This document shows, one piece after another, positions 1 through 64,000 of a stretch of 64,000 nucleotides of DNA. Below the pieces are notes generated by a model that was not told the origin of the DNA, did not search any database, and saw nothing but the letters and a program-made list of their open reading frames with translations. Source of the stretch: Bradyrhizobium sp. SK17 (GTDB lineage: Bacteria > Pseudomonadota > Alphaproteobacteria > Rhizobiales > Xanthobacteraceae); contig NZ_CP025113.1 in the NCBI RefSeq assembly GCF_002831585.1, positions 7,083,001-7,147,000 of the forward strand. Reading direction: 5' to 3'. How positions within the stretch are numbered: the stretch's first letter is position 1; the number at the start of each line of letters is the position of its first letter. The position numbers were made by a program, and so were the translations under genes.

Positions 1-1022
1 GGCGCCATGATCAATAGGATCGAGGACGGATCCATCACGTTGCCGGCGAGCAGCAGGATGACGTTGACGACGAGCAGGAACATCCACACCGAGAAGTTCT
101 TGTCGATGATCCAGGCCGCCATCTCCTGCGGGATCTGCTCGTGCGTCATCAGGAACGAGAACAGCACCGCGTTGGTGATGATGTAGAGCAGCATCGAGCT
201 CATGCTCGCCGCCTGCAGCAGCACCTTCGGCACCTCGGAGAGCTTCAGCTCCTTGTAGACGAACACGGTGATGAAGAAGGCGTAGGTCGCGGCGACCGCG
301 GCGGCTTCGGTCGGCGTGAAGACGCCGCCATAGATGCCGCCGAGCACGATCGCGATCAGCAGCAGGCCCCAGATGCTTTCGCGGAACGCCTTGAACTGCT
401 CGCCGATGGTCGCCCGCGGCATCTTCGGATAGCCGTTGCGTTGCGCCACGAAGAAGGTCACCGCGGCCAGCATCAGCGCGAGCAGGACGCCCGGCACGAT
501 GCCGGCCATGAACAGCGCGCCGATCGAGGTGTTGGTGGAGACGCCGTAGAGCACCAGGATGATCGAGGGCGGCACCAGGATGCCGAGCGCGCCCGAGGTC
601 GAGATCACGCCGACGCCGAACCGCTTCGGATAGCCGTGATCGACCATCGCCGGCATCATGATCGAGCCGATCGCGACCACGGTCGCGACGCTCGAGCCCG
701 AGATCGCCGCGAACATCGCGCAGGCCGCGACGCCGGCGAGCCCGAGGCCGCCGGGCAGATGCCCGACCAATGAGGTCGTGAACGCGATCATCCGCCGCGC
801 GACGCCGCCGCGGGTCAGGAAGGTGCCGGCCAGGATGAAGAACGGGATCGCCATGATGCCGAAATTGTCGAGGCCCGAAAACAGCTTCAGGCCGACGCTC
901 TCGATCGGCACCTCGGTCATCGTGAACAGGAAGGTGAGCACGGTCAGGCCGAGCGAGATCGAGATCGGCATGCCCGTCAGCATCAGGGCAAACAGCAGTC
1001 CAAAAATAAGGGCGGCGCTCAT
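1..1022 (-). CDS. dctM: TRAP transporter large permease DctM (3' end outside window)
   Basis: Large membrane subunit of a tripartite ATP-independent periplasmic (TRAP) transporter, the ion-coupled channel that works with DctQ and the binding protein DctP. About 340 of the usual ~430 residues are present; the C-terminus runs off the left edge. The N-terminus starts MSAALIFGLLFALML and is followed by many hydrophobic helices and the family's Gly/Pro-rich stretches (for example an AISGSSVATVVAIGSIM segment and ILVPPSIILVLYG). Its ATG shares one base with the dctQ stop (TGATG), so the two are translationally coupled. Substrate cannot be read from the sequence; C4-dicarboxylates or other organic acids are typical. 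Confidence 0.93.
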   Translation of the reverse strand, partial: MSAALIFGLLFALMLTGMPISISLGLTVLTFLFTMTEVPIESVGLKLFSGLDNFGIMAIPFFILAGTFLTRGGVARRMIAFTTSLVGHLPGGLGLAGVAACAMFAAISGSSVATVVAIGSIMMPAMVDHGYPKRFGVGVISTSGALGILVPPSIILVLYGVSTNTSIGALFMAGIVPGVLLALMLAAVTFFVAQRNGYPKMPRATIGEQFKAFRESIWGLLLIAIVLGGIYGGVFTPTEAAAVAATYAFFITVFVYKELKLSEVPKVLLQAASMSSMLLYIITNAVLFSFLMTHEQIPQEMAAWIIDKNFSVWMFLLVVNVILLLAGNVMDPSSILLIMA

Positions 1023-1594
1023 CACGCTTCTCCGAGCGCGACGGGCGCGGTCTTGCTGGTCTCGACGCCGTCGACATGGGAGGCGTCATGGTGCGGCAGC
1101 TCGTCGGTCCACCAGTAGTTCCAGCACACTTGCAGGAAGCGGAAGCACATCAGATAGGAGCCGAGCGGGATGCAGGCATAGACGATCCAGCTCGGGATCT
1201 CCATGTCGGGCGAGACCTGGTCGGTGTGCATCAGCTCGTAGACGAACTTGGCGCCCATGGTGCCGACGATCGCCGTGAACAGCGCACCGCCGAGCAGGCC
1301 GAACAGGATGGTGCGCTTGCGCCAATAGTCGTTGAGGCGATTGATCAGGACGTCGACGCCGACATGGATGCCGGTGCGCACGCCATAGGCGGCGCCGAAC
1401 TTCGCCATCCAGATGAACATGTAGATGCAGAGTTCCTGCGACCAGGCGAGATTGATGCCGAACAGATACGGATAGAGCAAGGGAACGTCGACCAGAAAGC
1501 GGTGCACGACCGTGACGAAGGTCAGGAGCGTCGCGGCCCCCATCAGGCTCGCGATGATGATTTCCTCGAGCCGGTCCAGAATCTTCAGCAGCAT
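1022..1594 (-). CDS. dctQ: TRAP transporter small permease DctQ
   Basis: Small membrane subunit of the TRAP transporter, 190 residues, the usual size. Four hydrophobic segments are visible, with the family's IFIWMAKFGAAYGVRTGIHV-like middle region (here MFIWMAKFGAAYGVRTG, around residues 58-75). It probably docks the binding protein complex to DctM. It lies between dctP (102-base gap) and dctM (one-base overlap) in a dctPQM operon transcribed leftward. The last ~25 residues are polar and variable, as is common in the family. Confidence 0.93.
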   Translation of the reverse strand: MLLKILDRLEEIIIASLMGAATLLTFVTVVHRFLVDVPLLYPYLFGINLAWSQELCIYMFIWMAKFGAAYGVRTGIHVGVDVLINRLNDYWRKRTILFGLLGGALFTAIVGTMGAKFVYELMHTDQVSPDMEIPSWIVYACIPLGSYLMCFRFLQVCWNYWWTDELPHHDASHVDGVETSKTAPVALGEA

Positions 1595-1695
1595 AAATCT
1601 CCCCTGTCATGGCCTGATGCGGCAACCGGCCACGGCACCCAAGCCGCGGCCTCACACGGCCGCGGCGTTCGTTGTGATTGCGGTTTGGATCCGCC

Positions 1696-2700
1696 CTAGT
1701 TCATCGGGCTACGGCCCGTTTCCTTGAGGAATTCGTCGATCAGCGGCTGGCCGACGCGTGAGGCAACGTCCTTGTAGACCGGCATCATCGCCTTGCGCAT
1801 CGCCTCGTCCTGCTCCGGCGTCAGGCTGATGATCTCGGTCTTGCCGGCCTTCTTGATCTCGGCAAGCGCGTCGTCGTTCTCCTTGGCCGACTGGTTGTTG
1901 CCGAACTCGGTGGCTTCCTTCATCGCCTTGGAGAGCTCGTCGCGGATGTCGCCCGGCAGGCCGTCCCAGAACTTCTTGTTCACGATCACGACATAGCCGA
2001 TGTAGCCGTGATTGGTGACGGTGGCGTATTTCTGCACCTCGTGCATTTTCTGGGTGTAGATGTTCGACCAGGTGTTCTCCTGGCCGTCGACCACGCCGGT
2101 CTGCAACGCCTGGTAGACATCCGAGAACGCCATCACCTGCGGGATCGCGCCGAGCGCGCGGAACTGGGCCTCCAGCACCTTCGAGGACTGGATGCGGAAT
2201 TTCAGGCCCTTGTAGTCTGACGGCGCGATCAGCTTCTTGTTGGCGCTCATCTGCTTGAAGCCGTTGTCCCAATAGGCCAGACCGGTCATGCCCTTGGAAT
2301 CCAGCAGCTTGAGCAGCTTGGCGCCGAGCGGGCCATCGGTCACCTTGCGCAGCGACTTCAGGTCGGGAAGGATGTAGGGCAGATCGAAGACCTCGAATTC
2401 CCTGATCCCGATCGGGCCGAACTTCGAATTCGACGGCGCCAGCATCTGCACCGCGCCGAGTTGCAGCGCCTCGAGCTCTTCCTTGTCCTTGTAGAGCGTC
2501 GAGTTCGGATAGACTTCGACCTTCACCTTGCCATTGGTGTACTTCTCGGCCAGTTCCTTGAACTTGTCGGCCGCCTTGCCCTTCGGCGTATCCGAGGCCA
2601 CCACGTGGCTGAACTTGATGACGATCGGCGACTGTGCCGCAGCCGGCCCGACCAAGGCCAAAGCCGCGATCGACGCCGCGGCCAAAATGAATTTACGCAT
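1696..2700 (-). CDS. dctP: TRAP transporter periplasmic substrate-binding protein DctP
   Basis: Periplasmic solute receptor of the TRAP system, 334 residues. I chose the ATG at 2700 because it begins a clean Sec signal peptide (MRKFILAAASIAALALVGPAAAQ) and has a GGGAGGA ribosome site a few bases upstream; a start at 2760 would add 20 non-signal residues. The mature part begins SPIVIKFSHVVASDTPKG, typical of the DctP family, and contains the conserved FRIQSSKVLEAQFRALGA region with the arginine that binds the substrate carboxylate, and a DGQENTWSNI motif. First gene of the dctPQM operon. Confidence 0.95.
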   Translation of the reverse strand: MRKFILAAASIAALALVGPAAAQSPIVIKFSHVVASDTPKGKAADKFKELAEKYTNGKVKVEVYPNSTLYKDKEELEALQLGAVQMLAPSNSKFGPIGIREFEVFDLPYILPDLKSLRKVTDGPLGAKLLKLLDSKGMTGLAYWDNGFKQMSANKKLIAPSDYKGLKFRIQSSKVLEAQFRALGAIPQVMAFSDVYQALQTGVVDGQENTWSNIYTQKMHEVQKYATVTNHGYIGYVVIVNKKFWDGLPGDIRDELSKAMKEATEFGNNQSAKENDDALAEIKKAGKTEIISLTPEQDEAMRKAMMPVYKDVASRVGQPLIDEFLKETGRSPMN

Positions 2701-3223
2701 GTTTCCTCCCGCGTAATTGCGGGGCACGAACACCGGCCCCGAGACATCCGGTCGCACCATTACAGAGAAGCAACGACGATTGCCATTGCCCCTTTAGCAG
2801 GGGCTGAATGCGCTATTGCTGCACTGCAAAATCCGATCCGACGGTATCCGCTGCGGCTCTCGCAGCCGTCCGGTGACAGGGTGTGCGCCGGGTTTTCGGT
2901 GTCATCACCGGCGCCTGCGGTCGGTTGATCGGCGAGTGAGCCACGGCTCTTGCCACGTCGTCCGGGCGTAGGCCGGGACCCATACGCCGCAGCAGACGTT
3001 ATCGGCGGGACTCGTCGTTCCGGCATCGCGCACCAATTTTCATTTGGGGTAATGGGTCCCGGCCTGCGCCGGGACGACGGTGAGTATGTTGCGCAGTTTG
3101 AGCGTCAAACCACCGCGTTCTCGCGACATGATTTGTCCGAGACGTGCTTGTCGCTGGGACGATCTTCCGGGGTTCCGGGATCCGAACGTCAAGATCACGG
3201 CCGGAGCCGTGGCAGCCGTCGTG
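2701..3223. other. Intergenic region without a recognisable gene
   Basis: About 520 bases between dctP and the first tiny membrane ORF. It holds the dctP upstream region and one long inverted repeat (listed separately). No reading frame here has a credible ribosome site together with protein-like composition; frames that stay open are arginine-rich translations of the repeat. Confidence 0.5.
2957..3078. repeat. Dispersed intergenic inverted repeat
   Basis: Two ~27-base arms (2957-2983 and 3052-3078) are near-perfect reverse complements built on GTCGTCC-GGC-AGGCCGGGACCCAT, separated by ~68 bases. This GGCCGGGACCCAT type of palindrome is scattered through Bradyrhizobium-like genomes (known from memory, not searched). 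It sits 250 bases upstream of dctP and is not obviously part of its promoter. Confidence 0.7.
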
Positions 3224-3274
3224 ATGACGGCCATGCTGTTCGTGATCATGTTCGCTTTGATGATCGCCGTTTGA
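3224..3274 (+). CDS. Candidate 16-residue membrane peptide, copy A
   Basis: Encodes MTAMLFVIMFALMIAV, a single hydrophobic helix with no charged residue. Support is comparative and internal to the window: a second copy at 7864 encodes the same peptide with only two conservative changes, and all five base differences across the 16 codons fall on third positions. Upstream of both copies lies a CACGGC-4 nt-GCCGTG hairpin ending 13-14 bases before the ATG. Upstream of the ATG the two copies differ by a one-base indel, so the shared reading frame begins at this methionine. No good Shine-Dalgarno is at normal spacing (GGAG is 17 bases away). Function unknown. Confidence 0.4.
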   Translation: MTAMLFVIMFALMIAV

Positions 3275-3529
3275 CCGCCCGTCCGGCTCCGCTCAGGGCC
3301 GCCCTGGCGTTGCTAGCGATGTCCTCCATCCGCACGCCATGCACGCGCCTTGGCCGAGATCGCCGCAGATCCGGGCGCGCTCCCGCTCGAACAAGTTCGG
3401 CCATGTCGGGTCATAGCTGGAAATGACAATCGACCCGGCTCCGTATCTCTCCACCTGCGCCCCCCCCTGATCGTCCTTGACTGAACCGTATCACGCGGTG
3501 GCGCGTCTCGCAGCGCGCGACGACGGCTC

Positions 3530-3679
3530 ATGCGCCTGCGGCGTCGCTGGCGGGCGGGCAAAGCGACATCCGGCTTTCACCTGATCAGGCAGGGCGGCAA
3601 GGCCTTTTCGTTGGATGGTGCGATCGTCGACGACGAGAGTCTCATGCTCTCGGATGGTCGGCTCGGTCATCAGTCCTAG
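3530..3679 (+). CDS. Possible small ORF upstream of the PEP-CTERM gene
   Basis: A 49-codon frame starting MRLRRRWRAGKATSGFHL and continuing into a balanced, soluble-looking segment (SLDGAIVDDESLMLSDGR). The TAG stop lies inside the first CTAGGAC operator half-site. No strong ribosome site and no recognisable family. The second half looks protein-like, the first half does not. It may be a remnant. Confidence 0.15.
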   Translation: MRLRRRWRAGKATSGFHLIRQGGKAFSLDGAIVDDESLMLSDGRLGHQS

Positions 3680-3694
3680 GACGATCTAGGACTG
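3671..3694. promoter_or_regulatory. Palindromic operator-like site upstream of the PEP-CTERM gene
   Basis: Nine-base arms CAGTCCTAG (3671-3679) and CTAGGACTG (3686-3694) form an inverted repeat with a six-base spacer. The core 18 bases (3675-3692, CCTAGGACGATCTAGGAC) match 16 of 18 positions of a site at 6686-6703 in front of the response regulator gene. The core ends 67 bases before the PEP-CTERM ATG. The form (twofold symmetry, two CTAGGAC units offset by 10 bases) fits a NarL/FixJ-type regulator, so the neighbour at 6765 is the natural candidate; that link is inference. Confidence 0.6.
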
Positions 3695-3759
3695 CGGTCC
3701 GATTTACTTCGAATCGAAGGAATGCGCATCTCGGGCAATTGCTTAACTGGGAGATGAAA

Positions 3760-4479
3760 ATGAAATCAATAGTTCCCGCTCTGAGCTTGGCCACAACTGT
3801 ACTTTTGGCACTGGTTGGTTCGGCTCGAGCGAATCAAGTTTCAGTCGATATCAGTGGTGACGTCAACGCCAATGTCGCCACCTATAGCGGCGGCGGAAAT
3901 TACCCGCAGGGCGGCACGACACTGGCCATCAACGGCATCAACTTCAATTTGGCAAGTTACCCCGGCACGACGAACCTGGGGGCGGTGCAACTCAGCCCGG
4001 GGGGAACAACATCGGTGACGTTCGCCGTAGATATCCCCAACGTCGGAACAATCTACACGCTGCTCAACTCGGCCTTCGGTGCATTTGGCGGCGTCGTCGG
4101 GACGATCACATTCAATGGTTCAAGCGGGTCCGATGCGTTCAATCTGACGGAAGGAACCAACATCCGGGATCATTACTGTTGCGGCGGTTACAACGGCGTT
4201 GCGACCAACCTTTACGGCACCGCCAATTTCAACACTGACCGCCTCGATGCGCAAAGCTTCGATGTTTCCAACCTTGGCACGTTGACGAGCATCGTCTTTT
4301 CCGAAAGCAATGGTGGCGCGTACGGGGAGCCATTTCTGTCGGCGATTACGGCCGATACGGCGGTGGCCTCCGCTGTCCCCGAGCCTTCGAGCTGGGCGAT
4401 GATGCTGCTCGGCTTTGCAGGTATTGGCGTTATGGCCTATCGGCGCAAGCAGAGCGGACGTCGGCTTCACCTCGCCTGA
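3760..4479 (+). CDS. PEP-CTERM sorting-domain secreted protein
   Basis: 239-residue exported protein of unknown function. Sec signal peptide MKSIVPALSLATTVLLALVGSARA, then a Gly/Ser/Thr/Asn-rich beta-type body, and a C-terminal PEP-CTERM sorting signal: VPEPSSWAMMLLGFAG, a hydrophobic helix, then YRRKQSGRR. In known systems this tail is recognised by an exosortase in the inner membrane; no exosortase gene is in the window. ATG 3760 is preferred because GGGAG (3749-3753) lies six bases upstream; an ATG at 3754 directly abuts the GGGAG. Base composition is less GC-rich than the neighbours. Likely controlled through the operator at 3671-3694. Confidence 0.88.
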   Translation: MKSIVPALSLATTVLLALVGSARANQVSVDISGDVNANVATYSGGGNYPQGGTTLAINGINFNLASYPGTTNLGAVQLSPGGTTSVTFAVDIPNVGTIYTLLNSAFGAFGGVVGTITFNGSSGSDAFNLTEGTNIRDHYCCGGYNGVATNLYGTANFNTDRLDAQSFDVSNLGTLTSIVFSESNGGAYGEPFLSAITADTAVASAVPEPSSWAMMLLGFAGIGVMAYRRKQSGRRLHLA

Positions 4480-4498
4480 CCGGCGATCATCTCATCCG

Positions 4499-4524
4499 AA
4501 AGGCCGCCCTTGGGGGCGGCCTTT
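4499..4524 (+). terminator. Rho-independent-type terminator after the PEP-CTERM gene
   Basis: AAAGGCCGCCC (4499-4509) pairs with GGGCGGCCTTT (4514-4524) around a short loop, 20 bases after the stop codon. The T run is short, so strength is uncertain; the symmetric A/T flanks could serve both strands. Confidence 0.65.
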
Positions 4525-4687
4525 GCGCTGGCGACCGCAGCTCGAGTTTGCCGTTCGAACGTCGCACGGCAACGAGGCAATCGCATTTTCGGTTCCGATC
4601 GAAATCAGAACCGAAGCTTGTTCGTCGCGATCGATTTCGTCACACCCACAATGATGCTTTGTTCGCGGCCGCTCTTTCTGACCGACC

Positions 4688-6496
4688 TCACTCCACGGGC
4701 AGATACGATGATTTCGTCGACGCAAGAAGATTGCCGATCGCCGCCCGAAGCTTGCTGTTGGATACCGGTTTGTGGAGCAAGAGAAGGCCGCTGGCGGCCG
4801 CCTCCTGTAGCCGATCGGGAGCCGTATCTCCCGTGATCAGAACCGCAGGAATGATCTCGTTGTATTCCGATCGAAGCTTCTCGATCGCCTCGATGCCGTT
4901 CTCGTAGTTCCGCAGGCGATAATCGCAGATCACAAGATCCGGTTTGATCGGGCAAGCCGCGAGCAGTTGCAAGACCTCGCTGACCGAAGCTGCGGAGACA
5001 ACCTCGTGTCCCCAGCCCTTTAGCAGCGCGGACATCGCCTCTCGGATCGGAAGTTCGTCGTCGATCACGACCACCAAGGCGCGAGCAAGGGCTCCGCCCG
5101 GCTCCTGAAGCGGAACTTCCAGTTCCTCCAGCAGCGTCGCGCTCGCGAGGGGGACGTCGATCCGGAAGCAGGAGCCGCGGCCCGGTTGCGACATCACGGA
5201 GAGCCTGCACTCGAGCAAGTCCGTCAGGCGGCGGACGATGGCGAGGCCAAGGCCAAGGCCCTCAGCGCGATCACGTTCTGGATTTTCCAGCTGGTAGAAC
5301 TCTTCAAATATTCTTTGCTGTTGGTCGATCGGAATGCCCGGGCCGGTGTCCCAAACCTCGACCGACAACAACGAGCCGCGGCGCCGGCAACCCACCACGA
5401 CACGACCGCAATCGGTGTAGCGTACGGCATTGGCGATCAGGTTGCGCATGATCCGATCACCGAAGAGAACAGGATCGGTGAAGACGCTGGCGCTGCATGC
5501 ATGGAGCTTCAGCGCGATATTCTTGGTCGCTGCCAGTTCACGATAGTCGGAGCAGATCCGGCTCAGCAATGGATGGATCGGGAGGTTTTGGCGGCGAACT
5601 TCGACGACGCCGGCATCCAGTCTCGAGATCTCGAGCAGTGCGGCGAACAGACGATCAAGGGTGACCGCCGAACTTTCGATCAACGCGACCAGCCGTGTCG
5701 CCTCCGCAGGCAGTACGATACCTCGGAGTGCGCCGATCAGCAGCGAGAGGGCGTGCGCGGGCTGGCGCAGATCATGACTCGCGGCAGCCAGGAAACGGGA
5801 CTTTGCCCGATTGGCTTGATCCGCCAGTTCTTTCTGTTGCCGGAATCGTTCAGCCAGCTCAATCGACCAGACCCGCAGATCGACGGCGGCCTTGAAGTTG
5901 CGGTTGACGTTAAGCGCAAGCCCGCCCATCCCAACGATGTAAATCAACATGAAGAAGGCACTGATCTGTTGAATCTGGCTGGTGTCTCCCACCTTCAGCA
6001 GCACATAAGGAAACGTGGCCGGGAAGAACAGGGCACAGAACGACGGAAGATAGGAGCTGCGCGCCGGGATCGCACCGGTAGCGACGCCGAACGTCACTGC
6101 GAGCACGAGCACCTGAATTTCGAAGAAGCCCGCTGTTGCGAGATGGACAGTGGCCCATCCCCATGTGGAGCCTTCCACGAGGCTGATCGCCGTGAAGCTC
6201 CACGCCCAGCGCCGCCAGTTTGCGGCGGACGATGAGTCGCGATGATACATCCACCGGAGAACCAGGTGCGCGACGACGCATGCTGCGATGCATGTAACCC
6301 AAGCCAGGCTGGTCGCTGCGTCCGTCACGCCGAGATGGATCAGTGCCGTGACCAGAAGAACGGCCGTTGTTGCCGTAGCCAGCCCGTTGAGAACGACATT
6401 CCTGAACAGCGCGGCAACCTGCTCCGTGCGCAGAAGCGAGCGATGTTCGGGCAGAATGAAGGAGACCTCGGCTCCGGCCTGATCCGTCACGTTCAT
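4688..6496 (-). CDS. Membrane hybrid sensor histidine kinase with C-terminal receiver
   Basis: 602 residues. The first ~190 residues hold about six hydrophobic segments with no clear extracytoplasmic domain. A coiled region leads to a HisKA H-box (FLAAASHDLRQPAHALSLL), then a HATPase domain with N-box NLIANAVRYTD, G1 box DTGPGIP, F box FEEFYQ and G2 box GLGLGLAIVRR. The C-terminal ~125 residues are a receiver domain (VVVIDDELPIREAMS, phospho-acceptor in DLVICDYRL, conserved T in LITGD, K in LLHKPVS). ATG 6496 begins a sensible cytoplasmic N-terminus; the open frame extends upstream to 6745 but that part is not protein-like. Divergent from the regulator at 6765, with the operator between them. 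Probably senses an envelope or membrane signal. Confidence 0.9.
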   Translation of the reverse strand: MNVTDQAGAEVSFILPEHRSLLRTEQVAALFRNVVLNGLATATTAVLLVTALIHLGVTDAATSLAWVTCIAACVVAHLVLRWMYHRDSSSAANWRRWAWSFTAISLVEGSTWGWATVHLATAGFFEIQVLVLAVTFGVATGAIPARSSYLPSFCALFFPATFPYVLLKVGDTSQIQQISAFFMLIYIVGMGGLALNVNRNFKAAVDLRVWSIELAERFRQQKELADQANRAKSRFLAAASHDLRQPAHALSLLIGALRGIVLPAEATRLVALIESSAVTLDRLFAALLEISRLDAGVVEVRRQNLPIHPLLSRICSDYRELAATKNIALKLHACSASVFTDPVLFGDRIMRNLIANAVRYTDCGRVVVGCRRRGSLLSVEVWDTGPGIPIDQQQRIFEEFYQLENPERDRAEGLGLGLAIVRRLTDLLECRLSVMSQPGRGSCFRIDVPLASATLLEELEVPLQEPGGALARALVVVIDDELPIREAMSALLKGWGHEVVSAASVSEVLQLLAACPIKPDLVICDYRLRNYENGIEAIEKLRSEYNEIIPAVLITGDTAPDRLQEAAASGLLLLHKPVSNSKLRAAIGNLLASTKSSYLPVE

Positions 6497-6685
6497 GCTG
6501 GCCTGTTCGGCATCTCGTTCAAACTCGTTCGGAACGGTTGCATGCGATATCGCCGCAGCCGAAGCATACCACGTTCTCGACGATAGAGGCCGGGGGCTGG
6601 GGCGCATTCGTGCGCCACTCGCAGCCGAACGCCGTGTTTCGCAGAGTGTCGCGGCTGCACGTCGCCAGGACAGCTTCGAGATAGA

Positions 6686-6703
6686 CCTAGGACGTCCTAG
6701 GAC
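6686..6703. promoter_or_regulatory. Palindromic operator-like site between kinase and regulator genes
   Basis: Contains a perfect 16-base palindrome CCTAGGACGTCCTAGG (6686-6701), extended to CCTAGGAC at the right. It matches the site at 3675-3692 at 16 of 18 bases and ends 61 bases before the regulator ATG, almost the same distance as in front of the PEP-CTERM gene (67). It lies 189 bases from the kinase ATG on the other strand. Most simply an autoregulatory site for the response regulator; binding is not shown. Confidence 0.62.
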
Positions 6704-6764
6704 CTTGTGCCCGCCACGGGCCCCTGCCTTGCCGACCAGACACATCCTGCGCCATAGTCGCGGG

Positions 6765-7442
6765 ATGAAGATACTGGTCGTCGATGATCATCCGGTCATG
6801 CTCGAGGGGCTATCCGCGCTGCTGCGCCAGGAAGGACCGCAGACCATCATCGTGCAAGCCAGCAGCGCAACGCAGGCGCTCGCCGCCGTCGAGAGCCACC
6901 AAGACCTCGATATCGTCGTGCTGGACCTGATGATGCCAGGGGCAAGTGGATTGTCGACGATCTCTGAGATCGGTCGCGCGCGGCCCGAACTCCCCGTTGT
7001 CGTGCTCTCGTCGTCCGAGGATCCCATCGACGTCCGCAACGCCTTGTCTCAAGGTGCGCTTGGCTACGTGCCAAAATCGGCCAGCCGGACCACGCTACTC
7101 TCCGCCATTAGCCTCGTGATGAATGGTGAACTCTACATTCCACCGTTGATGCTCAACCAGATCGCGACCGCCAGGCCCGTTGCCGACCGACCGACGCCAC
7201 GCGCATTGCTGACACCCCGCCAGATCGACGTTCTCCGTCGTATCGGTGAAAGCCTGCCCAACAAGACCATTGCTTATGAAATGGATCTCTCGGAGAAAAC
7301 CGTCAAGGCGCACATCACTGCGATCTTCAAGGCCCTCAACGTCGTCAATCGCACACAGGCAGCCGCAGCCGGCCGAGACCTTGGCCTGATCCGGCCGACG
7401 CGAGAGGCGGACGTGGCGCGGAAGCCGATGGATCGACCGTGA
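6765..7442 (+). CDS. NarL/FixJ-family response regulator
   Basis: 225 residues. N-terminal receiver starts MKILVVDDHPVMLEGL, with phospho-acceptor Asp in DIVVLDLMMPG, conserved Ser in VVLSSSE and Lys in GYVPKSAS. A linker leads to a LuxR-type helix-turn-helix (LTPRQIDVLRRIGESLPNKTIA to SEKTVKAHITAIFKAL). The start at 6765 fits the family exactly; upstream in-frame sequence is not part of the fold. Its natural partner is the divergent hybrid kinase. The stop overlaps the start of the next small gene (GTGA), so the two are probably co-translated. Confidence 0.92.
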   Translation: MKILVVDDHPVMLEGLSALLRQEGPQTIIVQASSATQALAAVESHQDLDIVVLDLMMPGASGLSTISEIGRARPELPVVVLSSSEDPIDVRNALSQGALGYVPKSASRTTLLSAISLVMNGELYIPPLMLNQIATARPVADRPTPRALLTPRQIDVLRRIGESLPNKTIAYEMDLSEKTVKAHITAIFKALNVVNRTQAAAAGRDLGLIRPTREADVARKPMDRP

Positions 7443-7750
7443 ACACAATCGGCACGATCCGAGCCGTGGGAATGACGGCAATCGCTTCGCTCTGCGTCGC
7501 GTCCTGCGGGCCGCGGCTCCAGTGTCGGCTGGCATCCGGAGGAGATTGGTTTCCGGTGCCGGTTTTCAGCGAAGTCTCGCAGGCGGCCGCCGCCGTGCAC
7601 GGTTCGCTCGCATGCGATGTGGTGTATCGCATCGACAAGCGCGACTATGTTCTTGGCGGATGCAATCGTGATCCTGTCGGTCTCTGGCCGAAGCAAGAAG
7701 GACGTCTGCACGAGGGAACGGGACGGCGGCAGTTGATCTGCAAGGAATGA
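7439..7750 (+). CDS. Putative small lipoprotein coupled to the response regulator
   Basis: 103 residues starting at a GTG that overlaps the regulator stop codon. The N-terminus (MNTIGTIRAVGMTAIASLCVASC) looks like a short lipoprotein signal with a lipobox ending at Cys23, though the lipobox is not canonical. The rest contains four more Cys (CRLAS, LACDV, GGCNR, LICKE) which could form disulphides in the periplasm. No family recognised. Its reality rests on the overlap with a confident gene and on the lipoprotein-like start. Confidence 0.45.
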   Translation: MNTIGTIRAVGMTAIASLCVASCGPRLQCRLASGGDWFPVPVFSEVSQAAAAVHGSLACDVVYRIDKRDYVLGGCNRDPVGLWPKQEGRLHEGTGRRQLICKE

Positions 7751-7863
7751 AGCCCAACAGCCAGATGATGGTCTCGATCCTTCAGGGAGCTCCCGTTGCG
7801 GTGTGGTCTTGGCCGGATACCGAGACACGGCGAGATCACGGCTGGAGCCGTGGTGGCCTCATC

Positions 7864-7950
7864 ATGACAGCCATGCTGTTCGTGATCATATTGGCATTGA
7901 TGATCGCCGTAGTCGGCGACGAATGCCGCGAACTCGATCTCGGCGAATGA
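7864..7950 (+). CDS. Candidate 28-residue membrane peptide, copy B
   Basis: Starts MTAMLFVIILALMIAV, the same helix as the ORF at 3224 except Met9 to Ile and Phe10 to Leu, followed by a 12-residue polar, acidic tail (VGDECRELDLGE) that copy A lacks. All base differences across the shared 16 codons are at third positions (ACG/ACA, ATG/ATA, TTC/TTG, GCT/GCA, GTT/GTA). The same small hairpin lies just upstream. An in-frame start at 7747 would give 67 residues and overlap the preceding ORF, but its extra N-terminus is out of frame with copy A. Function unknown. Confidence 0.42.
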   Translation: MTAMLFVIILALMIAVVGDECRELDLGE

Positions 7951-7958
7951 TCTACGCG

Positions 7959-8165
7959 CTACGGAATCTTTGCGCGAAGCACCCGACGCGCGTCTTCAAG
8001 TACACGGATGAGGCGATCCAGTTCCTCTGCCCCGAGGAAAACCTCGACATCTCCGTTCTTCCGCAGTGACACAGCGAGCCCCACCGCGTCTCCGCTCACG
8101 CGGACAAGTACCACCCCTTCATCGCCGCTGTCCTTGTCGATGAAACTGATTGGCGGAATATTCAT
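7959..8165 (-). CDS. Small hypothetical protein
   Basis: 68 residues, MNIPPISFIDKDSGDEGVVL onward, with alternating hydrophobic strands and an amphipathic C-terminal helix (EELDRLIRVLEDARRVLRAK). A GGGAG ribosome site lies at good spacing upstream of the ATG at 8165. Composition is convincingly protein-like. No domain recognised; ends 8 bases from the opposing membrane peptide ORF. Confidence 0.65.
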   Translation of the reverse strand: MNIPPISFIDKDSGDEGVVLVRVSGDAVGLAVSLRKNGDVEVFLGAEELDRLIRVLEDARRVLRAKIP

Positions 8166-8232
8166 GACTCACTCCCGTGGTCCGAGGCGATGAGGATAGA
8201 GCGAGTTGCCACCGCGATCTCCGCTCAAACAG

Positions 8233-8259
8233 AAACGCGGCGCCGAAGCGCCGCGTTTT
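8233..8259 (-). terminator. Terminator downstream of leuA
   Basis: AAACGCGGCG (8233-8242) and CGCCGCGTTTT (8249-8259) form a GC-rich hairpin with a six-base loop, 25 bases after the leuA stop. A/T flanks on both sides let it act in either direction; leuA is the gene that needs it. Confidence 0.7.
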
Positions 8260-8283
8260 CAACTCGCCGATCGTGCGCGCTCG

Positions 8284-9843
8284 TCAGCTCGCGGCCGCCG
8301 CAGGGACGTCGCGCTGGCGCTTCATCACGATCTTGTTCAGCGCGCCGAGATAGGCCTTTGCGGACGCGACCAGCGTGTCCGGATCGGCGGCACGCGCGGT
8401 CATCGAGCGGCCTTCATGCGCCAGACGCACCGAGACTTCGGCCTGAGCGTCGGTGCCTTCGGTCACCGCGTGGACCTGGTACAGCTCCAGCTTGGCCTCG
8501 TGCGGCACCAGGCGCTTGATGCAGTTGAACACGGCGTCTACCGGGCCGTTGCCCTCGGCTTCCTCGATCTTGATCTGGCCGTCGACGTCGAGCTTCATGG
8601 TCGCGCGCTGCGGGCCATGGGTACCGGCGATCACGGTCAGCGACGCCAGCTTGATGCGATCGTGGGCGGCCGCCATCTCCTGGTCGACCAGCGCCTCGAT
8701 GTCCTCGTCGTAGATGTCCTTCTTGCGGTCGGCCAGCGCCTTCATCCGCGTGAACGCATCTTCCAACTGGTTCGGGCCGAGCTTGTAGCCCATCTCCTCC
8801 AGCTTGTGCACGAAGGCATGGCGGCCGGAATGCTTGCCCAGCACCAGCGAGGACTGCTTCAGGCCGACCATTTCGGGCTTCATGATCTCGTAGGTCGAGG
8901 CGTCCTTCAGCACGCCGTCCTGGTGGATGCCGCTCTCATGGGCGAAGGCGTTGCGGCCGACGATCGCCTTGTTGTACTGCACCGGGAACGAGGTCGCGGC
9001 CGACACCACCTTGGAGGCGCGGGTGAGCTGCGTGGTGTCGATCTTGTTCCAGTACGGAAACTTGTCGTTCCGCACGTTGATCGCCATCACGATCTCTTCC
9101 AACGCGGCATTGCCGGCGCGCTCGCCGATGCCGTTGACGGTGCATTCGACCTGGCGCGCACCACCCATGATGCCGGCCAGCGAATTGGCGACCGCCATGC
9201 CGAGGTCGTTGTGGCAATGCACCGAGAAGATCGCCTTGTCGGAGTTCGGCACGCGCTCGATCAGCGTCTTCATGAAGTGGGTGTATTCCTCCGGCACGGT
9301 GTAGCCGACGGTGTCGGGGATGTTCACCGTGGTGGCGCCGGCCTTGATGACGGCCTCGACGATCCGGCACAGATAGTCCATCTCGCTGCGGGTGCCGTCC
9401 TCGGCCGACCATTCGACGTCGTCGATCTGGTTGCGGGCGCGGGCGACCATCGCGACCGAGGTCTCGATCACCTGCTCCGGCGTCTTGTTCAGCTTGACCC
9501 GCATGTGCAGCGGCGAGGTTGCGATCACGGTGTGGACGCGGCCGCGGCGGGCGAACTTCACGGCCTCGGCGCAGCGGTCGATGTCGGCCGGGTGCGCGCG
9601 GGACAGGCCGGCGATGACTGAGTTCTTGGAGCGACGGGCGATCTCGCTGACCGCCTGGAAGTCGCCCTCCGAGGTGATCGGGAAGCCGGCCTCGATGACG
9701 TCGACCCCCATATCGTCCAGCAACTCGGCGACTTCGAGCTTCTCCTCGAAGGTCATGGTGGCGCCGGGGCACTGCTCGCCGTCGCGCAGGGTGGTATCGA
9801 AAATGATGACGCGGTCCTTCTCGGACTTATCAGGGGTGGCCAT
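8284..9843 (-). CDS. leuA: 2-isopropylmalate synthase
   Basis: First committed enzyme of leucine synthesis: acetyl-CoA plus 2-ketoisovalerate to 2-isopropylmalate. 519 residues, normal for the long (type 1) form. The catalytic TIM-barrel shows DTTLRDGEQCPGATM near residue 16, the metal-binding HCHNDLGMAVANSLA motif and GIGERAGNAALEE; the C-terminal ~130 residues form the leucine-sensing regulatory domain, so feedback inhibition is expected. ATG 9843 is preferred over an ATG at 9876 because AAGGAA lies 8 bases upstream and the extra residues are not family-like. Upstream is a leader peptide ORF with paired RNA structures, so transcription is probably also attenuated by leucyl-tRNA. Confidence 0.97.
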   Translation of the reverse strand: MATPDKSEKDRVIIFDTTLRDGEQCPGATMTFEEKLEVAELLDDMGVDVIEAGFPITSEGDFQAVSEIARRSKNSVIAGLSRAHPADIDRCAEAVKFARRGRVHTVIATSPLHMRVKLNKTPEQVIETSVAMVARARNQIDDVEWSAEDGTRSEMDYLCRIVEAVIKAGATTVNIPDTVGYTVPEEYTHFMKTLIERVPNSDKAIFSVHCHNDLGMAVANSLAGIMGGARQVECTVNGIGERAGNAALEEIVMAINVRNDKFPYWNKIDTTQLTRASKVVSAATSFPVQYNKAIVGRNAFAHESGIHQDGVLKDASTYEIMKPEMVGLKQSSLVLGKHSGRHAFVHKLEEMGYKLGPNQLEDAFTRMKALADRKKDIYDEDIEALVDQEMAAAHDRIKLASLTVIAGTHGPQRATMKLDVDGQIKIEEAEGNGPVDAVFNCIKRLVPHEAKLELYQVHAVTEGTDAQAEVSVRLAHEGRSMTARAADPDTLVASAKAYLGALNKIVMKRQRDVPAAAAS

Positions 9844-9929
9844 GTCAGAAATTCCTTTAAGCTTTGCGCCCGTCATGTTTGCTGCTTGAGCGTTTGGGCG
9901 GTTATCAGGGTCCGATGATCTCGTACAAA

Positions 9930-9972
9930 CCCCTGAGTGCCCAGGCGCAAACGCCCAGCCGGCCCTCAGGGG
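9930..9972 (-). promoter_or_regulatory. RNA hairpin of the leuA leader
   Basis: On the transcript CCCCTGAG (9965-9972, covering the leader stop codon) pairs with CTCAGGGG (9930-9937); an inner GGCG/CGCC helix lies inside. The loop sequence GCGTTTG can instead pair with CAAACGC at 9890-9896, closer to leuA. Mutually exclusive pairings next to a leucine-rich leader are what an attenuator needs. No T run follows, so a classic intrinsic terminator is not evident. Confidence 0.55.
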
Positions 9973-10082
9973 CAGGTAAGAAGCAGGCCGCCAATAAGGA
10001 GGGTGGGCCGCGCGGCCGGGATCGTGGCGGTAGCCTGGGCCACCTCCCCCGAAATCCCGTCAATTTGGCCGCGAATCAGCAT
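9966..10082 (-). CDS. leuL: leuA leader peptide (Leu-rich attenuator ORF)
   Basis: 38 codons starting MLIRGQIDGI and ending TLLIGGLLLTCP. Five of the last eleven residues are Leu, plus one Ile, directly before the stop, which lies inside the leader hairpin. AAAAGGG sits 7 bases upstream of the ATG, a good ribosome site. The ORF is on the leuA strand, its stop 122 bases before the leuA ATG. By analogy with enterobacterial and alphaproteobacterial leu/ilv leaders, ribosome stalling at Leu codons under leucine shortage would change the downstream RNA fold and allow leuA expression. Confidence 0.75.
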   Translation of the reverse strand: MLIRGQIDGISGEVAQATATIPAARPTLLIGGLLLTCP

Positions 10083-10283
10083 TGCCAGACCCTTTTGAGC
10101 GCTAAAATCCTCGGTCAAAACCATTGACGGTCGGTTGCCGGGACGCGCTATGCGCCGTCGTTCTAGACGATTATGGCAAGCCGCCGCAATGGGTAAAGAT
10201 GGTCAGGGGGGTTGACCTAACGGCCAGCCGGTGCGCCGAGGCAAAATCGGCTCCCCATGGGGCCGCGGTCCCCGCCGGATCCG

Positions 10284-11075
10284 TCACTTCGGCCCGGTCA
10301 GCAGGATTGTCAGGATGAACAAGATCCAGTCGTTCAGAATATGCGCACCGGTCGATACCCAGATGCTCTTCGTCATGATGTACGGCAACAGCAGGACAAG
10401 ACGGGTGCTCCCGATGACGGCGAGACACTGCACGACATTCCAGCCATAGGTGGGGAGGTGCGCGCCCGCGAACAGAAGCGCCGCGATCACCCATGCGGCC
10501 ACGATCGATGCCCGCCGCGAGAGGCGAAGTTTGGCGCAGAACAGCCACAACAGCGCCAGGAACGGCAGGATCGTGAAGACCTCCTCGCCAAACAGCTGCG
10601 GGATGGTCTTGAGGAAGAACAGGATCAACCCGGCAAGCGGAAGATTGGCGAGCCCGGCGAGAGCCGCATTGGGATTCGTTCCCGAAAGCGTCGTCAAGGT
10701 GAAGCCGATCAGCGCGCCGATCAGCACGTTGAGAACCGCAAATCCCACCATCCAGCCGATGTCCCGGACGCCCACGCGCCGAAACAACGCGGTCCAGTGC
10801 CTCGGCACGACGATAGCGAGCGCGATGAGGGGAATGGCAAAGAACAGAACTGCCGGAACGAATTGTCCGAAGCCTTTGGCAAACATCGGGATCGGGGTGA
10901 CGAGCACAACGAACGCTGCGACCAGCATGACCATGACGAACAGCCATTGCCGGCCCGAGATCGCCGCCGGCCTGCCGTTGTAATAGGGGAAGTCGTCGCC
11001 GGGATATTCAAAGCGCTCGAACCGGCTCGGGTCCAACGGGACGAGAGACGCCACAGGTTCTGTCGTGTCGACCAT
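10284..11075 (-). CDS. CPBP-family intramembrane metalloprotease
   Basis: 263-residue membrane protein with about eight hydrophobic segments. The CPBP (CAAX protease and bacteriocin-processing) motifs are visible: GEEVFTILPF (motif 1, the paired Glu), FAGAHLPTYGWN (motif 2, FxxxH) and STGAHILNDW (motif 3). Motif 1 usually reads EExxxR and here the Arg is missing, so activity is not certain. ATG 11075 is chosen for its GAGGAGG site at 8-base spacing. Likely target unknown; it stands alone, 80 bases downstream of ppk2. Confidence 0.85.
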   Translation of the reverse strand: MVDTTEPVASLVPLDPSRFERFEYPGDDFPYYNGRPAAISGRQWLFVMVMLVAAFVVLVTPIPMFAKGFGQFVPAVLFFAIPLIALAIVVPRHWTALFRRVGVRDIGWMVGFAVLNVLIGALIGFTLTTLSGTNPNAALAGLANLPLAGLILFFLKTIPQLFGEEVFTILPFLALLWLFCAKLRLSRRASIVAAWVIAALLFAGAHLPTYGWNVVQCLAVIGSTRLVLLLPYIMTKSIWVSTGAHILNDWILFILTILLTGPK

Positions 11076-11155
11076 CCTTACGCCTCCTCGCCTTGCAGCC
11101 TTTCGAAGCCAACCGGGCGAGGCCTGCGTCACGCCTGCCGACGTGTCGGCTGCGC

Positions 11156-12085
11156 CTATTTCCGGCCGCCCTTGTCGGCCCCCTGCTCCGCCTCCAGCGC
11201 CTCGCGGATGCGCTTGAACTCGCTCAACTCGGCCTTGTCGACTTCGGGAAATTTCAGCTCCAGCCTGTCCAGCGCACTCACGATGGTCGAGCCGATCACG
11301 GCGCGCGCGAACCATTTGTGGTCGGCCGGCACGATGTGCCAGGGCGCCTCCCTGGTCGCGGTATGGTGGATCATGTCCTGATAGGCGGCCTGGTACTTGG
11401 CCCACAGCGCGCGCTCGGAAATGTCGGCCATCGAGAACTTCCAGTTCTTGGCCGGCTCCTCCAGCCGGTCGAGAAAGCGCCGGCGCTGCTCATCCTTGGA
11501 GACATGCAGGAAGAACTTCAGGATCACGGTGCCGTTGCGCGACAGATAGCGCTCGATCGCGGCAATGTCCTCGAAGCGTTCGCGCCAGATGTTCTTGGTC
11601 ACCAGCTTCTTCGGCAGCTTCTGCTTGGCAAGCACCTCGGGGTGCACGCGCACGATCAGGCACTCCTCGTAATAGGAGCGGTTGAAGATGCCGATGCGGC
11701 CGCGCTCCGGCAGCGCGATCATGGCGCGCCACATGTAGTCGTGGTCGAGTTCCCGGGTCGACGGCTGCTTGAAGGAGGAGACCTCGCAACCCTGCGGATT
11801 GACGCCCTCGAACACGCTCTTGATCGCCGAATCCTTGCCGGCGGCATCCATGCCCTGAAAGATCAGGAGCAGCGACCAGCGGTCCTGGGCGTAGAGCTTC
11901 TCCTGGAAATCGTTGAGCCGCTTGCGGTTGGCCTCGATGATCTTGCCGCCGGCGTCCTTGTCGATGCCGCCCTTCTCGGCGGTCGGGTACGACTTCAGGC
12001 GAAACTCGCTGCTGCCGTCGAAGCGGAACGGTACGACGAAGGGTTTCAGTTCATCGGCGAGCGATTGGGACGGTTTGCTGCTCAT
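11156..12085 (-). CDS. ppk2: Polyphosphate kinase 2 family protein
   Basis: 309 residues. PPK2 enzymes move phosphate between polyphosphate and nucleotides (usually making ADP or ATP from AMP or ADP). Walker A GMDAAGKDS at residues 78-86, the following SAIKSVFEGVNPQGCEV helix, lid region and a GIFNRSYYEE motif match the single-domain PPK2 fold. The aspartate in Walker A is typical for the family. The first 35 bases overlap the 3' end of livM on the same strand, suggesting read-through from the liv operon. Confidence 0.92.
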   Translation of the reverse strand: MSSKPSQSLADELKPFVVPFRFDGSSEFRLKSYPTAEKGGIDKDAGGKIIEANRKRLNDFQEKLYAQDRWSLLLIFQGMDAAGKDSAIKSVFEGVNPQGCEVSSFKQPSTRELDHDYMWRAMIALPERGRIGIFNRSYYEECLIVRVHPEVLAKQKLPKKLVTKNIWRERFEDIAAIERYLSRNGTVILKFFLHVSKDEQRRRFLDRLEEPAKNWKFSMADISERALWAKYQAAYQDMIHHTATREAPWHIVPADHKWFARAVIGSTIVSALDRLELKFPEVDKAELSEFKRIREALEAEQGADKGGRK

Positions 12086-13061
12086 GGCCTCTCGACGGCT
12101 TGCGTGGCGATTTGATCCGGTCGATCACGCTACCAAGAATGCCCTTGGGCAGGAAGATGATGAACAGCACCAACAGCACGCCATAGACCAGATTATCCCA
12201 GCCGACCGCCTTGGTGCCGAACCAGATCCGCAGCACCTCCGCCATCACGATGGTGATGACGGCGCCGACAGTCGGGCCGAGCGCGACATAGACGCCGCCG
12301 ACGATCGCCGCGAACACCATTTGCAGGGAGACTGCGATGCCGCTCACGGTATCCGGCGAGATGAACATCTGGTACTGGCAATACAGCGCGCCCGCGAGCG
12401 CGGTCATCAGCGCGCTGATCAGCGTGACCTTGAGCTTCTCGACGGTGACGTTGACGCCGGCGGCGGCGGCCGCGTCCTCGTCCTCCGAGATCGCCTCCAT
12501 GGCGTGGCGGATCATGCTGCGGTCGATCGCGCGCCAGATCACGAGGCCCAGGACCCAGACCGCGAGCGCGATCAGGTACCAGGTGGTCTTGTCGTCGAAT
12601 TGCAGCGCCAGCAGGCCCTTGCCGCTCGGCGCGCGCTGCGGCGTGTAGCCGAGCGAACCGCCGGTATAGTCGCGGGTCGCGGTGATGACTTGCAGCACGA
12701 TGCCCGACAGCGCCAGGGTCACCAGCACGAAATAATGCCCGGTGATGCGGAAACGGAAGCAGGGATAGGCGACGATCAGCGCCAGCACGCCGGCGGTTGC
12801 CATGCTCACGGGAATGCCGATCCAGGGCGAGACGCCGAGATGATTCCACAACAGCGCGGTGACATAGGCGCCGATGCCCATGAAGCCGCCATGGCCAAGC
12901 GACACCAGCCCGAAGCGGCCCATGATCGACCACGAAGTATAGGCGAACGACCAGATCAGGATCAGCACCAGGAGGTGCAGATGATAGGGATCGCGATGCA
13001 CGAAAGGCAGCGCGACAAGCACCACCAGCGCGATGATCCAGCCGGCAAGCCCTCTGTTCAC
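12051..13061 (-). CDS. livM: Branched-chain amino acid ABC transporter permease LivM
   Basis: 336 residues, one of two inner-membrane permeases of a LivFGHMK-type importer. Contains the LivM signatures GRFGLVSLGHGGFMGIGAYV near residue 50 and an AISEDEDAAAAAGVNV coupling loop, with about ten membrane segments. The GTG at 13061 (VNRGLAGW) overlaps the livH stop by GTGA and is the family-consistent start; upstream in-frame residues lie inside livH. The C-terminal tail is polar (SPRKPSRGHEQQ) and overlaps ppk2. Confidence 0.93.
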   Translation of the reverse strand: MNRGLAGWIIALVVLVALPFVHRDPYHLHLLVLILIWSFAYTSWSIMGRFGLVSLGHGGFMGIGAYVTALLWNHLGVSPWIGIPVSMATAGVLALIVAYPCFRFRITGHYFVLVTLALSGIVLQVITATRDYTGGSLGYTPQRAPSGKGLLALQFDDKTTWYLIALAVWVLGLVIWRAIDRSMIRHAMEAISEDEDAAAAAGVNVTVEKLKVTLISALMTALAGALYCQYQMFISPDTVSGIAVSLQMVFAAIVGGVYVALGPTVGAVITIVMAEVLRIWFGTKAVGWDNLVYGVLLVLFIIFLPKGILGSVIDRIKSPRKPSRGHEQQTVPIARR

Positions 13062-13939
13062 GAGCGCCTCGACAGCAGGCCGGCGGGCCGGATGAACATC
13101 ATCACGATGAAGAAGGCGAAGGCCAGCACGTAACCCCATTCGAGATCGGAGAACAGGCCGCCGAGCGAGATGATCTCGGCGAACACGAAGGCGGCGACGA
13201 AACCGCCGATGAAATTGCCAAGGCCGCCGAGCACGCAGATCAGGAAGGTGATCGGCCCGAACGACAGGCCGACGAACGGATGCACGTCATATTGCAGCAC
13301 CAGCAGGCAGGCAGCGAGGCCGGCCAGCCCGCCGCCGATCGCCGAGGTGATCAGGTAGATGCGTTTGGGATCGACGCCCATCAACGGCATGATCTGGCGG
13401 TCCTGCGCGATGGCGCGGATCGCGGTGCCGGTGAAGGTGCGGGTCAGGAACAGATAGACCCCGATCATGCCGGCGAGCGCCGCACCGAACGACAAGAGGC
13501 GCGCATAGCTGAAATTCATCTCGCCGAGCGAGAGCACCGGCAGGCGGATGCCGAGATTCTTGAAGTCGATGCCGAAGGCAACGGTGGCAAAGCTTTGCAG
13601 GATGAACAGCACGCCGCCGGTGGCGAGCAGCTGGTTGATCGGCGGCGCGGTCAGGAGCGGCGCGATGACCAGGAAATGCAGCAGAGCGCCGAGCAGCGCC
13701 ACCAGCAGGATGACCAGCGGCGCGGCGGCCCAGTACGGCAGATGAAACACCTGCACGAGATAGTACATGCCGTACATCCCGATCATCACCAACTCGGCGT
13801 AGCAGATCCAGGTGACGTCGATGACGCCGAAGATCAGATTGAGCCCGAGTGCCAAGAGCGCCAGCACGCCGCCGAGCAGAATGCCGTTGATGACGGCCTC
13901 CAGCAGGTAGATGTCGAAGATGTCGAGGAAGGATTGCAT
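13058..13939 (-). CDS. livH: Branched-chain amino acid ABC transporter permease LivH
   Basis: 293 residues, partner permease of LivM. Starts MQSFLDIFDIYLLEAVINGIL; contains the LivH features GLNLIFGVIDVTWICYAELVMIGMYG and a RAIAQDRQIMPLMGVDPKRIY coupling loop that contacts the ATPases. Separated from livF by 189 bases that contain a dispersed inverted repeat, so livFG and livHM may be joined by read-through only. Confidence 0.93.
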   Translation of the reverse strand: MQSFLDIFDIYLLEAVINGILLGGVLALLALGLNLIFGVIDVTWICYAELVMIGMYGMYYLVQVFHLPYWAAAPLVILLVALLGALLHFLVIAPLLTAPPINQLLATGGVLFILQSFATVAFGIDFKNLGIRLPVLSLGEMNFSYARLLSFGAALAGMIGVYLFLTRTFTGTAIRAIAQDRQIMPLMGVDPKRIYLITSAIGGGLAGLAACLLVLQYDVHPFVGLSFGPITFLICVLGGLGNFIGGFVAAFVFAEIISLGGLFSDLEWGYVLAFAFFIVMMFIRPAGLLSRRS

Positions 13940-13983
13940 GGCTGCTGCCTTAGAGCGTCGTCGTCTAGGTGAACAGGCAAAAC

Positions 13984-14086
13984 CGTCATCCTGAGGAGCC
14001 GCGAAGCGGCGTCTCGAAGGATGCGCGGCCCCGCTGGTGGCCGTACATCCTTCGAGGCTCGCTACGCTCGCACCTCAGGATGACGG
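13984..14086. repeat. Dispersed CGTCATCCTGAGG inverted repeat
   Basis: Left arm CGTCATCCTGAGGAGCCGCG with GTCTCGAAGGATG, right arm CATCCTTCGAGGCTCGCTAC with CACCTCAGGATGACG; the arms fold back on each other over ~103 bases. A well-known type of palindromic repeat in Bradyrhizobium and Rhodopseudomonas intergenic regions. It lies inside the liv gene cluster, between livF and livH. Confidence 0.8.
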
Positions 14087-14128
14087 GGAAGTGTGTGAAC
14101 GCGCTTGCTCGACTCACAGTCATCATCC

Positions 14129-14838
<710 letters not shown>

Positions 14839-14842
<4 letters not shown>

Positions 14843-15612
14843 GCTCCGATCCGACGGCGTGCTTGGGCGGCGGCCGCGGCCGCCAGGCTCGCGTCGGCAT
14901 CGGTGCCGAGATAGACCTCGATCACCCTCGCATCACCGGCGATATCGGCCGGCAGGCCCTCGGCGATCTTCTCGCCATGATCGAGCACCATGACGCGGTC
15001 GACCACGCGCATCAGGACGCCCATGATGTGCTCGACCCAGATGATGGTGATGCCGAGCTCGTCGCGGATCCGGCGCAGCATGTCGGCGGCCTGATCCATC
15101 TCGGCCTCGTCGAGCCCGCCGAGACTTTCATCCGCGAGCAGCAGTTTTGGCCCGGTAGCGAGCGCCTTGGCCAGCTCGAGCTTCTTCAGCCCGGCGGCGC
15201 CGAGGCCCTCGACGCTGCTGTGCCGATCGGTCGGCAGGCCGACCATCGCAAGCGCGCGCTCGGCCGCCGCCTCCGCCTTGCTGCGGCTGTGGCGGCCCTG
15301 GCCGTAGAAGCCGGCAAGCACGACATTCTCGAAGATGCTGAGGCGGTGAAACGGCCGCGGGATCTGGAAGGTACGGCCGATGCCGCCGACGATGATGCGG
15401 TGCGGCGCCAGTCCCGCGATCTCGCGGCCATCGAACAGGATCGAGCCCGAGGTCGGCGATAACGTGCCCGACAGCATGTTGAAGATCGTGCTTTTGCCCG
15501 AGCCGTTCGGGCCGATCAGGCCGAGGATCTCGCCCTGCTCGACGCGGAACGACACGTTGTTGACGGCGCGAAAGCCGCCAAACCGCTTGACCAGGCCTTC
15601 GACGGCGAGCAC
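14839..15612 (-). CDS. livG: Branched-chain amino acid ABC transporter ATP-binding protein LivG
   Basis: 257 residues. Walker A GPNGSGKST at residues 34-42, Walker B LLLADESLGGLD. The signature loop is degenerate (LGAAGLKKLELAKAL instead of an SGGQ form), as in a subset of LivG proteins for amide- or aromatic-type substrates. The GTG start at 15612 has GGAG six bases upstream. First recognisable gene of this liv cluster; no substrate-binding protein gene precedes it. Confidence 0.93.
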
Positions 15613-15642
15613 GGCGGGCTCCGCAGCGCGATCGATCGGCGT

Positions 15643-15699
15643 CTATCGGCGATGCCGGCGAGCGGCAGCAAGCCGGCGCGCAGCCTTGGTGACCCGCAT
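15643..15699 (-). CDS. Possible 18-residue upstream ORF before livG
   Basis: ATG 15699 has a consensus GGGAGGGA ribosome site at 3-5 base spacing and encodes MRVTKAARRLAAARRHRR, a very basic peptide. It sits where a livK binding-protein gene would be expected and its start resembles the n-region of a signal peptide. It may be an upstream regulatory ORF or what is left of a lost livK. Confidence 0.3.
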   Translation of the reverse strand: MRVTKAARRLAAARRHRR

Positions 15700-15811
15700 G
15701 AATCCCTCCCGGAGATTGTGCACTGCGTTTCTTGTTCTCGTGCCGCCTATCACAGGGGGAGCGAACGATGATGTCAAGCGCGATGGCTGCGTCGGCGCGG
15801 CGCAGGCACAC

Positions 15812-16681
15812 CTATTGGTCATCGCGCAGGTTCTCTTTCAAGAACTCGCGAAGAGCTTCTGCTGCCTGCTCTGCTGCCCCCGCATTGTATTCGATCCAAT
15901 GCCCAAACGCCATTCGACCCGGATACATCGTGGGACGGTCAAAGCCATGAACGGCGTTCGGAAAGCTCATCAGCCTGACCGCACGAGCAGTTGCAGGCCG
16001 TAGATTCATCATCGAACGACAGACCGACTGCTTTGACCAATCGTCGTCCTCTCCGTTCAGAATCAATAACGGCTTTGCCGTATCCAGGCTTGACCCGTAA
16101 CACGGATAAAATGCGACCCCGGCCCTGAAGTCCAGTGTCGGTGGAACTTCAAAGATTTGAGTATCTCTCTTTCTGATAGCGGCAATCGTCGCAACGCCAC
16201 CAGCAGAGAAGCCCACCAGCGCGACGCGCCGCGCGTCCACGTCTGACTGCGTGCTCAAGAAGATCAACGCGCCGAAGGCGTCTTGCATGCGATAGGACCT
16301 CGTGTCTGTATCACACGTCTCCTTGAGGCCCCTTGTCACAAAGCTATCGACGATCAGAACAACGTATCCCCACGACGTGAGCAGATCAGGCCAGAAGTTG
16401 CGTCCGAGCCGAGGATCGAACAGGGATCCAAGTCCGGCACAGCCATGCAGAAGTATCACAGCAGGAAATGGCCCCGCCCCATCTGGCTTTTGGAGGTAGC
16501 CCTGCACGCGCGCTGGAGCCGGTGGAAACAACGGTACGCTATCCTTCACTGCTTGACCTGCCTTTAACCCGGCGCTCAGGTACCGCGCCCCCTCAAACTG
16601 GACGGATACAGCGCCAATTGCCGAGCTGATGGCGCTCCAGCAGATAGCGAGGCTGATGATCGACGTGCGCAGCAGATGCAT
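15812..16681 (-). CDS. Secreted dienelactone hydrolase-family alpha/beta hydrolase
   Basis: 289 residues. Signal peptide from ATG 16681 (MHLLRTSIISLAICWSAISSAIGA), with GGGGAC upstream. Alpha/beta-hydrolase core: ILLHGCAGLG oxyanion-hole region, nucleophile elbow GFSAGG (Ser), acidic residue near LILNGEDDDW, and a late His in FPNAVHGFD. That is a complete Ser/Asp/His set with the Ser nucleophile, so an esterase or dienelactone hydrolase-like activity is plausible. Lower GC than its neighbours, which hints at separate ancestry. Confidence 0.87.
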   Translation of the reverse strand: MHLLRTSIISLAICWSAISSAIGAVSVQFEGARYLSAGLKAGQAVKDSVPLFPPAPARVQGYLQKPDGAGPFPAVILLHGCAGLGSLFDPRLGRNFWPDLLTSWGYVVLIVDSFVTRGLKETCDTDTRSYRMQDAFGALIFLSTQSDVDARRVALVGFSAGGVATIAAIRKRDTQIFEVPPTLDFRAGVAFYPCYGSSLDTAKPLLILNGEDDDWSKQSVCRSMMNLRPATARAVRLMSFPNAVHGFDRPTMYPGRMAFGHWIEYNAGAAEQAAEALREFLKENLRDDQ

Positions 16682-16750
16682 CGATGTCCCCGACGTGAAC
16701 TCCGCATTGCGGTCCTGCGGGCCGAAAGCATATCGAGTCACGGCCATTGG

Positions 16751-17491
16751 CTAAGTGGACAGGCGCTGCTCATCCGGGGGCCGCCCCATGCCTGCCTGCT
16801 TGATCGCCTCAAGTAATCGATCGTTGTCCGAGGATAGAAAATCGATCAGACGCCTGGCGGTCTCAGGCACCTTCGTATCGCAGACGAGCGCGGCCGTGAA
16901 GGTTTGGACAAGCTGCAAATTCTTGGGGAGCAGGCCAACCAGTTCGATGCCGGGTTCGTGAACCAGTTCACTGATCGGCCCGATCGCCAAATTCGCCCCG
17001 CCTGCTCGCAGCGCTGCGGCCGATTCGGTTCCACGCGCTTCAAGCGTGAGTTCGACCGCGTCCGGCAGATCGAGATTCGGGAAAATCTTGTCGCGGACAT
17101 ACTGTCCGCTTGTGCTGCTTGGCACGACCACTCGGCCAGCTTCAATCACTGCCTTTCTGAATGCTGCATCATTGCCGATGTCCGGCCTGGGAGAGCCTGC
17201 ACGGACGGCGGCAGCCAGGGCGGACGTCGCCAGCCCGGTTTCGGAGCCCGCAAGAATTCGCCCATCCAGGATCAGCTTTTGCAAGCCCTCGCGCGAAAGG
17301 ATGACAACGTCCGCTTTGATGCCATTCGCAAGCTGGTGCCTGATTGTCTTCGGGCCGGTGCCTTCCGACGCTCCGGACCCGGTTTCCACCTTGATGTGCG
17401 AGCGTCGCTCGAATTCAGGCAAGACTTCCCGGTAGACCGCTGCAAAGCCGCCCGAAATGATGACCTTGATTGTTTCGGGTGTGTCGATCAT
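16751..17491 (-). CDS. ModA-like substrate-binding-domain protein without signal peptide
   Basis: 246 residues with the two-lobe periplasmic-binding fold of the molybdate-binding (ModA/extracellular solute-binding) group: IKVIISGGFAAVYREVLPEFE at the start, then ADVVILSREGLQKLI, VVVPSSTSGQYVRDKIF and IGPISELVHEPGIELVGLLP. It starts MIDTPETIKVI with no export signal, so it may work in the cytoplasm or need another start. No transporter genes adjoin it. The stop lies 70 bases before the hydrolase start on the same strand. Confidence 0.85.
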   Translation of the reverse strand: MIDTPETIKVIISGGFAAVYREVLPEFERRSHIKVETGSGASEGTGPKTIRHQLANGIKADVVILSREGLQKLILDGRILAGSETGLATSALAAAVRAGSPRPDIGNDAAFRKAVIEAGRVVVPSSTSGQYVRDKIFPNLDLPDAVELTLEARGTESAAALRAGGANLAIGPISELVHEPGIELVGLLPKNLQLVQTFTAALVCDTKVPETARRLIDFLSSDNDRLLEAIKQAGMGRPPDEQRLST

Positions 17492-17504
17492 TGCGAGTTC
17501 CTGC

Positions 17505-18215
17505 TCAGTCCGGCAACTGCGTCTCGATGAACGCGGTCACGAACCGCGGCATCGCGGCAGTGAGATCGGCGCGGCTGCGGACCAGGTGGATGCCGGCGAG
17601 TTCCGGATGTTCCTGGCGCGCGAGGTTGGCCTCGATCCGCGCGCGCAACGCATCGCCGGACATGTCGACGCGCAGGATCTGCATCATCGCCAATGCCACG
17701 CCGGTGTAGATGCAGTGCCAGTCGGCGTCGGCGCGGCAATCCGACGGCGCCAGGCCGGTTTCCTCCTCCAGCTCGCGCATCACGCTGCCGGCGATGTCGA
17801 CCGTCTCGCCCCTGATGTCGTCGAGGTCGGGCGTGCCGGAGGGAAAATAGATGCGCCCGGCATTGGCGGTCTGCTCGCCCATCACGCCGCACACGAAGGC
17901 ACCGTCGCTTGCGAGCAGCGCGCCCATGCCAAAGCCGTTGAAGACCTCCTTGTCGGGAAAGCCCCAGTCGCGCCAGGCCAGGAAGCTCGCGAAATCGGTC
18001 TCGAAATAGCTGGCGCTGAGCCGGTCGCCGGCAAACACCGGATCGCGCCCAAGCAGGACGCGGCCATTCCAGAGATGCGGCTTCAGCCGCTGCTGCTCGG
18101 CGAAATGCGCATCGATCTCGGCGCGCCGCGCGTCGGCGAACGGCCAGGGTCGCCGCACCAATGCGAGGTCGAGCGCGGTGACGCGACGAATGAGTGGAGA
18201 CTCCATGGCGCTCAT
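17505..18215 (-). CDS. Nudix hydrolase
   Basis: 236 residues. A Nudix motif is visible around GETVDIAGSVMRELEEETGL: the catalytic RELxEExGL core is intact while the upstream glycine/glutamate part is relaxed. Flanking regions carry a WPFADARRAEIDAHFAEQ helix and a YFETDFASFLAWRDWGFPD segment shared with a group of uncharacterised Nudix proteins. Substrate unknown (nucleoside diphosphate derivative expected). The start is MSAMESPL at 18215, with MESPL at 18206 as alternative. Confidence 0.85.
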   Translation of the reverse strand: MSAMESPLIRRVTALDLALVRRPWPFADARRAEIDAHFAEQQRLKPHLWNGRVLLGRDPVFAGDRLSASYFETDFASFLAWRDWGFPDKEVFNGFGMGALLASDGAFVCGVMGEQTANAGRIYFPSGTPDLDDIRGETVDIAGSVMRELEEETGLAPSDCRADADWHCIYTGVALAMMQILRVDMSGDALRARIEANLARQEHPELAGIHLVRSRADLTAAMPRFVTAFIETQLPD

Positions 18216-18264
18216 TTTGGCATGATCTCTTCGCAAACCGCCGCACACTCTTGCGGATCGTGCC

Positions 18265-19290
18265 TTACTTGGCGCTTCCGGTCGTCTTCCTGACCTGATC
18301 GACGAACTTGTTGGTGTAGGTCTTGGTGACGTCGATGCCGGCCTTAGCGACCTCAGGCGAACCTTCGCTGAACACCGCGAGCACGGCTTCGGCGCCCTTC
18401 GGGTCCATCTTGCCGGTTTCCGAGAACATCGGGATCGTGTTCTTCAGCGCGGCGAGATAGAGCTCCTTGTTCTTGCCGACGATCTCCTCCGGCATCTTGG
18501 CCATGATGTCTTCGGCGGAGTGCGAATGGATCCAGGCCAAAGTCGCCATGATCGCATTGGTCAGCGCCTGCACTTCCTTCTCGTGGCCGTTGACCCAGGC
18601 CGCGGTCGAATACAGCGCGCCACCGGGATATTCGCCGCCGAACACCGCAAGCGTGTCGTGCTGGGTGCGGGTGTCGCTGAGGATCTTGAGGTCCTTGTGG
18701 CTGCCTTGCAGCACGGTGACGGAGGGATCGAGCATCACGGCAGCATCGATCTGGCCCTGCTCCATCGCCGCCACCGCGGTGGCGCCGAGGCCGACGCCGA
18801 TCACGGCGGTGCCCGACGGATCGAGCCCGTTCTTCTTCAGCAGATATTTCAGGAAGAAGTCGGTCGAGGAGCCCGGCGCGCTGACGCCGATCTTCTTGCC
18901 GGCGAGATCCTTGATCGAATTGATCTCGCCGGTGTGCTTCGGCGAGACCACCAGCACGAGGCCGGGATAGCGGTCGTACACGACGAAGGCCTGAAGCTCC
19001 TGCTTCTTGGCGGCGAGATTGACGCAATGGTCGAAATAACCGGAGACGACGTCGGCGCTGCCGCCGAGCACGGCCTTGAGCGCGTCCGAACCGCCCTTGA
19101 GGTCGACCAGCTCGACCGCGAGCCCGGCCTTGTCATACTCGCCGAGCTGCTTGGCCAGCACGGTGGGCAAATAGCACAGGCAGGCGCCGCCCCCGACCGC
19201 GATGGTGATCTTGCTTTGCGCCGCGGCAAGGCCCGTGGACAGGGTCAGCGCCAGCAGCGTTCCGGCAAGCTTGCCAAGCAGGTTCTTCAT
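18265..19290 (-). CDS. ABC transporter substrate-binding protein, SsuA/NMT1-THI5 type
   Basis: 341 residues, periplasmic. Start at 19290 has a GGAGG site and opens the signal peptide MKNLLGKLAGTLLALTLSTGLAAAQ. The mature protein has the NMT1/THI5-like layout: ITIAVGGGACLCYLPTVLAKQLG, LKGGSDALKAVLGGSADVVSGYFDH, DLAGKKIGVSAPGSSTDFFLKYLL, and a late WVNGHEKEVQALTNAI. The fold usually binds sulfonates, nitrate, taurine or pyrimidine precursors. The matching permease and ATPase are not adjacent; the pair at 24970-26576 is the nearest candidate partner. Confidence 0.9.
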   Translation of the reverse strand: MKNLLGKLAGTLLALTLSTGLAAAQSKITIAVGGGACLCYLPTVLAKQLGEYDKAGLAVELVDLKGGSDALKAVLGGSADVVSGYFDHCVNLAAKKQELQAFVVYDRYPGLVLVVSPKHTGEINSIKDLAGKKIGVSAPGSSTDFFLKYLLKKNGLDPSGTAVIGVGLGATAVAAMEQGQIDAAVMLDPSVTVLQGSHKDLKILSDTRTQHDTLAVFGGEYPGGALYSTAAWVNGHEKEVQALTNAIMATLAWIHSHSAEDIMAKMPEEIVGKNKELYLAALKNTIPMFSETGKMDPKGAEAVLAVFSEGSPEVAKAGIDVTKTYTNKFVDQVRKTTGSAK

Positions 19291-19447
19291 GACGTCCTCC
19301 GTTCGATTGGCCGGCAAGATAGAGGAGCAGGCGCGCCTTGAGAAGGCGACTTTCCGATAGCTGGTCAAGCCCGCGGCGACGGCATAGCATCGCCGAACAC
19401 AAGACAACACCAAGAATACTTCAAACGAAACACCAAGGGAGGCCTTC

Positions 19448-19897
19448 ATGAATCGGACCGCTACCGCCCTATCGATTGCCGCGGCGTTCGCCGCCGGCTG
19501 CGGCGTCACCCATCTGCTGCGACCGGCGCTCGCCGCGGAAACCATCACCGCGCAAGTCATCCACACCGGCGAGATGGACGGCGACAAGCTCGGCGACGCC
19601 AACAAGGCAGGCTTCCGTTCCAAGACGTTCGTTTCCGCCGACGGCGCCACCGTCTCGATCCAGGACGGCAACGTGCCGAAGCACATGCATCCGAACACCA
19701 ACGAGATGCAGTTCATCCTGGAAGGCACCGGCACCGTCTGGCTCGGCGACAAGGAAGTGCCGGTGAAGCCGGGCGACCTGATCGTGATCCCGAAGGGCAC
19801 GCCGCATGGCGGCACCAAGCCGAACGGTCGCCCGTTCAAGGCAATCGCGATCAAGACGCCGCCGCAGGCGCCTGACGATACCAAGCTGCTGGATTGA
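19448..19897 (+). CDS. Exported cupin-domain protein
   Basis: 149 residues. N-terminal signal-like helix (TALSIAAAFAAGCGVTHLLRPALAA), then a single cupin barrel: HMHPNTNEMQFILEGTGTVWLG (motif 1 with His, His, Glu) and PGDLIVIPKGTPHGG (motif 2 with His). The four metal ligands appear intact. AGGGAGG lies 5 bases before the ATG. The function of such small exported cupins is unknown; divergent from the SsuA-like binding protein. Confidence 0.87.
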   Translation: MNRTATALSIAAAFAAGCGVTHLLRPALAAETITAQVIHTGEMDGDKLGDANKAGFRSKTFVSADGATVSIQDGNVPKHMHPNTNEMQFILEGTGTVWLGDKEVPVKPGDLIVIPKGTPHGGTKPNGRPFKAIAIKTPPQAPDDTKLLD

Positions 19898-19910
19898 TCG
19901 AGCCGTCCAG

Positions 19911-19989
19911 CCGTCATTGCGAGGAGCGAAGCGACGAAGCAATCCATCGGTCGGCATATGCCGGGAGACGGCATCGCTCGCAATGACGG
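19911..19989. repeat. Dispersed CGTCATTGCGAGGAGCGAAGC inverted repeat
   Basis: CCGTCATTGCGAGGAGCGAA at the left, and CATCGCTCGCAATGACGG at the right, form the ends of a ~79-base palindrome starting 14 bases after the cupin stop. This is a common intergenic palindrome in alphaproteobacteria and may double as a transcript end. Confidence 0.8.
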
Positions 19990-20105
19990 TGAGGCGCGGT
20001 CCGCGCCCGCTCGGTTCCATTACATGACGGACGACAGATAATTCACTTGCCTCATGTCTTGTCAGTTCATAATATGATTGATGTCATTTCATGGAGAGCA
20101 TGACC

Positions 20106-21431
20106 ATGAGCCTCGACGATCACCCCACGGTCAGGGCCGTACGGGCTCGTAACAGCCAACCCGTCGCTGATGTCCCGGTCGCTTCGGACCTGATCAAGCG
20201 GATCGCGCTCGAGTGCGGGGCTGATGATGTCGGTATCATCGAGTTCGAACGCGCCGCGATCGCGCCGCAACGCGACTTCATCCGCAAGGTCTATGGCCGG
20301 ACGCGGTCGCTGCTCGCGATCGTTTGCCACATGAACCGCGAGCCGGTGCGCTCGCCGTCGCGCTCGGTCGCCAACGAGGAATTCCACGGCACCTACGATC
20401 ACGTCAACGAGACCGCGCGCGCCATCGTTCGCATGCTCGACGCGCACGGCATCCCGGCCTGCAACTCGGTCGCCGCCTTCCCGATGGAGATGGACCTGCC
20501 GCGGATCATGATGGTGCAGCACAAGCCGATCGCGGTGGAAGCGGGCCTCGGCCGGATGGGCATCCATCGCAGCATCATCCATCCCAAGTTCGGCAGCTTC
20601 GTCCTGCTCGGCACCGTCCTGCTCGGTTGCGAGGTGGACGCCTACGACCATCCGATCGACTACAATCCCTGCCTGGAGTGCAAGCTTTGCGTTGCCGCCT
20701 GCCCGGTCGGCGCCATCAAGCCGGACGGCGGCTTCGATTTCCTGTCCTGCCACACCCACAATTATCACGACTTCCTCGGCAACTTCACGCAGTGGGTGGA
20801 GAAGGTCGCGGATTCGACGGACGCCAGGGATTATCGCGCCCGCGTGCCGCGCACCGAGACGCTGAACGTCTGGCAGTCGCTGTCGTTCAAGCCGGGCTAC
20901 AAGGCCGCGTATTGCATCTCGGCGTGCCCAGCCGGCGAGGACGTGATCGGCCCCTTCCTCAGCGATCGCGACGCGCATTTTGCCGACGTGGTGCAGCCGC
21001 TGATCGACAAGGACGAGTTCGTCTACGTGATTCCCGATACCGATGCCGAGGACACGGTGACGCGGCGCTTTCCGCACAAGAAGGTGCAGCATGTCACCTC
21101 CGGCCGCCACACCGGCAGCATCCAGGCCTACATCTTCTCGCTCTCGCTCGGCTTCCAGCGCGGCCGGGCGCGCGGGCTGGATTTCGTGACCCATCTGCGC
21201 TTCACCGGGGCAAGCACGCTTGATATGACGGTCGCGATCAAGGGCAAGGAGTTGCAGGTGGTGCCGGGGCGTCATGTCGGAGATGCGGCCCTGAACATCA
21301 CCGCCGATACCCAGGCATGGCTGCGCATCCAGAACCGCGATCTCGAGCTTGCCGACGCGATCGCCGCGGAGTTGGTCAGCCATAGCGACGAGAAGCTCTT
21401 CGCCGCCTACATGCGGTGCTTCCCGCTCTGA
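20106..21431 (+). CDS. 4Fe-4S double-cluster protein related to QueG, with SCP2-like tail
   Basis: 441 residues from ATG 20106 (in-frame ATGs at 20091 and 20100 also exist; GGAG at 20093-20096 best fits 20106). The N-terminal half resembles the cobalamin-binding part of epoxyqueuosine reductase (RDFIRKVYGRTRSLLAIVCHMN, EAGLGRMGIHRSIIHPKFGSFVLLGTVL). One 4Fe-4S motif, CLECKLCVAACPVGAIKP, is clear; a second Cys group is CISACPAGED. The last ~110 residues (LDFVTHLRFTGASTLDMTV to AWLRIQNRDLEL) resemble a sterol-carrier (SCP2) fold. Probably an Fe-S oxidoreductase; a queuosine role is not supported by neighbours. Confidence 0.82.
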   Translation: MSLDDHPTVRAVRARNSQPVADVPVASDLIKRIALECGADDVGIIEFERAAIAPQRDFIRKVYGRTRSLLAIVCHMNREPVRSPSRSVANEEFHGTYDHVNETARAIVRMLDAHGIPACNSVAAFPMEMDLPRIMMVQHKPIAVEAGLGRMGIHRSIIHPKFGSFVLLGTVLLGCEVDAYDHPIDYNPCLECKLCVAACPVGAIKPDGGFDFLSCHTHNYHDFLGNFTQWVEKVADSTDARDYRARVPRTETLNVWQSLSFKPGYKAAYCISACPAGEDVIGPFLSDRDAHFADVVQPLIDKDEFVYVIPDTDAEDTVTRRFPHKKVQHVTSGRHTGSIQAYIFSLSLGFQRGRARGLDFVTHLRFTGASTLDMTVAIKGKELQVVPGRHVGDAALNITADTQAWLRIQNRDLELADAIAAELVSHSDEKLFAAYMRCFPL

Positions 21432-21440
21432 GCGAGTTGC

Positions 21441-22166
21441 TCATACCAACAGACCACCACCGTCCACGGGCAGAACCTGCCCGGTCACGTAGCCGTTGAG
21501 CATCAGATAGACGTAAGCCATCGCGGCCTCGCTCGGCGAGGCTGCACGCGGCAGCGGCAAGGCTGCCACATAGCCACGGACCATATCTTCCGGCATCTGC
21601 TGGACCGGCTCGGTCAAGACAAGACCCGGACACACCGCGTTGACCCGCACCGGCGCAAGATCGACGGCAAGGCCGCGGGCCAGATGCTCGGTGGCGCCGC
21701 CGATCGCCGTCACAAGCGCGCGGCCCTTCCTTGGGCGGTTCACCAGCATGCCGCTGGTCAGCGTGATCGAGCCATCAGGCGCGATGGTCCGGCTGCCGTG
21801 CTTGATGGCTGCCAGCACACCTGAGAAGCGGAGCGCAAGCCGTTCGTTCAACGCAGCAAGATCGAGATCGCGTATCGCGACGGGCGCCGCGCCGCTCCAA
21901 TCGCCCGCGGTGATCACGAGATGATCGAACAGGCCGAGTTCGTCGAAGAACCGCGACACGCTGGCCTCGAGCCGCAGGTCGACGGTGCGCCCGGTCGAAC
22001 CGGGCAGCCGCGCGACGGCCGCATCGACCCGGTTCGCGTTGCTGGATGCGATCACCGCCTCCGCACCACGCTCTCGCGCGATCGCGGCGACGGCAAAGCC
22101 GATCCCCGACGATCCGCCGATTACAACCACGCGCTTGCCAGCAAGCGACATCACGACATCAGTCAC
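21441..22166 (-). CDS. SDR-family protein lacking the YxxxK catalytic pair
   Basis: 241 residues with a classical Rossmann N-terminus (VVVIGGSSGIGFAVA), VDLRLEASV, LVITAGDW and a C-terminal VNAVCPGLVLTEP plus YVTGQVLPVDGGGLLV. Where canonical short-chain dehydrogenases have Y-x-x-x-K, this protein reads ALVTAIGGATEHLARGLA: Tyr is replaced by Val and Lys by Gly. NAD(P) binding is likely, normal SDR catalysis doubtful. GTG 22166 follows GGGAG; the start is 3 bases from the stop of the upstream SDR gene, so they are co-transcribed. Confidence 0.9.
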   Translation of the reverse strand: MTDVVMSLAGKRVVVIGGSSGIGFAVAAIARERGAEAVIASSNANRVDAAVARLPGSTGRTVDLRLEASVSRFFDELGLFDHLVITAGDWSGAAPVAIRDLDLAALNERLALRFSGVLAAIKHGSRTIAPDGSITLTSGMLVNRPRKGRALVTAIGGATEHLARGLAVDLAPVRVNAVCPGLVLTEPVQQMPEDMVRGYVAALPLPRAASPSEAAMAYVYLMLNGYVTGQVLPVDGGGLLV

Positions 22167-22169
22167 GGC

Positions 22170-23072
22170 TCACTCCCGTTGCTGCGCGAAATAGGCCGGA
22201 TGATCGATGTCGGCGATCAACCCGGGCTGCTGCGGCTGCCAGTCGAGCCGCGCCCGCGTCCGCGCACTCGAGGTCGGCACGTCGAAGGCGACGAACCGGC
22301 CGAACATGCCGAAATGCTCGGCCGCCTCCTCCGGAGACTTCGACACCAGCGGGACGTTGAGCCGGCGCGCGATGACCTCGGAGATCGCCTTGAACGGGAC
22401 CCCCTCGTCGGCGACCGCATGGAACGGGCCGCTTTCGACGCCGCGCTCGAGCGCGAGCCGGTAGACCCTCGCCGCATCCAGCCGATGCACGCCGGGCCAG
22501 CGGTTCTGTCCCTCGCCGATATAGGCGGAGACACCCTTCTCGCGCGCAAAGGCAACGAGTCGGGGCACGAAGCCGTGGTCACCATGACCATGCACCGAGG
22601 GCGGCAGCCGCACGACGGCGGCACGCACGCCGCGCGACGCCACGGCCATCGTCGTCGCCTCGGATGCGCGCGGATAGGCGTCGGACACCGGAATCGGCGG
22701 ATCGTCCTCGGTCGCAACGCGACCCTGCGCCACCCGCGCGACGCCCGAGGTGGTGATCAGCGGACGCTGCGAACCTTCGAGCGCGGCGCCCAGGGTTTCG
22801 ATGGCGCGCCGGTCGTCTTCGCAGTTCTTGGGGAATTTCGTGAAGTCATGGTTGAAGGCGCAATGGATCACCGCGTTCGACTGCGCCGCGCCGCTCTTCA
22901 GGCTCTCGAGATCCTCCAGCGTGCCGTAGTGAACGTCGGCGCCCTCGGCGGCGAGTGCTTCCGCGCCCGTGTCGGAGCGGGTCATGCCGAGCACCTGATG
23001 GCCAGCGGCGATCAGTTCCTTCGTGACGGCCGAACCGACCCAGCCGGTGGCCCCGGTAACAAACACACGCAT
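22170..23072 (-). CDS. NAD(P)-dependent extended-SDR (epimerase-like) protein
   Basis: 300 residues. Starts [20 protein letters not shown], the TGxxGxxG nucleotide-binding loop of extended SDR/epimerase-type proteins. Further features are [43 protein letters not shown] and a C-terminal domain similar to its paralogue at 23156. The canonical YxxxK is weak ([11 protein letters not shown] holds Tyr and no Lys four residues later). An AAGGAA ribosome site precedes ATG 23072. Function unknown; a ketone or aldehyde reductase role would be typical. Confidence 0.87.
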
Positions 23073-23155
23073 GCGAAAATTCCTTGCTTGAATGTCTGCG
23101 TTGGCGGAGGCGCCCTCACCGAGGCGCCTCCGATCGTTTGCGCGAATGCGAAGCG

Positions 23156-24037
23156 TCAGCCCTCGATGCGCAGCCGGTCGAGATCGGCGATCAAGCCGGG
23201 TCCGGTCGGATTCCATCCGAGCTTCTTGCGGGTCAGTTCGCTGGAGGCCAGCATGTCGAATCCCATGAACGTCGCAAGCCAGCCAAAGGAGGCTTGCGTC
23301 TCCTGCGACGTGATGGATTTGACCGGCAGCTTCAAGCGCCGCCCGATCGTTTCGGCAATATCGCGCAGCGGCACGCCCTCTTCCGCGACCGCGTGATATC
23401 GTGCGCCCGGCTCGGCGTTTTCGATCGCCAGCCGATAGAGATGCGCAACGTCGAGAACATGCGCCGCCGGCCAGCGGTTGGCGCCGTCGCCGACATAGGC
23501 GCAGACGCCCTTTTCGCGATATGCCTCGATCAAAGGCGTGATAAGACCCTGCCTGACCGGATCGTGGACCTGGGGAAGACGCATGGCCGATGCGCGAACA
23601 CCCTTGAGTGCCAGGGCGGTCTGTTCCGACACGCGGGGAAACGGGAAGTCCGGGGATATCGTGTGGGTTTCGAGCGCGATCTCGCCCGGCGCGGCCAGTC
23701 CCGCCAATCCACCTGTGACGATCAAAGGCCGGTCGGAACCGGCCAGAACAGAACCGATCGCTGCGATGGCGTCGCGGTCGATCTCGCAACTCTTCACGAA
23801 GTTCGACCAGTCATGCACAAAGCCGAGGTGGATGACCGCGTCCGCGGCAGTTGCGCCGTTACGCACGCTGTCGAGATCTTCGAGCGAGCCGCGCAGAACC
23901 TCCGCGCCGAGAGCGGCGATCGAGCTTGCCCCTTCATTTGAACGGGCCATCCCGAGGACCTGATGTCCGGCGCCGACTAGTTCCTTGACGAGGGGAGTGC
24001 CGATAAAGCCGGTAGCACCAGTGACAAACACGCGCAT
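23156..24037 (-). CDS. NAD(P)-dependent extended-SDR protein, paralogue
   Basis: 293 residues, closely similar along its length to the next gene downstream ([20 protein letters not shown] versus [20 protein letters not shown]), so a tandem duplication. Nucleotide-binding [42 protein letters not shown] and [17 protein letters not shown] are shared features. ATG 24037 has GGAG at 7-base spacing. First gene of a three-SDR operon that diverges from the XRE regulator at 24119. Confidence 0.88.
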
Positions 24038-24084
24038 GAGCAAGTCTCCGAGGTTTCGTTGGAGACAAATCTGGCTCGGCGCGC

Positions 24085-24120
24085 TATCATGTTAAAGTAG
24101 TGACCTTATCATGGTATAAT
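24085..24120. promoter_or_regulatory. Divergent promoter region with TATCATG direct repeats
   Basis: TATCATG occurs at 24085-24091 and 24107-24113, 22 bases apart (about two helix turns), between the SDR operon and the XRE regulator. TTAAAG (24092-24097) and TATAAT (24115-24120) are 17 bases apart and could be a sigma-70 promoter reading toward the regulator. The repeats are candidate binding sites for the regulator; not tested. Confidence 0.4.
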
Positions 24121-24973
24121 GGCTAACAGGATGAGCGAACCGCTCACGCAAGAGAACCTGTTTGGCGCCTATCTGAAGGATCGCCGCAGCAAGCTTGATC
24201 CCGCCGTGTTCGGCTTTGCACCGGAGCGGCGGCGTACGCCCGGCCTGCGCCGCGAGGAAGTGGCGCAGCGCGCCAATATCAGCGCCACCTGGTACACCTG
24301 GCTCGAACAGGGCCGCGGCGGCGCACCGTCGGCTGACGTGCTCGACCGCATCGCGCGTGCGCTGATGCTGACCGACGTCGAGCGCGAGCATCTGTTCCTG
24401 CTCGGCCTCGGCCGCACACCCGAGGTGCGCTACCAAAAGAGCGAAGGCGTCACACCGCGGCTGCAACGCGTGCTCGACGTGCTGGAGCCGCACCCTGCCA
24501 TCGTCAGGACTGCGACATGGGACATCGTCGCCTGGAACCGGGCGGCGACCGTGATGCTGACCGATTACGGATCGCTGCCGCCGCGCGAACGCAACGTGCT
24601 GCGCTTCATGTTCCTCGATCCCCGCGTCCGCGCCGCGCAACACGATTGGGCCAGCGTGGCACGCTTCGTCGTCGGCGCGTTCAGGGTCGACGCCGCGCGC
24701 GCAGGCGCCGCTGCCGAGGTGCAACCGTTCGTCGATGAGCTCTGCCGGCTCAGCCCGGAATTCGCGGCGCTGTGGCGCGACAACGACGTGCGAACCCATG
24801 GCGAGGGCATCAAACAGCTCCGGCATCCGATCCTCGGCCCGGTCAAGTTCGAATATTCGGCGTTCGCCGTCGACGGCCGGCCCGACCTCGGCATGATCGT
24901 CTACAATCCCGTTGACCCCGAGGTGAAGGAGAAGATCCGCGGGCTGATGGAGGCGGCGCCGGCTGCGACCTAG
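24119..24973 (+). CDS. XRE-family (MmyB-like) transcriptional regulator
   Basis: 284 residues. N-terminal helix-turn-helix: FGAYLKDRRSKLDP, RRRTPGLRREEVAQRANISATWYTWLEQGRG, LDRIARALMLTDVEREHLF. The C-terminal ~170 residues are the PAS-like MmyB ligand-binding domain (IVRTATWDIVAWNRAATVML, LRHPILGPVKFEYSAFAVDG). These regulators typically sit divergent from, and control, oxidoreductase genes, as here with the SDR operon. ATG 24119 overlaps a TATAAT, so MSEPLTQ at 24131 on a nearly leaderless mRNA is an alternative start. The stop shares CTAG with the stop of the convergent permease gene. Confidence 0.9.
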   Translation: MANRMSEPLTQENLFGAYLKDRRSKLDPAVFGFAPERRRTPGLRREEVAQRANISATWYTWLEQGRGGAPSADVLDRIARALMLTDVEREHLFLLGLGRTPEVRYQKSEGVTPRLQRVLDVLEPHPAIVRTATWDIVAWNRAATVMLTDYGSLPPRERNVLRFMFLDPRVRAAQHDWASVARFVVGAFRVDAARAGAAAEVQPFVDELCRLSPEFAALWRDNDVRTHGEGIKQLRHPILGPVKFEYSAFAVDGRPDLGMIVYNPVDPEVKEKIRGLMEAAPAAT

Positions 24974-25755
24974 TCCCGCGCCGCTGCCGTCGGGCGCCAC
25001 ACCAGGAGCCGCTTCTCGACCGCGGTGACCGCCATGTCGATCAGGATCACGAACGCCGACAACACGAACATTCCGGCGAACACGCCGGCGACGTCGAACA
25101 CGCCTTCGGCCTGCTGGATCAGGTAGCCGAGGCCGGCCGCGGAGCCGAGATATTCGCCGACCACGGCGCCGACCACGGCGAAGCCGACCGAGGTGTGCAG
25201 CGACGAGAACATCCAGGACAATGCCGAGGGCCAGTAGACGTGGCGCATCAGCTGCCGCTCGTTCATGCCGAGCATGCGGCCATTGTCGAGCACCGTGGCC
25301 GGCACCTCCTTGACGCCCTGATAGACGTTGAAGAACACGATGAAGAACACCAGCGTCACGCCGAGCGCGACCTTGGACCAGACGCCGAGCCCGAACCACA
25401 GCGCGAAGATCGGCGCCAGCACCACGCGCGGCAGCGCGTTGACCATCTTCACATAGGGATCGAACACGGCGGCAACGCGCGGCTGCCGCGCGAACCAGAA
25501 GCCGACCAGGATGCCGCCGGCCGAGCCGATCACGAAGGCGAGGATGGATTCCCACAGCGTGATCGCGAGGTGCTTCCAGATCACCCCGGTCGAGAACCAC
25601 TTCACGATCTGGCTGAAGACGTCCACCGGGTTGGAGAAGAAGAACGGCGGCAGCAGCACCTTGCCGAACACCGGCACGGTGGAAAAGAACTGCCACAACG
25701 CCAGCGTGACGACGGCGACCAGGATTTGCAGCGACAGTAGCGTAACGCGCGACAT
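24970..25755 (-). CDS. ABC transporter permease, SsuC/TauC type
   Basis: 261 residues, about six membrane helices, BPD_transp_1 fold with the EAA-like coupling loop (VLDNGRMLGMNERQLMRHVYWPSALSWMFSSL). The pattern PYVKMVNALPRVVLAPIFALWFGLG is typical of permeases for sulfonates, nitrate or pyrimidine precursors. Its ATG overlaps the ATPase stop by one base (TGATG). Likely partner of the SsuA-like binding protein at 18265, which is not adjacent. Confidence 0.92.
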   Translation of the reverse strand: MSRVTLLSLQILVAVVTLALWQFFSTVPVFGKVLLPPFFFSNPVDVFSQIVKWFSTGVIWKHLAITLWESILAFVIGSAGGILVGFWFARQPRVAAVFDPYVKMVNALPRVVLAPIFALWFGLGVWSKVALGVTLVFFIVFFNVYQGVKEVPATVLDNGRMLGMNERQLMRHVYWPSALSWMFSSLHTSVGFAVVGAVVGEYLGSAAGLGYLIQQAEGVFDVAGVFAGMFVLSAFVILIDMAVTAVEKRLLVWRPTAAARD

Positions 25756-26576
25756 CAGGCGGCTCCCGCCTGTGTCGACTGGGCATAGCCCTTCATCACC
25801 TCGTCCTTCAGCACGCCCCAGATCTCGCGGTGCAGGGCATGGAAATCCTTCTCCATCCGGATCTCGGCGATATCACGCGGCCGCGGCAGCGTGATGCGCC
25901 AATCGCCGATGATGCGCGCGCCCGGGCCGGCCGACATGATCACGACACGGTCGGCCAGCGCGATCGCCTCCTCGAGGTCGTGGGTGACGAACAGCACCGC
26001 CTTGCGGTCGGCGCTCCACAGTTCGAGCAGCAGATTGCCCATGATCTGACGGGTCTGGGCGTCGAGCGGGCCGAACGGTTCGTCCATCAGCAGGATCTTC
26101 GGATCACGGATCAGCACCTGCGCCAGCGCCACGCGCTTGCGCTGGCCGCCCGACAGCATGTGCGGATAGCGGCCGGCGAAGGCGCCGAGCCCGACCGAGG
26201 TCAGCCATTGCTGCGCGCGTGCCAGCGCCTCGCTGCGCGGCGTGCCCGAAATCTCGAGACCGATCGCGACATTGTCGATCGCGGTCTTCCACGGGAACAG
26301 CGCATCGGCCTGGAACAGATAGCCGGCGTCGCGGTTGAGGCCGCCGAGCGGCTTGTCGAAGATTCGCGCCGACCCGGCCACGGGTTTCAACAGCCCCGCG
26401 GTGACGTTGAGCAGCGTCGACTTCCCGCATCCGGTCGGGCCGACAATGGCGACGAATTCGCCATGGGCCACCGACAGACTGGCCTGCTCGACCGCGGTAT
26501 AGACCCGCCCATCCGCCAACCGAAACGCCACCGTCGCACGATCAAGCGCGATTGCCGTCGGCTCTGAATTCTTCAC
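25755..26576 (-). CDS. ABC transporter ATP-binding protein, SsuB/TauB type
   Basis: 273 residues. Walker A VGPTGCGKSTLLN, Q-loop YLFQADALFPWKTAIDNV, signature LSGGQRKRVALAQVL, Walker B ILLMDEPFGPLDAQTR, switch His FVTHDLEEAI: all intact. Start GTG 26576 is chosen for GGGGAGG at 7-base spacing; the open frame continues upstream without a ribosome site. Transcribed ahead of the permease. Confidence 0.93.
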   Translation of the reverse strand: MKNSEPTAIALDRATVAFRLADGRVYTAVEQASLSVAHGEFVAIVGPTGCGKSTLLNVTAGLLKPVAGSARIFDKPLGGLNRDAGYLFQADALFPWKTAIDNVAIGLEISGTPRSEALARAQQWLTSVGLGAFAGRYPHMLSGGQRKRVALAQVLIRDPKILLMDEPFGPLDAQTRQIMGNLLLELWSADRKAVLFVTHDLEEAIALADRVVIMSAGPGARIIGDWRITLPRPRDIAEIRMEKDFHALHREIWGVLKDEVMKGYAQSTQAGAA

Positions 26577-26772
26577 CGCGTGCCTCCCCACATTGCGGGA
26601 TGGCTTAGCGGGTTGAACGGGCAAGTCAACGCAGGAAGATGGCGCATAAAGCCGCTGATGCGGCGGTCACGCGGTTTTCAGCGCAGCCGGGTTGTGCGCC
26701 ACGCAACCGGGGTTGCGAATTGGCCCGACATCGTCGAGGCTGCCAGCCGAAGCGGTGGACGAGGAGACAATC

Positions 26773-27696
26773 ATGCGGATCGCAGTGGTCGGCGCCGGCG
26801 GCGTCGGGGGCGGCTTTGGCGCGGCGCTGGCGCACGCCGGAGCCGACGTCACCTTCATCGCGCGCGGCGCCCACCTCGCCGCCATGCAGAGCGAGGGGCT
26901 GAAGGTTCAGGGCGGCCGCGGCGAAAGCCACCTGGTCCCGACCAAGGCGACCGACGATCCCGCACGCGTCGGCCCGGTCGATATCGTGCTGTTCTGCGTC
27001 AAGCTGTGGGATGTCGAAAGCGCAGGCCAGCACATCAAGCCGATGGTCGGTCCCGACACCGCGGTGATCCCGCTGCAGAACGGCATCGACGCGCCCGACC
27101 GGCTGATCCCGATCCTTGGACGCAACGCCGTGATGGGCGGCGTGGCGCAGATCTCGGCCTCGATCATCAAGCCCGGCGTGATCAACCAGGTCGGCAGCTT
27201 CATGCGCATGATCTTCGGCGAGCTCGACGGCCGTATCACGCCGCGTGGCAAAGCGCTGCTCGAACTCTGCCTCAAGGCCGGCTTCGATGCGACGCTGAGC
27301 GAGGCGATCAACACCGAGCTGTGGATGAAGTTCATCGGCCTCGCCACCAATGCCGGCATGACCGCGGTCACCAGGCTGCCGATCGGCCGATTGCGCGACG
27401 ATCCCGATCTGCGCCCGCTGTTCGTGTCGGCCTGCGAGGAGACCATCGCGGTCGCCCACGCCAGCGGCATCGAGTTGCCAAAGGATGCTTTTTCGAAGGT
27501 GCTCGACTTCATCGGACACGCGCCGCCGGCGATGAAGGCATCGATGGCGCTCGATCTCGAACGTGGCAACCGGCTCGAACTGCCCTGGCTGAACGGCAAG
27601 GTGGTCGAACTCGGCCGCAAGCTCGGCGTGCCGACGCCGACCCACGACATGCTCTATGCGGTGCTGAAGCCCTATGCGATGGGCGCGCCGGCGTAA
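26773..27696 (+). CDS. Ketopantoate reductase (ApbA/PanE) family protein
   Basis: 307 residues. N-terminal Rossmann domain MRIAVVGAGGVGGGFGAALA, then VDIVLFCVKLWDVESAGQHI, IPLQNGID and the C-terminal helical domain with ELWMKFIGLATNAGMTAVTR (the catalytic Lys region of the family) and GNRLELPWLNGKVVELGRKLGVPTPTH. NADPH-dependent reduction of 2-dehydropantoate (pantothenate synthesis) or a related 2-keto acid is expected, but genomes of this group carry several paralogues, so I give no panE symbol. GAGGAG lies 7 bases before ATG 26773. Confidence 0.88.
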   Translation: MRIAVVGAGGVGGGFGAALAHAGADVTFIARGAHLAAMQSEGLKVQGGRGESHLVPTKATDDPARVGPVDIVLFCVKLWDVESAGQHIKPMVGPDTAVIPLQNGIDAPDRLIPILGRNAVMGGVAQISASIIKPGVINQVGSFMRMIFGELDGRITPRGKALLELCLKAGFDATLSEAINTELWMKFIGLATNAGMTAVTRLPIGRLRDDPDLRPLFVSACEETIAVAHASGIELPKDAFSKVLDFIGHAPPAMKASMALDLERGNRLELPWLNGKVVELGRKLGVPTPTHDMLYAVLKPYAMGAPA

Positions 27697-27821
27697 TGAG
27701 CGTGCCGAGCCGCCGTTCGGGAGGCTGCGCCTCGCCAACCAAGACCGTTCGAGGAGACAAGCGTGTCGCGAGGCCGCCCACAGGCGATTTCGTTGGTAGG
27801 CCGCCGAGGCGTGCGCCCGCC

Positions 27822-28091
27822 TCAATGACCGCGATGACGTCCGCGATGCGCCCGCCGCCTTGGCGGCGGCGGCGGAGCGAAGAAGGGATTCTCCGAGCAA
27901 ATCGCCGGAAGCCCGGACGCATTCGCCTGGCATTGCGGGATCGAGGTGAACCTGCAATCGATATAGTTTCCGCCGAACCGGCCGCCATAGACATGGATGC
28001 ACACCGGATAGTTCGGGTCGTAGGCCTGCCCGGCGGCAGGCCCGGCCAGGGCGACCGCGAACGCGGCGATTGCGAACAGCTTCAGGCGCAT
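27822..28091 (-). CDS. DUF3551 small exported protein
   Basis: 89 residues. Signal peptide MRLKLFAIAAFAVALAGPAAGQ, then the DUF3551 core AYDPNYPVCIHVYGGRFGGNYIDCRFTS with SIPQCQANASG and four Cys likely in two disulphides. The C-terminus is a Pro run followed by a basic His/Arg tail. Function unknown. Paralogue of the gene at 28233, with the same orientation. Confidence 0.85.
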   Translation of the reverse strand: MRLKLFAIAAFAVALAGPAAGQAYDPNYPVCIHVYGGRFGGNYIDCRFTSIPQCQANASGLPAICSENPFFAPPPPPRRRAHRGRHRGH

Positions 28092-28232
28092 CGATGCCTC
28101 CTTGTCGTGCGGACGGTTTCCTCACAACCGGCGCAGCCAGTCAATGGCACCGGCGACGCAACGGCCATGCGGCACACGCAAGCGCTTCAAGCGAAGTGGC
28201 TTCGCTTCCGATTCAATCAGAGCCGAATTGCG

Positions 28233-28505
28233 CTAGTCGGAGCGTTGACGTTGCCGCTGCGCCTTGCCCTTCGGCGGCTTCGCCGGCCCCTTGTAGAACG
28301 GATTGACGGAGCACGTCGCCGATCGGCCCGAGGCCGTCGCCTGGCACTGCGGCAGCGACGTGAAGCTGCAATCGATGTATTCCGGCGTCAGCCGGCCGCC
28401 ATAGACTTCCAGGCACACCGGATAGTTCGGATCATAGGCCTGCGCGGCCGCAGGCCCGGCGATGCAAACGCCGATGACGGCGATCAGGTAGAGGTTCAAG
28501 CGCAT
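28233..28505 (-). CDS. DUF3551 small exported protein, paralogue
   Basis: 90 residues from ATG 28505: signal peptide MRLNLYLIAVIGVCIAGPAAAQ, then AYDPNYPVCLEVYGGRLTPEYIDCSFTSLPQCQATASGRSATC, matching the neighbour at 27822 in almost every conserved position, with a basic C-terminal tail (KGKAQRQRQRSD). The pair is a tandem duplication separated by ~140 bases that hold no other gene. Confidence 0.85.
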   Translation of the reverse strand: MRLNLYLIAVIGVCIAGPAAAQAYDPNYPVCLEVYGGRLTPEYIDCSFTSLPQCQATASGRSATCSVNPFYKGPAKPPKGKAQRQRQRSD

Positions 28506-28542
28506 CGGGTTCTCCTCATGCCCGGACCGCGGCGCCCGGGCG

Positions 28543-29217
28543 TTATCGCTGCTCGTCATCGGCGGGCTTCGCGTCGCCCTCGCCGAGGCAGCGGATCATG
28601 AACGCCGTCGTATCCCGCGGCAGGACCTGGGCGGCGCGGGCCTTGAGACGACATTCGAGCTGTGCGATCTGGCGCGCCCGTTGCCGCTCGGACGGCAGCG
28701 CCGATTGCCGCAGGCGGCGCAATGTCATCGGCGAGCCGTCGGACTCGAAGTTCAGCTCGTATCTCTTGCCGCTCTGGTCGGTGGCGGCGCAGGTGATCGT
28801 GGACACCTGCCGGGTGACGAAGCTTCCGACCTGACGGCAGGAGCCGGTCGACATCTCGACCAGCGGCACCGGCAGACCGTCGACGCGCGGGCGATCGCTC
28901 GACTTCAGCAACATGCGGTCGACCGCAAGCTCGAACAGATTGTCCTGGGTGCGCTCGGTGCTCTCGCCCGAGAACGAGACGATGTGGCTCTTGTCGGCGG
29001 GATCGTCGAGCACCACGGTGAATTCGGAGCGGCCGCGCAGGGTGTGGAAGTAGGCCACCGCCTTGCAGGTGTAGCTGCGGCCGGCAATGCTGACATTGCG
29101 GCAAGTGCCCGACATCAACGCATAAAGGTCGACGTCATAGACCGGGCCCGCGGCGACAGCGAGCACCGGCCAGCAGACAATGGAAACCGCAATCAATTGA
29201 GCGAAACGGGAAATCAT
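28543..29217 (-). CDS. Hypothetical exported protein
   Basis: 224 residues from ATG 29217. Signal peptide MISRFAQLIAVSIVCWPVLAVA; mature part has a beta-rich region (YTCKAVAYFHTLRGRSEFTVVLDD) with Cys residues, and a charged helical second half (SALPSERQRARQIAQLECRLKARAAQVLPRD). No family recognised. The two DUF3551 genes follow on the same strand. Confidence 0.7.
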   Translation of the reverse strand: MISRFAQLIAVSIVCWPVLAVAAGPVYDVDLYALMSGTCRNVSIAGRSYTCKAVAYFHTLRGRSEFTVVLDDPADKSHIVSFSGESTERTQDNLFELAVDRMLLKSSDRPRVDGLPVPLVEMSTGSCRQVGSFVTRQVSTITCAATDQSGKRYELNFESDGSPMTLRRLRQSALPSERQRARQIAQLECRLKARAAQVLPRDTTAFMIRCLGEGDAKPADDEQR

Positions 29218-29380
29218 GCTGAAACGGTCGAAAACTCGGTCGCTGGAGAAGTTCGGGGCGCAAAGTCGCTGATTTCCACGGACTGTGCAACGATGAAGCA
29301 GGCCTAAATGTGGACGCCACCAAAACGACCGCAAACGTGGCGCGATCCGTGCTGAAAGGCCGCGGCCCCGGTGCTTTACG

Positions 29381-30217
29381 TCAAATCTGCGGGCCGGACA
29401 GGGTAACCTCGCGCTCGGCGCGGAAGACATTGCTGTAGAGGTTCGCGATCCACTGGCGGCCGCTCGCCGTCATGTTCAGGCAGTTGATGGCGCCCTGGAT
29501 GTGCGGTGCAACCATGTTCCAGTAGAATTGCGGATAGCGGTCGACGATATCGGCCGGCGATTCATAACCGAGCTGGCGGTTGATGCCGACTTCCTCGAAC
29601 TCGTGATAGAGCGCGTTGGCTTTCCTGATGTAGTTGGGATCGCCGAGTTGCCCAATGAAATCGGCCGCCCTGACGATCGACGCCTCGTCGTCATATTGCT
29701 GGCCTTCGGGCGCCGGAAACCGCGTCCCCTCGATGTTGCGCGCGACGCGCTCACGATCGAGCGGAATGACGGCCTCGAGCCGGTCGAGCACATACAGTTT
29801 GGAACGATCGACATGATACGGCATCAGGCCCGCATCCGATGAGCCGCGCGGCAGCACCACCTTGTTGCCGGACGCATCGATGACGTAACCATCCGGCCCA
29901 TCGCCCTTCAGTAGACCACGCACATAGCCGATGTCATGCGTCAGGCAGGCGATGATCGTGTGGGTGTAATCCTCGGCGGTGACGTGGGTGTGCAGCGCGC
30001 GGCCGCGGATGATGTCGTGCCCGGCCAGCGTGACCAGCATCGTATGCTCGACATTGTGGTAGAGCGCATCGCTGTTGCCGATGCATTCCAGCGCGATGCG
30101 GGCCGCGGCCGGAAGGAGTTCGCCGAAGCGGGCCTGCGAGGCACCAAACGTGCGGCTGACCCACGTGGCGAGAAACTTCTCCAAAGCTCCCGCCGCCAAC
30201 TCAGGTAACGTCATCAT
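29381..30217 (-). CDS. HD-domain metal-dependent phosphohydrolase
   Basis: 278 residues. HD-fold metal ligands are visible: YHNVEHTMLV (first His), LTHDIGYV (the HD pair) and a later Asp in IVRAADFIGQLGD. This pattern matches HD phosphohydrolases of the PDEase type. Start at MMTLPEL (30217 or 30214); upstream in-frame residues overlap the intergenic region and look unlike protein. Substrate unknown. Confidence 0.82.
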   Translation of the reverse strand: MMTLPELAAGALEKFLATWVSRTFGASQARFGELLPAAARIALECIGNSDALYHNVEHTMLVTLAGHDIIRGRALHTHVTAEDYTHTIIACLTHDIGYVRGLLKGDGPDGYVIDASGNKVVLPRGSSDAGLMPYHVDRSKLYVLDRLEAVIPLDRERVARNIEGTRFPAPEGQQYDDEASIVRAADFIGQLGDPNYIRKANALYHEFEEVGINRQLGYESPADIVDRYPQFYWNMVAPHIQGAINCLNMTASGRQWIANLYSNVFRAEREVTLSGPQI

Positions 30218-30448
30218 CGATGCAGCCCCCGACCGCGCAACGTTCCTCACTCGCTCCGATCTCTCGCCGTAGTTGGGTGGCGACTATAGCGTATCTAACG
30301 GCGTGCGGCTACGCGCTGACCGAAGCGACGATCCGCGTCAGCCGGTACTTTCCCGGTCTTGCCGGTCTTGGCGGCAAAGTTGCTGATAATGGCATGAACC
30401 CTGCATCTATCGAAGCAGACCGGGTCAACCCCACCGATAAAGGCCGTC

Positions 30449-30664
30449 ATGCTCGTTACGCTCGTCGCCATCCTCTGCAATTCTCAGCTCTGCATGGAAA
30501 AGGTCGTCACCACGAGTGATCAATCCGGCATCACCATGGGTGCCTGCGCAGTGAATGCGCAGATCGGCATCGCGGACTGGCTCTCCAAGGGCCCGTATCA
30601 TGATTGGCACTTGCAGAGTTACAAGTGCATCATGGGCAAATACGTCCCCAAGAACGAAGTGTGA
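30449..30664 (+). CDS. Small hypothetical Cys-containing protein
   Basis: 71 residues, MLVTLVAILCNSQLCMEKVV then TMGACAVNAQIGIADWLSKGPYHDWHLQSYKCIMGKYVPKNEV. Four Cys and a hydrophobic but short N-terminus. AAAGG lies 6 bases upstream of the ATG. Composition is convincingly protein-like; no family recognised. Stands alone, opposite in orientation to the HD gene. Confidence 0.65.
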   Translation: MLVTLVAILCNSQLCMEKVVTTSDQSGITMGACAVNAQIGIADWLSKGPYHDWHLQSYKCIMGKYVPKNEV

Positions 30665-30830
30665 TGTATGCTCACAGCCCCGGATCGGGCTGATCCGCTT
30701 CGGTCCCGACCGGTACAGGCCGCGAAACCAGCCGGCACGGGCGTCCGCGCCTCGAGTCAAAGTCCATTTTATGGGTTATCACTGTCGTTCACGATGGTGA
30801 GACGTGAGGCCGCCCAAGAATGGTCCAGGA

Positions 30831-31619
30831 ATGCCCGCAACGCCGCTGATTGCCTACGCGCATGTCGGCAAGAGTTTTGACAATGGTCGCGTGGTGGCGG
30901 TCGACGACGTCTCGCTCGATGTGGCCGAGGGTGAATTCCTCGCGATCGTCGGCGGCTCGGGCTCCGGCAAGACGACGCTGCTCCGGCTGGCCAACCGCCT
31001 GATCGAAGCCGATCGCGGCCAGATCGCCGTCGAGGGCGAAGATGTCAGCCGCATCGATCCGATCCTGCTGCGACGCCGCATCGGCTATGTCTTCCAGAGC
31101 GGCGCGCTGTTTCCGCATCTCACGGTCGCCGGCAATATCGGCATCACGCCAAGGCTGCTCGGCTGGCCGCAGGCCGAGATTTCCGCGCGGGTCGACGAAC
31201 TGCTCGATCTGGTGCGGCTCGACCGTGCACAACATCGTGACCGTTTGCCGCACGAGCTCTCCGGCGGCCAGCGCCAACGTGTCGGCGTCGCGCGCGCGCT
31301 GGCGGCGAAGCCGCGTATCGTGCTGATGGATGAGCCATTCGGCGCGCTCGATCCCCTGACCCGCGACGCACTCGGCGACGACTATCGAAGCCTGCACCAC
31401 GAGCTCGGCCTGACCACGGTCATGATCACCCACGACATGACCGAGGCCCTGCTGCTTGCCGATCGTGTCGCCGTCATGCATGGCGGCAGGCTGCTCGCCC
31501 TGGGCACGGCTGTGGAGCTCGCGGCCAGCACCGACGCCTATGTCGGCGAGCTGATGCGCTCGCCGCGCCGACAGGCGGAACGCCTCGGCGCATTGCTGCC
31601 GCGGGACGGCACGGCATGA
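30831..31619 (+). CDS. Osmoprotectant-type ABC transporter ATP-binding protein
   Basis: 262 residues. Walker A VGGSGSGKTTLL, Q-loop YVFQSGALFPHLTVAGNI, signature ELSGGQRQRVGVARAL, Walker B IVLMDEPFGALDPLTR, switch MITHDMTEALLLADR. The pattern and partner gene place it in the OpuCA/OsmV group (glycine betaine, carnitine, choline). It lacks the C-terminal CBS pair of longer relatives. ATG 30831 gives the family-like start MPATPLIAY; an upstream GTG at 30804 is possible. Stop overlaps the next gene by ATGA. Confidence 0.9.
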   Translation: MPATPLIAYAHVGKSFDNGRVVAVDDVSLDVAEGEFLAIVGGSGSGKTTLLRLANRLIEADRGQIAVEGEDVSRIDPILLRRRIGYVFQSGALFPHLTVAGNIGITPRLLGWPQAEISARVDELLDLVRLDRAQHRDRLPHELSGGQRQRVGVARALAAKPRIVLMDEPFGALDPLTRDALGDDYRSLHHELGLTTVMITHDMTEALLLADRVAVMHGGRLLALGTAVELAASTDAYVGELMRSPRRQAERLGALLPRDGTA

Positions 31620-33166
31620 ACGATCCACGCTGGAGCGAGGCGCTTGCGCATCTGCCTGACTATCTCGGCAACCATGTCCGGGTCAGCGTCGCCGCACTGG
31701 CACTCGGGCTCCTGATCAGCCTGCCGCTTGCGATCATCGCCCGCAACCGGCCGGTGCTGCGCGGCGCCCTGCTCGGGCTTGCCAGCATCGTGCAGACCGT
31801 ACCAGGCCTGGCGCTGCTCGCGCTGTTCTATCCATTGCTGCTGGCACTCGCCGCGCTGACCGCAAAGTGGCTCGGCCTCAGCTTTTCCGCCTTCGGCTTC
31901 CTGCCCGCGGTGCTGGCGCTCGCGCTCTATTCGATGCTGCCGGTGCTGCGCAACACCGTCACCGGCCTGTCGGGCGTCGATCCGGCGGTGCTGGAGGCCG
32001 CCAAGGGCGTCGGCATGACACCGCGGCAATCGCTCACCATGGTCGAATTGCCGCTGGCATTACCGGTGATGATGGCGGGCATCCGCACCGCCGCGGTGTG
32101 GGTGATCGGCACCGCGACGCTGTCGACGCCGATCGGCCAGACCAGTCTCGGCAACTACATCTTCGCAGGGCTGCAAACCCAGAACTGGGTGTTCGTGCTG
32201 TTCGGCTGCTTCGCCGCCGCCGCACTGGCGCTCGTCGTCGACCAGTTGCTGGCACTGATCGAGAGCGGCCTGCGCAATCGCAGCCGCATCCGCACCGCGC
32301 TCGGCGGCCTCGGCATCGCCGCCCTGATCGCGGCAACGCTGGTGCCCGCGATCGCGCGTTCGCATGGGCGCTACGTGGTCGGCGCCAAGACTTTCACCGA
32401 GCAATATGTGCTGTCCGCGCTGATCGCACAGCGCCTGCAAGCGGCCGGGCTACCGGCCACCACCCGCGCCGGCCTCGGTTCCAACGTGATCTTCGACGCG
32501 CTCGCGGCCGGCGATATCGACGTCTATGTCGATTATTCCGGCACGCTGTGGGCCAACCAGTTCCACCACACCGACATCAGGCCGCGCGCCGAACTGCTGG
32601 ATGAACTGAAGACGACGCTGGCGAAGCAAGACATCACGCTGTTCGGCGAGCTCGGCTTCGAGAATGCCTATGCGCTTGTCATGCCGAGGAAGCGCGCCGA
32701 CGTGCTCGGCATCCATTCGATCGCAGACCTCGCATCGCGCGCCGCCGCGATGTCGATCGCCGGCGACTATGAGTTCTTCTCGCGGCCGGAATGGGCCGGC
32801 ATCCAGAAGGCCTACGGGCTCTCGTTCCGCGCCCAGCGCACGATGCAGCCGGATTTCATGTACGCCGCGGTCGCCTCCGGCGAGGTCGACGTCATTGCGG
32901 GCTACACCAGCGACGGGCTGATCGCGAAATACGATCTCGTCGCACTGGAGGACAACAAGCACGCGATCCCGCCCTATGACGCGATCGTGCTGCTGTCGCC
33001 GAAGCGGCGCGATGACGAGGCCCTCAAGGCGGCGCTGCGGCCATTGCTCGGCAACATCGACATCGCCGGGATGCGCGAGGCCAATCTGCGCGCGTCGGGC
33101 AACGACGCATCATCGTCGCCCGACGCGGTAGCGCGCTGGTTGTGGGAGAAGATCGGACCGCGCTAA
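31616..33166 (+). CDS. Fused ABC permease and glycine betaine-type binding protein
   Basis: 516 residues. Residues ~1-210 are a permease (YLGNHVRVSVAALALGLLISLPLAI, coupling loop AAKGVGMTPRQSLTMVELPLALP, FAGLQTQNWVFVLFG). After a transmembrane segment near residue 230 (TALGGLGIAALIAATLVPAIA) a binding domain begins VVGAKTFTEQYVLSALIAQRL and continues with the OsmF/OpuCC hallmarks YVDYSGTLWANQF, GFENAYALVMPRK and VIAGYTSDGLIAKYDL. The binding domain is tethered to the membrane on the periplasmic side. Together with the ATPase it forms a complete two-gene importer. Confidence 0.92.
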   Translation: MNDPRWSEALAHLPDYLGNHVRVSVAALALGLLISLPLAIIARNRPVLRGALLGLASIVQTVPGLALLALFYPLLLALAALTAKWLGLSFSAFGFLPAVLALALYSMLPVLRNTVTGLSGVDPAVLEAAKGVGMTPRQSLTMVELPLALPVMMAGIRTAAVWVIGTATLSTPIGQTSLGNYIFAGLQTQNWVFVLFGCFAAAALALVVDQLLALIESGLRNRSRIRTALGGLGIAALIAATLVPAIARSHGRYVVGAKTFTEQYVLSALIAQRLQAAGLPATTRAGLGSNVIFDALAAGDIDVYVDYSGTLWANQFHHTDIRPRAELLDELKTTLAKQDITLFGELGFENAYALVMPRKRADVLGIHSIADLASRAAAMSIAGDYEFFSRPEWAGIQKAYGLSFRAQRTMQPDFMYAAVASGEVDVIAGYTSDGLIAKYDLVALEDNKHAIPPYDAIVLLSPKRRDDEALKAALRPLLGNIDIAGMREANLRASGNDASSSPDAVARWLWEKIGPR

Positions 33167-33179
33167 GCCGCCCGCTCCT

Positions 33180-34131
<952 letters not shown>

Positions 34132-34142
<11 letters not shown>

Positions 34143-35118
34143 CGCGCACGCCTCCTGAGGGGGGAGCCTGGAAGTAACGGGCGTAGATCGCCTCGAGACT
34201 CGGTTCGTCGACCGAGAGCCGCCGCAGCGCGCCGTTGGCCGCGACCACCGCGCGCGCGGCATCGGCCCGCACGTCGCGATCGGCGGTCATGCGAAAGCGG
34301 TCATCGGCGAGCGTCTCGACATTGCCGACGCCCGGGATCGCCGCCAACCGCCGGGCGATCCCGGCGCCGTCGGCCTCGACCTCGACGACGAAGCCCGCGC
34401 CCAGCACCTGAACCGCAAGCTCCGCGACCGACCCCATCATCGCGATGCGCCCGGCACGGAACAGCGCGACCCGATCGCAGACGCGCTGGACCTGGTCGAG
34501 CATGTGCGACGACAGCAGCACGGTGACGCCCTCGGCCTTCAATTCCCGGATCAGGTCAAGGAATTCGAGCGTTGCCTGCGGATCGAGACCGGAGGTCGGC
34601 TCGTCGAGGATCGCGATCTCAGCGCGCTTGACGATGATCTCGGCGAGCCCGAGCCGCTGCCGCATGCCGCGCGAGAAGGTCGCGACCCGTTTGTCGGCAA
34701 CGTCGGACAGGCGCACGCGGGTGAGTGCCGCCGCGATCCGCCGCGCCCGTTCGGCCATCGAGAGCCCCATCAGCTTGGCGGCATAGGCAAGGTTCTCCAC
34801 CGCGGTCAGGTTGTCATAGAAGCCGACCGCATCGGGCAAGTAACCGACGCGCCGCTTGACCTGCAACGGCTGCCGCGCCGGATCGAAGCCAAGCACGCTG
34901 ACCCGGCCGGCCGAGATCTCGGTGAGCCCGAGCATCATCAGGATGGTCGTGGTCTTGCCGGCACCGTTCGGGCCGAGCAGCCCGAACACCTCGCCTTCGG
35001 CGATATCGAAGTTGATGGTGTCGACGACGCTGGACTTGCCGTAGCGTTTGGTGAGATCGCGCGCTGCGATGACGGCCTCCGGCCGTGTTGCAGGGCTGTT
35101 GTTCTGTTGCTCGCTCAT
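34132..35118 (-). CDS. ABC transporter ATP-binding protein, CcmA/NosF-like
   Basis: 328 residues. Walker [14 protein letters not shown]-loop [18 protein letters not shown], signature [15 protein letters not shown], Walker [20 protein letters not shown], switch [14 protein letters not shown] ~90-residue C-terminal domain follows, as in DrrA/NosF exporters. Overlaps the NEW3 gene by ATGA and the permease by 11 bases, so the three products are co-made. Confidence 0.93.
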
Positions 35119-36293
35119 CGCCGTCCGAACCTCGCAACCGCGCCCAACATCAGCAGCAACGCGACGCCGATCACACCGGCTCCGGCCATGCCCCAGACGG
35201 TGGATGTCGTCACGGTAACGCGGAACTGGCTCGATGCCGTCTCGCCGCGCGAGGTGGCGCGCATCGCGAGCTGGTAATCACCGGCGAGCGACTTGTCGCT
35301 CGGCGTCACCAGCGCCTGCACCTCGGCATCCTTGCCGGGCACCAGGCGTTCGATCTTGGCGGGCTGGAACGTGACCTTCCAGCCGCTCGGCGCCGTCGCG
35401 GCGAGCTCGATATTGTCGGCCGGCGCGGTGCCGCTGTTGGTGACGACGACCGGGATCGTGCTCTGCTCGGCGGCGACCGCACGCGCGCTCAACAGACCGT
35501 CACGCCCGGAGAGCTGAAGCTGCGGCTGGCCGGCGACATCGAGCGCCACCTCGGTCTGCGCGGTCGCATCCTCGGCGTTGACCGTGACCTTGACCGGGAA
35601 GTGTCCGGCATCGATCGCGCTCGGCGGCCGCACCTTGAGCTTGATGTCCTTGGATTGTCCGGCATCGATCGGGATCGACGACAACTCCTGGGTGCCATAG
35701 GCCTCGGTGAACGAGGTCTCGAAATTCTGCGGCGCCGCCGCGGCGAAGCTTGCGACGAGGTTGCGGCCGCTGTCGTTCTTGATGGTCAGCGTGTACTCGA
35801 AATTCGATTTCGGGCTGCCGCGCAACTCGGGAAGCTTCGACGACACCGTCAGCTTTGCCGGCAATTCCTTGGCGAGTGCGACCACGATCGGCAGACTTGC
35901 CTCGCTGCCCTGCCCTTCGGCCTTCACCGTCAATGTCTGCTCGGCGAGCGAAGCATTGGCGGGAATATCGAGGCGAAGCTGCAACGGCACGCTGGAATCC
36001 GGTGCCGGCATCGCGGCTGCGACGGGCTGGCCGCCGCCGAGCAGCGTCGCGGTCCAGCCGCTCGGCACGCCCTCGACCGAAAGCCTGTAGCGTTGCGGAC
36101 CGAGATCGTAATTCTGTAGTCGCAGCGAGATGTTCGAGGTGGTGCCCGGCCTGACGGTGACGGCCGGATAGTCCGTCATCATGTAGAGCCCCTTGATGTC
36201 GTGGGGTGGCTCTGCGGCGTAGGCTGTGGAAACGGCAAGGGGAGTAGCAAGTCCGAAGGCGACGACAAGGCGCGCAACATCGAGCGCTCGCAT
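35115..36293 (-). CDS. NEW3-domain exported membrane protein of an ABC exporter operon
   Basis: 392 residues. Signal peptide from ATG 36293 ([26 protein letters not shown]), then tandem Ig-like NEW3 (alpha-galactosidase-associated) domains, seen as repeated [42 protein letters not shown] and [26 protein letters not shown] units. A single C-terminal membrane helix ([20 protein letters not shown]) anchors it. First gene of the operon with the NosF/NosY-like ABC pair; probably a periplasmic accessory to that transporter. Confidence 0.86.
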
Positions 36294-36470
36294 GGGCAAA
36301 CACTCCTGCAAGAAGGGCGGGATTGGCTAACTTGACGCTGCGCGCTGATGAACATCGTGGCAGCGACGCAACCGATCATCGAGCCAATCGTGACGAAATC
36401 TCGGCGGGGCAATTACAAATGAGTAATGCACGCGGCTTCGCGCAGACGACCTTCGTCTACCGACGTTAGT

Positions 36471-38183
36471 CTAAAGTCCCTTGATGATTCCTGCGTCGAT
36501 CAACAGGCGGTTGAAGCGGCGCGCCTCCGCGCCATCCTTGCAGGAATAGAACGCACCATTGCAGCGGAGCATGATCGCCTTCTGCTCCTCGAACGAGGGA
36601 TCGAGCGGAATGCCGGCGGCTTCCTGAATCACCAGCGGCAGATAGGCGGCGTCGATCGTGTCCATCACCGCGGGGCTTTTCACCGGCTCGAAGTTGACGG
36701 CATCGATCGCGTAATATGTCGCGTAGTAGCGCGGATCGTAATCCATCAGCTTCTTGCCGATGCCGGCCTCGTCGAGCTCCGGATCGAGCAGTTGCGGCGA
36801 GAACTCCGGCTGATGATCGCCGTAACGCACGATCAGGAACGGCTGCGCCGGAAATTTCTTCTTCAGCGCCGCAACGAAGCCGGCATAATCGTTGGCGCTC
36901 ATGGTCTGCCGACGCAGATATTCGTCGATCGCCGGAGCGTTGCCCGGCCGCTTCCAGGCCGGCAACAAGTCGGGACGGAATCTGGTCTCCCACGGGAAAT
37001 GGTTGGCGGCGAGATAGACGAAGGTGAACAGCGGCGTGCCTGACGTCTTCTGCTCGGCCATCAGGCCCAACGCCTTGTCGTAGAAGAAGCTGTCGGGCTC
37101 GACGTCCTTCGCATGCAGGTCATGCGCATCGTAGAAATGCTGGATGCCGGTCGCGGTCTGGAAGCTGCGCGCGCTCATGAAGGCGCCGAACGCCGGATAG
37201 AGCGACAGCGTGTCATAGCCGCAGCGGCGCAGCGCCAGCGGCAGGCCGCGTTCGACGCGGCCCGAGGCGATGCGGGTGACGAAATAGGAGAAGCGGCCGA
37301 ACGAGCGCGAGGAGAGGCCCGCGAGCACGTTGTACTCGGTGAACCAGCTCGGCCCGCCATTGCTCTCGGCGAGGAACTTGCGCTCGACCCCATCGTAGGA
37401 TTTGAACTGGCTGCCATAGCCCGGCGGAACCTTGACGCCTTCGGCGGCCCGGATGTCGAAGCTCGATTCATCATGGATCATGATGATGTTCGGCCGCCGC
37501 CCGGCAGGATGACAGGCCTCGACCGCCGGGATCTTGAGCTGGTCGCTCGTCACCGGGTCCGATTCCATGAAGCCATAGGCGACGAAATCGGACACCACGG
37601 TCACGCCCGAGCGCGCGAATTTCGACAGATAGCCGTCGTCGTAATAGCCGCGCCAGGCCTCGTCCGGCCAGGCGAAGGCATAGCCGGACAGCGCCGCGGT
37701 GCAGGCAAGACAGGCGGCCGCGGCCGGCAGGCGGCGAATACGAAACGGATCGAGCCACCACAGCGCGTACATCAGGGGCAGCGTGACGAGGCCGGCGCCG
37801 ATGATCGACCAGCGCAGGGTCGGAAAGATCGTGAGCAGGAACGCCGCGGTGTCGCGATCGATCACCATCAGGTCGACGAAGTTCGCGGTCATCTGCACCA
37901 CGTCGTGCTTGAACCGCGACAGCAGCACCAGCACCACGACCAGCGTCAGCGACAGCGCGCTCGACAGCGCCGGCCGGCGCAGCAGCGCGATGAACAGGAA
38001 GTTGAGGATTCCCCAGGTCAGCAGGAAGCAGAGCCGCGAGCCGAAATCGGTCTCGGTACGCAACATGAGGATCAGCGCGCCAAGATGCGGCGCGGCCACC
38101 GCCATCAGCCGCCAGATGCCGATCGCGGCCAGACCACCGGCCAGCGCGGCAACCGAGGAGTTTTGCTGAGGCGCGGGCGCCAT
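36471..38183 (-). CDS. Membrane sulfatase-fold phosphotransferase-like enzyme
   Basis: 570 residues from ATG 38183. Four to five N-terminal membrane helices, then a periplasmic alkaline-phosphatase/sulfatase domain: PNIIMIHDESSFDIR (metal/nucleophile region), FTEYNVLAGLSSRSFG, YDTLSLYPAFGAFM, FVYLAANHFPWE and IVRYGDHQPEFS (metal-binding DHxP). The layout matches LTA-synthase/OpgB/phosphoethanolamine transferase relatives that move lipid head groups onto envelope glycans or lipids. Substrate not identifiable. The leading residues upstream of 38183 have no ribosome site. Confidence 0.85.
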   Translation of the reverse strand: MAPAPQQNSSVAALAGGLAAIGIWRLMAVAAPHLGALILMLRTETDFGSRLCFLLTWGILNFLFIALLRRPALSSALSLTLVVVLVLLSRFKHDVVQMTANFVDLMVIDRDTAAFLLTIFPTLRWSIIGAGLVTLPLMYALWWLDPFRIRRLPAAAACLACTAALSGYAFAWPDEAWRGYYDDGYLSKFARSGVTVVSDFVAYGFMESDPVTSDQLKIPAVEACHPAGRRPNIIMIHDESSFDIRAAEGVKVPPGYGSQFKSYDGVERKFLAESNGGPSWFTEYNVLAGLSSRSFGRFSYFVTRIASGRVERGLPLALRRCGYDTLSLYPAFGAFMSARSFQTATGIQHFYDAHDLHAKDVEPDSFFYDKALGLMAEQKTSGTPLFTFVYLAANHFPWETRFRPDLLPAWKRPGNAPAIDEYLRRQTMSANDYAGFVAALKKKFPAQPFLIVRYGDHQPEFSPQLLDPELDEAGIGKKLMDYDPRYYATYYAIDAVNFEPVKSPAVMDTIDAAYLPLVIQEAAGIPLDPSFEEQKAIMLRCNGAFYSCKDGAEARRFNRLLIDAGIIKGL

Positions 38184-38342
38184 GGGCAGGACGCAATACA
38201 ACCCGGCGCAATGCAACTGCCCTGACTGGCAATGGCCAGGAGGCACACCGCACAGCCGGTGTCTGCACCGTGTCACAAAACCGTAATTGAATCGTCATGA
38301 ACGCGCAATGAATTTGCCCGCGCGCGACCGGTGCGGCGCGCC

Positions 38343-39041
38343 CTAGACTTTCGCCGCAGGCGCCAGATGCCGGGCGATGCCCGCAATGAAGAGGTCGACG
38401 ATGTCGGCCGCCATCCGCTCAGCTTCCGCATCCGTGACGCCCCAGCGCGGCAAATGGCCGTCGATATGCATTCGCGCAAAGCCATAGACCAGCGCGCGGC
38501 CGGCGATCTGCACCTGCTTCAGATCGTGTGGACCAAGTTGTCCGGCTGAAAATGCCTCCGCCAGTGTGCGCTCGGTCAGGCCGATCAACTCGGCATTGTC
38601 GCTGGAGACCCCGGCCGAGCGGTCATGGTCGAAGAAGCGGCGGCTGGAGATGATCTCGAAATGGGTCGGGTTCTTCATCGCCCAGCGCAGATAGGCGATG
38701 CCGAGGCAGCGGAAGCGGCCGAGCGGATCGCCCGCCGGCGCGTCCGCCAACGCCGCCTCGATCTCGGCGCGGAAGCGGCGCTGCGCCTCCTCCGCCACCG
38801 CATTCATCAGGGCGTCCCGGCTCGGGAAATGCCGGAACGGCGCGCCCGGCGAAACCCCGGCGCGGCGGGCGGCCTCGCGCACGCTGACCGCCTCCGGGCC
38901 GCCCTCGCCGACCAGTTGCATGGCGGCATCGATCAGGACCCGGCGGAGGTCGCCGTGATGATAGGGCTTGGCCGCCGGCGCGTCTGGACGCGACTTGGCG
39001 GGGCGGCGGCCGGCGGCCGGGTTTTTGGCGGGGCGGCGCAT
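38343..39041 (-). CDS. TetR/AcrR-family transcriptional regulator
   Basis: 232 residues. A basic, Pro/Ala-rich N-terminal arm (~25 residues), then the TetR helix-turn-helix (YHHGDLRRVLIDAAMQLVGEGG, VSVREAARRAGVSPGAPFRHFPSRDALM) and a C-terminal WHG-type ligand domain (YLRWAMKNPTHFEIIS, ARALVYGFARMHIDGHLP). Divergent from the ferric-reductase-like gene at 39256, across a dispersed repeat; that gene is a candidate target. Confidence 0.92.
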   Translation of the reverse strand: MRRPAKNPAAGRRPAKSRPDAPAAKPYHHGDLRRVLIDAAMQLVGEGGPEAVSVREAARRAGVSPGAPFRHFPSRDALMNAVAEEAQRRFRAEIEAALADAPAGDPLGRFRCLGIAYLRWAMKNPTHFEIISSRRFFDHDRSAGVSSDNAELIGLTERTLAEAFSAGQLGPHDLKQVQIAGRALVYGFARMHIDGHLPRWGVTDAEAERMAADIVDLFIAGIARHLAPAAKV

Positions 39042-39051
39042 GTCTCATGCC

Positions 39052-39157
39052 CTAGAGCCTTTCCCGTTCCGATAGAATCGGAACGGGGCTCTAGGTTCTT
39101 GTGTTGACGCGTTTTCTTCACGCGAACCGGTATCCACTTCGCTCGAAAACGCTCTAG
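39052..39157. repeat. Composite CTAGAG...CTCTAG dispersed repeat
   Basis: Outer ends CTAGAGC (39052) and GCTCTAG (to 39157) are inverted. Inside lie a long hairpin, CCGTTCCGAT / ATCGGAACGG, closed by CTAGAGCC / GGGCTCTAG, and then a TTGACGCGTTTTCTTCACGC block followed by AACCGGTATCCACTTCGCTC. I recognise this as a repeat type seen many times in Bradyrhizobium-like intergenic regions. Its TTGACG could act as a -35 element. Sits between the TetR gene and the ferric-reductase-like gene. Confidence 0.75.
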
Positions 39158-39255
39158 CATCACCCGGTTGTGAGTGTAAGCACCGATTACAACAATTGAC
39201 TGCAAGTCATCGCAAAATGTAACTGGTGATTACATCAGGCAGCGGGAGGCGAGAC

Positions 39256-39876
39256 ATGGCGACGCGGCGCAACTGGTTCGAGGGCTGGCGGCTGTTCGGC
39301 CTGCTCACGCTGACCCTGGTGGGGCTCTCGATCTGGATCGCCGCGATGCGGCAGTTCGAGGTCGAGGGCGTGCGGATGGTGATCCGCTTCACGGCACGGA
39401 CCTCGCTGCTGCTGTTCTGCCTCGCCTTCTCCGCCGCCGCGCTGGTGCGGCTCTGGCCGAACGCCTGGACGCACTGGCAGCGCCGCAACCGCCGCTATCT
39501 CGGCGTCACCTTCGCGGCCTCGCACGCCGTCCATGCGGTCGCAATCACCGCGTTCGCGATGCGCGATCCGGCCGGCTTCGCAGCCGCGACCTCGACCGTA
39601 TCGTATATCTTCGGCGGGATCGGCTATCTCGTCATCGTCGCGCTGACCGCGACCTCGTTCGATCGCACCGCGGCGATGCTCGGTGCAAGCGCCTGGCGCA
39701 GACTGCATCTCGTGGGCGGCTACTATCTGCTGTTGCAGTTCATGGTGTCGTTCGGCAAGCGGATCCCCGACATGCCGCTCTATGCGCTGTTCCTGGTGCC
39801 GCTCGCCGCGGTGTTCGCGCTCAGGATGATCAGCATGGCCGCGCGGCCCGCGCCGCGTCAGGCGCAGGCGGGTTGA
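39256..39876 (+). CDS. Ferric-reductase-like transmembrane protein
   Basis: 206 residues, about six membrane helices in the ferric-reductase/MsrQ-like arrangement. His residues on helices (ASHAVHAVAITAF; WRRLHLVGGYYLLL) could ligate haem. It lacks the cytoplasmic flavin and NAD domains of full ferric reductases. GGGAGG is 7 bases before ATG 39256. Divergent from TetR. No msrP-like partner is nearby. Confidence 0.82.
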   Translation: MATRRNWFEGWRLFGLLTLTLVGLSIWIAAMRQFEVEGVRMVIRFTARTSLLLFCLAFSAAALVRLWPNAWTHWQRRNRRYLGVTFAASHAVHAVAITAFAMRDPAGFAAATSTVSYIFGGIGYLVIVALTATSFDRTAAMLGASAWRRLHLVGGYYLLLQFMVSFGKRIPDMPLYALFLVPLAAVFALRMISMAARPAPRQAQAG

Positions 39877-39878
39877 GA

Positions 39879-40112
39879 TCACACGAGGTGAAACTTGCGG
39901 CCGAGCTGGCGATGAACCGTCAGCACCGCGCGGTCGACGTCGCTGATCAGGCTGTCGCCGAGCACGACGTTCGGGATCTCCCAGTTGCGCCCGATCTGCA
40001 CCTCGGGCAGCGCGACGACCGCCGGCACGCGCGCGGTTGCGCAGCCGGGCTGGGCGCGTAGCGCATCCTCGGCAAGCTGGGTCAATTCATCCTGGCTCTT
40101 TCCGTCGGTCAT
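39879..40112 (-). CDS. Small hypothetical protein
   Basis: 77 residues from ATG 40112 (MTDGKSQDELTQLAEDALRAQPG), soluble, with VVALPEVQIGRNWEIPNVVLGDSLISDVDRAVLTVHRQL as a well-formed second half. An in-frame start at 40154 would overlap the next gene. GGAGG lies very close to the ATG at 40112. No family recognised, but composition is convincing. Confidence 0.68.
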   Translation of the reverse strand: MTDGKSQDELTQLAEDALRAQPGCATARVPAVVALPEVQIGRNWEIPNVVLGDSLISDVDRAVLTVHRQLGRKFHLV

Positions 40113-40140
40113 GACCTCCGTCCTGACGCCGGAAGATGGC

Positions 40141-40539
40141 TCACTGATGGCCACGATTCTCCAGTTCCCTGGCCCGGGTTTCCGTCACGCTGCGCATGCA
40201 TTCGCCGGCGTCGAGCCGGGCGATGGTGCCCTCGCCGAGGTCGTAGTACAGGCAGTTGGCGTCGCGATACTGGATCCACAGCCGCTGCGCGGTGCGCAGC
40301 TGTTCGCGCTGCTTGTCGCCGGCGGCATCCTTCAGCGCCTGCTGATAGGCCGCGTTCATGCGCTTGTCCCATTGCGCGGTCTTGGCCTTGAGGCACTCGA
40401 CCATCTGGTAGGTGCTGCCGTCGCAGGACGGTTCGCCATCACCCTGGTCGCCGGCGTGGGCCGGGGAAGCGGCGATGATGAAGGCGGCCGCAAACAAGGC
40501 CCTCTGCCCGCGCGCGCCTGTCGTGAGTGCCGATGTCAT
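40141..40539 (-). CDS. LprI-type (DUF1311) lysozyme-inhibitor-like exported protein
   Basis: 132 residues from ATG 40539. Signal peptide (RALFAAAFIIAASPAHA), then the DUF1311/LprI pattern: CDGSTYQMVECLKAKTAQWDKRMNAAYQQAL, QREQLRTAQRLWIQYRDANCLYYD and GECMRSVTETRARELEN with conserved Cys. In other bacteria LprI-like proteins inhibit lysozyme; here the role is unproven. GGGAAGA precedes the start. Confidence 0.85.
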   Translation of the reverse strand: MTSALTTGARGQRALFAAAFIIAASPAHAGDQGDGEPSCDGSTYQMVECLKAKTAQWDKRMNAAYQQALKDAAGDKQREQLRTAQRLWIQYRDANCLYYDLGEGTIARLDAGECMRSVTETRARELENRGHQ

Positions 40540-40674
40540 GCCGTCTTCCCTTTCCGACCGGTCCAGCAGCCGGACCATATATGAGTGCGCCCACGATGCA
40601 TCCCGTTCACGTCAGGGCGCACCCCGGCTGGCCTTCGCGATCCGCGCAGGATATTTCATGGGCATGGAGGCACC

Positions 40675-41694
40675 ATGCGGCGCAACCTGACGCCTGTGAT
40701 CATTTTGGCCGTGGTCGGCCTGCTCGTCGGCGGGCTGTTTCGCTATGCCTTCGATCGGCCCGTCGAGGCGTCGATCGCGAACTATTTGCGCAGCGCCATT
40801 GAGGGCGCCGCAATCACCCTGATCGTCTGGGTCACGCACCTCTATCTGGCCGCGCGCGGGGGCTGGCTGCGGCAACGGCCGCTCATCGTCGAGCTGCTTG
40901 CCCGCTCCGTTATCCTCGCCGTCACCGTCGCGGTCGCCGCAATCGTGCTGGAGGTCGTGCTCAACGAACACGGGATCGACGCGAAATTTTTCCGCGAAAC
41001 CTTCCTGAAGATCATCGGCGTCTCCTTGCTGCTGTCGATCCCGATCACGACGATCTACGAACTGGTCCGGATGATCGGCGGACATACGCTGCTTGCCATC
41101 GTGCTCGGGCGCTATCGCCAGCCGGGACGCGAGGAGCGCGTGCTGCTGTTTCTCGACCTGGTCGGCTCGACGACCCTGGCGGAGCAGATGGGCGAGCTCC
41201 GCGTGCAGGAGCTGCTGACGCGCTTCTTCTCCGACATCGACGCGCCGATCGTGTCGCATGGCGGCGAAGTCCACGCCTATGTCGGTGACGAGGTGATCGT
41301 GACCTGGCCGGCCAATGCCGGCGAGACGTCGCGGCGGTATCTCGATTGCGTGTTCGCGATCGAGGACCGCCTCGCCAAGCGGGCCGATCATTATCGCAGG
41401 GAGTTCGGCGTGGTGCCGGCGTTTCGCGCCGGGATGCATGCCGGTCCGGTCGTCATCGCCGAATGCGGTGACTCACGGCGCCAGATCGCCTATTTCGGCG
41501 ACACCGTGAACGTCACGGCGCGGTTGCAGGCGTATTGCAAGGAGGCCGGACGGCCGTTGCTGATCTCGGGCGAATTGCGTCGCCTGCTGCCTCCGAACCT
41601 AGACCTTGCCGTCGAGGCTCTTGGTTCGACGCAATTGCGCGGACGCGCCGCATCGATCGAGATCTTTTCCGTCGCGCGGCGCGCATCGTCCTAA
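40675..41694 (+). CDS. Membrane-bound class III adenylate/guanylate cyclase
   Basis: 339 residues. N-terminal ~165 residues hold three to four membrane helices (LTPVIILAVVGLLVGGLF, ILAVTVAVAAIVLEVVL, IIGVSLLLSIPITTIYELV). The C-terminal class III catalytic domain shows the first metal Asp in LLFLDLVGSTTLAEQMG, the second in VGDEVIVTW, and the transition-state Asn/Arg region in YFGDTVNVTARLQAYC. Makes cAMP most likely. GGAGG is 5 bases before ATG 40675. Neighbours give no clue to its signal. Confidence 0.9.
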   Translation: MRRNLTPVIILAVVGLLVGGLFRYAFDRPVEASIANYLRSAIEGAAITLIVWVTHLYLAARGGWLRQRPLIVELLARSVILAVTVAVAAIVLEVVLNEHGIDAKFFRETFLKIIGVSLLLSIPITTIYELVRMIGGHTLLAIVLGRYRQPGREERVLLFLDLVGSTTLAEQMGELRVQELLTRFFSDIDAPIVSHGGEVHAYVGDEVIVTWPANAGETSRRYLDCVFAIEDRLAKRADHYRREFGVVPAFRAGMHAGPVVIAECGDSRRQIAYFGDTVNVTARLQAYCKEAGRPLLISGELRRLLPPNLDLAVEALGSTQLRGRAASIEIFSVARRASS

Positions 41695-41881
41695 ACAATC
41701 TCTTAAGATGCATCGGCCATGGCTACCGCGTTCAATGCACGAATTGAATCGTGCCTGGTCGGATCCCGTTAAGGATGCGATGGACCCGTATTTGCACCGG
41801 GTTCCACCTTAACGCAGGTGTAAGATCGCCAGCGATATCGTGCAGGCCGTTGTCATCCAAGAAAAACAAGGTTGCCCATCG

Positions 41882-42988
41882 ATGGCGCAACAGGCGTCAC
41901 AATCGATTATTGCCGAACTCGAAGATGCGGTCCGGGACGGAACGTCCGCCAAGCGCGTGCAGACGCTGCGGCGGGTCACCGATCTGTTCCTGAACGACGG
42001 CGACCGCCTCAACGACGAACAGGTCAAGGTGTTCGATGACGTGCTCTGCCTGCTGGTCGCGCGGGTCGAGACGCGTGCACGCGCCGAACTGAGCAAGCGG
42101 CTCGCGCCGCTCGACTATGCGCCGTTCGAGGTGATTCAGCATCTCGCCTGGGACGACGATATCGGCGTCGCCGGCGACGTGCTGACCCACTCCAGCCGCC
42201 TCTCGACCGACGCATTGCGCGAGATCGCCAGCAGCAAGGGTCAGGACCATCTGTTCGCGATCTCGGCGCGCGAGAACCTGCCCGCCGCCGTCACCGACGT
42301 GATCATCGATCGCGGCGAGGACAAGGTGATCCGGCGCCTTGCCAGCAACGCCGGCGCGCAGTTCTCCGACAACGGCTACTCCTCGATCGTCGCCCGTGCC
42401 GAGAGCGACGACGAACTGGTCGAGATACTCGGACTGCGCATCGACATTCCGGCCAAGCTGCTGCGCGACCTGCTGCAGCGTGCCAAGGATACCGTGCGCG
42501 CCCGCCTGCTCGCGCTCGCATCGCCCCGGGCACGCGAGGAGATCAGCCAGGTGCTGAACGACATCGCGCAGGACGAGGCCGCGCAGCCGCGCCGCAACTA
42601 CGGCATCGCCGAGGAGCTGGTCAAGCTGATGAAACAGCTGAACGAGCTCGATGACGCGGCGGTCTACAAATTCGCCGAGAGCGGCAAGTTCGACGAGGTC
42701 ACCGTCGCCCTCGCTGTGCTCAACGACATGCCGATCGCGATGATCGAGCGCCTGATGCTCGGGCTGCGCTCCGACCTGCTGCTGATCCCGTGCCGTTCGG
42801 CGCGGCTCAACTGGCCGACGGTCGAAACCATCCTGCGCAAGCGGCCGCTGCCGCATGCCATCGACCATGCCACGCTGGAGATCGCGCAACGCGACTACCG
42901 GCGGCTGTCGCTGGAAACCGCCCAGCGCACCGTGCGGTTCTGGCAGTTGCACAAGCGGATCGAAAAGCAGCCAATCGCGGCCGGTTAG
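41882..42988 (+). CDS. DUF2336 domain protein
   Basis: 368 residues, mostly alpha-helical, soluble. Starts MAQQASQSIIAELEDAVRDG; contains the DUF2336 pattern RVTDLFLNDGDRLNDEQVKVFDDVLCLLVARVE and HEAT-like helical repeats (PFEVIQHLAWDDDIGVAGDVLTHSSRL). Function unknown; such proteins are confined largely to alphaproteobacteria. A strong terminator follows. Confidence 0.85.
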   Translation: MAQQASQSIIAELEDAVRDGTSAKRVQTLRRVTDLFLNDGDRLNDEQVKVFDDVLCLLVARVETRARAELSKRLAPLDYAPFEVIQHLAWDDDIGVAGDVLTHSSRLSTDALREIASSKGQDHLFAISARENLPAAVTDVIIDRGEDKVIRRLASNAGAQFSDNGYSSIVARAESDDELVEILGLRIDIPAKLLRDLLQRAKDTVRARLLALASPRAREEISQVLNDIAQDEAAQPRRNYGIAEELVKLMKQLNELDDAAVYKFAESGKFDEVTVALAVLNDMPIAMIERLMLGLRSDLLLIPCRSARLNWPTVETILRKRPLPHAIDHATLEIAQRDYRRLSLETAQRTVRFWQLHKRIEKQPIAAG

Positions 42989-43018
42989 CCGCAGCTCGCG
43001 TTTCGTGACAAAGAAAAA

Positions 43019-43043
43019 GGGTGGGCGCGTTGCCCACCCTTTT
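43019..43043 (+). terminator. Rho-independent terminator after the DUF2336 gene
   Basis: GGGTGGGC, a five-base loop GCGTT, then GCCCACCC followed by TTTT. Position 31 bases after the stop fits. Confidence 0.85.
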
Positions 43044-43055
43044 CTGTTGTCGATG

Positions 43056-43142
43056 CGTAGGGTGGGTTAGCCGAAGGCGTAACCCACCAACTTTGTCACC
43101 GCGGAGACAAAGGTGGGTTACGCTTCGCTAACCCACCCTACG
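43056..43142. repeat. GTAGGGTGGGTTA inverted repeat
   Basis: CGTAGGGTGGGTTAGCCGAA with GGCGTAACCCACC on the left and GGTGGGTTACGCTTCGC with TAACCCACCCTACG on the right form a long, doubly palindromic element between DUF2336 and ilvC. This unit is widespread in many bacterial phyla. It starts 13 bases from the terminator and may terminate ilvC transcripts from the other side. Confidence 0.85.
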
Positions 43143-43152
43143 AAACCGCGGC

Positions 43153-44214
<1,062 letters not shown>

Positions 44215-44322
44215 TCAGGCTTTCGGAAGGTCAGAACCGCCGGGCGCCCGCGAATTTCCGGCGTTGTCTAAAGCATTTTTCCCCTCAGGGGAAACCCTCA
44301 TCTCGCATGGCGCGGTGCGGCA

Positions 44323-44931
44323 TCATGCGTCCATGAAGACCGGGTAGAGCGAGGCCAGCAGCAGGATGGCCATCAGCACGTTGAAGACACGGATCGCCCG
44401 GGGCGAGGTCAGGATCGGCCGCAACGCGGTGCCGAACAGCGCCCAGACGATGCAGGAGACCGTCCCCAGGATCAGGCTCAGGCCGACCTGGATCGCGATG
44501 TTCCAGGGAAAGGCGGCGATCGCCGCATAGGCCGTGATGGTGCCGATCACCATCACCCAGCCCTTGGCATTGATCCACTGGAACATGGCCGCGCCCCAGA
44601 AGGTCATCGGGCCGCGGCCGGGCGTGTCGTCCTTGTCCTGCGAGGGCGGCTCGGCCATGGCGATGACGGCGGCGAGATAGACCAGATAGGCCACGCCGCC
44701 ATATTTCAGGATCGTTTGCAGGACCGGATAGGCGATGAACACGGCGCCGAGCCCGACGCCGACTGCACCGACCATGAAAGCGTAGCCGACCGTGATCCCG
44801 GCGATGTGCGGCACCGTGCGGCGGAAGCCATAGGTCAGCCCCGACGACAGCAGCATGATGTTGTTGGGACCGGGCGTGAAGAACATCACGACCGCAAACA
44901 CGACAAAGGCAAACAGCAGCGAATTCGACAT
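44323..44931 (-). CDS. LysE-family translocator
   Basis: 202 residues, six membrane helices, with the LysE/RhtB start LLFAFVVFAVVMFFTPGPNNIMLLSSGLTYGFRRTVPH and QWINAKGWVMVIGTITAYA. Family members export amino acids such as lysine, homoserine or threonine. Seven bases downstream of the EamA gene, so these two exporters form an operon. Confidence 0.92.
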   Translation of the reverse strand: MSNSLLFAFVVFAVVMFFTPGPNNIMLLSSGLTYGFRRTVPHIAGITVGYAFMVGAVGVGLGAVFIAYPVLQTILKYGGVAYLVYLAAVIAMAEPPSQDKDDTPGRGPMTFWGAAMFQWINAKGWVMVIGTITAYAAIAAFPWNIAIQVGLSLILGTVSCIVWALFGTALRPILTSPRAIRVFNVLMAILLLASLYPVFMDA

Positions 44932-44938
44932 GGCGTCC

Positions 44939-45811
44939 TCACCCGGCCTTCGGCAGCGCTCTCGGCCGCGACAACAGCATCACGGCGATGCCGGCGATGA
45001 CCGTGACCATGCCGCCCAGCCGCAGCGGCCCGAATCTTTCGCCGAACACGATGCTGGATGCGCCGGAGCCGACGAACGGCACCAGCAGCGCGAACGGCAC
45101 CACCTGTGCGGCCGGGTAATCCCTGAGCAGCCGTCCCCACAGCCAATAGGCGATGCTGGTCGAGATGCCGCCGAGACAGAGCACGCAGACGAAGCCGGTC
45201 AGCGACATGTGGCTCAGTGCCTGCCAGGTCGGCTGCGGCCCGTTGCTGATCAGGGTCAGCACCGCGAGCGGCACCGCGGCAGACAGGCACAGCCAGGCGA
45301 ACAGGTCGAACATCGGCGCGCCACGCGCCTGCCGCAGCAGCAGGTTGCCGATCGCGAAGCTGATCGGACAGATCATCACGATGCCGAACGCCGCGACGCT
45401 GAAATCGTAACCGACCGTGCCGCAGATCATCAGCAGGCCGAGCGTGGCAATCGCGATGCCGATGGTCTGGGTCCGGGTCGGCAGCTCGCCGAAGATCAGC
45501 GCGGCGAAGCCGATCGTGAACAAGGCCTGGCTCTGCACGATCACGCTGGAGAGCCCGACCGGAACGCCATGCGCGATCGCAAAGGCTTGCGCCAGGAACT
45601 GGCCGAGGAACAGCGTGGAGCTGATCGCGATCAGCAGCGGCCAGGAGACGCCGGGCTTGCGCACGAACAAGCATGGCAGCGCGGCAATGGCGAAGCGCAG
45701 CGTCGTCATGAGCTCCGGCGAGAACTCATTGAGCGCGATCCGGCTTGCGACGAACGCAAGCCCCCAGATCACCGCGACCATGACGGCGATGCCAACATCG
45801 GCCGGCTTCAT
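44939..45811 (-). CDS. EamA-family (DMT) transporter
   Basis: 290 residues with ten membrane helices in two EamA repeats (VGIAVMVAVIWGLAFVASRIALNEFSPELMTTLRF; ISFAIGNLLLRQARGAPMFDLFAWLCLSAAVPL). Resembles RhaT/YdcZ-like amino acid or metabolite exporters. Followed closely by the LysE exporter. Substrate unknown. Confidence 0.92.
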   Translation of the reverse strand: MKPADVGIAVMVAVIWGLAFVASRIALNEFSPELMTTLRFAIAALPCLFVRKPGVSWPLLIAISSTLFLGQFLAQAFAIAHGVPVGLSSVIVQSQALFTIGFAALIFGELPTRTQTIGIAIATLGLLMICGTVGYDFSVAAFGIVMICPISFAIGNLLLRQARGAPMFDLFAWLCLSAAVPLAVLTLISNGPQPTWQALSHMSLTGFVCVLCLGGISTSIAYWLWGRLLRDYPAAQVVPFALLVPFVGSGASSIVFGERFGPLRLGGMVTVIAGIAVMLLSRPRALPKAG

Positions 45812-45851
45812 TGTTGTTCTTCTGCTTCCGTTTCGCTACGTCGGTCGAGAT

Positions 45852-46547
45852 CTATATTTGCTCGTCCGGGGTCGGTTTGCGCAGCAGATAGGTGCCGTGC
45901 AGCGGCGCGTGATAGTCGGCGGCGACCAGGGTGAAGCCGGTTTCGGTCAGCATGCGCTCCATCACCCAGCCGAAGGTCGAGTATTCGTCGCGCATATGGG
46001 TCATCACGCTTTCACGCTCGAAATCGTGATTCTTGATCGAGAAATCGGCCCAGCCCTCGACATCGCGATCGACGCCGTCGGGCATGCTGACGAACACCAT
46101 GTCGCGCAGATAGAAGTTCGCGCCGGGCTTCAGCGCGTTGAAGATCCGCGACAATGCCACCGCCTTCCAGAAGTCGGGCAGATGGTGCAGCGTGAATTCG
46201 CTGACGATCAGATCGTAGGAGTTCGGCTGATAGGCAAAGGACAAGAGGCCGGCCGGCTGGGTCCGGATCCGCGCCTTGCGGTCACGCGCATAGATCTCGG
46301 CGAGCCCGAGCATCGCCGGCGAGATGTCGATGGCGTCGACCTCGGCGCCCATCAGCGCCGCCTCGGTCGCCAGCACGCCATTGCCGCAGCCGATATCGGC
46401 GATCCGCCAGCCCGGCTTGACGCCGAGCATGGTCAGCGCCTGACGCGCGCGGGCGTCGCTGTCTTCGCTGACGTCATAGATCGAGGCGACCGCGGTATCG
46501 AGACCGACCTGCCGCCGTTGCGTGTAGTACCAGTCGCGCGCCAACAT
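45852..46547 (-). CDS. SAM-dependent class I methyltransferase
   Basis: 231 residues. Motif I IADIGCGNGVLATEAALMG, motif II acidic VDAIDISPAMLGLAE, motif IV LIVSEFTLHHLPDFWKAV and a late beta-strand pair LVAADYHAPLHGTYLLR. N-terminal YYTQRRQVGLDTAVASIYDVS is unusual. Substrate unknown. It lies 3 bases after ilvN on the same strand, so is probably co-transcribed with it. Confidence 0.88.
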   Translation of the reverse strand: MLARDWYYTQRRQVGLDTAVASIYDVSEDSDARARQALTMLGVKPGWRIADIGCGNGVLATEAALMGAEVDAIDISPAMLGLAEIYARDRKARIRTQPAGLLSFAYQPNSYDLIVSEFTLHHLPDFWKAVALSRIFNALKPGANFYLRDMVFVSMPDGVDRDVEGWADFSIKNHDFERESVMTHMRDEYSTFGWVMERMLTETGFTLVAADYHAPLHGTYLLRKPTPDEQI

Positions 46548-46550
46548 GAC

Positions 46551-47093
46551 TCACATCCCTTCCGGCCCACGCGTGATCGCGGCCACCCCGGTTCGTGACA
46601 CCTCGACCAGGCCCAACGGGCGCATCAGGTCGATGAACTGACTGATCTTGGACGAATTGCCCGTGATCTCGAACACAAAGCTCTCGGTCGTGGCGTCGAT
46701 CACCCGGGCGCGGAACGCATCCGCCAGCCGCAGCGCCTCGACGCGGTGATCGCCACCGCCCCGCACCTTGACCATCGCAAGCTCGCGCTCGATCGAGCTC
46801 CCGGTCAGCGTCATGTCGACGACGCGGTAGACCGGGATCATGCGGTCGAGCTGATGTTTGATCTGCTGGATCACCATCGGCGTGCCCGTGGTGACGATCG
46901 TGATCCGCGAGAGATGCTTCTGGTTCTCGGTCTCCGACACGGTGAGACTCTCGATGTTGTAGCCGCGGCCGGAGAACAGGCCGATCACGCGCGCCAGCAC
47001 GCCGGGCTCGTTCTGCACCAGGACGGACAGCGTATGCGTCTCGTTCGGATCGTGACGCTCTTCGAGGAAATAGGCCGATGCGGGCTGGTTCAT
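46551..47093 (-). CDS. ilvN: Acetolactate synthase small (regulatory) subunit
   Basis: 180 residues. N-terminal ACT domain: LSVLVQNEPGVLARVIGLFSGRGYNIESLTVSETENQ, then ITIVTTGTPMVIQQIKHQLDRMIPVYRV. It binds IlvB, raising activity and giving valine feedback inhibition. Symbol ilvN or ilvH is used interchangeably in this group. Separated from ilvB by the threonine dehydratase gene, in the same direction. Confidence 0.95.
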   Translation of the reverse strand: MNQPASAYFLEERHDPNETHTLSVLVQNEPGVLARVIGLFSGRGYNIESLTVSETENQKHLSRITIVTTGTPMVIQQIKHQLDRMIPVYRVVDMTLTGSSIERELAMVKVRGGGDHRVEALRLADAFRARVIDATTESFVFEITGNSSKISQFIDLMRPLGLVEVSRTGVAAITRGPEGM

Positions 47094-47114
47094 TGTCGTC
47101 CCCTTACATTCTTT

Positions 47115-48101
47115 TTACGCCACCGCCCGCTGGGCGGCCGGCGCAGCATCCGTCCCGATCCAGGACCGGAACAGATCGAAATCGATATTGCCGCCGCTCA
47201 GGATCAGGCCGACCCGCTTGCCGGCGAGCTTGCTCTTTTCCTGGAGCGCGGCCGCGAGTGCCGCGGCGCCTGCGCCCTCGGCGAGATTGTGGGTGTCGGT
47301 CCAGTAGGCGCGGATCGCCTGGCCGACCTCGTCGTCGGTGACCTGCACGATGCGCGAGGCGCCCTTGCGGATCAGGGCGAACGCATCGGCGTCCGGAATC
47401 CGCGTCGCCATGCCGTCGGCCCGTGTGTTGCTGGTCTCGGTGGTCACGATCTTGCCGGCGGCGAACGACAGCGCGTAGGACGGCGCTTCGGTCGACTGCA
47501 CGCCGACGATCTCGGTCTTCAGGCCGAGCAGATCGCGCGCCATGATGCAGCCGGAGATGCCGGAGCCCTGCCCGATCGGCACATAGAGGATGTCGAGATC
47601 AGGCGCCGAGCGGAACAGTTCGAGCGCATAGGTCGCGACGCCGAGCACCAGGTCGGCATGGAACGACGGCACCATGTGCAGACCATCGAACTGCGCGCGG
47701 CGCTCGGCTTCCTCCCTCGCGGCCTGGAAATCCTCGCCATGCTCGACCAGTTCGGCTCCGAAGGTCCGCATCGCGCGGTTCTTCTCGACCGAGTTGCCGC
47801 GCGGCACATAGATCACCGCCCGCACGCCGTGACGGCTCGCGGCAAAGGCCAGGCTCTGGCCGTGATTGCCGCGCGTCGCCGAGATGATGCCGGGCACATC
47901 GGGCCGCTCACGCTTCAGCCGATCGAGATAGACCAGGCCGCCGCGGACCTTGAAGGCGCCGATCGGCGTGTGGTTCTCATGCTTGACCACGACCGCGGTG
48001 CCGAGCCGCTCGGCCAGCAACGGCCAGGCATGCGCCGGCGTCGCCGGCACCGCGGTGCCGACGATTTTGTGCGCGCGCTCGAGCTCGTTCAAGTCGAACA
48101 T
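47115..48101 (-). CDS. Threonine dehydratase (PLP-dependent, no regulatory domain)
   Basis: 328 residues, fold type II PLP enzyme. Schiff-base Lys51 in NHTPIGAFKVRGG, phosphate-binding loop VPIGQGSGISGCIMA, and RGNHGQSLAFAA. It converts threonine to 2-ketobutyrate, the isoleucine precursor, or acts on serine or related hydroxy-amino acids. It lacks the C-terminal ACT-like regulatory domain of biosynthetic IlvA, so allosteric control by isoleucine is not expected. Position between ilvB and ilvN argues for a biosynthetic role. ATG 48101 is preferred; an extension to 48215 runs through a dispersed repeat. Confidence 0.88.
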   Translation of the reverse strand: MFDLNELERAHKIVGTAVPATPAHAWPLLAERLGTAVVVKHENHTPIGAFKVRGGLVYLDRLKRERPDVPGIISATRGNHGQSLAFAASRHGVRAVIYVPRGNSVEKNRAMRTFGAELVEHGEDFQAAREEAERRAQFDGLHMVPSFHADLVLGVATYALELFRSAPDLDILYVPIGQGSGISGCIMARDLLGLKTEIVGVQSTEAPSYALSFAAGKIVTTETSNTRADGMATRIPDADAFALIRKGASRIVQVTDDEVGQAIRAYWTDTHNLAEGAGAAALAAALQEKSKLAGKRVGLILSGGNIDFDLFRSWIGTDAAPAAQRAVA

Positions 48102-48129
48102 CTTGGTTCCCTGTCGCCTACTCTCTCTC

Positions 48130-48229
48130 GTCATCCCCGCGAAAGCGGGGATCCAGTATTCCAGAGACGCCCGAGAGCAATCGAGACGCCGCGGCGTACT
48201 GGATCGCCCGGTCAAGCCGGGCGATGACA
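48130..48229. repeat. GTCATCCCCGCGAAAGCGGGGATCC dispersed repeat, copy 1
   Basis: Begins GTCATCCCCGCGAAAGCGGG, continues with CCAGTATTCCAGAGACGCC and GCCGCGGCGTACTGGATC, and ends in a hairpin CGCCCGGTCAAGCCGGGCG then ATGACAG. Lies between ilvB and the threonine dehydratase. Its middle is the same as that of the copy at 52311, but the right-hand arm is different. Confidence 0.8.
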
Positions 48230-48251
48230 GCGGAATTTCTGTCGCGCATCA

Positions 48252-50027
48252 TCACACCAGCGCCTTGCCACCGGAGAAAGCCTTGGCGGTGGCCTCATCG
48301 GTCGCCTCTTCCGGCAGCAGCATCTCGTTGTGCGCCTTGCCCGACGGGATCATCGGGAAGCAGTTCTCGAGTGCCGCGACGCGGCAGTCGAACAGCACCG
48401 GGCGCTTGACCGAGATCATCTCCTTGATCGCGCCGTCGAGATCGGAAGGCTTGTGCGCCCGGATGCCGACGCCGCCATAGGCCTCCGCGAGCTTGACGAA
48501 GTCCGGCAGCGCCTCGGAATAGGAATGCGACAGCCGGTTGCCGTGCAGCAGCTGCTGCCACTGCCGCACCATGCCCATGTACTGGTTGTTCAGGATGAAG
48601 ATCTTGATCGGCAGCTCGTACTGGACCGCCGTCGAGATCTCCTGGATCGTCATCTGCACCGAGGCATCGCCCGCGATGTCGATCACCAGGCTGTCCGGAT
48701 GCGCCACCTGCACGCCGACCGCGGCCGGCAGGCCGTAGCCCATGGTGCCGAGGCCGCCCGAGGTCATCCAGCGATGCGGCTCCTCGAAGCCGAAGAACTG
48801 CGCCGCCCACATCTGGTGCTGACCGACCTCGGTCGTGATGTAGGTGTCCTTGCCGCGGGTCAGCTCGAACAGGCGCTGAATCGCGTATTGCGGCAGGATG
48901 ATATCGCTGTTCTTCTTGTAGGACAGCGAGTTGCGCGCGCGCCACTGCGCGATCTGCTGCCACCACGCCTTGATGTCGGGCTTCTTGGCCTCCGCCTTGA
49001 ACACCTGCAAGAGATCACCCAGCACGTTGGCACAGTCGCCGATGATCGGCACGTCGACGCGGATGTTCTTGTTGATCGAGGACGGATCGATGTCGATGTG
49101 GATCTTCTTCGAGCCCGGCGAGAACGCATCGGTGCGGCCGGTGATGCGGTCGTCGAAGCGCGCGCCGACGCACAGCATGACGTCGCAATCATGCATCGTC
49201 ATGTTGGCCTCGTAGGTGCCGTGCATGCCCAGCATGCCGAGCCAGTTCGGACCCGACGCCGGATAGGCGCCCAATCCCATCAGGGTCGAGGTGATCGGAA
49301 AGCCGGTCACCTCCACCAGCTGGCGCAGCAGCTGCGAGGCCTCGGGACCGGAATTGATCACGCCGCCGCCGGAATAGATCACCGGACGCTTGGCGTTGGC
49401 GAGCAGCGCCACTGCCTTGCGGATCTGGGTCGCATCACCCTTGACGCGCGGCGTGTAGGAGATGTGCACGTCCGACTTGCGCGGCGGATGATAGGTGCCG
49501 GTCGCGAATTGCACGTCCTTCGGCACGTCGACCACGACCGGGCCGGGCCGGCCGGTGGTGGCGACATAGAAGGCCTCATGCAGCACCCGGGCGAGGTCGT
49601 TGACGTCGCGCACCAGCCAGTTGTGCTTGGTGGCGGGCCGCGTGATGCCGACCGTGTCGCACTCCTGGAACGCGTCATTGCCGATCAGATGCGTCGGCAC
49701 CTGGCCGGTGATGCAGACCAGCGGGATCGAATCCATCAGCGCGTCGGTCAGCGGCGTCACCATGTTGGTGGCGCCGGGGCCCGACGTCACCAGCACCACG
49801 CCGGGCTTGCCGGTGGAGCGCGCATAGCCTTCGGCGGCATGGCCGGCGCCCTGCTCGTGGCGCACCAGGATGTGTTCGACCTCGCTCTGCTGGAAAATCT
49901 CGTCGTAGATCGGAAGCACCGCACCGCCGGGATAGCCGAAGACATGCTGCACGCCGTGATCGATGAGCGCGCGCACGATCATCGCGGCGCCGGTCATCTG
50001 ATTGGGATCGTGGCTCTTGTCGGTCAT
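48252..50027 (-). CDS. ilvB: Acetolactate synthase large (catalytic) subunit
   Basis: 591 residues, TPP- and FAD-dependent. Catalyses the first common step of valine, leucine and isoleucine synthesis. Visible: catalytic Glu in VRHEQGAGHAAEGYARSTGKPG, central domain QLLRQLVEVTGFPITSTLMGLGAYP, and the TPP motif GDASVQMTIQEISTAVQYELP to NNQYMGMVRQWQ. ATG 50027 has GGAG at 7 bases; a frame extending to 50126 runs through the attenuator and is not translated from a good site. Expression is governed by the leader ORF and terminator immediately upstream. Confidence 0.97.
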   Translation of the reverse strand: MTDKSHDPNQMTGAAMIVRALIDHGVQHVFGYPGGAVLPIYDEIFQQSEVEHILVRHEQGAGHAAEGYARSTGKPGVVLVTSGPGATNMVTPLTDALMDSIPLVCITGQVPTHLIGNDAFQECDTVGITRPATKHNWLVRDVNDLARVLHEAFYVATTGRPGPVVVDVPKDVQFATGTYHPPRKSDVHISYTPRVKGDATQIRKAVALLANAKRPVIYSGGGVINSGPEASQLLRQLVEVTGFPITSTLMGLGAYPASGPNWLGMLGMHGTYEANMTMHDCDVMLCVGARFDDRITGRTDAFSPGSKKIHIDIDPSSINKNIRVDVPIIGDCANVLGDLLQVFKAEAKKPDIKAWWQQIAQWRARNSLSYKKNSDIILPQYAIQRLFELTRGKDTYITTEVGQHQMWAAQFFGFEEPHRWMTSGGLGTMGYGLPAAVGVQVAHPDSLVIDIAGDASVQMTIQEISTAVQYELPIKIFILNNQYMGMVRQWQQLLHGNRLSHSYSEALPDFVKLAEAYGGVGIRAHKPSDLDGAIKEMISVKRPVLFDCRVAALENCFPMIPSGKAHNEMLLPEEATDEATAKAFSGGKALV

Positions 50028-50093
50028 GGTTCGCTCCGGATGCGCTTGTTTTTGCGCGGCTTTTGTCAGTTCTCGGTCAGTTCTGCTTCGGGC

Positions 50094-50118
50094 AATAAAA
50101 AGGGGCCCCTGAGGCCCC
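50094..50118 (-). terminator. Attenuator terminator of ilvB
   Basis: On the minus-strand transcript GGGGCC-TCAGG-GGCCCC is followed by TTTTTATT, a classical intrinsic terminator located between the leader ORF and ilvB, ending about 67 bases before the ilvB ATG. The stem is 6 GC pairs. Confidence 0.88.
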
Positions 50119-50120
50119 AT

Positions 50121-50168
50121 GCACACCGCCCGTATTTGGATGGCAGCTAGCCATCCCCGGCGGTGTGC
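50121..50168 (-). promoter_or_regulatory. Leader stem-loops of the ilvB attenuator
   Basis: Outer stem GCACACCGCC (50159-50168, read on the minus strand) pairs with GGCGGTGTGC (50121-50130); an inner hairpin GGATGGC / GCCATCC (50150-50156 with 50138-50144) contains the leader stop codon. The outer stem lies directly against the terminator, so ribosome position on the leader ORF would decide which fold forms. Confidence 0.75.
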
Positions 50169-50248
50169 CTGGGTACGACGGCGATAAGGAGTTTGGTAAT
50201 AATGTTGCGCACGAGACGACCCAGTCTTCCCAAAGGTTGCGCGAACAT
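50147..50248 (-). CDS. ilvB leader peptide (Ile/Leu/Val-rich attenuator ORF)
   Basis: 33 codons: MFAQPLGRLGRLVRNIITKL then LIAVVPRHTAGDG. The run I-I-T-K-L-L-I-A-V-V holds all three branched-chain amino acids, and is followed by a stop inside the leader hairpins. The position, control-codon content, and following terminator together make a complete attenuation control of ilvB by charged Ile, Leu and Val tRNA. The ribosome site is weak (GGCGG). Confidence 0.8.
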   Translation of the reverse strand: MFAQPLGRLGRLVRNIITKLLIAVVPRHTAGDG

Positions 50249-50462
50249 AGCCGCCAAAGCCCGAATGTCAAGGCAAGGCAAGCATTTTCGCGATATTTGA
50301 AGTGTAACGGGGTTCCAACCGTTCGGCGAGTGTTTTTGCGCGGCGCAACGCGCATGGCAGACGGGCGTGTTGCGCCCTGGAGCCGCTCCGTGGCCCGGAG
50401 GCGCGCCTCTCCGGAAGGAAATCCGCCCGAATTGCGCGGTGCTCCGTCCGGGGCCGCCAGGG

Positions 50463-51390
50463 CTACGGGATATGGCTCTCCAGCCACGCCTTCGCCGCCT
50501 CGGGCTTGACCCAGTCGAACTCCGGCAGCTGGTGGCGAAACCAGGTGAACTGGCGCTTGGCGTAGTGACGGGTGTCGGCGCGGCCGATCTCGGCGGCCTC
50601 TTCCCGGCTGATCTCCCCCTTCAGGTGAGCCATCAGGGCCGGCACGCCATGGGCCTTCATGGCCGGCAGCAGCGGGTCGAGCGCGCGCGCCGCCAGCGCC
50701 GTGACCTCGTCGAGCGCGCCGGCGTCAAGCATCGCGCCGAACCGCGCGTCGATCCGCGCATAGAGCCTCTCCCGGTCAGGCGCGAGAAACACCGCGTGGA
50801 ATGCGCCCGGCGGCAGCAGCGGCGGCAGGCCGTCGCGATGCCAGTCCGGCAGCGGGCGGCCGGTGGCCTCGACCACCTCGAGCGCACGCGCGATGCGGGT
50901 GCGGTCGCGCGGCTTCAGCCGTTCGGCCGACACCGGATCGCGCGCCGCAAGCTCGGCATGCAGGGCCTCGACGCCGTGCTGCTCCAGCCTTGCGCGGACG
51001 GCGTCGCGCACATCAGCGGCGATCGGCGGCACCGCCGACAGGCCGCGCGTCAGTGCCTTGAAATACAGGCCGGAGCCGCCGATGAAGATCGGCAACCTTC
51101 CCTGCGCACGGGCCTCGCCGAGCACTTCTGCCGCGTCCGCAACCCAGGCGCCGGCGGAGAAATTCACGCCGGCGTCGACATGGCCGTAGAGCCGGTGCGG
51201 AACCAGCGCCTCCTCGCCGGCGCTCGGCCGCGCGGTGATGATCCTGAGGTCGCGATAGACCTGCATGGAATCGGTGTTGATCACGACCCCGCCGGTGCGC
51301 TGCGCGAGTTCGAGCGCCAGCGCCGACTTGCCGCTGGCGGTCGGCCCTGCGATAAGCACTGCCTTGTCCAACAATCCCGAATGCGCCTGC

Positions 51391-51392
<2 letters not shown>
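50463..51392 (-). CDS. miaA: tRNA dimethylallyltransferase
   Basis: 309 residues. Adds a dimethylallyl group to A37 of tRNAs reading UNN codons. P-loop [16 protein letters not shown] (Walker A at residues 16-23), [36 protein letters not shown] and [15 protein letters not shown] RQFTWFR region near the C-terminus are intact. The ATG at 51392-51390 overlaps by two bases the divergent serB start (CATG). No alternative start fits, since the P-loop begins 15 residues later. Confidence 0.95.
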
Positions 51393-52296
<904 letters not shown>

Positions 52297-52310
52297 GGTT
52301 CACGTAACCT

Positions 52311-52410
52311 GTCGTCCCCGCGAAAGCGGGGGACCCAGTCTTCCAGAGACGCCGGAGGATGATCGAGGGGCCGCGGCGTACCGGATCCCCCGCTTTCGCG
52401 GGGGATGACA
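52311..52410. repeat. GTCGTCCCCGCGAAAGCGGGG dispersed repeat, copy 2
   Basis: Left arm GTCGTCCCCGCGAAAGCGGG, middle CCAGTCTTCCAGAGACGCC and GCCGCGGCGTACCGGATC, right arm CCCCCGCTTTCGCGGGGGAT then GACAG. Same family and orientation as copy 1 at 48130, but here the two ends are inverted repeats of each other. Lies between the converging serB and degP genes. Confidence 0.82.
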
Positions 52411-52436
52411 GTTGTGAGTGAAACGTCAACGCGCCT

Positions 52437-53936
52437 CTACTGCACGCCGAGCGCCACAAACCGCAGTTCGCCGTCGCCGTTGGAGACCAGCAGCAGCACC
52501 GACTTCTTGCCGTCCTTCTTCAACTGATCGATCCGCTTCTTGATGTCGCCGGCATTCGACACTGCTTCCTGCGCCACCTCGACGATGACGTCGCCGGCCG
52601 ACAGCCGCTTCTCGGCCGCATCCGAGTTGCTATCGACGCCGGTGACGACGACGCCCTTCACGCTGTCCTTGATCTTGTACTTGGTGCGCAGGTCCTTGCT
52701 CAGAGCTGCGAGGTCAAGACCGAGCGCCTTCTGGGTCACCGGCTTCTCGGCAGTGTCGTCCTTCGGCTTGGCGTTGGCCTGGACCTTGTCGTTGTCCTCG
52801 AGCCGGCCGAGCGTGACCTTGCGGGTCTCCTCATTGCCCTTGCGGATGATGACGACGTCGACTTCCTTGCCGACCGCGGTGTCGGCAACGATGCGCGACA
52901 GATCCTTGGGGTCCTTGACGTCCTTGCCGTCGAACTTGACGACGACGTCGCCGGGCTCGATGCCCGCCGGTTTCGCAGGCCCCTTGTCGTCGACGCCGGC
53001 GACCAGCGCACCGCGCGCCGGCTTGATGTTGAGGCTGTCGGCGATCTCGTCGGTGACCGCCTGGATGCGTACGCCGAGCCAGCCGCGGCGCAACTCGCCA
53101 TACTTCTGCAACTGGTCGACGACGCCGGCCACCGTCTTCGACGGCACGGCGAAGCCGAGGCCGATCGAACCGCCTGTCGGCGAGATGATCAGGGTGTTGA
53201 CGCCGATCACCTCGCCATCGAGGTTGAACAGCGGACCGCCGGAATTGCCGCGATTGATCGCAGCGTCGGTCTGGATGTAGCTGTCATACGGGCCCTGGCT
53301 GATGTCGCGGTTCTTGGCCGAGACGATGCCTGCGGTCACCGTGCCGCCGAGGCTGAACGGATTGCCGATCGCGACCACCCAGTCGCCGAGACGGATCTTG
53401 TCGCTGTCGCCGAACTTCACCGCCGTGAGCGGCTTCGGCGGCTTGAACTTCAGCACCGCAAGGTCGGTCTTCTTGTCGACGCCGACCAGCTCGGCCTTGA
53501 TCTTGGTGCCGTCGTTGAGGATGACGTTGATCTCGTCGGCGTCGGCGATGACGTGGTTGTTGGTGACCACGATGCCCGAGGTGTCGACGATGAAGCCCGA
53601 GCCGAGCGAGTTGGTCTTGCGCGGCTGGAACTCGCCGTTCTTGTCGCCGCCCTTGCCGCCCGGTCCGCGGCGGTTCTTGAAGAAGTCGTCGAAGAATTCC
53701 TCGAACGGCGAGCCCGGCGGCAGTTGCGGCATGGCGCCGCCGCCCTTGTTGGCCTCGATCGTCTGCGACGTCGAGATGTTGACGACGGCATCGATCACCT
53801 TCTCGGCGATGTCGGCGATCCCCTCGGGACCGCGCGCGAACGCCGGCACGGAGCTCAGCATGCTCGCAGCACCGATCGAGATCGCGGCCCCCATCATGCG
53901 GAGGCGGCGGCCCAGGGCTGGTCTGGCAGCGGTCAT
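52437..53936 (-). CDS. degP: Do-family periplasmic serine protease (DegP/HtrA)
   Basis: 499 residues. Signal region MTAARPALGRRLRMMGAAISIGAASMLSSVPAFA; trypsin-like domain with catalytic His in GIVVTNNHVIADADE, Asp in VDKKTDLAVLKFKPP and Ser in AAINRGNSGGPLFNLDGEVIG. Two PDZ domains follow (GWLGVRIQAVTDEIADSL; near KDSVKGVVVTGVDSNSDA). Degrades or refolds misfolded envelope proteins. A long Gly/Lys-rich Q-linker-like loop (FFKNRRGPGGKGGDKNGEF) is visible near residue 85. Downstream of hflKC and DUF2065 on the same strand, all parts of membrane quality control. Confidence 0.93.
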   Translation of the reverse strand: MTAARPALGRRLRMMGAAISIGAASMLSSVPAFARGPEGIADIAEKVIDAVVNISTSQTIEANKGGGAMPQLPPGSPFEEFFDDFFKNRRGPGGKGGDKNGEFQPRKTNSLGSGFIVDTSGIVVTNNHVIADADEINVILNDGTKIKAELVGVDKKTDLAVLKFKPPKPLTAVKFGDSDKIRLGDWVVAIGNPFSLGGTVTAGIVSAKNRDISQGPYDSYIQTDAAINRGNSGGPLFNLDGEVIGVNTLIISPTGGSIGLGFAVPSKTVAGVVDQLQKYGELRRGWLGVRIQAVTDEIADSLNIKPARGALVAGVDDKGPAKPAGIEPGDVVVKFDGKDVKDPKDLSRIVADTAVGKEVDVVIIRKGNEETRKVTLGRLEDNDKVQANAKPKDDTAEKPVTQKALGLDLAALSKDLRTKYKIKDSVKGVVVTGVDSNSDAAEKRLSAGDVIVEVAQEAVSNAGDIKKRIDQLKKDGKKSVLLLVSNGDGELRFVALGVQ

Positions 53937-53973
53937 GTCGGAAATTCTCCAGGCAACGGGTTCAAATGAGCTG

Positions 53974-54030
53974 GTCGCAAGTGTGCGCCCGTGGTCGCAG
54001 GCGTGCGCCCGTGATCGCAGAGTGCGCCCG
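53974..54030. repeat. Tandem 20-base repeat upstream of degP
   Basis: Unit GTCGCA-GTGTGCGCCCGTG occurs at 53974-53993 and 53994-54013 (18 of 20 bases shared), with a third, shortened copy at 54014-54030. It lies 37-94 bases upstream of the degP start codon, in its untranslated or promoter region. Copy number variation here could alter spacing. Confidence 0.75.
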
Positions 54031-54144
54031 AACGGGCATATGGTGCAAGCATCTCAGCCCGGCATTTCGGCGAAAAACCGGCCGCGAATGGCTCACGATT
54101 ATGTTCATTCCGGCGCGATCTCACGCGCTTGGAACAAGCAATGC

Positions 54145-54345
54145 TCAGCGCCGCACCAGCCAGATCATGATCAGCCCGGCGACTGCCGAGCCGATCCCGA
54201 CGACGCGCAGGATATTGTCGGGCGTCGCCAGCGCGCTCTTCATCGCCCGGCGCATCCAGGCGGGGCTTGCCGCGAACAGGATGCCTTCGAGCACGAACAG
54301 GATTCCCAACCCGATGAGGAAGTCGCCGAACGCTATTGACCTCAT
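54145..54345 (-). CDS. DUF2065 small membrane protein
   Basis: 66 residues, two membrane helices (FLIGLGILFVLEGILFAASPAW; VVGIGSAVAGLIMIWLVRR), with the DUF2065 pattern. In many bacteria this gene follows hflC, as here. Function unknown; presumed accessory to membrane proteolysis. The third residue onward fits E. coli YjeT-like sequences. Confidence 0.85.
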   Translation of the reverse strand: MRSIAFGDFLIGLGILFVLEGILFAASPAWMRRAMKSALATPDNILRVVGIGSAVAGLIMIWLVRR

Positions 54346-54425
54346 CGGATCGCAGCCTCCCGCTCGCTATTTGTTGTTATTGGGCGGCGGCGAAGCGATG
54401 TCGGCTTCGCCGCCGTATTGTGACG

Positions 54426-55325
54426 TTACTGTTTCGGCGCCGCGGCCGCTTCCGGCGGCTTGCCGTTGGCACTGCCGAAATACCTGAAGAATTCCGAGTC
54501 CGGCCGCAACAGGAAACGCGTGTCGCTGGACTTGAGGCCGTTCTCATAGGCCGTCATCGAGCGATAGAACGCGAAGAAGTCCTTGTCCTTGCCATAGGCC
54601 TCGGCGAACAGGCGGTTACGCTCGGCGTCGCCGGCGCCGCGGGTCTGGTCGGCGGCCGAGTTCGCCTCGGCGACGATTACGGTCGCTTCGCGATCGGCCT
54701 TGGAGCGGATCTCCAGCGCCTTCTGGTCGCCCTGCGCGCGGAACTCGGCGGCTTCGCGCTGACGCTCGGTCTTCATCCGGTCGTAGACCGCCTGGCTGTT
54801 CTGCTCCGGCAGATCGGCGCGGCGGATCCTGACGTCGACGACCTCGATGCCGTAGCCATCGGCTTCCTTGTCGAGCTGCTCGCGGATCCGCGACATCAGC
54901 TTCTCGCGTTCGTCGCGCACCACCGTGATGAAGGTGACCTCACCGAGCACGCGGCGCAGCGCCGCGTTCAACAGCGTGGTCAGTTGCAGATTGGCGGCCT
55001 GGATCGAGCCGACGCTGGTGTAGTAGCGCAACGCGTTCTTGATGCGATAGCGCGCGAAGGCGTCGACCACGAGCCGCTTCTGGTCGGAGGCGATCACTTC
55101 CTGCGACGGGTTCTCCAGATCGAGGATGCGCTTGTCGACATTGATCACGGAATTCCACGGCGCCTTGAAGTGCAATCCGGGATCGGTGACGACATCGACC
55201 GGTTCGCCGAACCGTAGGACGATGGTCTGCTCGGTCTGCTGCACGGTGAACATCGAGCTGTAGCCGACTGCAAGCAGGATGAAGAGAAGGATCAGGGACA
55301 CAATGCCGGTGACAGGGGACCTCAT
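54426..55325 (-). CDS. hflC: HflC, FtsH protease modulator
   Basis: 299 residues. N-terminal membrane helix (IVSLILLFILLAVGYSSMFTVQQTEQTIVLRFG), SPFH domain, then a charged coiled-coil segment (REAAEFRAQGDQKALEIRSKADREATVIVAEAN). With HflK it forms the large cage around FtsH and restrains degradation of membrane proteins. Overlaps the hflK stop by four bases (ATGA). Confidence 0.95.
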   Translation of the reverse strand: MRSPVTGIVSLILLFILLAVGYSSMFTVQQTEQTIVLRFGEPVDVVTDPGLHFKAPWNSVINVDKRILDLENPSQEVIASDQKRLVVDAFARYRIKNALRYYTSVGSIQAANLQLTTLLNAALRRVLGEVTFITVVRDEREKLMSRIREQLDKEADGYGIEVVDVRIRRADLPEQNSQAVYDRMKTERQREAAEFRAQGDQKALEIRSKADREATVIVAEANSAADQTRGAGDAERNRLFAEAYGKDKDFFAFYRSMTAYENGLKSSDTRFLLRPDSEFFRYFGSANGKPPEAAAAPKQ

Positions 55326-56470
55326 CGGGTGGCTCCCTGCTGCTGGCCGGTCGTGGCCGGCGCCGCGGACGGACGCCGTGGCGACAGTTCACCCAACGGA
55401 AGGTAGGGCACGATGTTCTGGCCCGGTCCGCCGTCATAGACCAGCTTCTCGGAGCTTCCGAGCACCTTTTCCATGGTCTCCAGATAGATGCGCTCGCGCG
55501 TCACGTCGGGTGCCTTCTTGTACTCTTCATAGACCTTGAGGAAGCGCGCGCTCTGGCCCTTGGCCTCGGCGACCGCCTGCTCCTTGTAGCCTTCGGCGGC
55601 CTGCTGGATCTGCGCCGCACGACCACGCGCTTCCGGCACGATCCGGTTGGCGTAGGTCTGCGCCTCGTTCTGCTTGCGCTCGAGGTCGGCGCGCGCCGCC
55701 TGCACGTCGCGGAACGCGTCGATCACCTGCGCCGGCGGATCGACCTTCTGCATCTGCACCTGCGTGATCTGGATGCCCGCGTTGTAGGAATCCAGCGTCT
55801 TCTGCATCAGTTCCTGCACGCTCTGCTCGGTGACGTTACGCGCCCCGGTCAGGATCGGCTGGATCTGCGAGCGGCCGATCACCTCGCGCATCGCGCTTTC
55901 GGCGACTGCCTTCACGGTGCCTTCGGGATTCTGGATGTTGAACAGGTAAGCGCCGGCCCCGCCCTGCTTGATGCGCCACAACACGGTGAAGTCGACGTCG
56001 ACGATGTTTTCGTCGCCGGTCAGCATCAGGCTCTCTTCCGGCACGTCGCGCATGGTGCGGCCACGCCGGGCGGGATCGTCGATCAGGGTCATGCCGATCG
56101 AGATCGTGTTCACGCGCAGCGCCTTCGGCAGCAGCACGGTCTCGATCGGATACGGCAGGTGATAGCGCAGGCCGGGCTGCGCATCGCGATCATATTTGCC
56201 GAAGCGCATCACGACGCCGAGCTCTTCGGACTGGACCCGGAAGATTCCGGTCGCAAGCCAGATCGCCAGCGCAGCGACCACCACCAGCGCGATGCCCATG
56301 CCGCTGAAATGCCCGCCGGGCATCCACTGCTGCAGCCGGTCCTGGCCGCGCCGCAGCAGATCCTCAAGATCCGGCGGCCTCGGCCCGGCTGACTGCGGAC
56401 CCGTGCCCCATGGCCCTTTCGGACCCGAGCCCCACGGCCCCCGCCTTGATTTTTCCACGGCATCAAACAT
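55322..56470 (-). CDS. hflK: HflK, FtsH protease modulator (N-terminus shifted)
   Basis: 382 residues if translation starts at ATG 56470. A Gly/Pro-rich head (GPWGSGPKGPWGTGPQ), membrane helix (GMGIALVVVAALAIWLATGIF), SPFH domain, coiled-coil (ADLERKQNEAQTYANRIVPEARG) and C-terminal GQNIVPYLPLGEL. Odd: the ribosome site GAGGAG is perfectly spaced (7 bases) for a second ATG at 56463 that opens MPWKNQGGG, the usual HflK start in this group, but that frame runs off into nonsense after a C5/G5 run at 56438-56442. One extra base there would restore the canonical protein. See findings. Confidence 0.88.
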   Translation of the reverse strand: MFDAVEKSRRGPWGSGPKGPWGTGPQSAGPRPPDLEDLLRRGQDRLQQWMPGGHFSGMGIALVVVAALAIWLATGIFRVQSEELGVVMRFGKYDRDAQPGLRYHLPYPIETVLLPKALRVNTISIGMTLIDDPARRGRTMRDVPEESLMLTGDENIVDVDFTVLWRIKQGGAGAYLFNIQNPEGTVKAVAESAMREVIGRSQIQPILTGARNVTEQSVQELMQKTLDSYNAGIQITQVQMQKVDPPAQVIDAFRDVQAARADLERKQNEAQTYANRIVPEARGRAAQIQQAAEGYKEQAVAEAKGQSARFLKVYEEYKKAPDVTRERIYLETMEKVLGSSEKLVYDGGPGQNIVPYLPLGELSPRRPSAAPATTGQQQGATR

Positions 56471-56607
56471 CTCCTCGGCAAGTCCGGACGGGACGCCCGG
56501 GCTCGAATGTCCGGCCCGGTTATAGGGGACCGCTAGGGCCCTTACAACGCAAGCTTCCTGCTCGGACGAGCTATGCGCCGGGGCATAATTGTCAATGCAA
56601 ACATTGG

Positions 56608-57120
56608 TTAACCGCGGCCGCGCCGACGATATGTCACATAGGAGAAGTCGACGCTGTCGTCCGGACCTGCCGGATTTCGCACGCGCGCGACCTCTTCCCA
56701 CTGCGCGGCATCGATCATTTCGAACCGTGTATCGCCGTCCGGCCGGGCATGGACCTCGGTGATCTCCAGGCGATCGGCCGTGCCCATCCATTGCGCATAG
56801 ATTTCCGCGCCACCGATGATGGCAATTTCAGTGGCGAAACGCCGCAGCGCGTCACCAAGCGCAATTGCGCGGGCGTTCTCGAACGAGGTCGTGACGATGG
56901 CGCCGCGCGCGCGGTAGCTCGGATCGCGCGTCACCACGATGTTGGTGCGCCCCGGCAGCGGCCTGCGCAGCGACTCGAAGGTCTTGCGCCCCATCACGAT
57001 GGGCTTGTTCAGCGTCATCGCCTTGAGGCGCTGCTGATCGGATTTCAGCCGCCACGGGATTGCGTTGCCGTTTCCGATCACGCCGTTCTCGGCGACCGCA
57101 ACGAGGAGCACGATCTCCAT
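56608..57120 (-). CDS. folA: Dihydrofolate reductase
   Basis: 170 residues. NADPH-dependent reduction of dihydrofolate, recycling the folate consumed by ThyA. MEIVLLVAVAENGVIGNGNAIPWRLKSDQQRLK (substrate site with Trp and acidic equivalent), IVMGRKTFESLRRPLPGRTNIVVTR, IAIIGGAEIYAQW and ITEVHARPDGD are typical. The ATG overlaps the GNAT stop by one base (TGATG), as does the next pair upstream. Confidence 0.95.
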   Translation of the reverse strand: MEIVLLVAVAENGVIGNGNAIPWRLKSDQQRLKAMTLNKPIVMGRKTFESLRRPLPGRTNIVVTRDPSYRARGAIVTTSFENARAIALGDALRRFATEIAIIGGAEIYAQWMGTADRLEITEVHARPDGDTRFEMIDAAQWEEVARVRNPAGPDDSVDFSYVTYRRRGRG

Positions 57121-57605
57121 CAACGCGTCCCTTCCGCGAGCGCCGACAGCGCAGGACCGGAGACGCGACAGATCGTCCATTCGTCCATCAGTTCGGCGCC
57201 GAGCGACTTGTAGAATGCGATCGACGGCGCGTTCCAGTCGAGCACCGCCCATTGCAGGCGCGCCCAGCCATTGGCGAGGCATTGCTTCGCCAGATGCACC
57301 AGCAGCGCCTTGCCGATGCCCTTGCCGCGCAGCGCCGGCCGCACGAAGAGATCCTCGAGGTAGATGCCGTGGCGGCCGGCGAAGGTGGAGAAATTGACGA
57401 ACCAGACCGCGAAGCCGGCCGGTTCGCCGTTCCATTCCGCGATGTCGCAATAAAGCCGCGGGTTGGCGCCGAACAGCGCCTCGGCGATATCGGCCTCGCT
57501 GGCGTGAACCTCGTGCAGCAGCTTCTCATACTCGGCGAGCTCGCGGACCAGCGAGAACACCAGTCCGGCCTCATCGGGCCGCGCGCGGCGGATCAACAGC
57601 GACAT
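57120..57605 (-). CDS. GNAT-family N-acetyltransferase
   Basis: 161 residues. GNAT fold with the acetyl-CoA loop VRPALRGKGIGKALLVHLAKQC and C-terminal SIAFYKSLGAELMDEWTICRV. Probably a diamine/polyamine-like or unknown acetyltransferase (YLEDLFVRPALRGKGIG is shared with spermidine/spermine-type members). It is wedged between thyA and folA, sharing one base with each (TGATG junctions). Confidence 0.9.
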   Translation of the reverse strand: MSLLIRRARPDEAGLVFSLVRELAEYEKLLHEVHASEADIAEALFGANPRLYCDIAEWNGEPAGFAVWFVNFSTFAGRHGIYLEDLFVRPALRGKGIGKALLVHLAKQCLANGWARLQWAVLDWNAPSIAFYKSLGAELMDEWTICRVSGPALSALAEGTR

Positions 57606-58399
57606 CAGACCGCGACTTCGGCCTTGATGTGCGGATGCGGATCGTAGCCTTCGAGTTTGAAGTCCTCGTAGCGGAACGCGAAGATGTCCTTCACGTCGGG
57701 ATTGATCGCCATCGTCGGCAACGGCCGCGTCGGCCGCGTCAGTTGCAGGCGCGCCTGCTCGAGGTGGTTCGAATAGAGATGCGCATCGCCGAGCGAGTGG
57801 ACGAAATCGCCGGGCTTCAGCCCGGTCACCTGCGCCACCATCATGGTCAGCAGCGCATAGGAGGCGATGTTGAACGGCACGCCGAGGAACACGTCGCCGG
57901 AGCGCTGATACAGCTGACACGACAGCTTGCCGTTGGCGACATAGAACTGGAACAGGCAGTGGCATGGCGGCAGCGCCATCTTGTCCACCTCGGCCGGATT
58001 CCAGGCGCTGACGATCAGCCGCCGCGAATCCGGATTGCGCTTGATCATCTCGATGACGTTCGTGATCTGGTCGATGCTGCGGCCATCGGGCGCGGGCCAC
58101 GAGCGCCATTGCGAGCCGTAGACCGGGCCGAGGTCGCCATTGGCGTCGGCCCATTCGTCCCAGATCGTGACGCCGTTGTCGTTGAGATATTTGATGTTGG
58201 TGTCGCCGGCGAGGAACCAGAGCAGCTCGTGCACGATCGCCTTCAGCGGCAGCCGCTTGGTGGTCAGCATCGGGAACCCGGCCGCAAGATTGAAACGCAT
58301 CTGGTGGCCGAAGATCGACAGCGTGCCGGTGCCGGTGCGGTCGTGCTTCTCGGCGCCGTCGGCGAGGATGCGTTCGAGCAAATCGTGATACTGGTTCAT
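57605..58399 (-). CDS. thyA: Thymidylate synthase
   Basis: 264 residues, converts dUMP to dTMP with methylenetetrahydrofolate. Catalytic Cys in [68 protein letters not shown], and [14 protein letters not shown] are typical. It heads the thyA-GNAT-folA coupled set, followed by hflKC and degP. Confidence 0.97.
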
Positions 58400-58586
58400 G
58401 ACTGGTTCTTGGCGGTCTTTTCGAGGCTTCGAGAGAACGGCGAATGTAGCGGCCAGGGCCGCCGGTCGACACGCTGATTCGGCTGAACGGGCCGATTATA
58501 CCCCGAAAAATGACAACGCCTCCGACAAACGACAAGGGGCGGAACTCGCGTCCCGCCCCCCGCTCTATCCGCTTGATCGTACTCGA

Positions 58587-59567
58587 TTAAGTTGCCGGCT
58601 TCAGCACCGGCGTCCATTTCGCGATCTCGTTCTTGACGAGCGTCGCCAGCGCCTCCGGGGTGCGGTTGGCGGGCGCCGGGATCACGCTGCCGAGCTCGAG
58701 CAGCCGCTTGCGGACGTTGTCATCGTCGAGCGCCTTGATGGCCGCAGCGTTCAGCGTGGCGATGATAGCGGGCGAAGTTCCCTTCGGCGCGAAGATCGCG
58801 TTCCAGGCCTGGGCCTGGAAGGCCGGCAGCCCGGCTTCGGTCGTGGTCGGGACGTTCGGCAGCGACGGATTGCGCTCGGGGGTCGCGACCGCATAGGCCT
58901 TGATGGTGCCGGCGTTGATCTGCGGCACCGCGTTGACGATCTGGTCGCACATGTAATCGACCTGGCCGGCGACCAGCGCGTTCATCGCGGGTCCGGTGCC
59001 GTTGAAGGGCACGCCCACCGGCTTGACCTCGAGGATCGAGTTGAGCAGCTCGCAGGAGGCATGCGAGACCGAGCCGATGCCGGCATGCGCGGCGTTGACC
59101 TTGTCGGCATTCGCCTTCACGTAGGCGATGAATTCCTTCAGATCCTTCGGCGGGAAATCCTTGCGGGCGAGGATCAGGATCGGCGTGCCCGCGAGCAGCG
59201 CGACCGGCTCGAAATCCTTCTCCGGGTGATAGGCAAGCTTCGGATAGAGCGGCACGGAGGCGGCGTGCGTGCCCATGTGTCCGGTGACCAGCGTGTAGCC
59301 GTCATTGGCGGCGCGGGCCGCGCGCGTGGTCGCGGTGGTGCCGCCGGCGCCGACCACGTTCTCGATGACGATGCTCTGGCCGAGCGTCTGCGCCATGTGC
59401 GCGGTGACGATGCGCGAGATGACGTCGGTCGGACCGCCGGCTGCGAACGGCACGATCATGGTGATGGTGCGGGTCGGATAGTTCTGCGCGGACGCCGGCA
59501 CGGCGAATGCACTCAACGCGGCAAATGCCGAAAGGCATGCGCCCGCAAGCGAGCGAATGGACATCAT
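58587..59567 (-). CDS. tctC: Tripartite tricarboxylate transporter binding protein (TctC/Bug)
   Basis: 326 residues. Signal peptide from ATG 59567 with GGGAGGA upstream (MMSIRSLAGACLSAFAALSAFAVPASA). Bug-family features: YPTRTITMIVPFAAGGPTDVISRI, VVGAGGTTATTRAARAANDGYTLVTGHMGTHA and VPFNGTGPAMNALVAGQVDYMCDQI. Binds a carboxylated compound for TctAB. Transcribed after tctB-tctA, but behind a terminator. Confidence 0.93.
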   Translation of the reverse strand: MMSIRSLAGACLSAFAALSAFAVPASAQNYPTRTITMIVPFAAGGPTDVISRIVTAHMAQTLGQSIVIENVVGAGGTTATTRAARAANDGYTLVTGHMGTHAASVPLYPKLAYHPEKDFEPVALLAGTPILILARKDFPPKDLKEFIAYVKANADKVNAAHAGIGSVSHASCELLNSILEVKPVGVPFNGTGPAMNALVAGQVDYMCDQIVNAVPQINAGTIKAYAVATPERNPSLPNVPTTTEAGLPAFQAQAWNAIFAPKGTSPAIIATLNAAAIKALDDDNVRKRLLELGSVIPAPANRTPEALATLVKNEIAKWTPVLKPAT

Positions 59568-59593
59568 CTCAATTCCTCCCGGGAACGTTTGAC

Positions 59594-59627
59594 CAATAAA
59601 AATGCCGGCCAAATCGGCCGGCATTTT
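59594..59627 (-). terminator. Terminator between tctA and tctC
   Basis: On the minus-strand transcript AATGCCGGCC-GATTT-GGCCGGCATT is followed by TTTATT, a strong intrinsic hairpin 74 bases after the tctA stop and 27 bases before tctC. It must limit tctA to tctC read-through or mark a separate tctC promoter. Confidence 0.85.
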
Positions 59628-59700
59628 CATTTCACGAGACCACATCGAGTGTCGATTCGACTTCCGCCTGCGGCGCGCGGACGCAGGCGGAGCAGGATGC

Positions 59701-61218
59701 TCAGCCCTCGGACTCCACGAACACCTCGTCGCGCTTCGCACGCAGGGCCGGCAGCACGGCAAGCACCAGGAGGCCCGCCGCGATCGCCAGCAGCACCGCC
59801 GACAGCGGCCGCGACAGGAATACGCTCCAGTCGCCGCGCGAGATCAACAGCGCACGGCGCAGGTTCTCCTCCATCAGCGGACCGAGCACCATGCCGAGCA
59901 GCAGCGGCGCCGGCTCGAAATCGTGCTTGATCAGCCAATAGCCGACCAGGCCGAACGCGCCTGCGAGGATGACATCGACCGGCGCGTTGTTTACCGAATA
60001 GATGCCGATCGCGCAGAACACCACGATCGAGGGGAACATCAGCCGGTACGGCACGCGCAGCAATCGGACCCAGATGCCGACCAGCGGCAGATTGATGATG
60101 ATCAGCATCAGATTGCCGATCCACATCGAGGCGATCATGCCCCAGACCAGGTCGGGCTGCTTCTGCATCACCTGCGGGCCCGGCACGATGCCATGAATGG
60201 TCATCGCGCCGACCATCAGCGCCATCACCGCGTTCGGCGGAATGCCGAGCGTGAGCAGCGGGATGAACGAGGTCTGCGCCGCGGCGTTGTTGGCGCTTTC
60301 CGGCGATGCCACGCCCTCGATCGCGCCGCGGCCGAACCGCGACGGATCCTTGGCGAGCTTCTTCTCCAGCGTATAGGCCGCGAACGATGCGATCACCGCG
60401 CCGCCGCCCGGCAGGATGCCGAGGATCGAGCCGAGCACGGTGCCGCGCAGGATCGCCGGCGTGGAGTCGACCAGGTCCTTCCTGGTCGGCATCAAGCCGG
60501 TGATCTTCTGCTGCACCAGATTGCGGTTCATCTCGGCGCCGGCGTCGAGGTTGCGGATGATTTCCGCGAAGCCGAACACGCCCATCGCCACGGTGGCGAA
60601 GCCGAGGCCGTCCGCGAGTTCGGGGATGTTGAACGCCATGCGCGAAGCGCCGGTCTCGATGTCGGAGCCGACCATCGACAGCAACAGGCCGAACACGATC
60701 ATCGCGATCGCCTTCAGCACCGAGCCCTTGGCGAGCACCACCGCGAAGATCAGGCCGAGCACCATCAGCGAGAAATACTCGGCCGGGCCGAACGCCAGCG
60801 CGAGCTTGGTCAGCGGCGCGCCGAGCACGGCGATCAGCACGGTCGCGACGCAGCCGGCGAAGAACGAGCCGATCGCGGCGATCGCCAGTGCCGGACCGGC
60901 ACGGCCCTGCTTGGCCATCTGGTGACCGTCGAGCGCGGTGACCACGGAGGTCGCCTCACCGGGAATATTGACCAGGATCGAGGTGGTCGAACCACCATAT
61001 TGCGCACCGTAATAGATGCCGGCGAGCATGATCAGCGCGCCGACCGGCGGCAAGCCGAAGGTGATCGGCAACAGCATCGCGACGGTGGCAATGGTGCCGA
61101 TGCCCGGCAGCACGCCGACCAGGGTGCCGACCAGCGCACCGATCAGACACATCAAGAGGTTGATCGGCGAGAAGGCGACGGCGAAACCGTGCGCGAGATT
61201 GGCAAACAGTTCCATCAC
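59701..61218 (-). CDS. tctA: Tripartite tricarboxylate transporter large permease TctA
   Basis: 505 residues, about twelve membrane helices. Conserved GVLPGIGTIATVAMLLPITFGLPPVGALIMLAGIYYGAQYGGSTTSILVNIPGEATSV is seen (split by segments here), and the second repeat with GILPGGGAVIASFAAYTLEKKL. Pairs with TctB. Substrate unknown (citrate, tartrate, aromatic acids possible). Confidence 0.94.
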   Translation of the reverse strand: MMELFANLAHGFAVAFSPINLLMCLIGALVGTLVGVLPGIGTIATVAMLLPITFGLPPVGALIMLAGIYYGAQYGGSTTSILVNIPGEATSVVTALDGHQMAKQGRAGPALAIAAIGSFFAGCVATVLIAVLGAPLTKLALAFGPAEYFSLMVLGLIFAVVLAKGSVLKAIAMIVFGLLLSMVGSDIETGASRMAFNIPELADGLGFATVAMGVFGFAEIIRNLDAGAEMNRNLVQQKITGLMPTRKDLVDSTPAILRGTVLGSILGILPGGGAVIASFAAYTLEKKLAKDPSRFGRGAIEGVASPESANNAAAQTSFIPLLTLGIPPNAVMALMVGAMTIHGIVPGPQVMQKQPDLVWGMIASMWIGNLMLIIINLPLVGIWVRLLRVPYRLMFPSIVVFCAIGIYSVNNAPVDVILAGAFGLVGYWLIKHDFEPAPLLLGMVLGPLMEENLRRALLISRGDWSVFLSRPLSAVLLAIAAGLLVLAVLPALRAKRDEVFVESEG

Positions 61219-61222
61219 GCCC

Positions 61223-61723
61223 TCACTGGATCAGGAAACGCGGGAACATCGGCATCGGAAGTCCCAGCACATAAGGGAAAAGCAACGCGCAGCCGAGCGT
61301 CAGACAGCCGCCGACAATGATGGCTTCGATCCATCTGGTCTCGTGCGAGCCCATCGCCGCGATCAGGAAGGCGGCGAAGGCGGAGACCACGAGCCCGAGC
61401 GGGCGGATCGCCAGCGCGAAGAACACGATCGCCGCGGACACGAACAACGGGCCGCGCCAGGAATAGGCCCCGATCTGCGGGCCGTCATTCAGGATTCCGA
61501 TCAGCGCAACGGCGCCGCCGAGCAACAGCAACAGCACGGCGAACATGCGCGGCGCCGTTCCGGCGCCGAACGAGAATCCGTGCATGCCCTGCAAATCGCT
61601 CGAGGCCCACAAGGCAAACAGCGCGACCGCCACCATGGCGAGCCCGCCGACGAAATCCTGCGGACCGCGCACCCATTTCGGCAAGATCGTTTTGACCGGC
61701 GCCTCGCTCGGCGTATCGCTCAT
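61223..61723 (-). CDS. tctB: Tripartite tricarboxylate transporter small permease TctB
   Basis: 166 residues, four membrane helices (FVGGLAMVAVALFALWAS; MFAVLLLLLGGAVALIGIL; PLFVSAAIVFFALAI; CLTLGCALLFPYVLGLPMPMFP). The last motif LPMPMFP is a typical TctB ending. First gene of the tctBA(C) cluster; 4 bases from tctA. Confidence 0.9.
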   Translation of the reverse strand: MSDTPSEAPVKTILPKWVRGPQDFVGGLAMVAVALFALWASSDLQGMHGFSFGAGTAPRMFAVLLLLLGGAVALIGILNDGPQIGAYSWRGPLFVSAAIVFFALAIRPLGLVVSAFAAFLIAAMGSHETRWIEAIIVGGCLTLGCALLFPYVLGLPMPMFPRFLIQ

Positions 61724-61816
61724 GACTTCGCTTCCCCCCGTCAGGGCTGTGTCGCCCGTATTGATTGAATGGCTTGGCTTGCGGTGCGTTGACCGAGACC
61801 TTGCTAGCGATTTTCG

Positions 61817-62861
61817 TCAGACAACGCCAGCAAAACCCAAGAGACCTCCGGCAAGCAACATCCATAAAGGGTTGATCCGCGTCGCAAAGGCAAGTGCGGC
61901 TGCAACAATGGTGATCAGGATCGCGATCCAACTTTGGTCTGATGTCTGCGCCGCGTTGAGACCGTTTGCGGCGATCAGGCCGATCGACGGAGGAGCCAGT
62001 GCCGCCTGCATGATCGCGGGCAGGCACGCGTCGCGCCAGCGATCAAGGAAACGGCTCACATAATAGGCAAGCAGCGCGTCGGTCCGCACATCGCAACCGC
62101 CGCTGCCAGCGCCGCGGCGACGCCTGCGACAGAATAGCCTATCAGCGTCACGATCAGCACGTTCGGTCCCGGCGAGAGCTGCGACATCGCGAACACGTCG
62201 GTGAACTGCTTGTCGATCAGCGATGCACGTCGACGGCGGCGCGCTGCATTTCGGGGATCGCTGAATTGGCCCCGCCGATCGCAACCAAGACCGCCGCCAG
62301 GATGACGAGGGCTGTGACATCGCGCCGCTTCAACGGCGGCATCATCATCTTGAGGACGACGGCGAACAGCAGGCCGACCGCGGCACAGGCCACGCCGGCG
62401 AGCGTGCGGCGCAGCGCGTCGATCTCGCCGTCATGGGAATAGAGCGCGGCCAGGGTGGTCGCGATCAGCATCGGCGGTCCGGCCGGCCCGGCGAAAGCCG
62501 CGGGCTCATCCGCGATGCCGCGAAAGCGCGAGCCGAACACGGCTGACCGGTCGACGATGTTCGGACCTGGCAGGAAATGGCACAGCGCGAAGGTCTCGTT
62601 GAACGCCTCCGGCGTCACCCAGTGGCGCTGTTCGATGATCGACCGCCGGGCCCAGACCAGCCCCCTTGCGAAAAGCCGACGAGGGAATCTTGGCAAGGCC
62701 AGGAACAGTTCGAGCAGGCCGGGCTGGTGGAGCGGAAACGCCCACGGGGCGTCCGGCGCCGGAGCGGCAACCGGCGGGAGTTCCGGGGCATCAATGGAGC
62801 CTGGACAGCGCCGGATAGCGCCAAGGATCCTGGCCGAGGCCTGTGCCAAGGCGCCGGTCAA
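61817..62861 (-). pseudogene. chrA: Decayed chromate transporter (chrA)
   Basis: Both halves of a ChrA-type transporter are recognisable, but no frame is intact. First domain: LLELFLAL (one frame), AKI (second), VGFSQGG (third), then WARRSIIEQRHWVTPEAFNETFALCHFLPGP back in the first. Second domain: SLIDKQFTDVFAMSQLSPGPNV lies in one frame and LLAYYVSRFLDRWRDACLPAIMQAA in another, ending near 61817. At least four shifts are needed. Normally the two domains form a ~400-residue permease that exports chromate. Here non-functional. Confidence 0.85.
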
Positions 62862-62934
62862 CCTAAATCGGTGGGTTTTCCCAATTGAATCGGCCTGAAT
62901 CCGCTCTGTTTTTCTATGGCTTTGCCGCTATATT

Positions 62935-63275
62935 GGGGGTGCCGGTTCGCCGGCTATGGAAATAAATGACCGTCGCAATAAACCATTCGGACCCGGGGGC
63001 GGTACCCGGCGCCTCCACCAAAACCCATCTCGAACCCATCCTCGGGTGGCTTTTGGCGGGGGCGAAATAGGATCGACGAGGGCGTAAAGGGCGCGTTTTT
63101 TCTCGGTATGGTTCCGCCGACATCGGGCCATTGCAATAGTTGCCAACGACAACTTTGCTCCGGTTGCTCAGGCTGCGTAACGCAGTTTGAAAGACCATCT
63201 TAAAGTCCTAGCGGGTTAAGCTCCGCTAGGCGGGGTCCGGAGGCACCTGGCAACAGAAGCCTCCACTTTATTTTT
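62935..63275 (+). ncRNA. ssrA: Circularly permuted two-piece tmRNA
   Basis: Acceptor piece first: it ends CCCGGCGCCTCCACCA at 63020. The 5' end of the coding piece, GGGGGCGAAATAGGATCGAC, starts at 63058. These two ends pair as an alanine-type acceptor stem with the G3-U wobble. The tag frame GCC AAC GAC AAC TTT GCT to GCG TAA (63142-63180) encodes ANDNFAPVAQAA. Pseudoknot hairpins follow, the last GGAGGC / GCCTCC (63239-63264) before TTTATTTTT. The order acceptor piece then coding piece is the permuted alphaproteobacterial form, needing an internal loop (63021-63057) to be cut out. TATATT at 62929 may be the -10 box. Boundaries are approximate. Confidence 0.93.
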
Positions 63276-63409
63276 CGATCGGGCGTCCGCCCGCATTTCA
63301 ACTGCCGGCCCTGCTGATTTCCGGCTTTCGGCGGGGTAGCATGGCAAGAGGGGCGAGTCGGACGATCCGGCGCTGCCTCGCCGGCCATTTTCGAAGCGAC
63401 AGGATCACC

Positions 63410-63931
63410 ATGGCGACCGATCACATCCGATATGACGTGCTGGCGCGCGACGCGCTGCGCGGGGTGCTGCGCCGGGTGCTGTCCGACGCCGCCGAGCATG
63501 GCCTGCCGGGAGAGCACCATTTCTACATCACCTTCCTGTCGCACGGCGACGGCGTGAAGCTTTCGGCGCGGCTGCTTGCGCAGTATCCCGAAGAAATGAC
63601 CATCATCCTCCAGCACCAGTTCTGGGACCTGGTGGTGACGGAGGATCGCTTCGAGGTCGGCCTGTCGTTCGGCGGAATTCCCGAGCGGCTGACCGTGCCG
63701 TTTGCCGCGGTGACGCGCTTCCTCGATCCCTCCGCACCGTTCGATCTGCGCTTCGACGTCTCCGAGGCGCTGTCTGAAGACGCTGCTCCCGCCGCCGCGC
63801 CGGCCGCTCCCCTTCCCACGCCGGCCGCTCGCGCAACAGTCGAGACCGAGACGGCCGATACCGAGCAGGAGCCGGCCAAGCCCAGCGAGGGCGCCGAGGT
63901 GGTGCGGCTGGACCGCTTCCGCAAGAAATAA
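63410..63931 (+). CDS. sspB: SspB, ClpXP adaptor for ssrA-tagged proteins
   Basis: 173 residues from ATG 63410. The alphaproteobacterial SspB fold: MATDHIRYDVLARDALRGVLRRVLSDAAEHGLPGEHHFYITFLSHGDGVKLS (split by the usual pattern), LARYPEEMTIILQHQFWDLVV, FGGIPERLTVPFAAVTRFLDPSAPF. A long Ala/Pro/Glu linker leads to a basic C-terminal tail (VVRLDRFRKK), the ClpX-docking motif. Tethers tagged proteins to ClpXP. AGGATC lies just upstream. Its neighbour ssrA makes the tag it recognises. Confidence 0.93.
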   Translation: MATDHIRYDVLARDALRGVLRRVLSDAAEHGLPGEHHFYITFLSHGDGVKLSARLLAQYPEEMTIILQHQFWDLVVTEDRFEVGLSFGGIPERLTVPFAAVTRFLDPSAPFDLRFDVSEALSEDAAPAAAPAAPLPTPAARATVETETADTEQEPAKPSEGAEVVRLDRFRKK

Positions 63932-63977
63932 TCTAAACCCGGATCGATCCTCGACCTTGTAGGATGCTTGCCAGGAT

Positions 63978-64000
63978 CGGGATGACAGGTCGTCATCCCG
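63978..64000. terminator. Palindrome at the right edge, after sspB
   Basis: CGGGATGAC (63978-63986) and GTCATCCCG (63992-64000) form a hairpin with a five-base loop, running to the last base of the window. It may be a terminator for sspB or the start of a CGTCATCCCG-type dispersed repeat. Confidence 0.5.

Follow-up and report, generated by a model that had tools for sequence, protein, structure and literature searches.

Two short open reading frames in the window (the whole stretch of 64,000 nucleotides that was analysed) very probably belong to unequal, damaged copies, here called A and B, of one gene. It would encode a small membrane protein with a single helix, and in Bradyrhizobium it is usually single-copy. 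The first-pass annotation had read the two frames as twin membrane micropeptides that diverge only at third codon positions and flank a signalling locus. The coding signal is real, but two working twins are probably not what the pair represents. The window copies are of little weight in themselves and point to the family to which they belong, which lies below the usual gene-calling size, is kept by selection across most sampled Bradyrhizobium genomes and is absent from the libraries searched. Its narrow range, together with the chemoreceptor and methyltransferase genes that neighbour 35 of 67 members, makes it a testable small-protein target in nitrogen-fixing symbionts.

A conserved single-helix protein family in Bradyrhizobium

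The family, for which the name 'KITAGAV' is defined here (alignment A3), consists of single-helix proteins of ~37-42 residues. The short ORFs of relatives carry the same helix at their end and start upstream of it, typically with M-R-x-T-T-x-K-E-K-A-K-I-x-A-G-A. The member set comprises 67 sequences (71 loci less 4 that were dropped), including copy A; an ATG stands at the aligned family start in 61 of them, and a Shine-Dalgarno-like motif is found in 33. Among 788 pairs of at least 70% identity drawn from these members, which are not independent of one another, the median dN/dS is 0.35 (quartiles 0.23 and 0.51) and 97% of the values are below 1, so that the dN/dS check proposed for the collected copies returned purifying selection. 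Differences between family pairs number 3116, 1993 and 5985 at the first, second and third codon positions, and comparison of copy A with four relatives carrying A-like genes gave dN of 0.07-0.30 and dS of 0.47-3.1. The family thus exists and is conserved as protein under purifying selection.

Regarding its distribution, a DNA search with the copy B region matched 26 of 98 genomes of the genus, its own included. One other genome among these, G070, carries a full-length unit (80% identity), a few carry shorter parts, and many match just the DNA of the tail of copy B. A six-row profile picked up 87 of 117 genomes at E<=0.01. With a 35-row profile, matches at E<=1e-3 were obtained in at least 194 of the 265 Bradyrhizobium genomes; among the candidates scored, 187 of these have one match and 7 have two, and the other 71 genomes have none. 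The family-level sample yielded matches in at least 9 of 198 genomes and 3 of 47 genera, both hits outside the genus lying in long ORFs (436 and 937 residues), and the order-level sample in at least 7 of 297 genomes and 2 of 122 genera. In all three 35-row searches (genus, family and order) scoring was limited to a capped set of candidates from each genome, so that copy counts are lower bounds and absences are no proof. The order-level sample has a single hit beyond the genus, in G571 (E 2.1e-4); it lies in a 32-residue open frame of a genome that is 56% complete and is not explained away. The match in G105 contains an internal TAG, and tblastn against plasmids gave no family match. In the sampled genomes the family is near-confined to Bradyrhizobium, where it is carried by most species, typically as one copy per genome.

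The impression that no described family corresponds to these peptides held up: Pfam and NCBIfam gave no family match at curated cut-off, PADLOC gave none, and PHROGs returned a weak match for a single one of the 35 members. Two PDB matches (E 0.39 and 0.62) were taken as chance. The helix weakly resembles DUF7186 (PF23815), which a single one of the 35 members reached at E<=0.01 (best E 0.0042) and another member at E 0.0028, but the score of 17.9 bits falls short of the curated cut-off, 27; the match probably reflects shared hydrophobic composition. A literature search found no description of the family within the limits of the paper collection searched, and this genus-wide membrane microprotein family is apparently undescribed. 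Newly annotated sORFs of Bradyrhizobium USDA 110, some under stabilising selection, have been reported together with two new repeat elements (PMC5082802). They share genus and size class with the family, whereas the family is not among the sORFs described in the consulted parts of that report.

The two window copies and the adjoining dispersed repeat

Both ORFs of the first-pass annotation are present where it had placed them (Table 1), and its observation of five base differences over 16 shared codons was confirmed: between 3224-3271 in A and 7864-7911 in B, 5 of 5 differences are at third codon positions, three of them silent and two replacements (M/I and F/L). A chance placement of all five at one fixed codon position has a probability of 0.004, rising to 0.012 when any of three registers is allowed, and with the frame picked after the fact the pattern of the 16 codons alone is suggestive. 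The coding question is settled by the genus-wide family rather than by this pattern. The similarity between the copies extends further, as a pair of 52 nt (3219-3270 / 7859-7910, 88% identity) and an upstream pair of 32 nt (3186-3217 / 7827-7858, 84% identity) that is shifted in register by one base, in agreement with the upstream one-base offset noticed earlier. In the resulting alignment of 86 bases, 73 are identical and the 13 differences are distributed over codon positions 1, 2 and 3 as 3, 2 and 8; divergence confined to third positions is thus true of the helix and fails upstream of it.

Table 1. Features of the two family copies and of the intervening insert (positions in the window)
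Feature	Positions	Strand	Basis
Dispersed repeat, hairpin arms 2956-2983 / 3052-3079; source of ATG 3128	2950..3151	no strand	
Possible re-started ORF of copy A, 48 aa, start within dispersed repeat	3128..3274	+	open frame
Copy A, family reading frame RWDDLPGFRDPNVKITAGAVAAVVMTAMLFVIMFALMIAV plus stop 3272-3274, without native start codon	3152..3274	+	profile search
ORF A of the first-pass annotation, 16 aa, C-terminal part of family helix	3224..3274	+	
PEP-CTERM protein gene within insert (stretch scanned; true start perhaps a few codons downstream)	3745..4479	+	PF07589, E 2.5e-7
Hybrid sensor histidine kinase (HisKA, HATPase, receiver) within insert	4688..6496	-	Pfam
LuxR-type response regulator within insert	6765..7442	+	PF00072, PF00196
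Small ORF, 103 aa, lipoprotein-like by eye, without Pfam match	7439..7750	+	
Copy B, family-homologous stretch broken by one-base deletion (aligner placement 7858/7859)	7827..7911	+	
ORF B of the first-pass annotation, 28 aa, helix plus tail unseen in relatives	7864..7950	+	

The peptide of 16 residues from ATG 3224 is not the unit, because in-frame family similarity begins at ~3152, 24 codons upstream of that ATG. What had been described as a coding signature far below gene-calling size is indeed coding, with its borders wrongly drawn. The frame of copy A is open stop-to-stop over 3053-3274 and keeps ~40 family codons and the stop, with almost no damage within it. No other long match to the family was found in its genome; copy A (E 5.2e-16) covers positions 2-36 of the 37-residue core, a full-core match. 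Copy A is itself one of the 35 profile rows; the comparison free of it is the match with G070, 75% over 40 aa, and against this relative dN is 0.07 and dS 0.64 over 27 codons.

The family start codon is missing from both copies, its place being taken in A by a dispersed repeat and its frame being lost in B. With window 3050-3170 as query, 64 matches were obtained in the own genome, including the site itself and its inverted arm. Many span just 3050-3095, the hairpin-arm end, and 10 others extend to at least 3139; nine of these 10 longer copies, when aligned, agree with the window to ~3151 and then diverge. A copy of the repeat in G010 matches 2975-3148 at 83%. Since the repeat ends approximately where family similarity begins, a relic origin of copy A is supported. 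The apparent starts in relatives (TTG in G070, GTG in G389 and ATG in G337, by eye) lie just upstream of ~3152, the repeat junction, so that copy A appears to have lost its own start. The only in-frame ATG upstream of its family part is 3128, within the repeat.

With almost no damage within the frame, expression of copy A may persist, with ATG 3128 or an internal codon as its start. A reading in which copy A still works, through the 48-aa frame whose start the repeat supplies or through an internal GTG or ATG, and in which only copy B is dead, is a sub-case of the preferred one, and the likelihoods of the two overlap; it is possible, with the balance tilting against it. It gains from the preserved frame and stop, from the status of A as the sole long family match in its genome and from the fact that the two derived changes of A are both silent and at third positions. 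Two changes are, however, too few to show constraint after damage, the N-terminus would come from the repeat, and neither a Shine-Dalgarno-like sequence (by eye) before ATG 3128 nor a sigma-70-type promoter call was found before copy A. When the 48-aa frame that begins at ATG 3128 is modelled as a single sequence, the helix spans residues 19-47; the mean pLDDT is 78, with the first 20 residues at ~60.

Copy B is one base short at ~7858/7859, so that its N-terminal part (GEITAGAVVAS) and its helix lie in different frames. In frame it matches only positions 20-36 of the family profile (E 0.017), short of the full 37-residue core; positions 12-19 are matched in a neighbouring frame at E 2.4, and the native stop is missing. 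When changes were polarised against three relatives, A showed 2 derived changes, each silent and at a third position, whereas B showed 8, distributed over codon positions 1/2/3 as 3/1/4, plus the one-base deletion, with 3 changes unpolarised; the test rests on these small counts. The changes in B look relaxed, drifting at all codon positions. Equivalence of A and B as twins is contradicted because B is frameshifted and drifting, and the third-position pattern seems to reflect a short stretch and an ancestry under selection, not two working twins. In a tree of 81-base cores, A, B, G070, G389, G431 and G337 form a group with support 0.94 (the sequences being short), within which A and B are not resolved as mutual closest relatives; A and B share 69 of 80 bases, and A and G070 share 68 of 81.

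The tail motif of ORF B, DECRELD, was found in no fetched locus apart from the B site of its own genome. The tail DNA (7912-7946) matches the antisense of DNA ligase genes of relatives at ~85-89% over 33-35 nt, and one tail-matching gene (L006) is an ATP-dependent DNA ligase according to Pfam. The ligase-gene reading frame is present in 3 of 5 inspected tail-matching loci and absent in 2, and the own genome has further matches of 18-25 nt to the tail. These matches give a weak hint that the tail may derive from antisense DNA ligase.

The CACGGC/GCCGTG hairpin that had been noticed before both ORFs has its arms at both copies (3196-3201/3206-3211 in A and 7837-7842/7847-7852 in B), but these are the codons for I-T-A-G-A-V of copy A and not a separate element. 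The RNA fold z values are -0.87 and -1.77, with 38 and 11 of 200 shuffles folding at least as well. Among 58 distinct sequences, the six arm positions form 5.05 pairs on average versus 4.99 after codon shuffling within amino acids (P 0.18), and full pairing of these positions is possible in 19 of 67 members, equal to the expectation from A-G-A codons. An RNA element was thus ruled out by shuffle-like fold z and by pairing no greater than codon choice predicts.

Locus setting and origin of the copies

In the window, dctP and leuA, named by Pfam, are 5.4 kb apart, with A near one end of the interval and B near the other. The spacing is ~150-260 bases in 5 of 10 fetched relatives; in G003 a LysR gene stands between the two genes, and in 4 of the 10 dctP was not found in the fetched stretch. 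When 256 other Bradyrhizobium genomes were searched with the DNA of the LuxR-type regulator (two best candidates per genome scored), none gave a match at E<=1e-20, and a second LuxR-type regulator, 68% identical, is encoded elsewhere in the own genome. In G070 the A-like gene adjoins a LysR gene and leuA, implying that the window copies may descend from a gene already there. Presumably the gene underwent duplication in this lineage, and one or both copies suffered damage during the formation of the 5.4-kb insert, with its kinase/regulator/PEP-CTERM cassette, that now separates dctP from leuA.

The family does not recur beside such a signalling locus: of 10 family loci with long flanks (L149-L158), 9 gave no match at E<=1e-3 to the kinase or regulator of the window. 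The other, L152, has a weak 81-residue kinase match ~7.6 kb from the family copy, and in L154 a stretch of 31 residues close to the family copy matches the PEP-CTERM motif. One reference locus has a chemoreceptor gene and a methyltransferase gene, and one or both of these stand beside 35 of the 67 members; the remaining 32 have neither within flanks of ~1.5 kb per side. The reading of A and B as working micropeptides of 16 and 28 residues that flank and serve the kinase/regulator locus accounts for the third-position helix differences (5 of 5), but family similarity extends upstream of both ATGs, the tail of B was found at no other fetched locus, such neighbours are absent at other family loci and the regulator has no close DNA match in the 256 other genomes, which makes it very improbable.

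A bolder scenario, regarded as doubtful, can also be drawn: a widespread, genus-restricted, usually single-copy microprotein, absent from the libraries searched, would have its own inner-membrane partner, and here a repeat landing on the start codon would have given a re-started gene. The other copy would have degenerated at the opposite end of a signalling cassette that the lineage had recently gained.

Possible role of the family

As judged from its residues, the intact protein would be an inner-membrane protein whose basic N-terminus (KEKAK) faces the cytoplasm. Its helix, in which small residues form a run (A-G-A-V-x-A), could pack against a larger membrane protein, to which it would add an accessory or regulatory subunit. 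Membrane accessory or regulator would accordingly be a candidate function for the family. AcrZ, MgrB, KdpF and CydX are small single-pass proteins of bacterial membranes, each a regulator or companion of a larger membrane protein. The family resembles them in having fewer than ~50 residues, one hydrophobic helix and little else, and differs in being near-confined to one genus.

Type I toxins are likewise small and have a single hydrophobic helix. The family could on this likeness of size and helix be a type I-like membrane toxin under antisense RNA control, of which A and B would be disarmed copies. Against this, which is regarded as a remote prospect, 187 of 194 matching genomes have a single copy among the candidates scored, the same chemoreceptor and/or methyltransferase gene recurs beside 35 of 67 members, PADLOC gave no match, and Rfam has no family at A or B at gathering threshold (undescribed RNAs being possible); across the 64-kb window only two tmRNA models were matched at that threshold. 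A noncoding dispersed repeat with a coding look by chance is brought to mind by the true dispersed repeat that adjoins copy A, but it can practically be discarded, as a DNA search of the own genome with the A/B sequence found just two copies at E<=0.001 and not the many copies with evenly spread differences that would mark a noncoding repeat, and third-position differences are in excess across the family.

Insert between dctP and leuA

The two genes that bracket the insert are separated by 150-260 bases in five of the 10 fetched relatives. The small ORF has a 71% identical relative in G004, a relative's genome, where it also adjoins leuA; a Pfam search with this ORF returned no match.

Features of the insert and its surroundings
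Feature	Window position	Basis
Insert between dctP and leuA	~2832-8222	Spacing in relatives
Dispersed repeat next to copy A, with hairpin arms 2956-2983 and 3052-3079	2950-3151	Own-genome matches
Near-identical palindrome pair, CCTAGGAC-GAT/GTC-CTAGGAC	3675-3692 and 6686-6703	Pattern search of window
Small ORF (68-69 aa) adjoining leuA	7959-8168	Relative in G004

Palindromes at the signalling genes

With up to two mismatches allowed, the palindrome pattern occurs at only these two sites in the 64 kb, yielding four strand hits versus 0.05 expected. The first site lies ahead of the PEP-CTERM gene, and the second is located in the gap separating the divergent kinase and regulator genes. The pair is possibly a binding site of the LuxR-type regulator.

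Sequences flanking the microprotein copies and their relatives

The SK17 genome contains 64 matches to window 3050-3170, including the site itself. The tail of copy B (7912-7946) is approximately 85-89% identical over 33-35 nt to the antisense strand of relatives' ATP-dependent DNA ligase genes, which is either a leftover fragment from a recombination junction or a chance resemblance. A conserved block around TTCAACAT(G)A precedes 23 of the 67 family members, lying within 60 bases 5' of the start codon (loci L037, L044, L047 and others), and may be a promoter or leader that also serves the divergent methyltransferase gene. At locus L154, a stretch of 31 residues (7471-7557 of that locus) matches the PEP-CTERM motif of the window and is found approximately 300 bases from the family member there.
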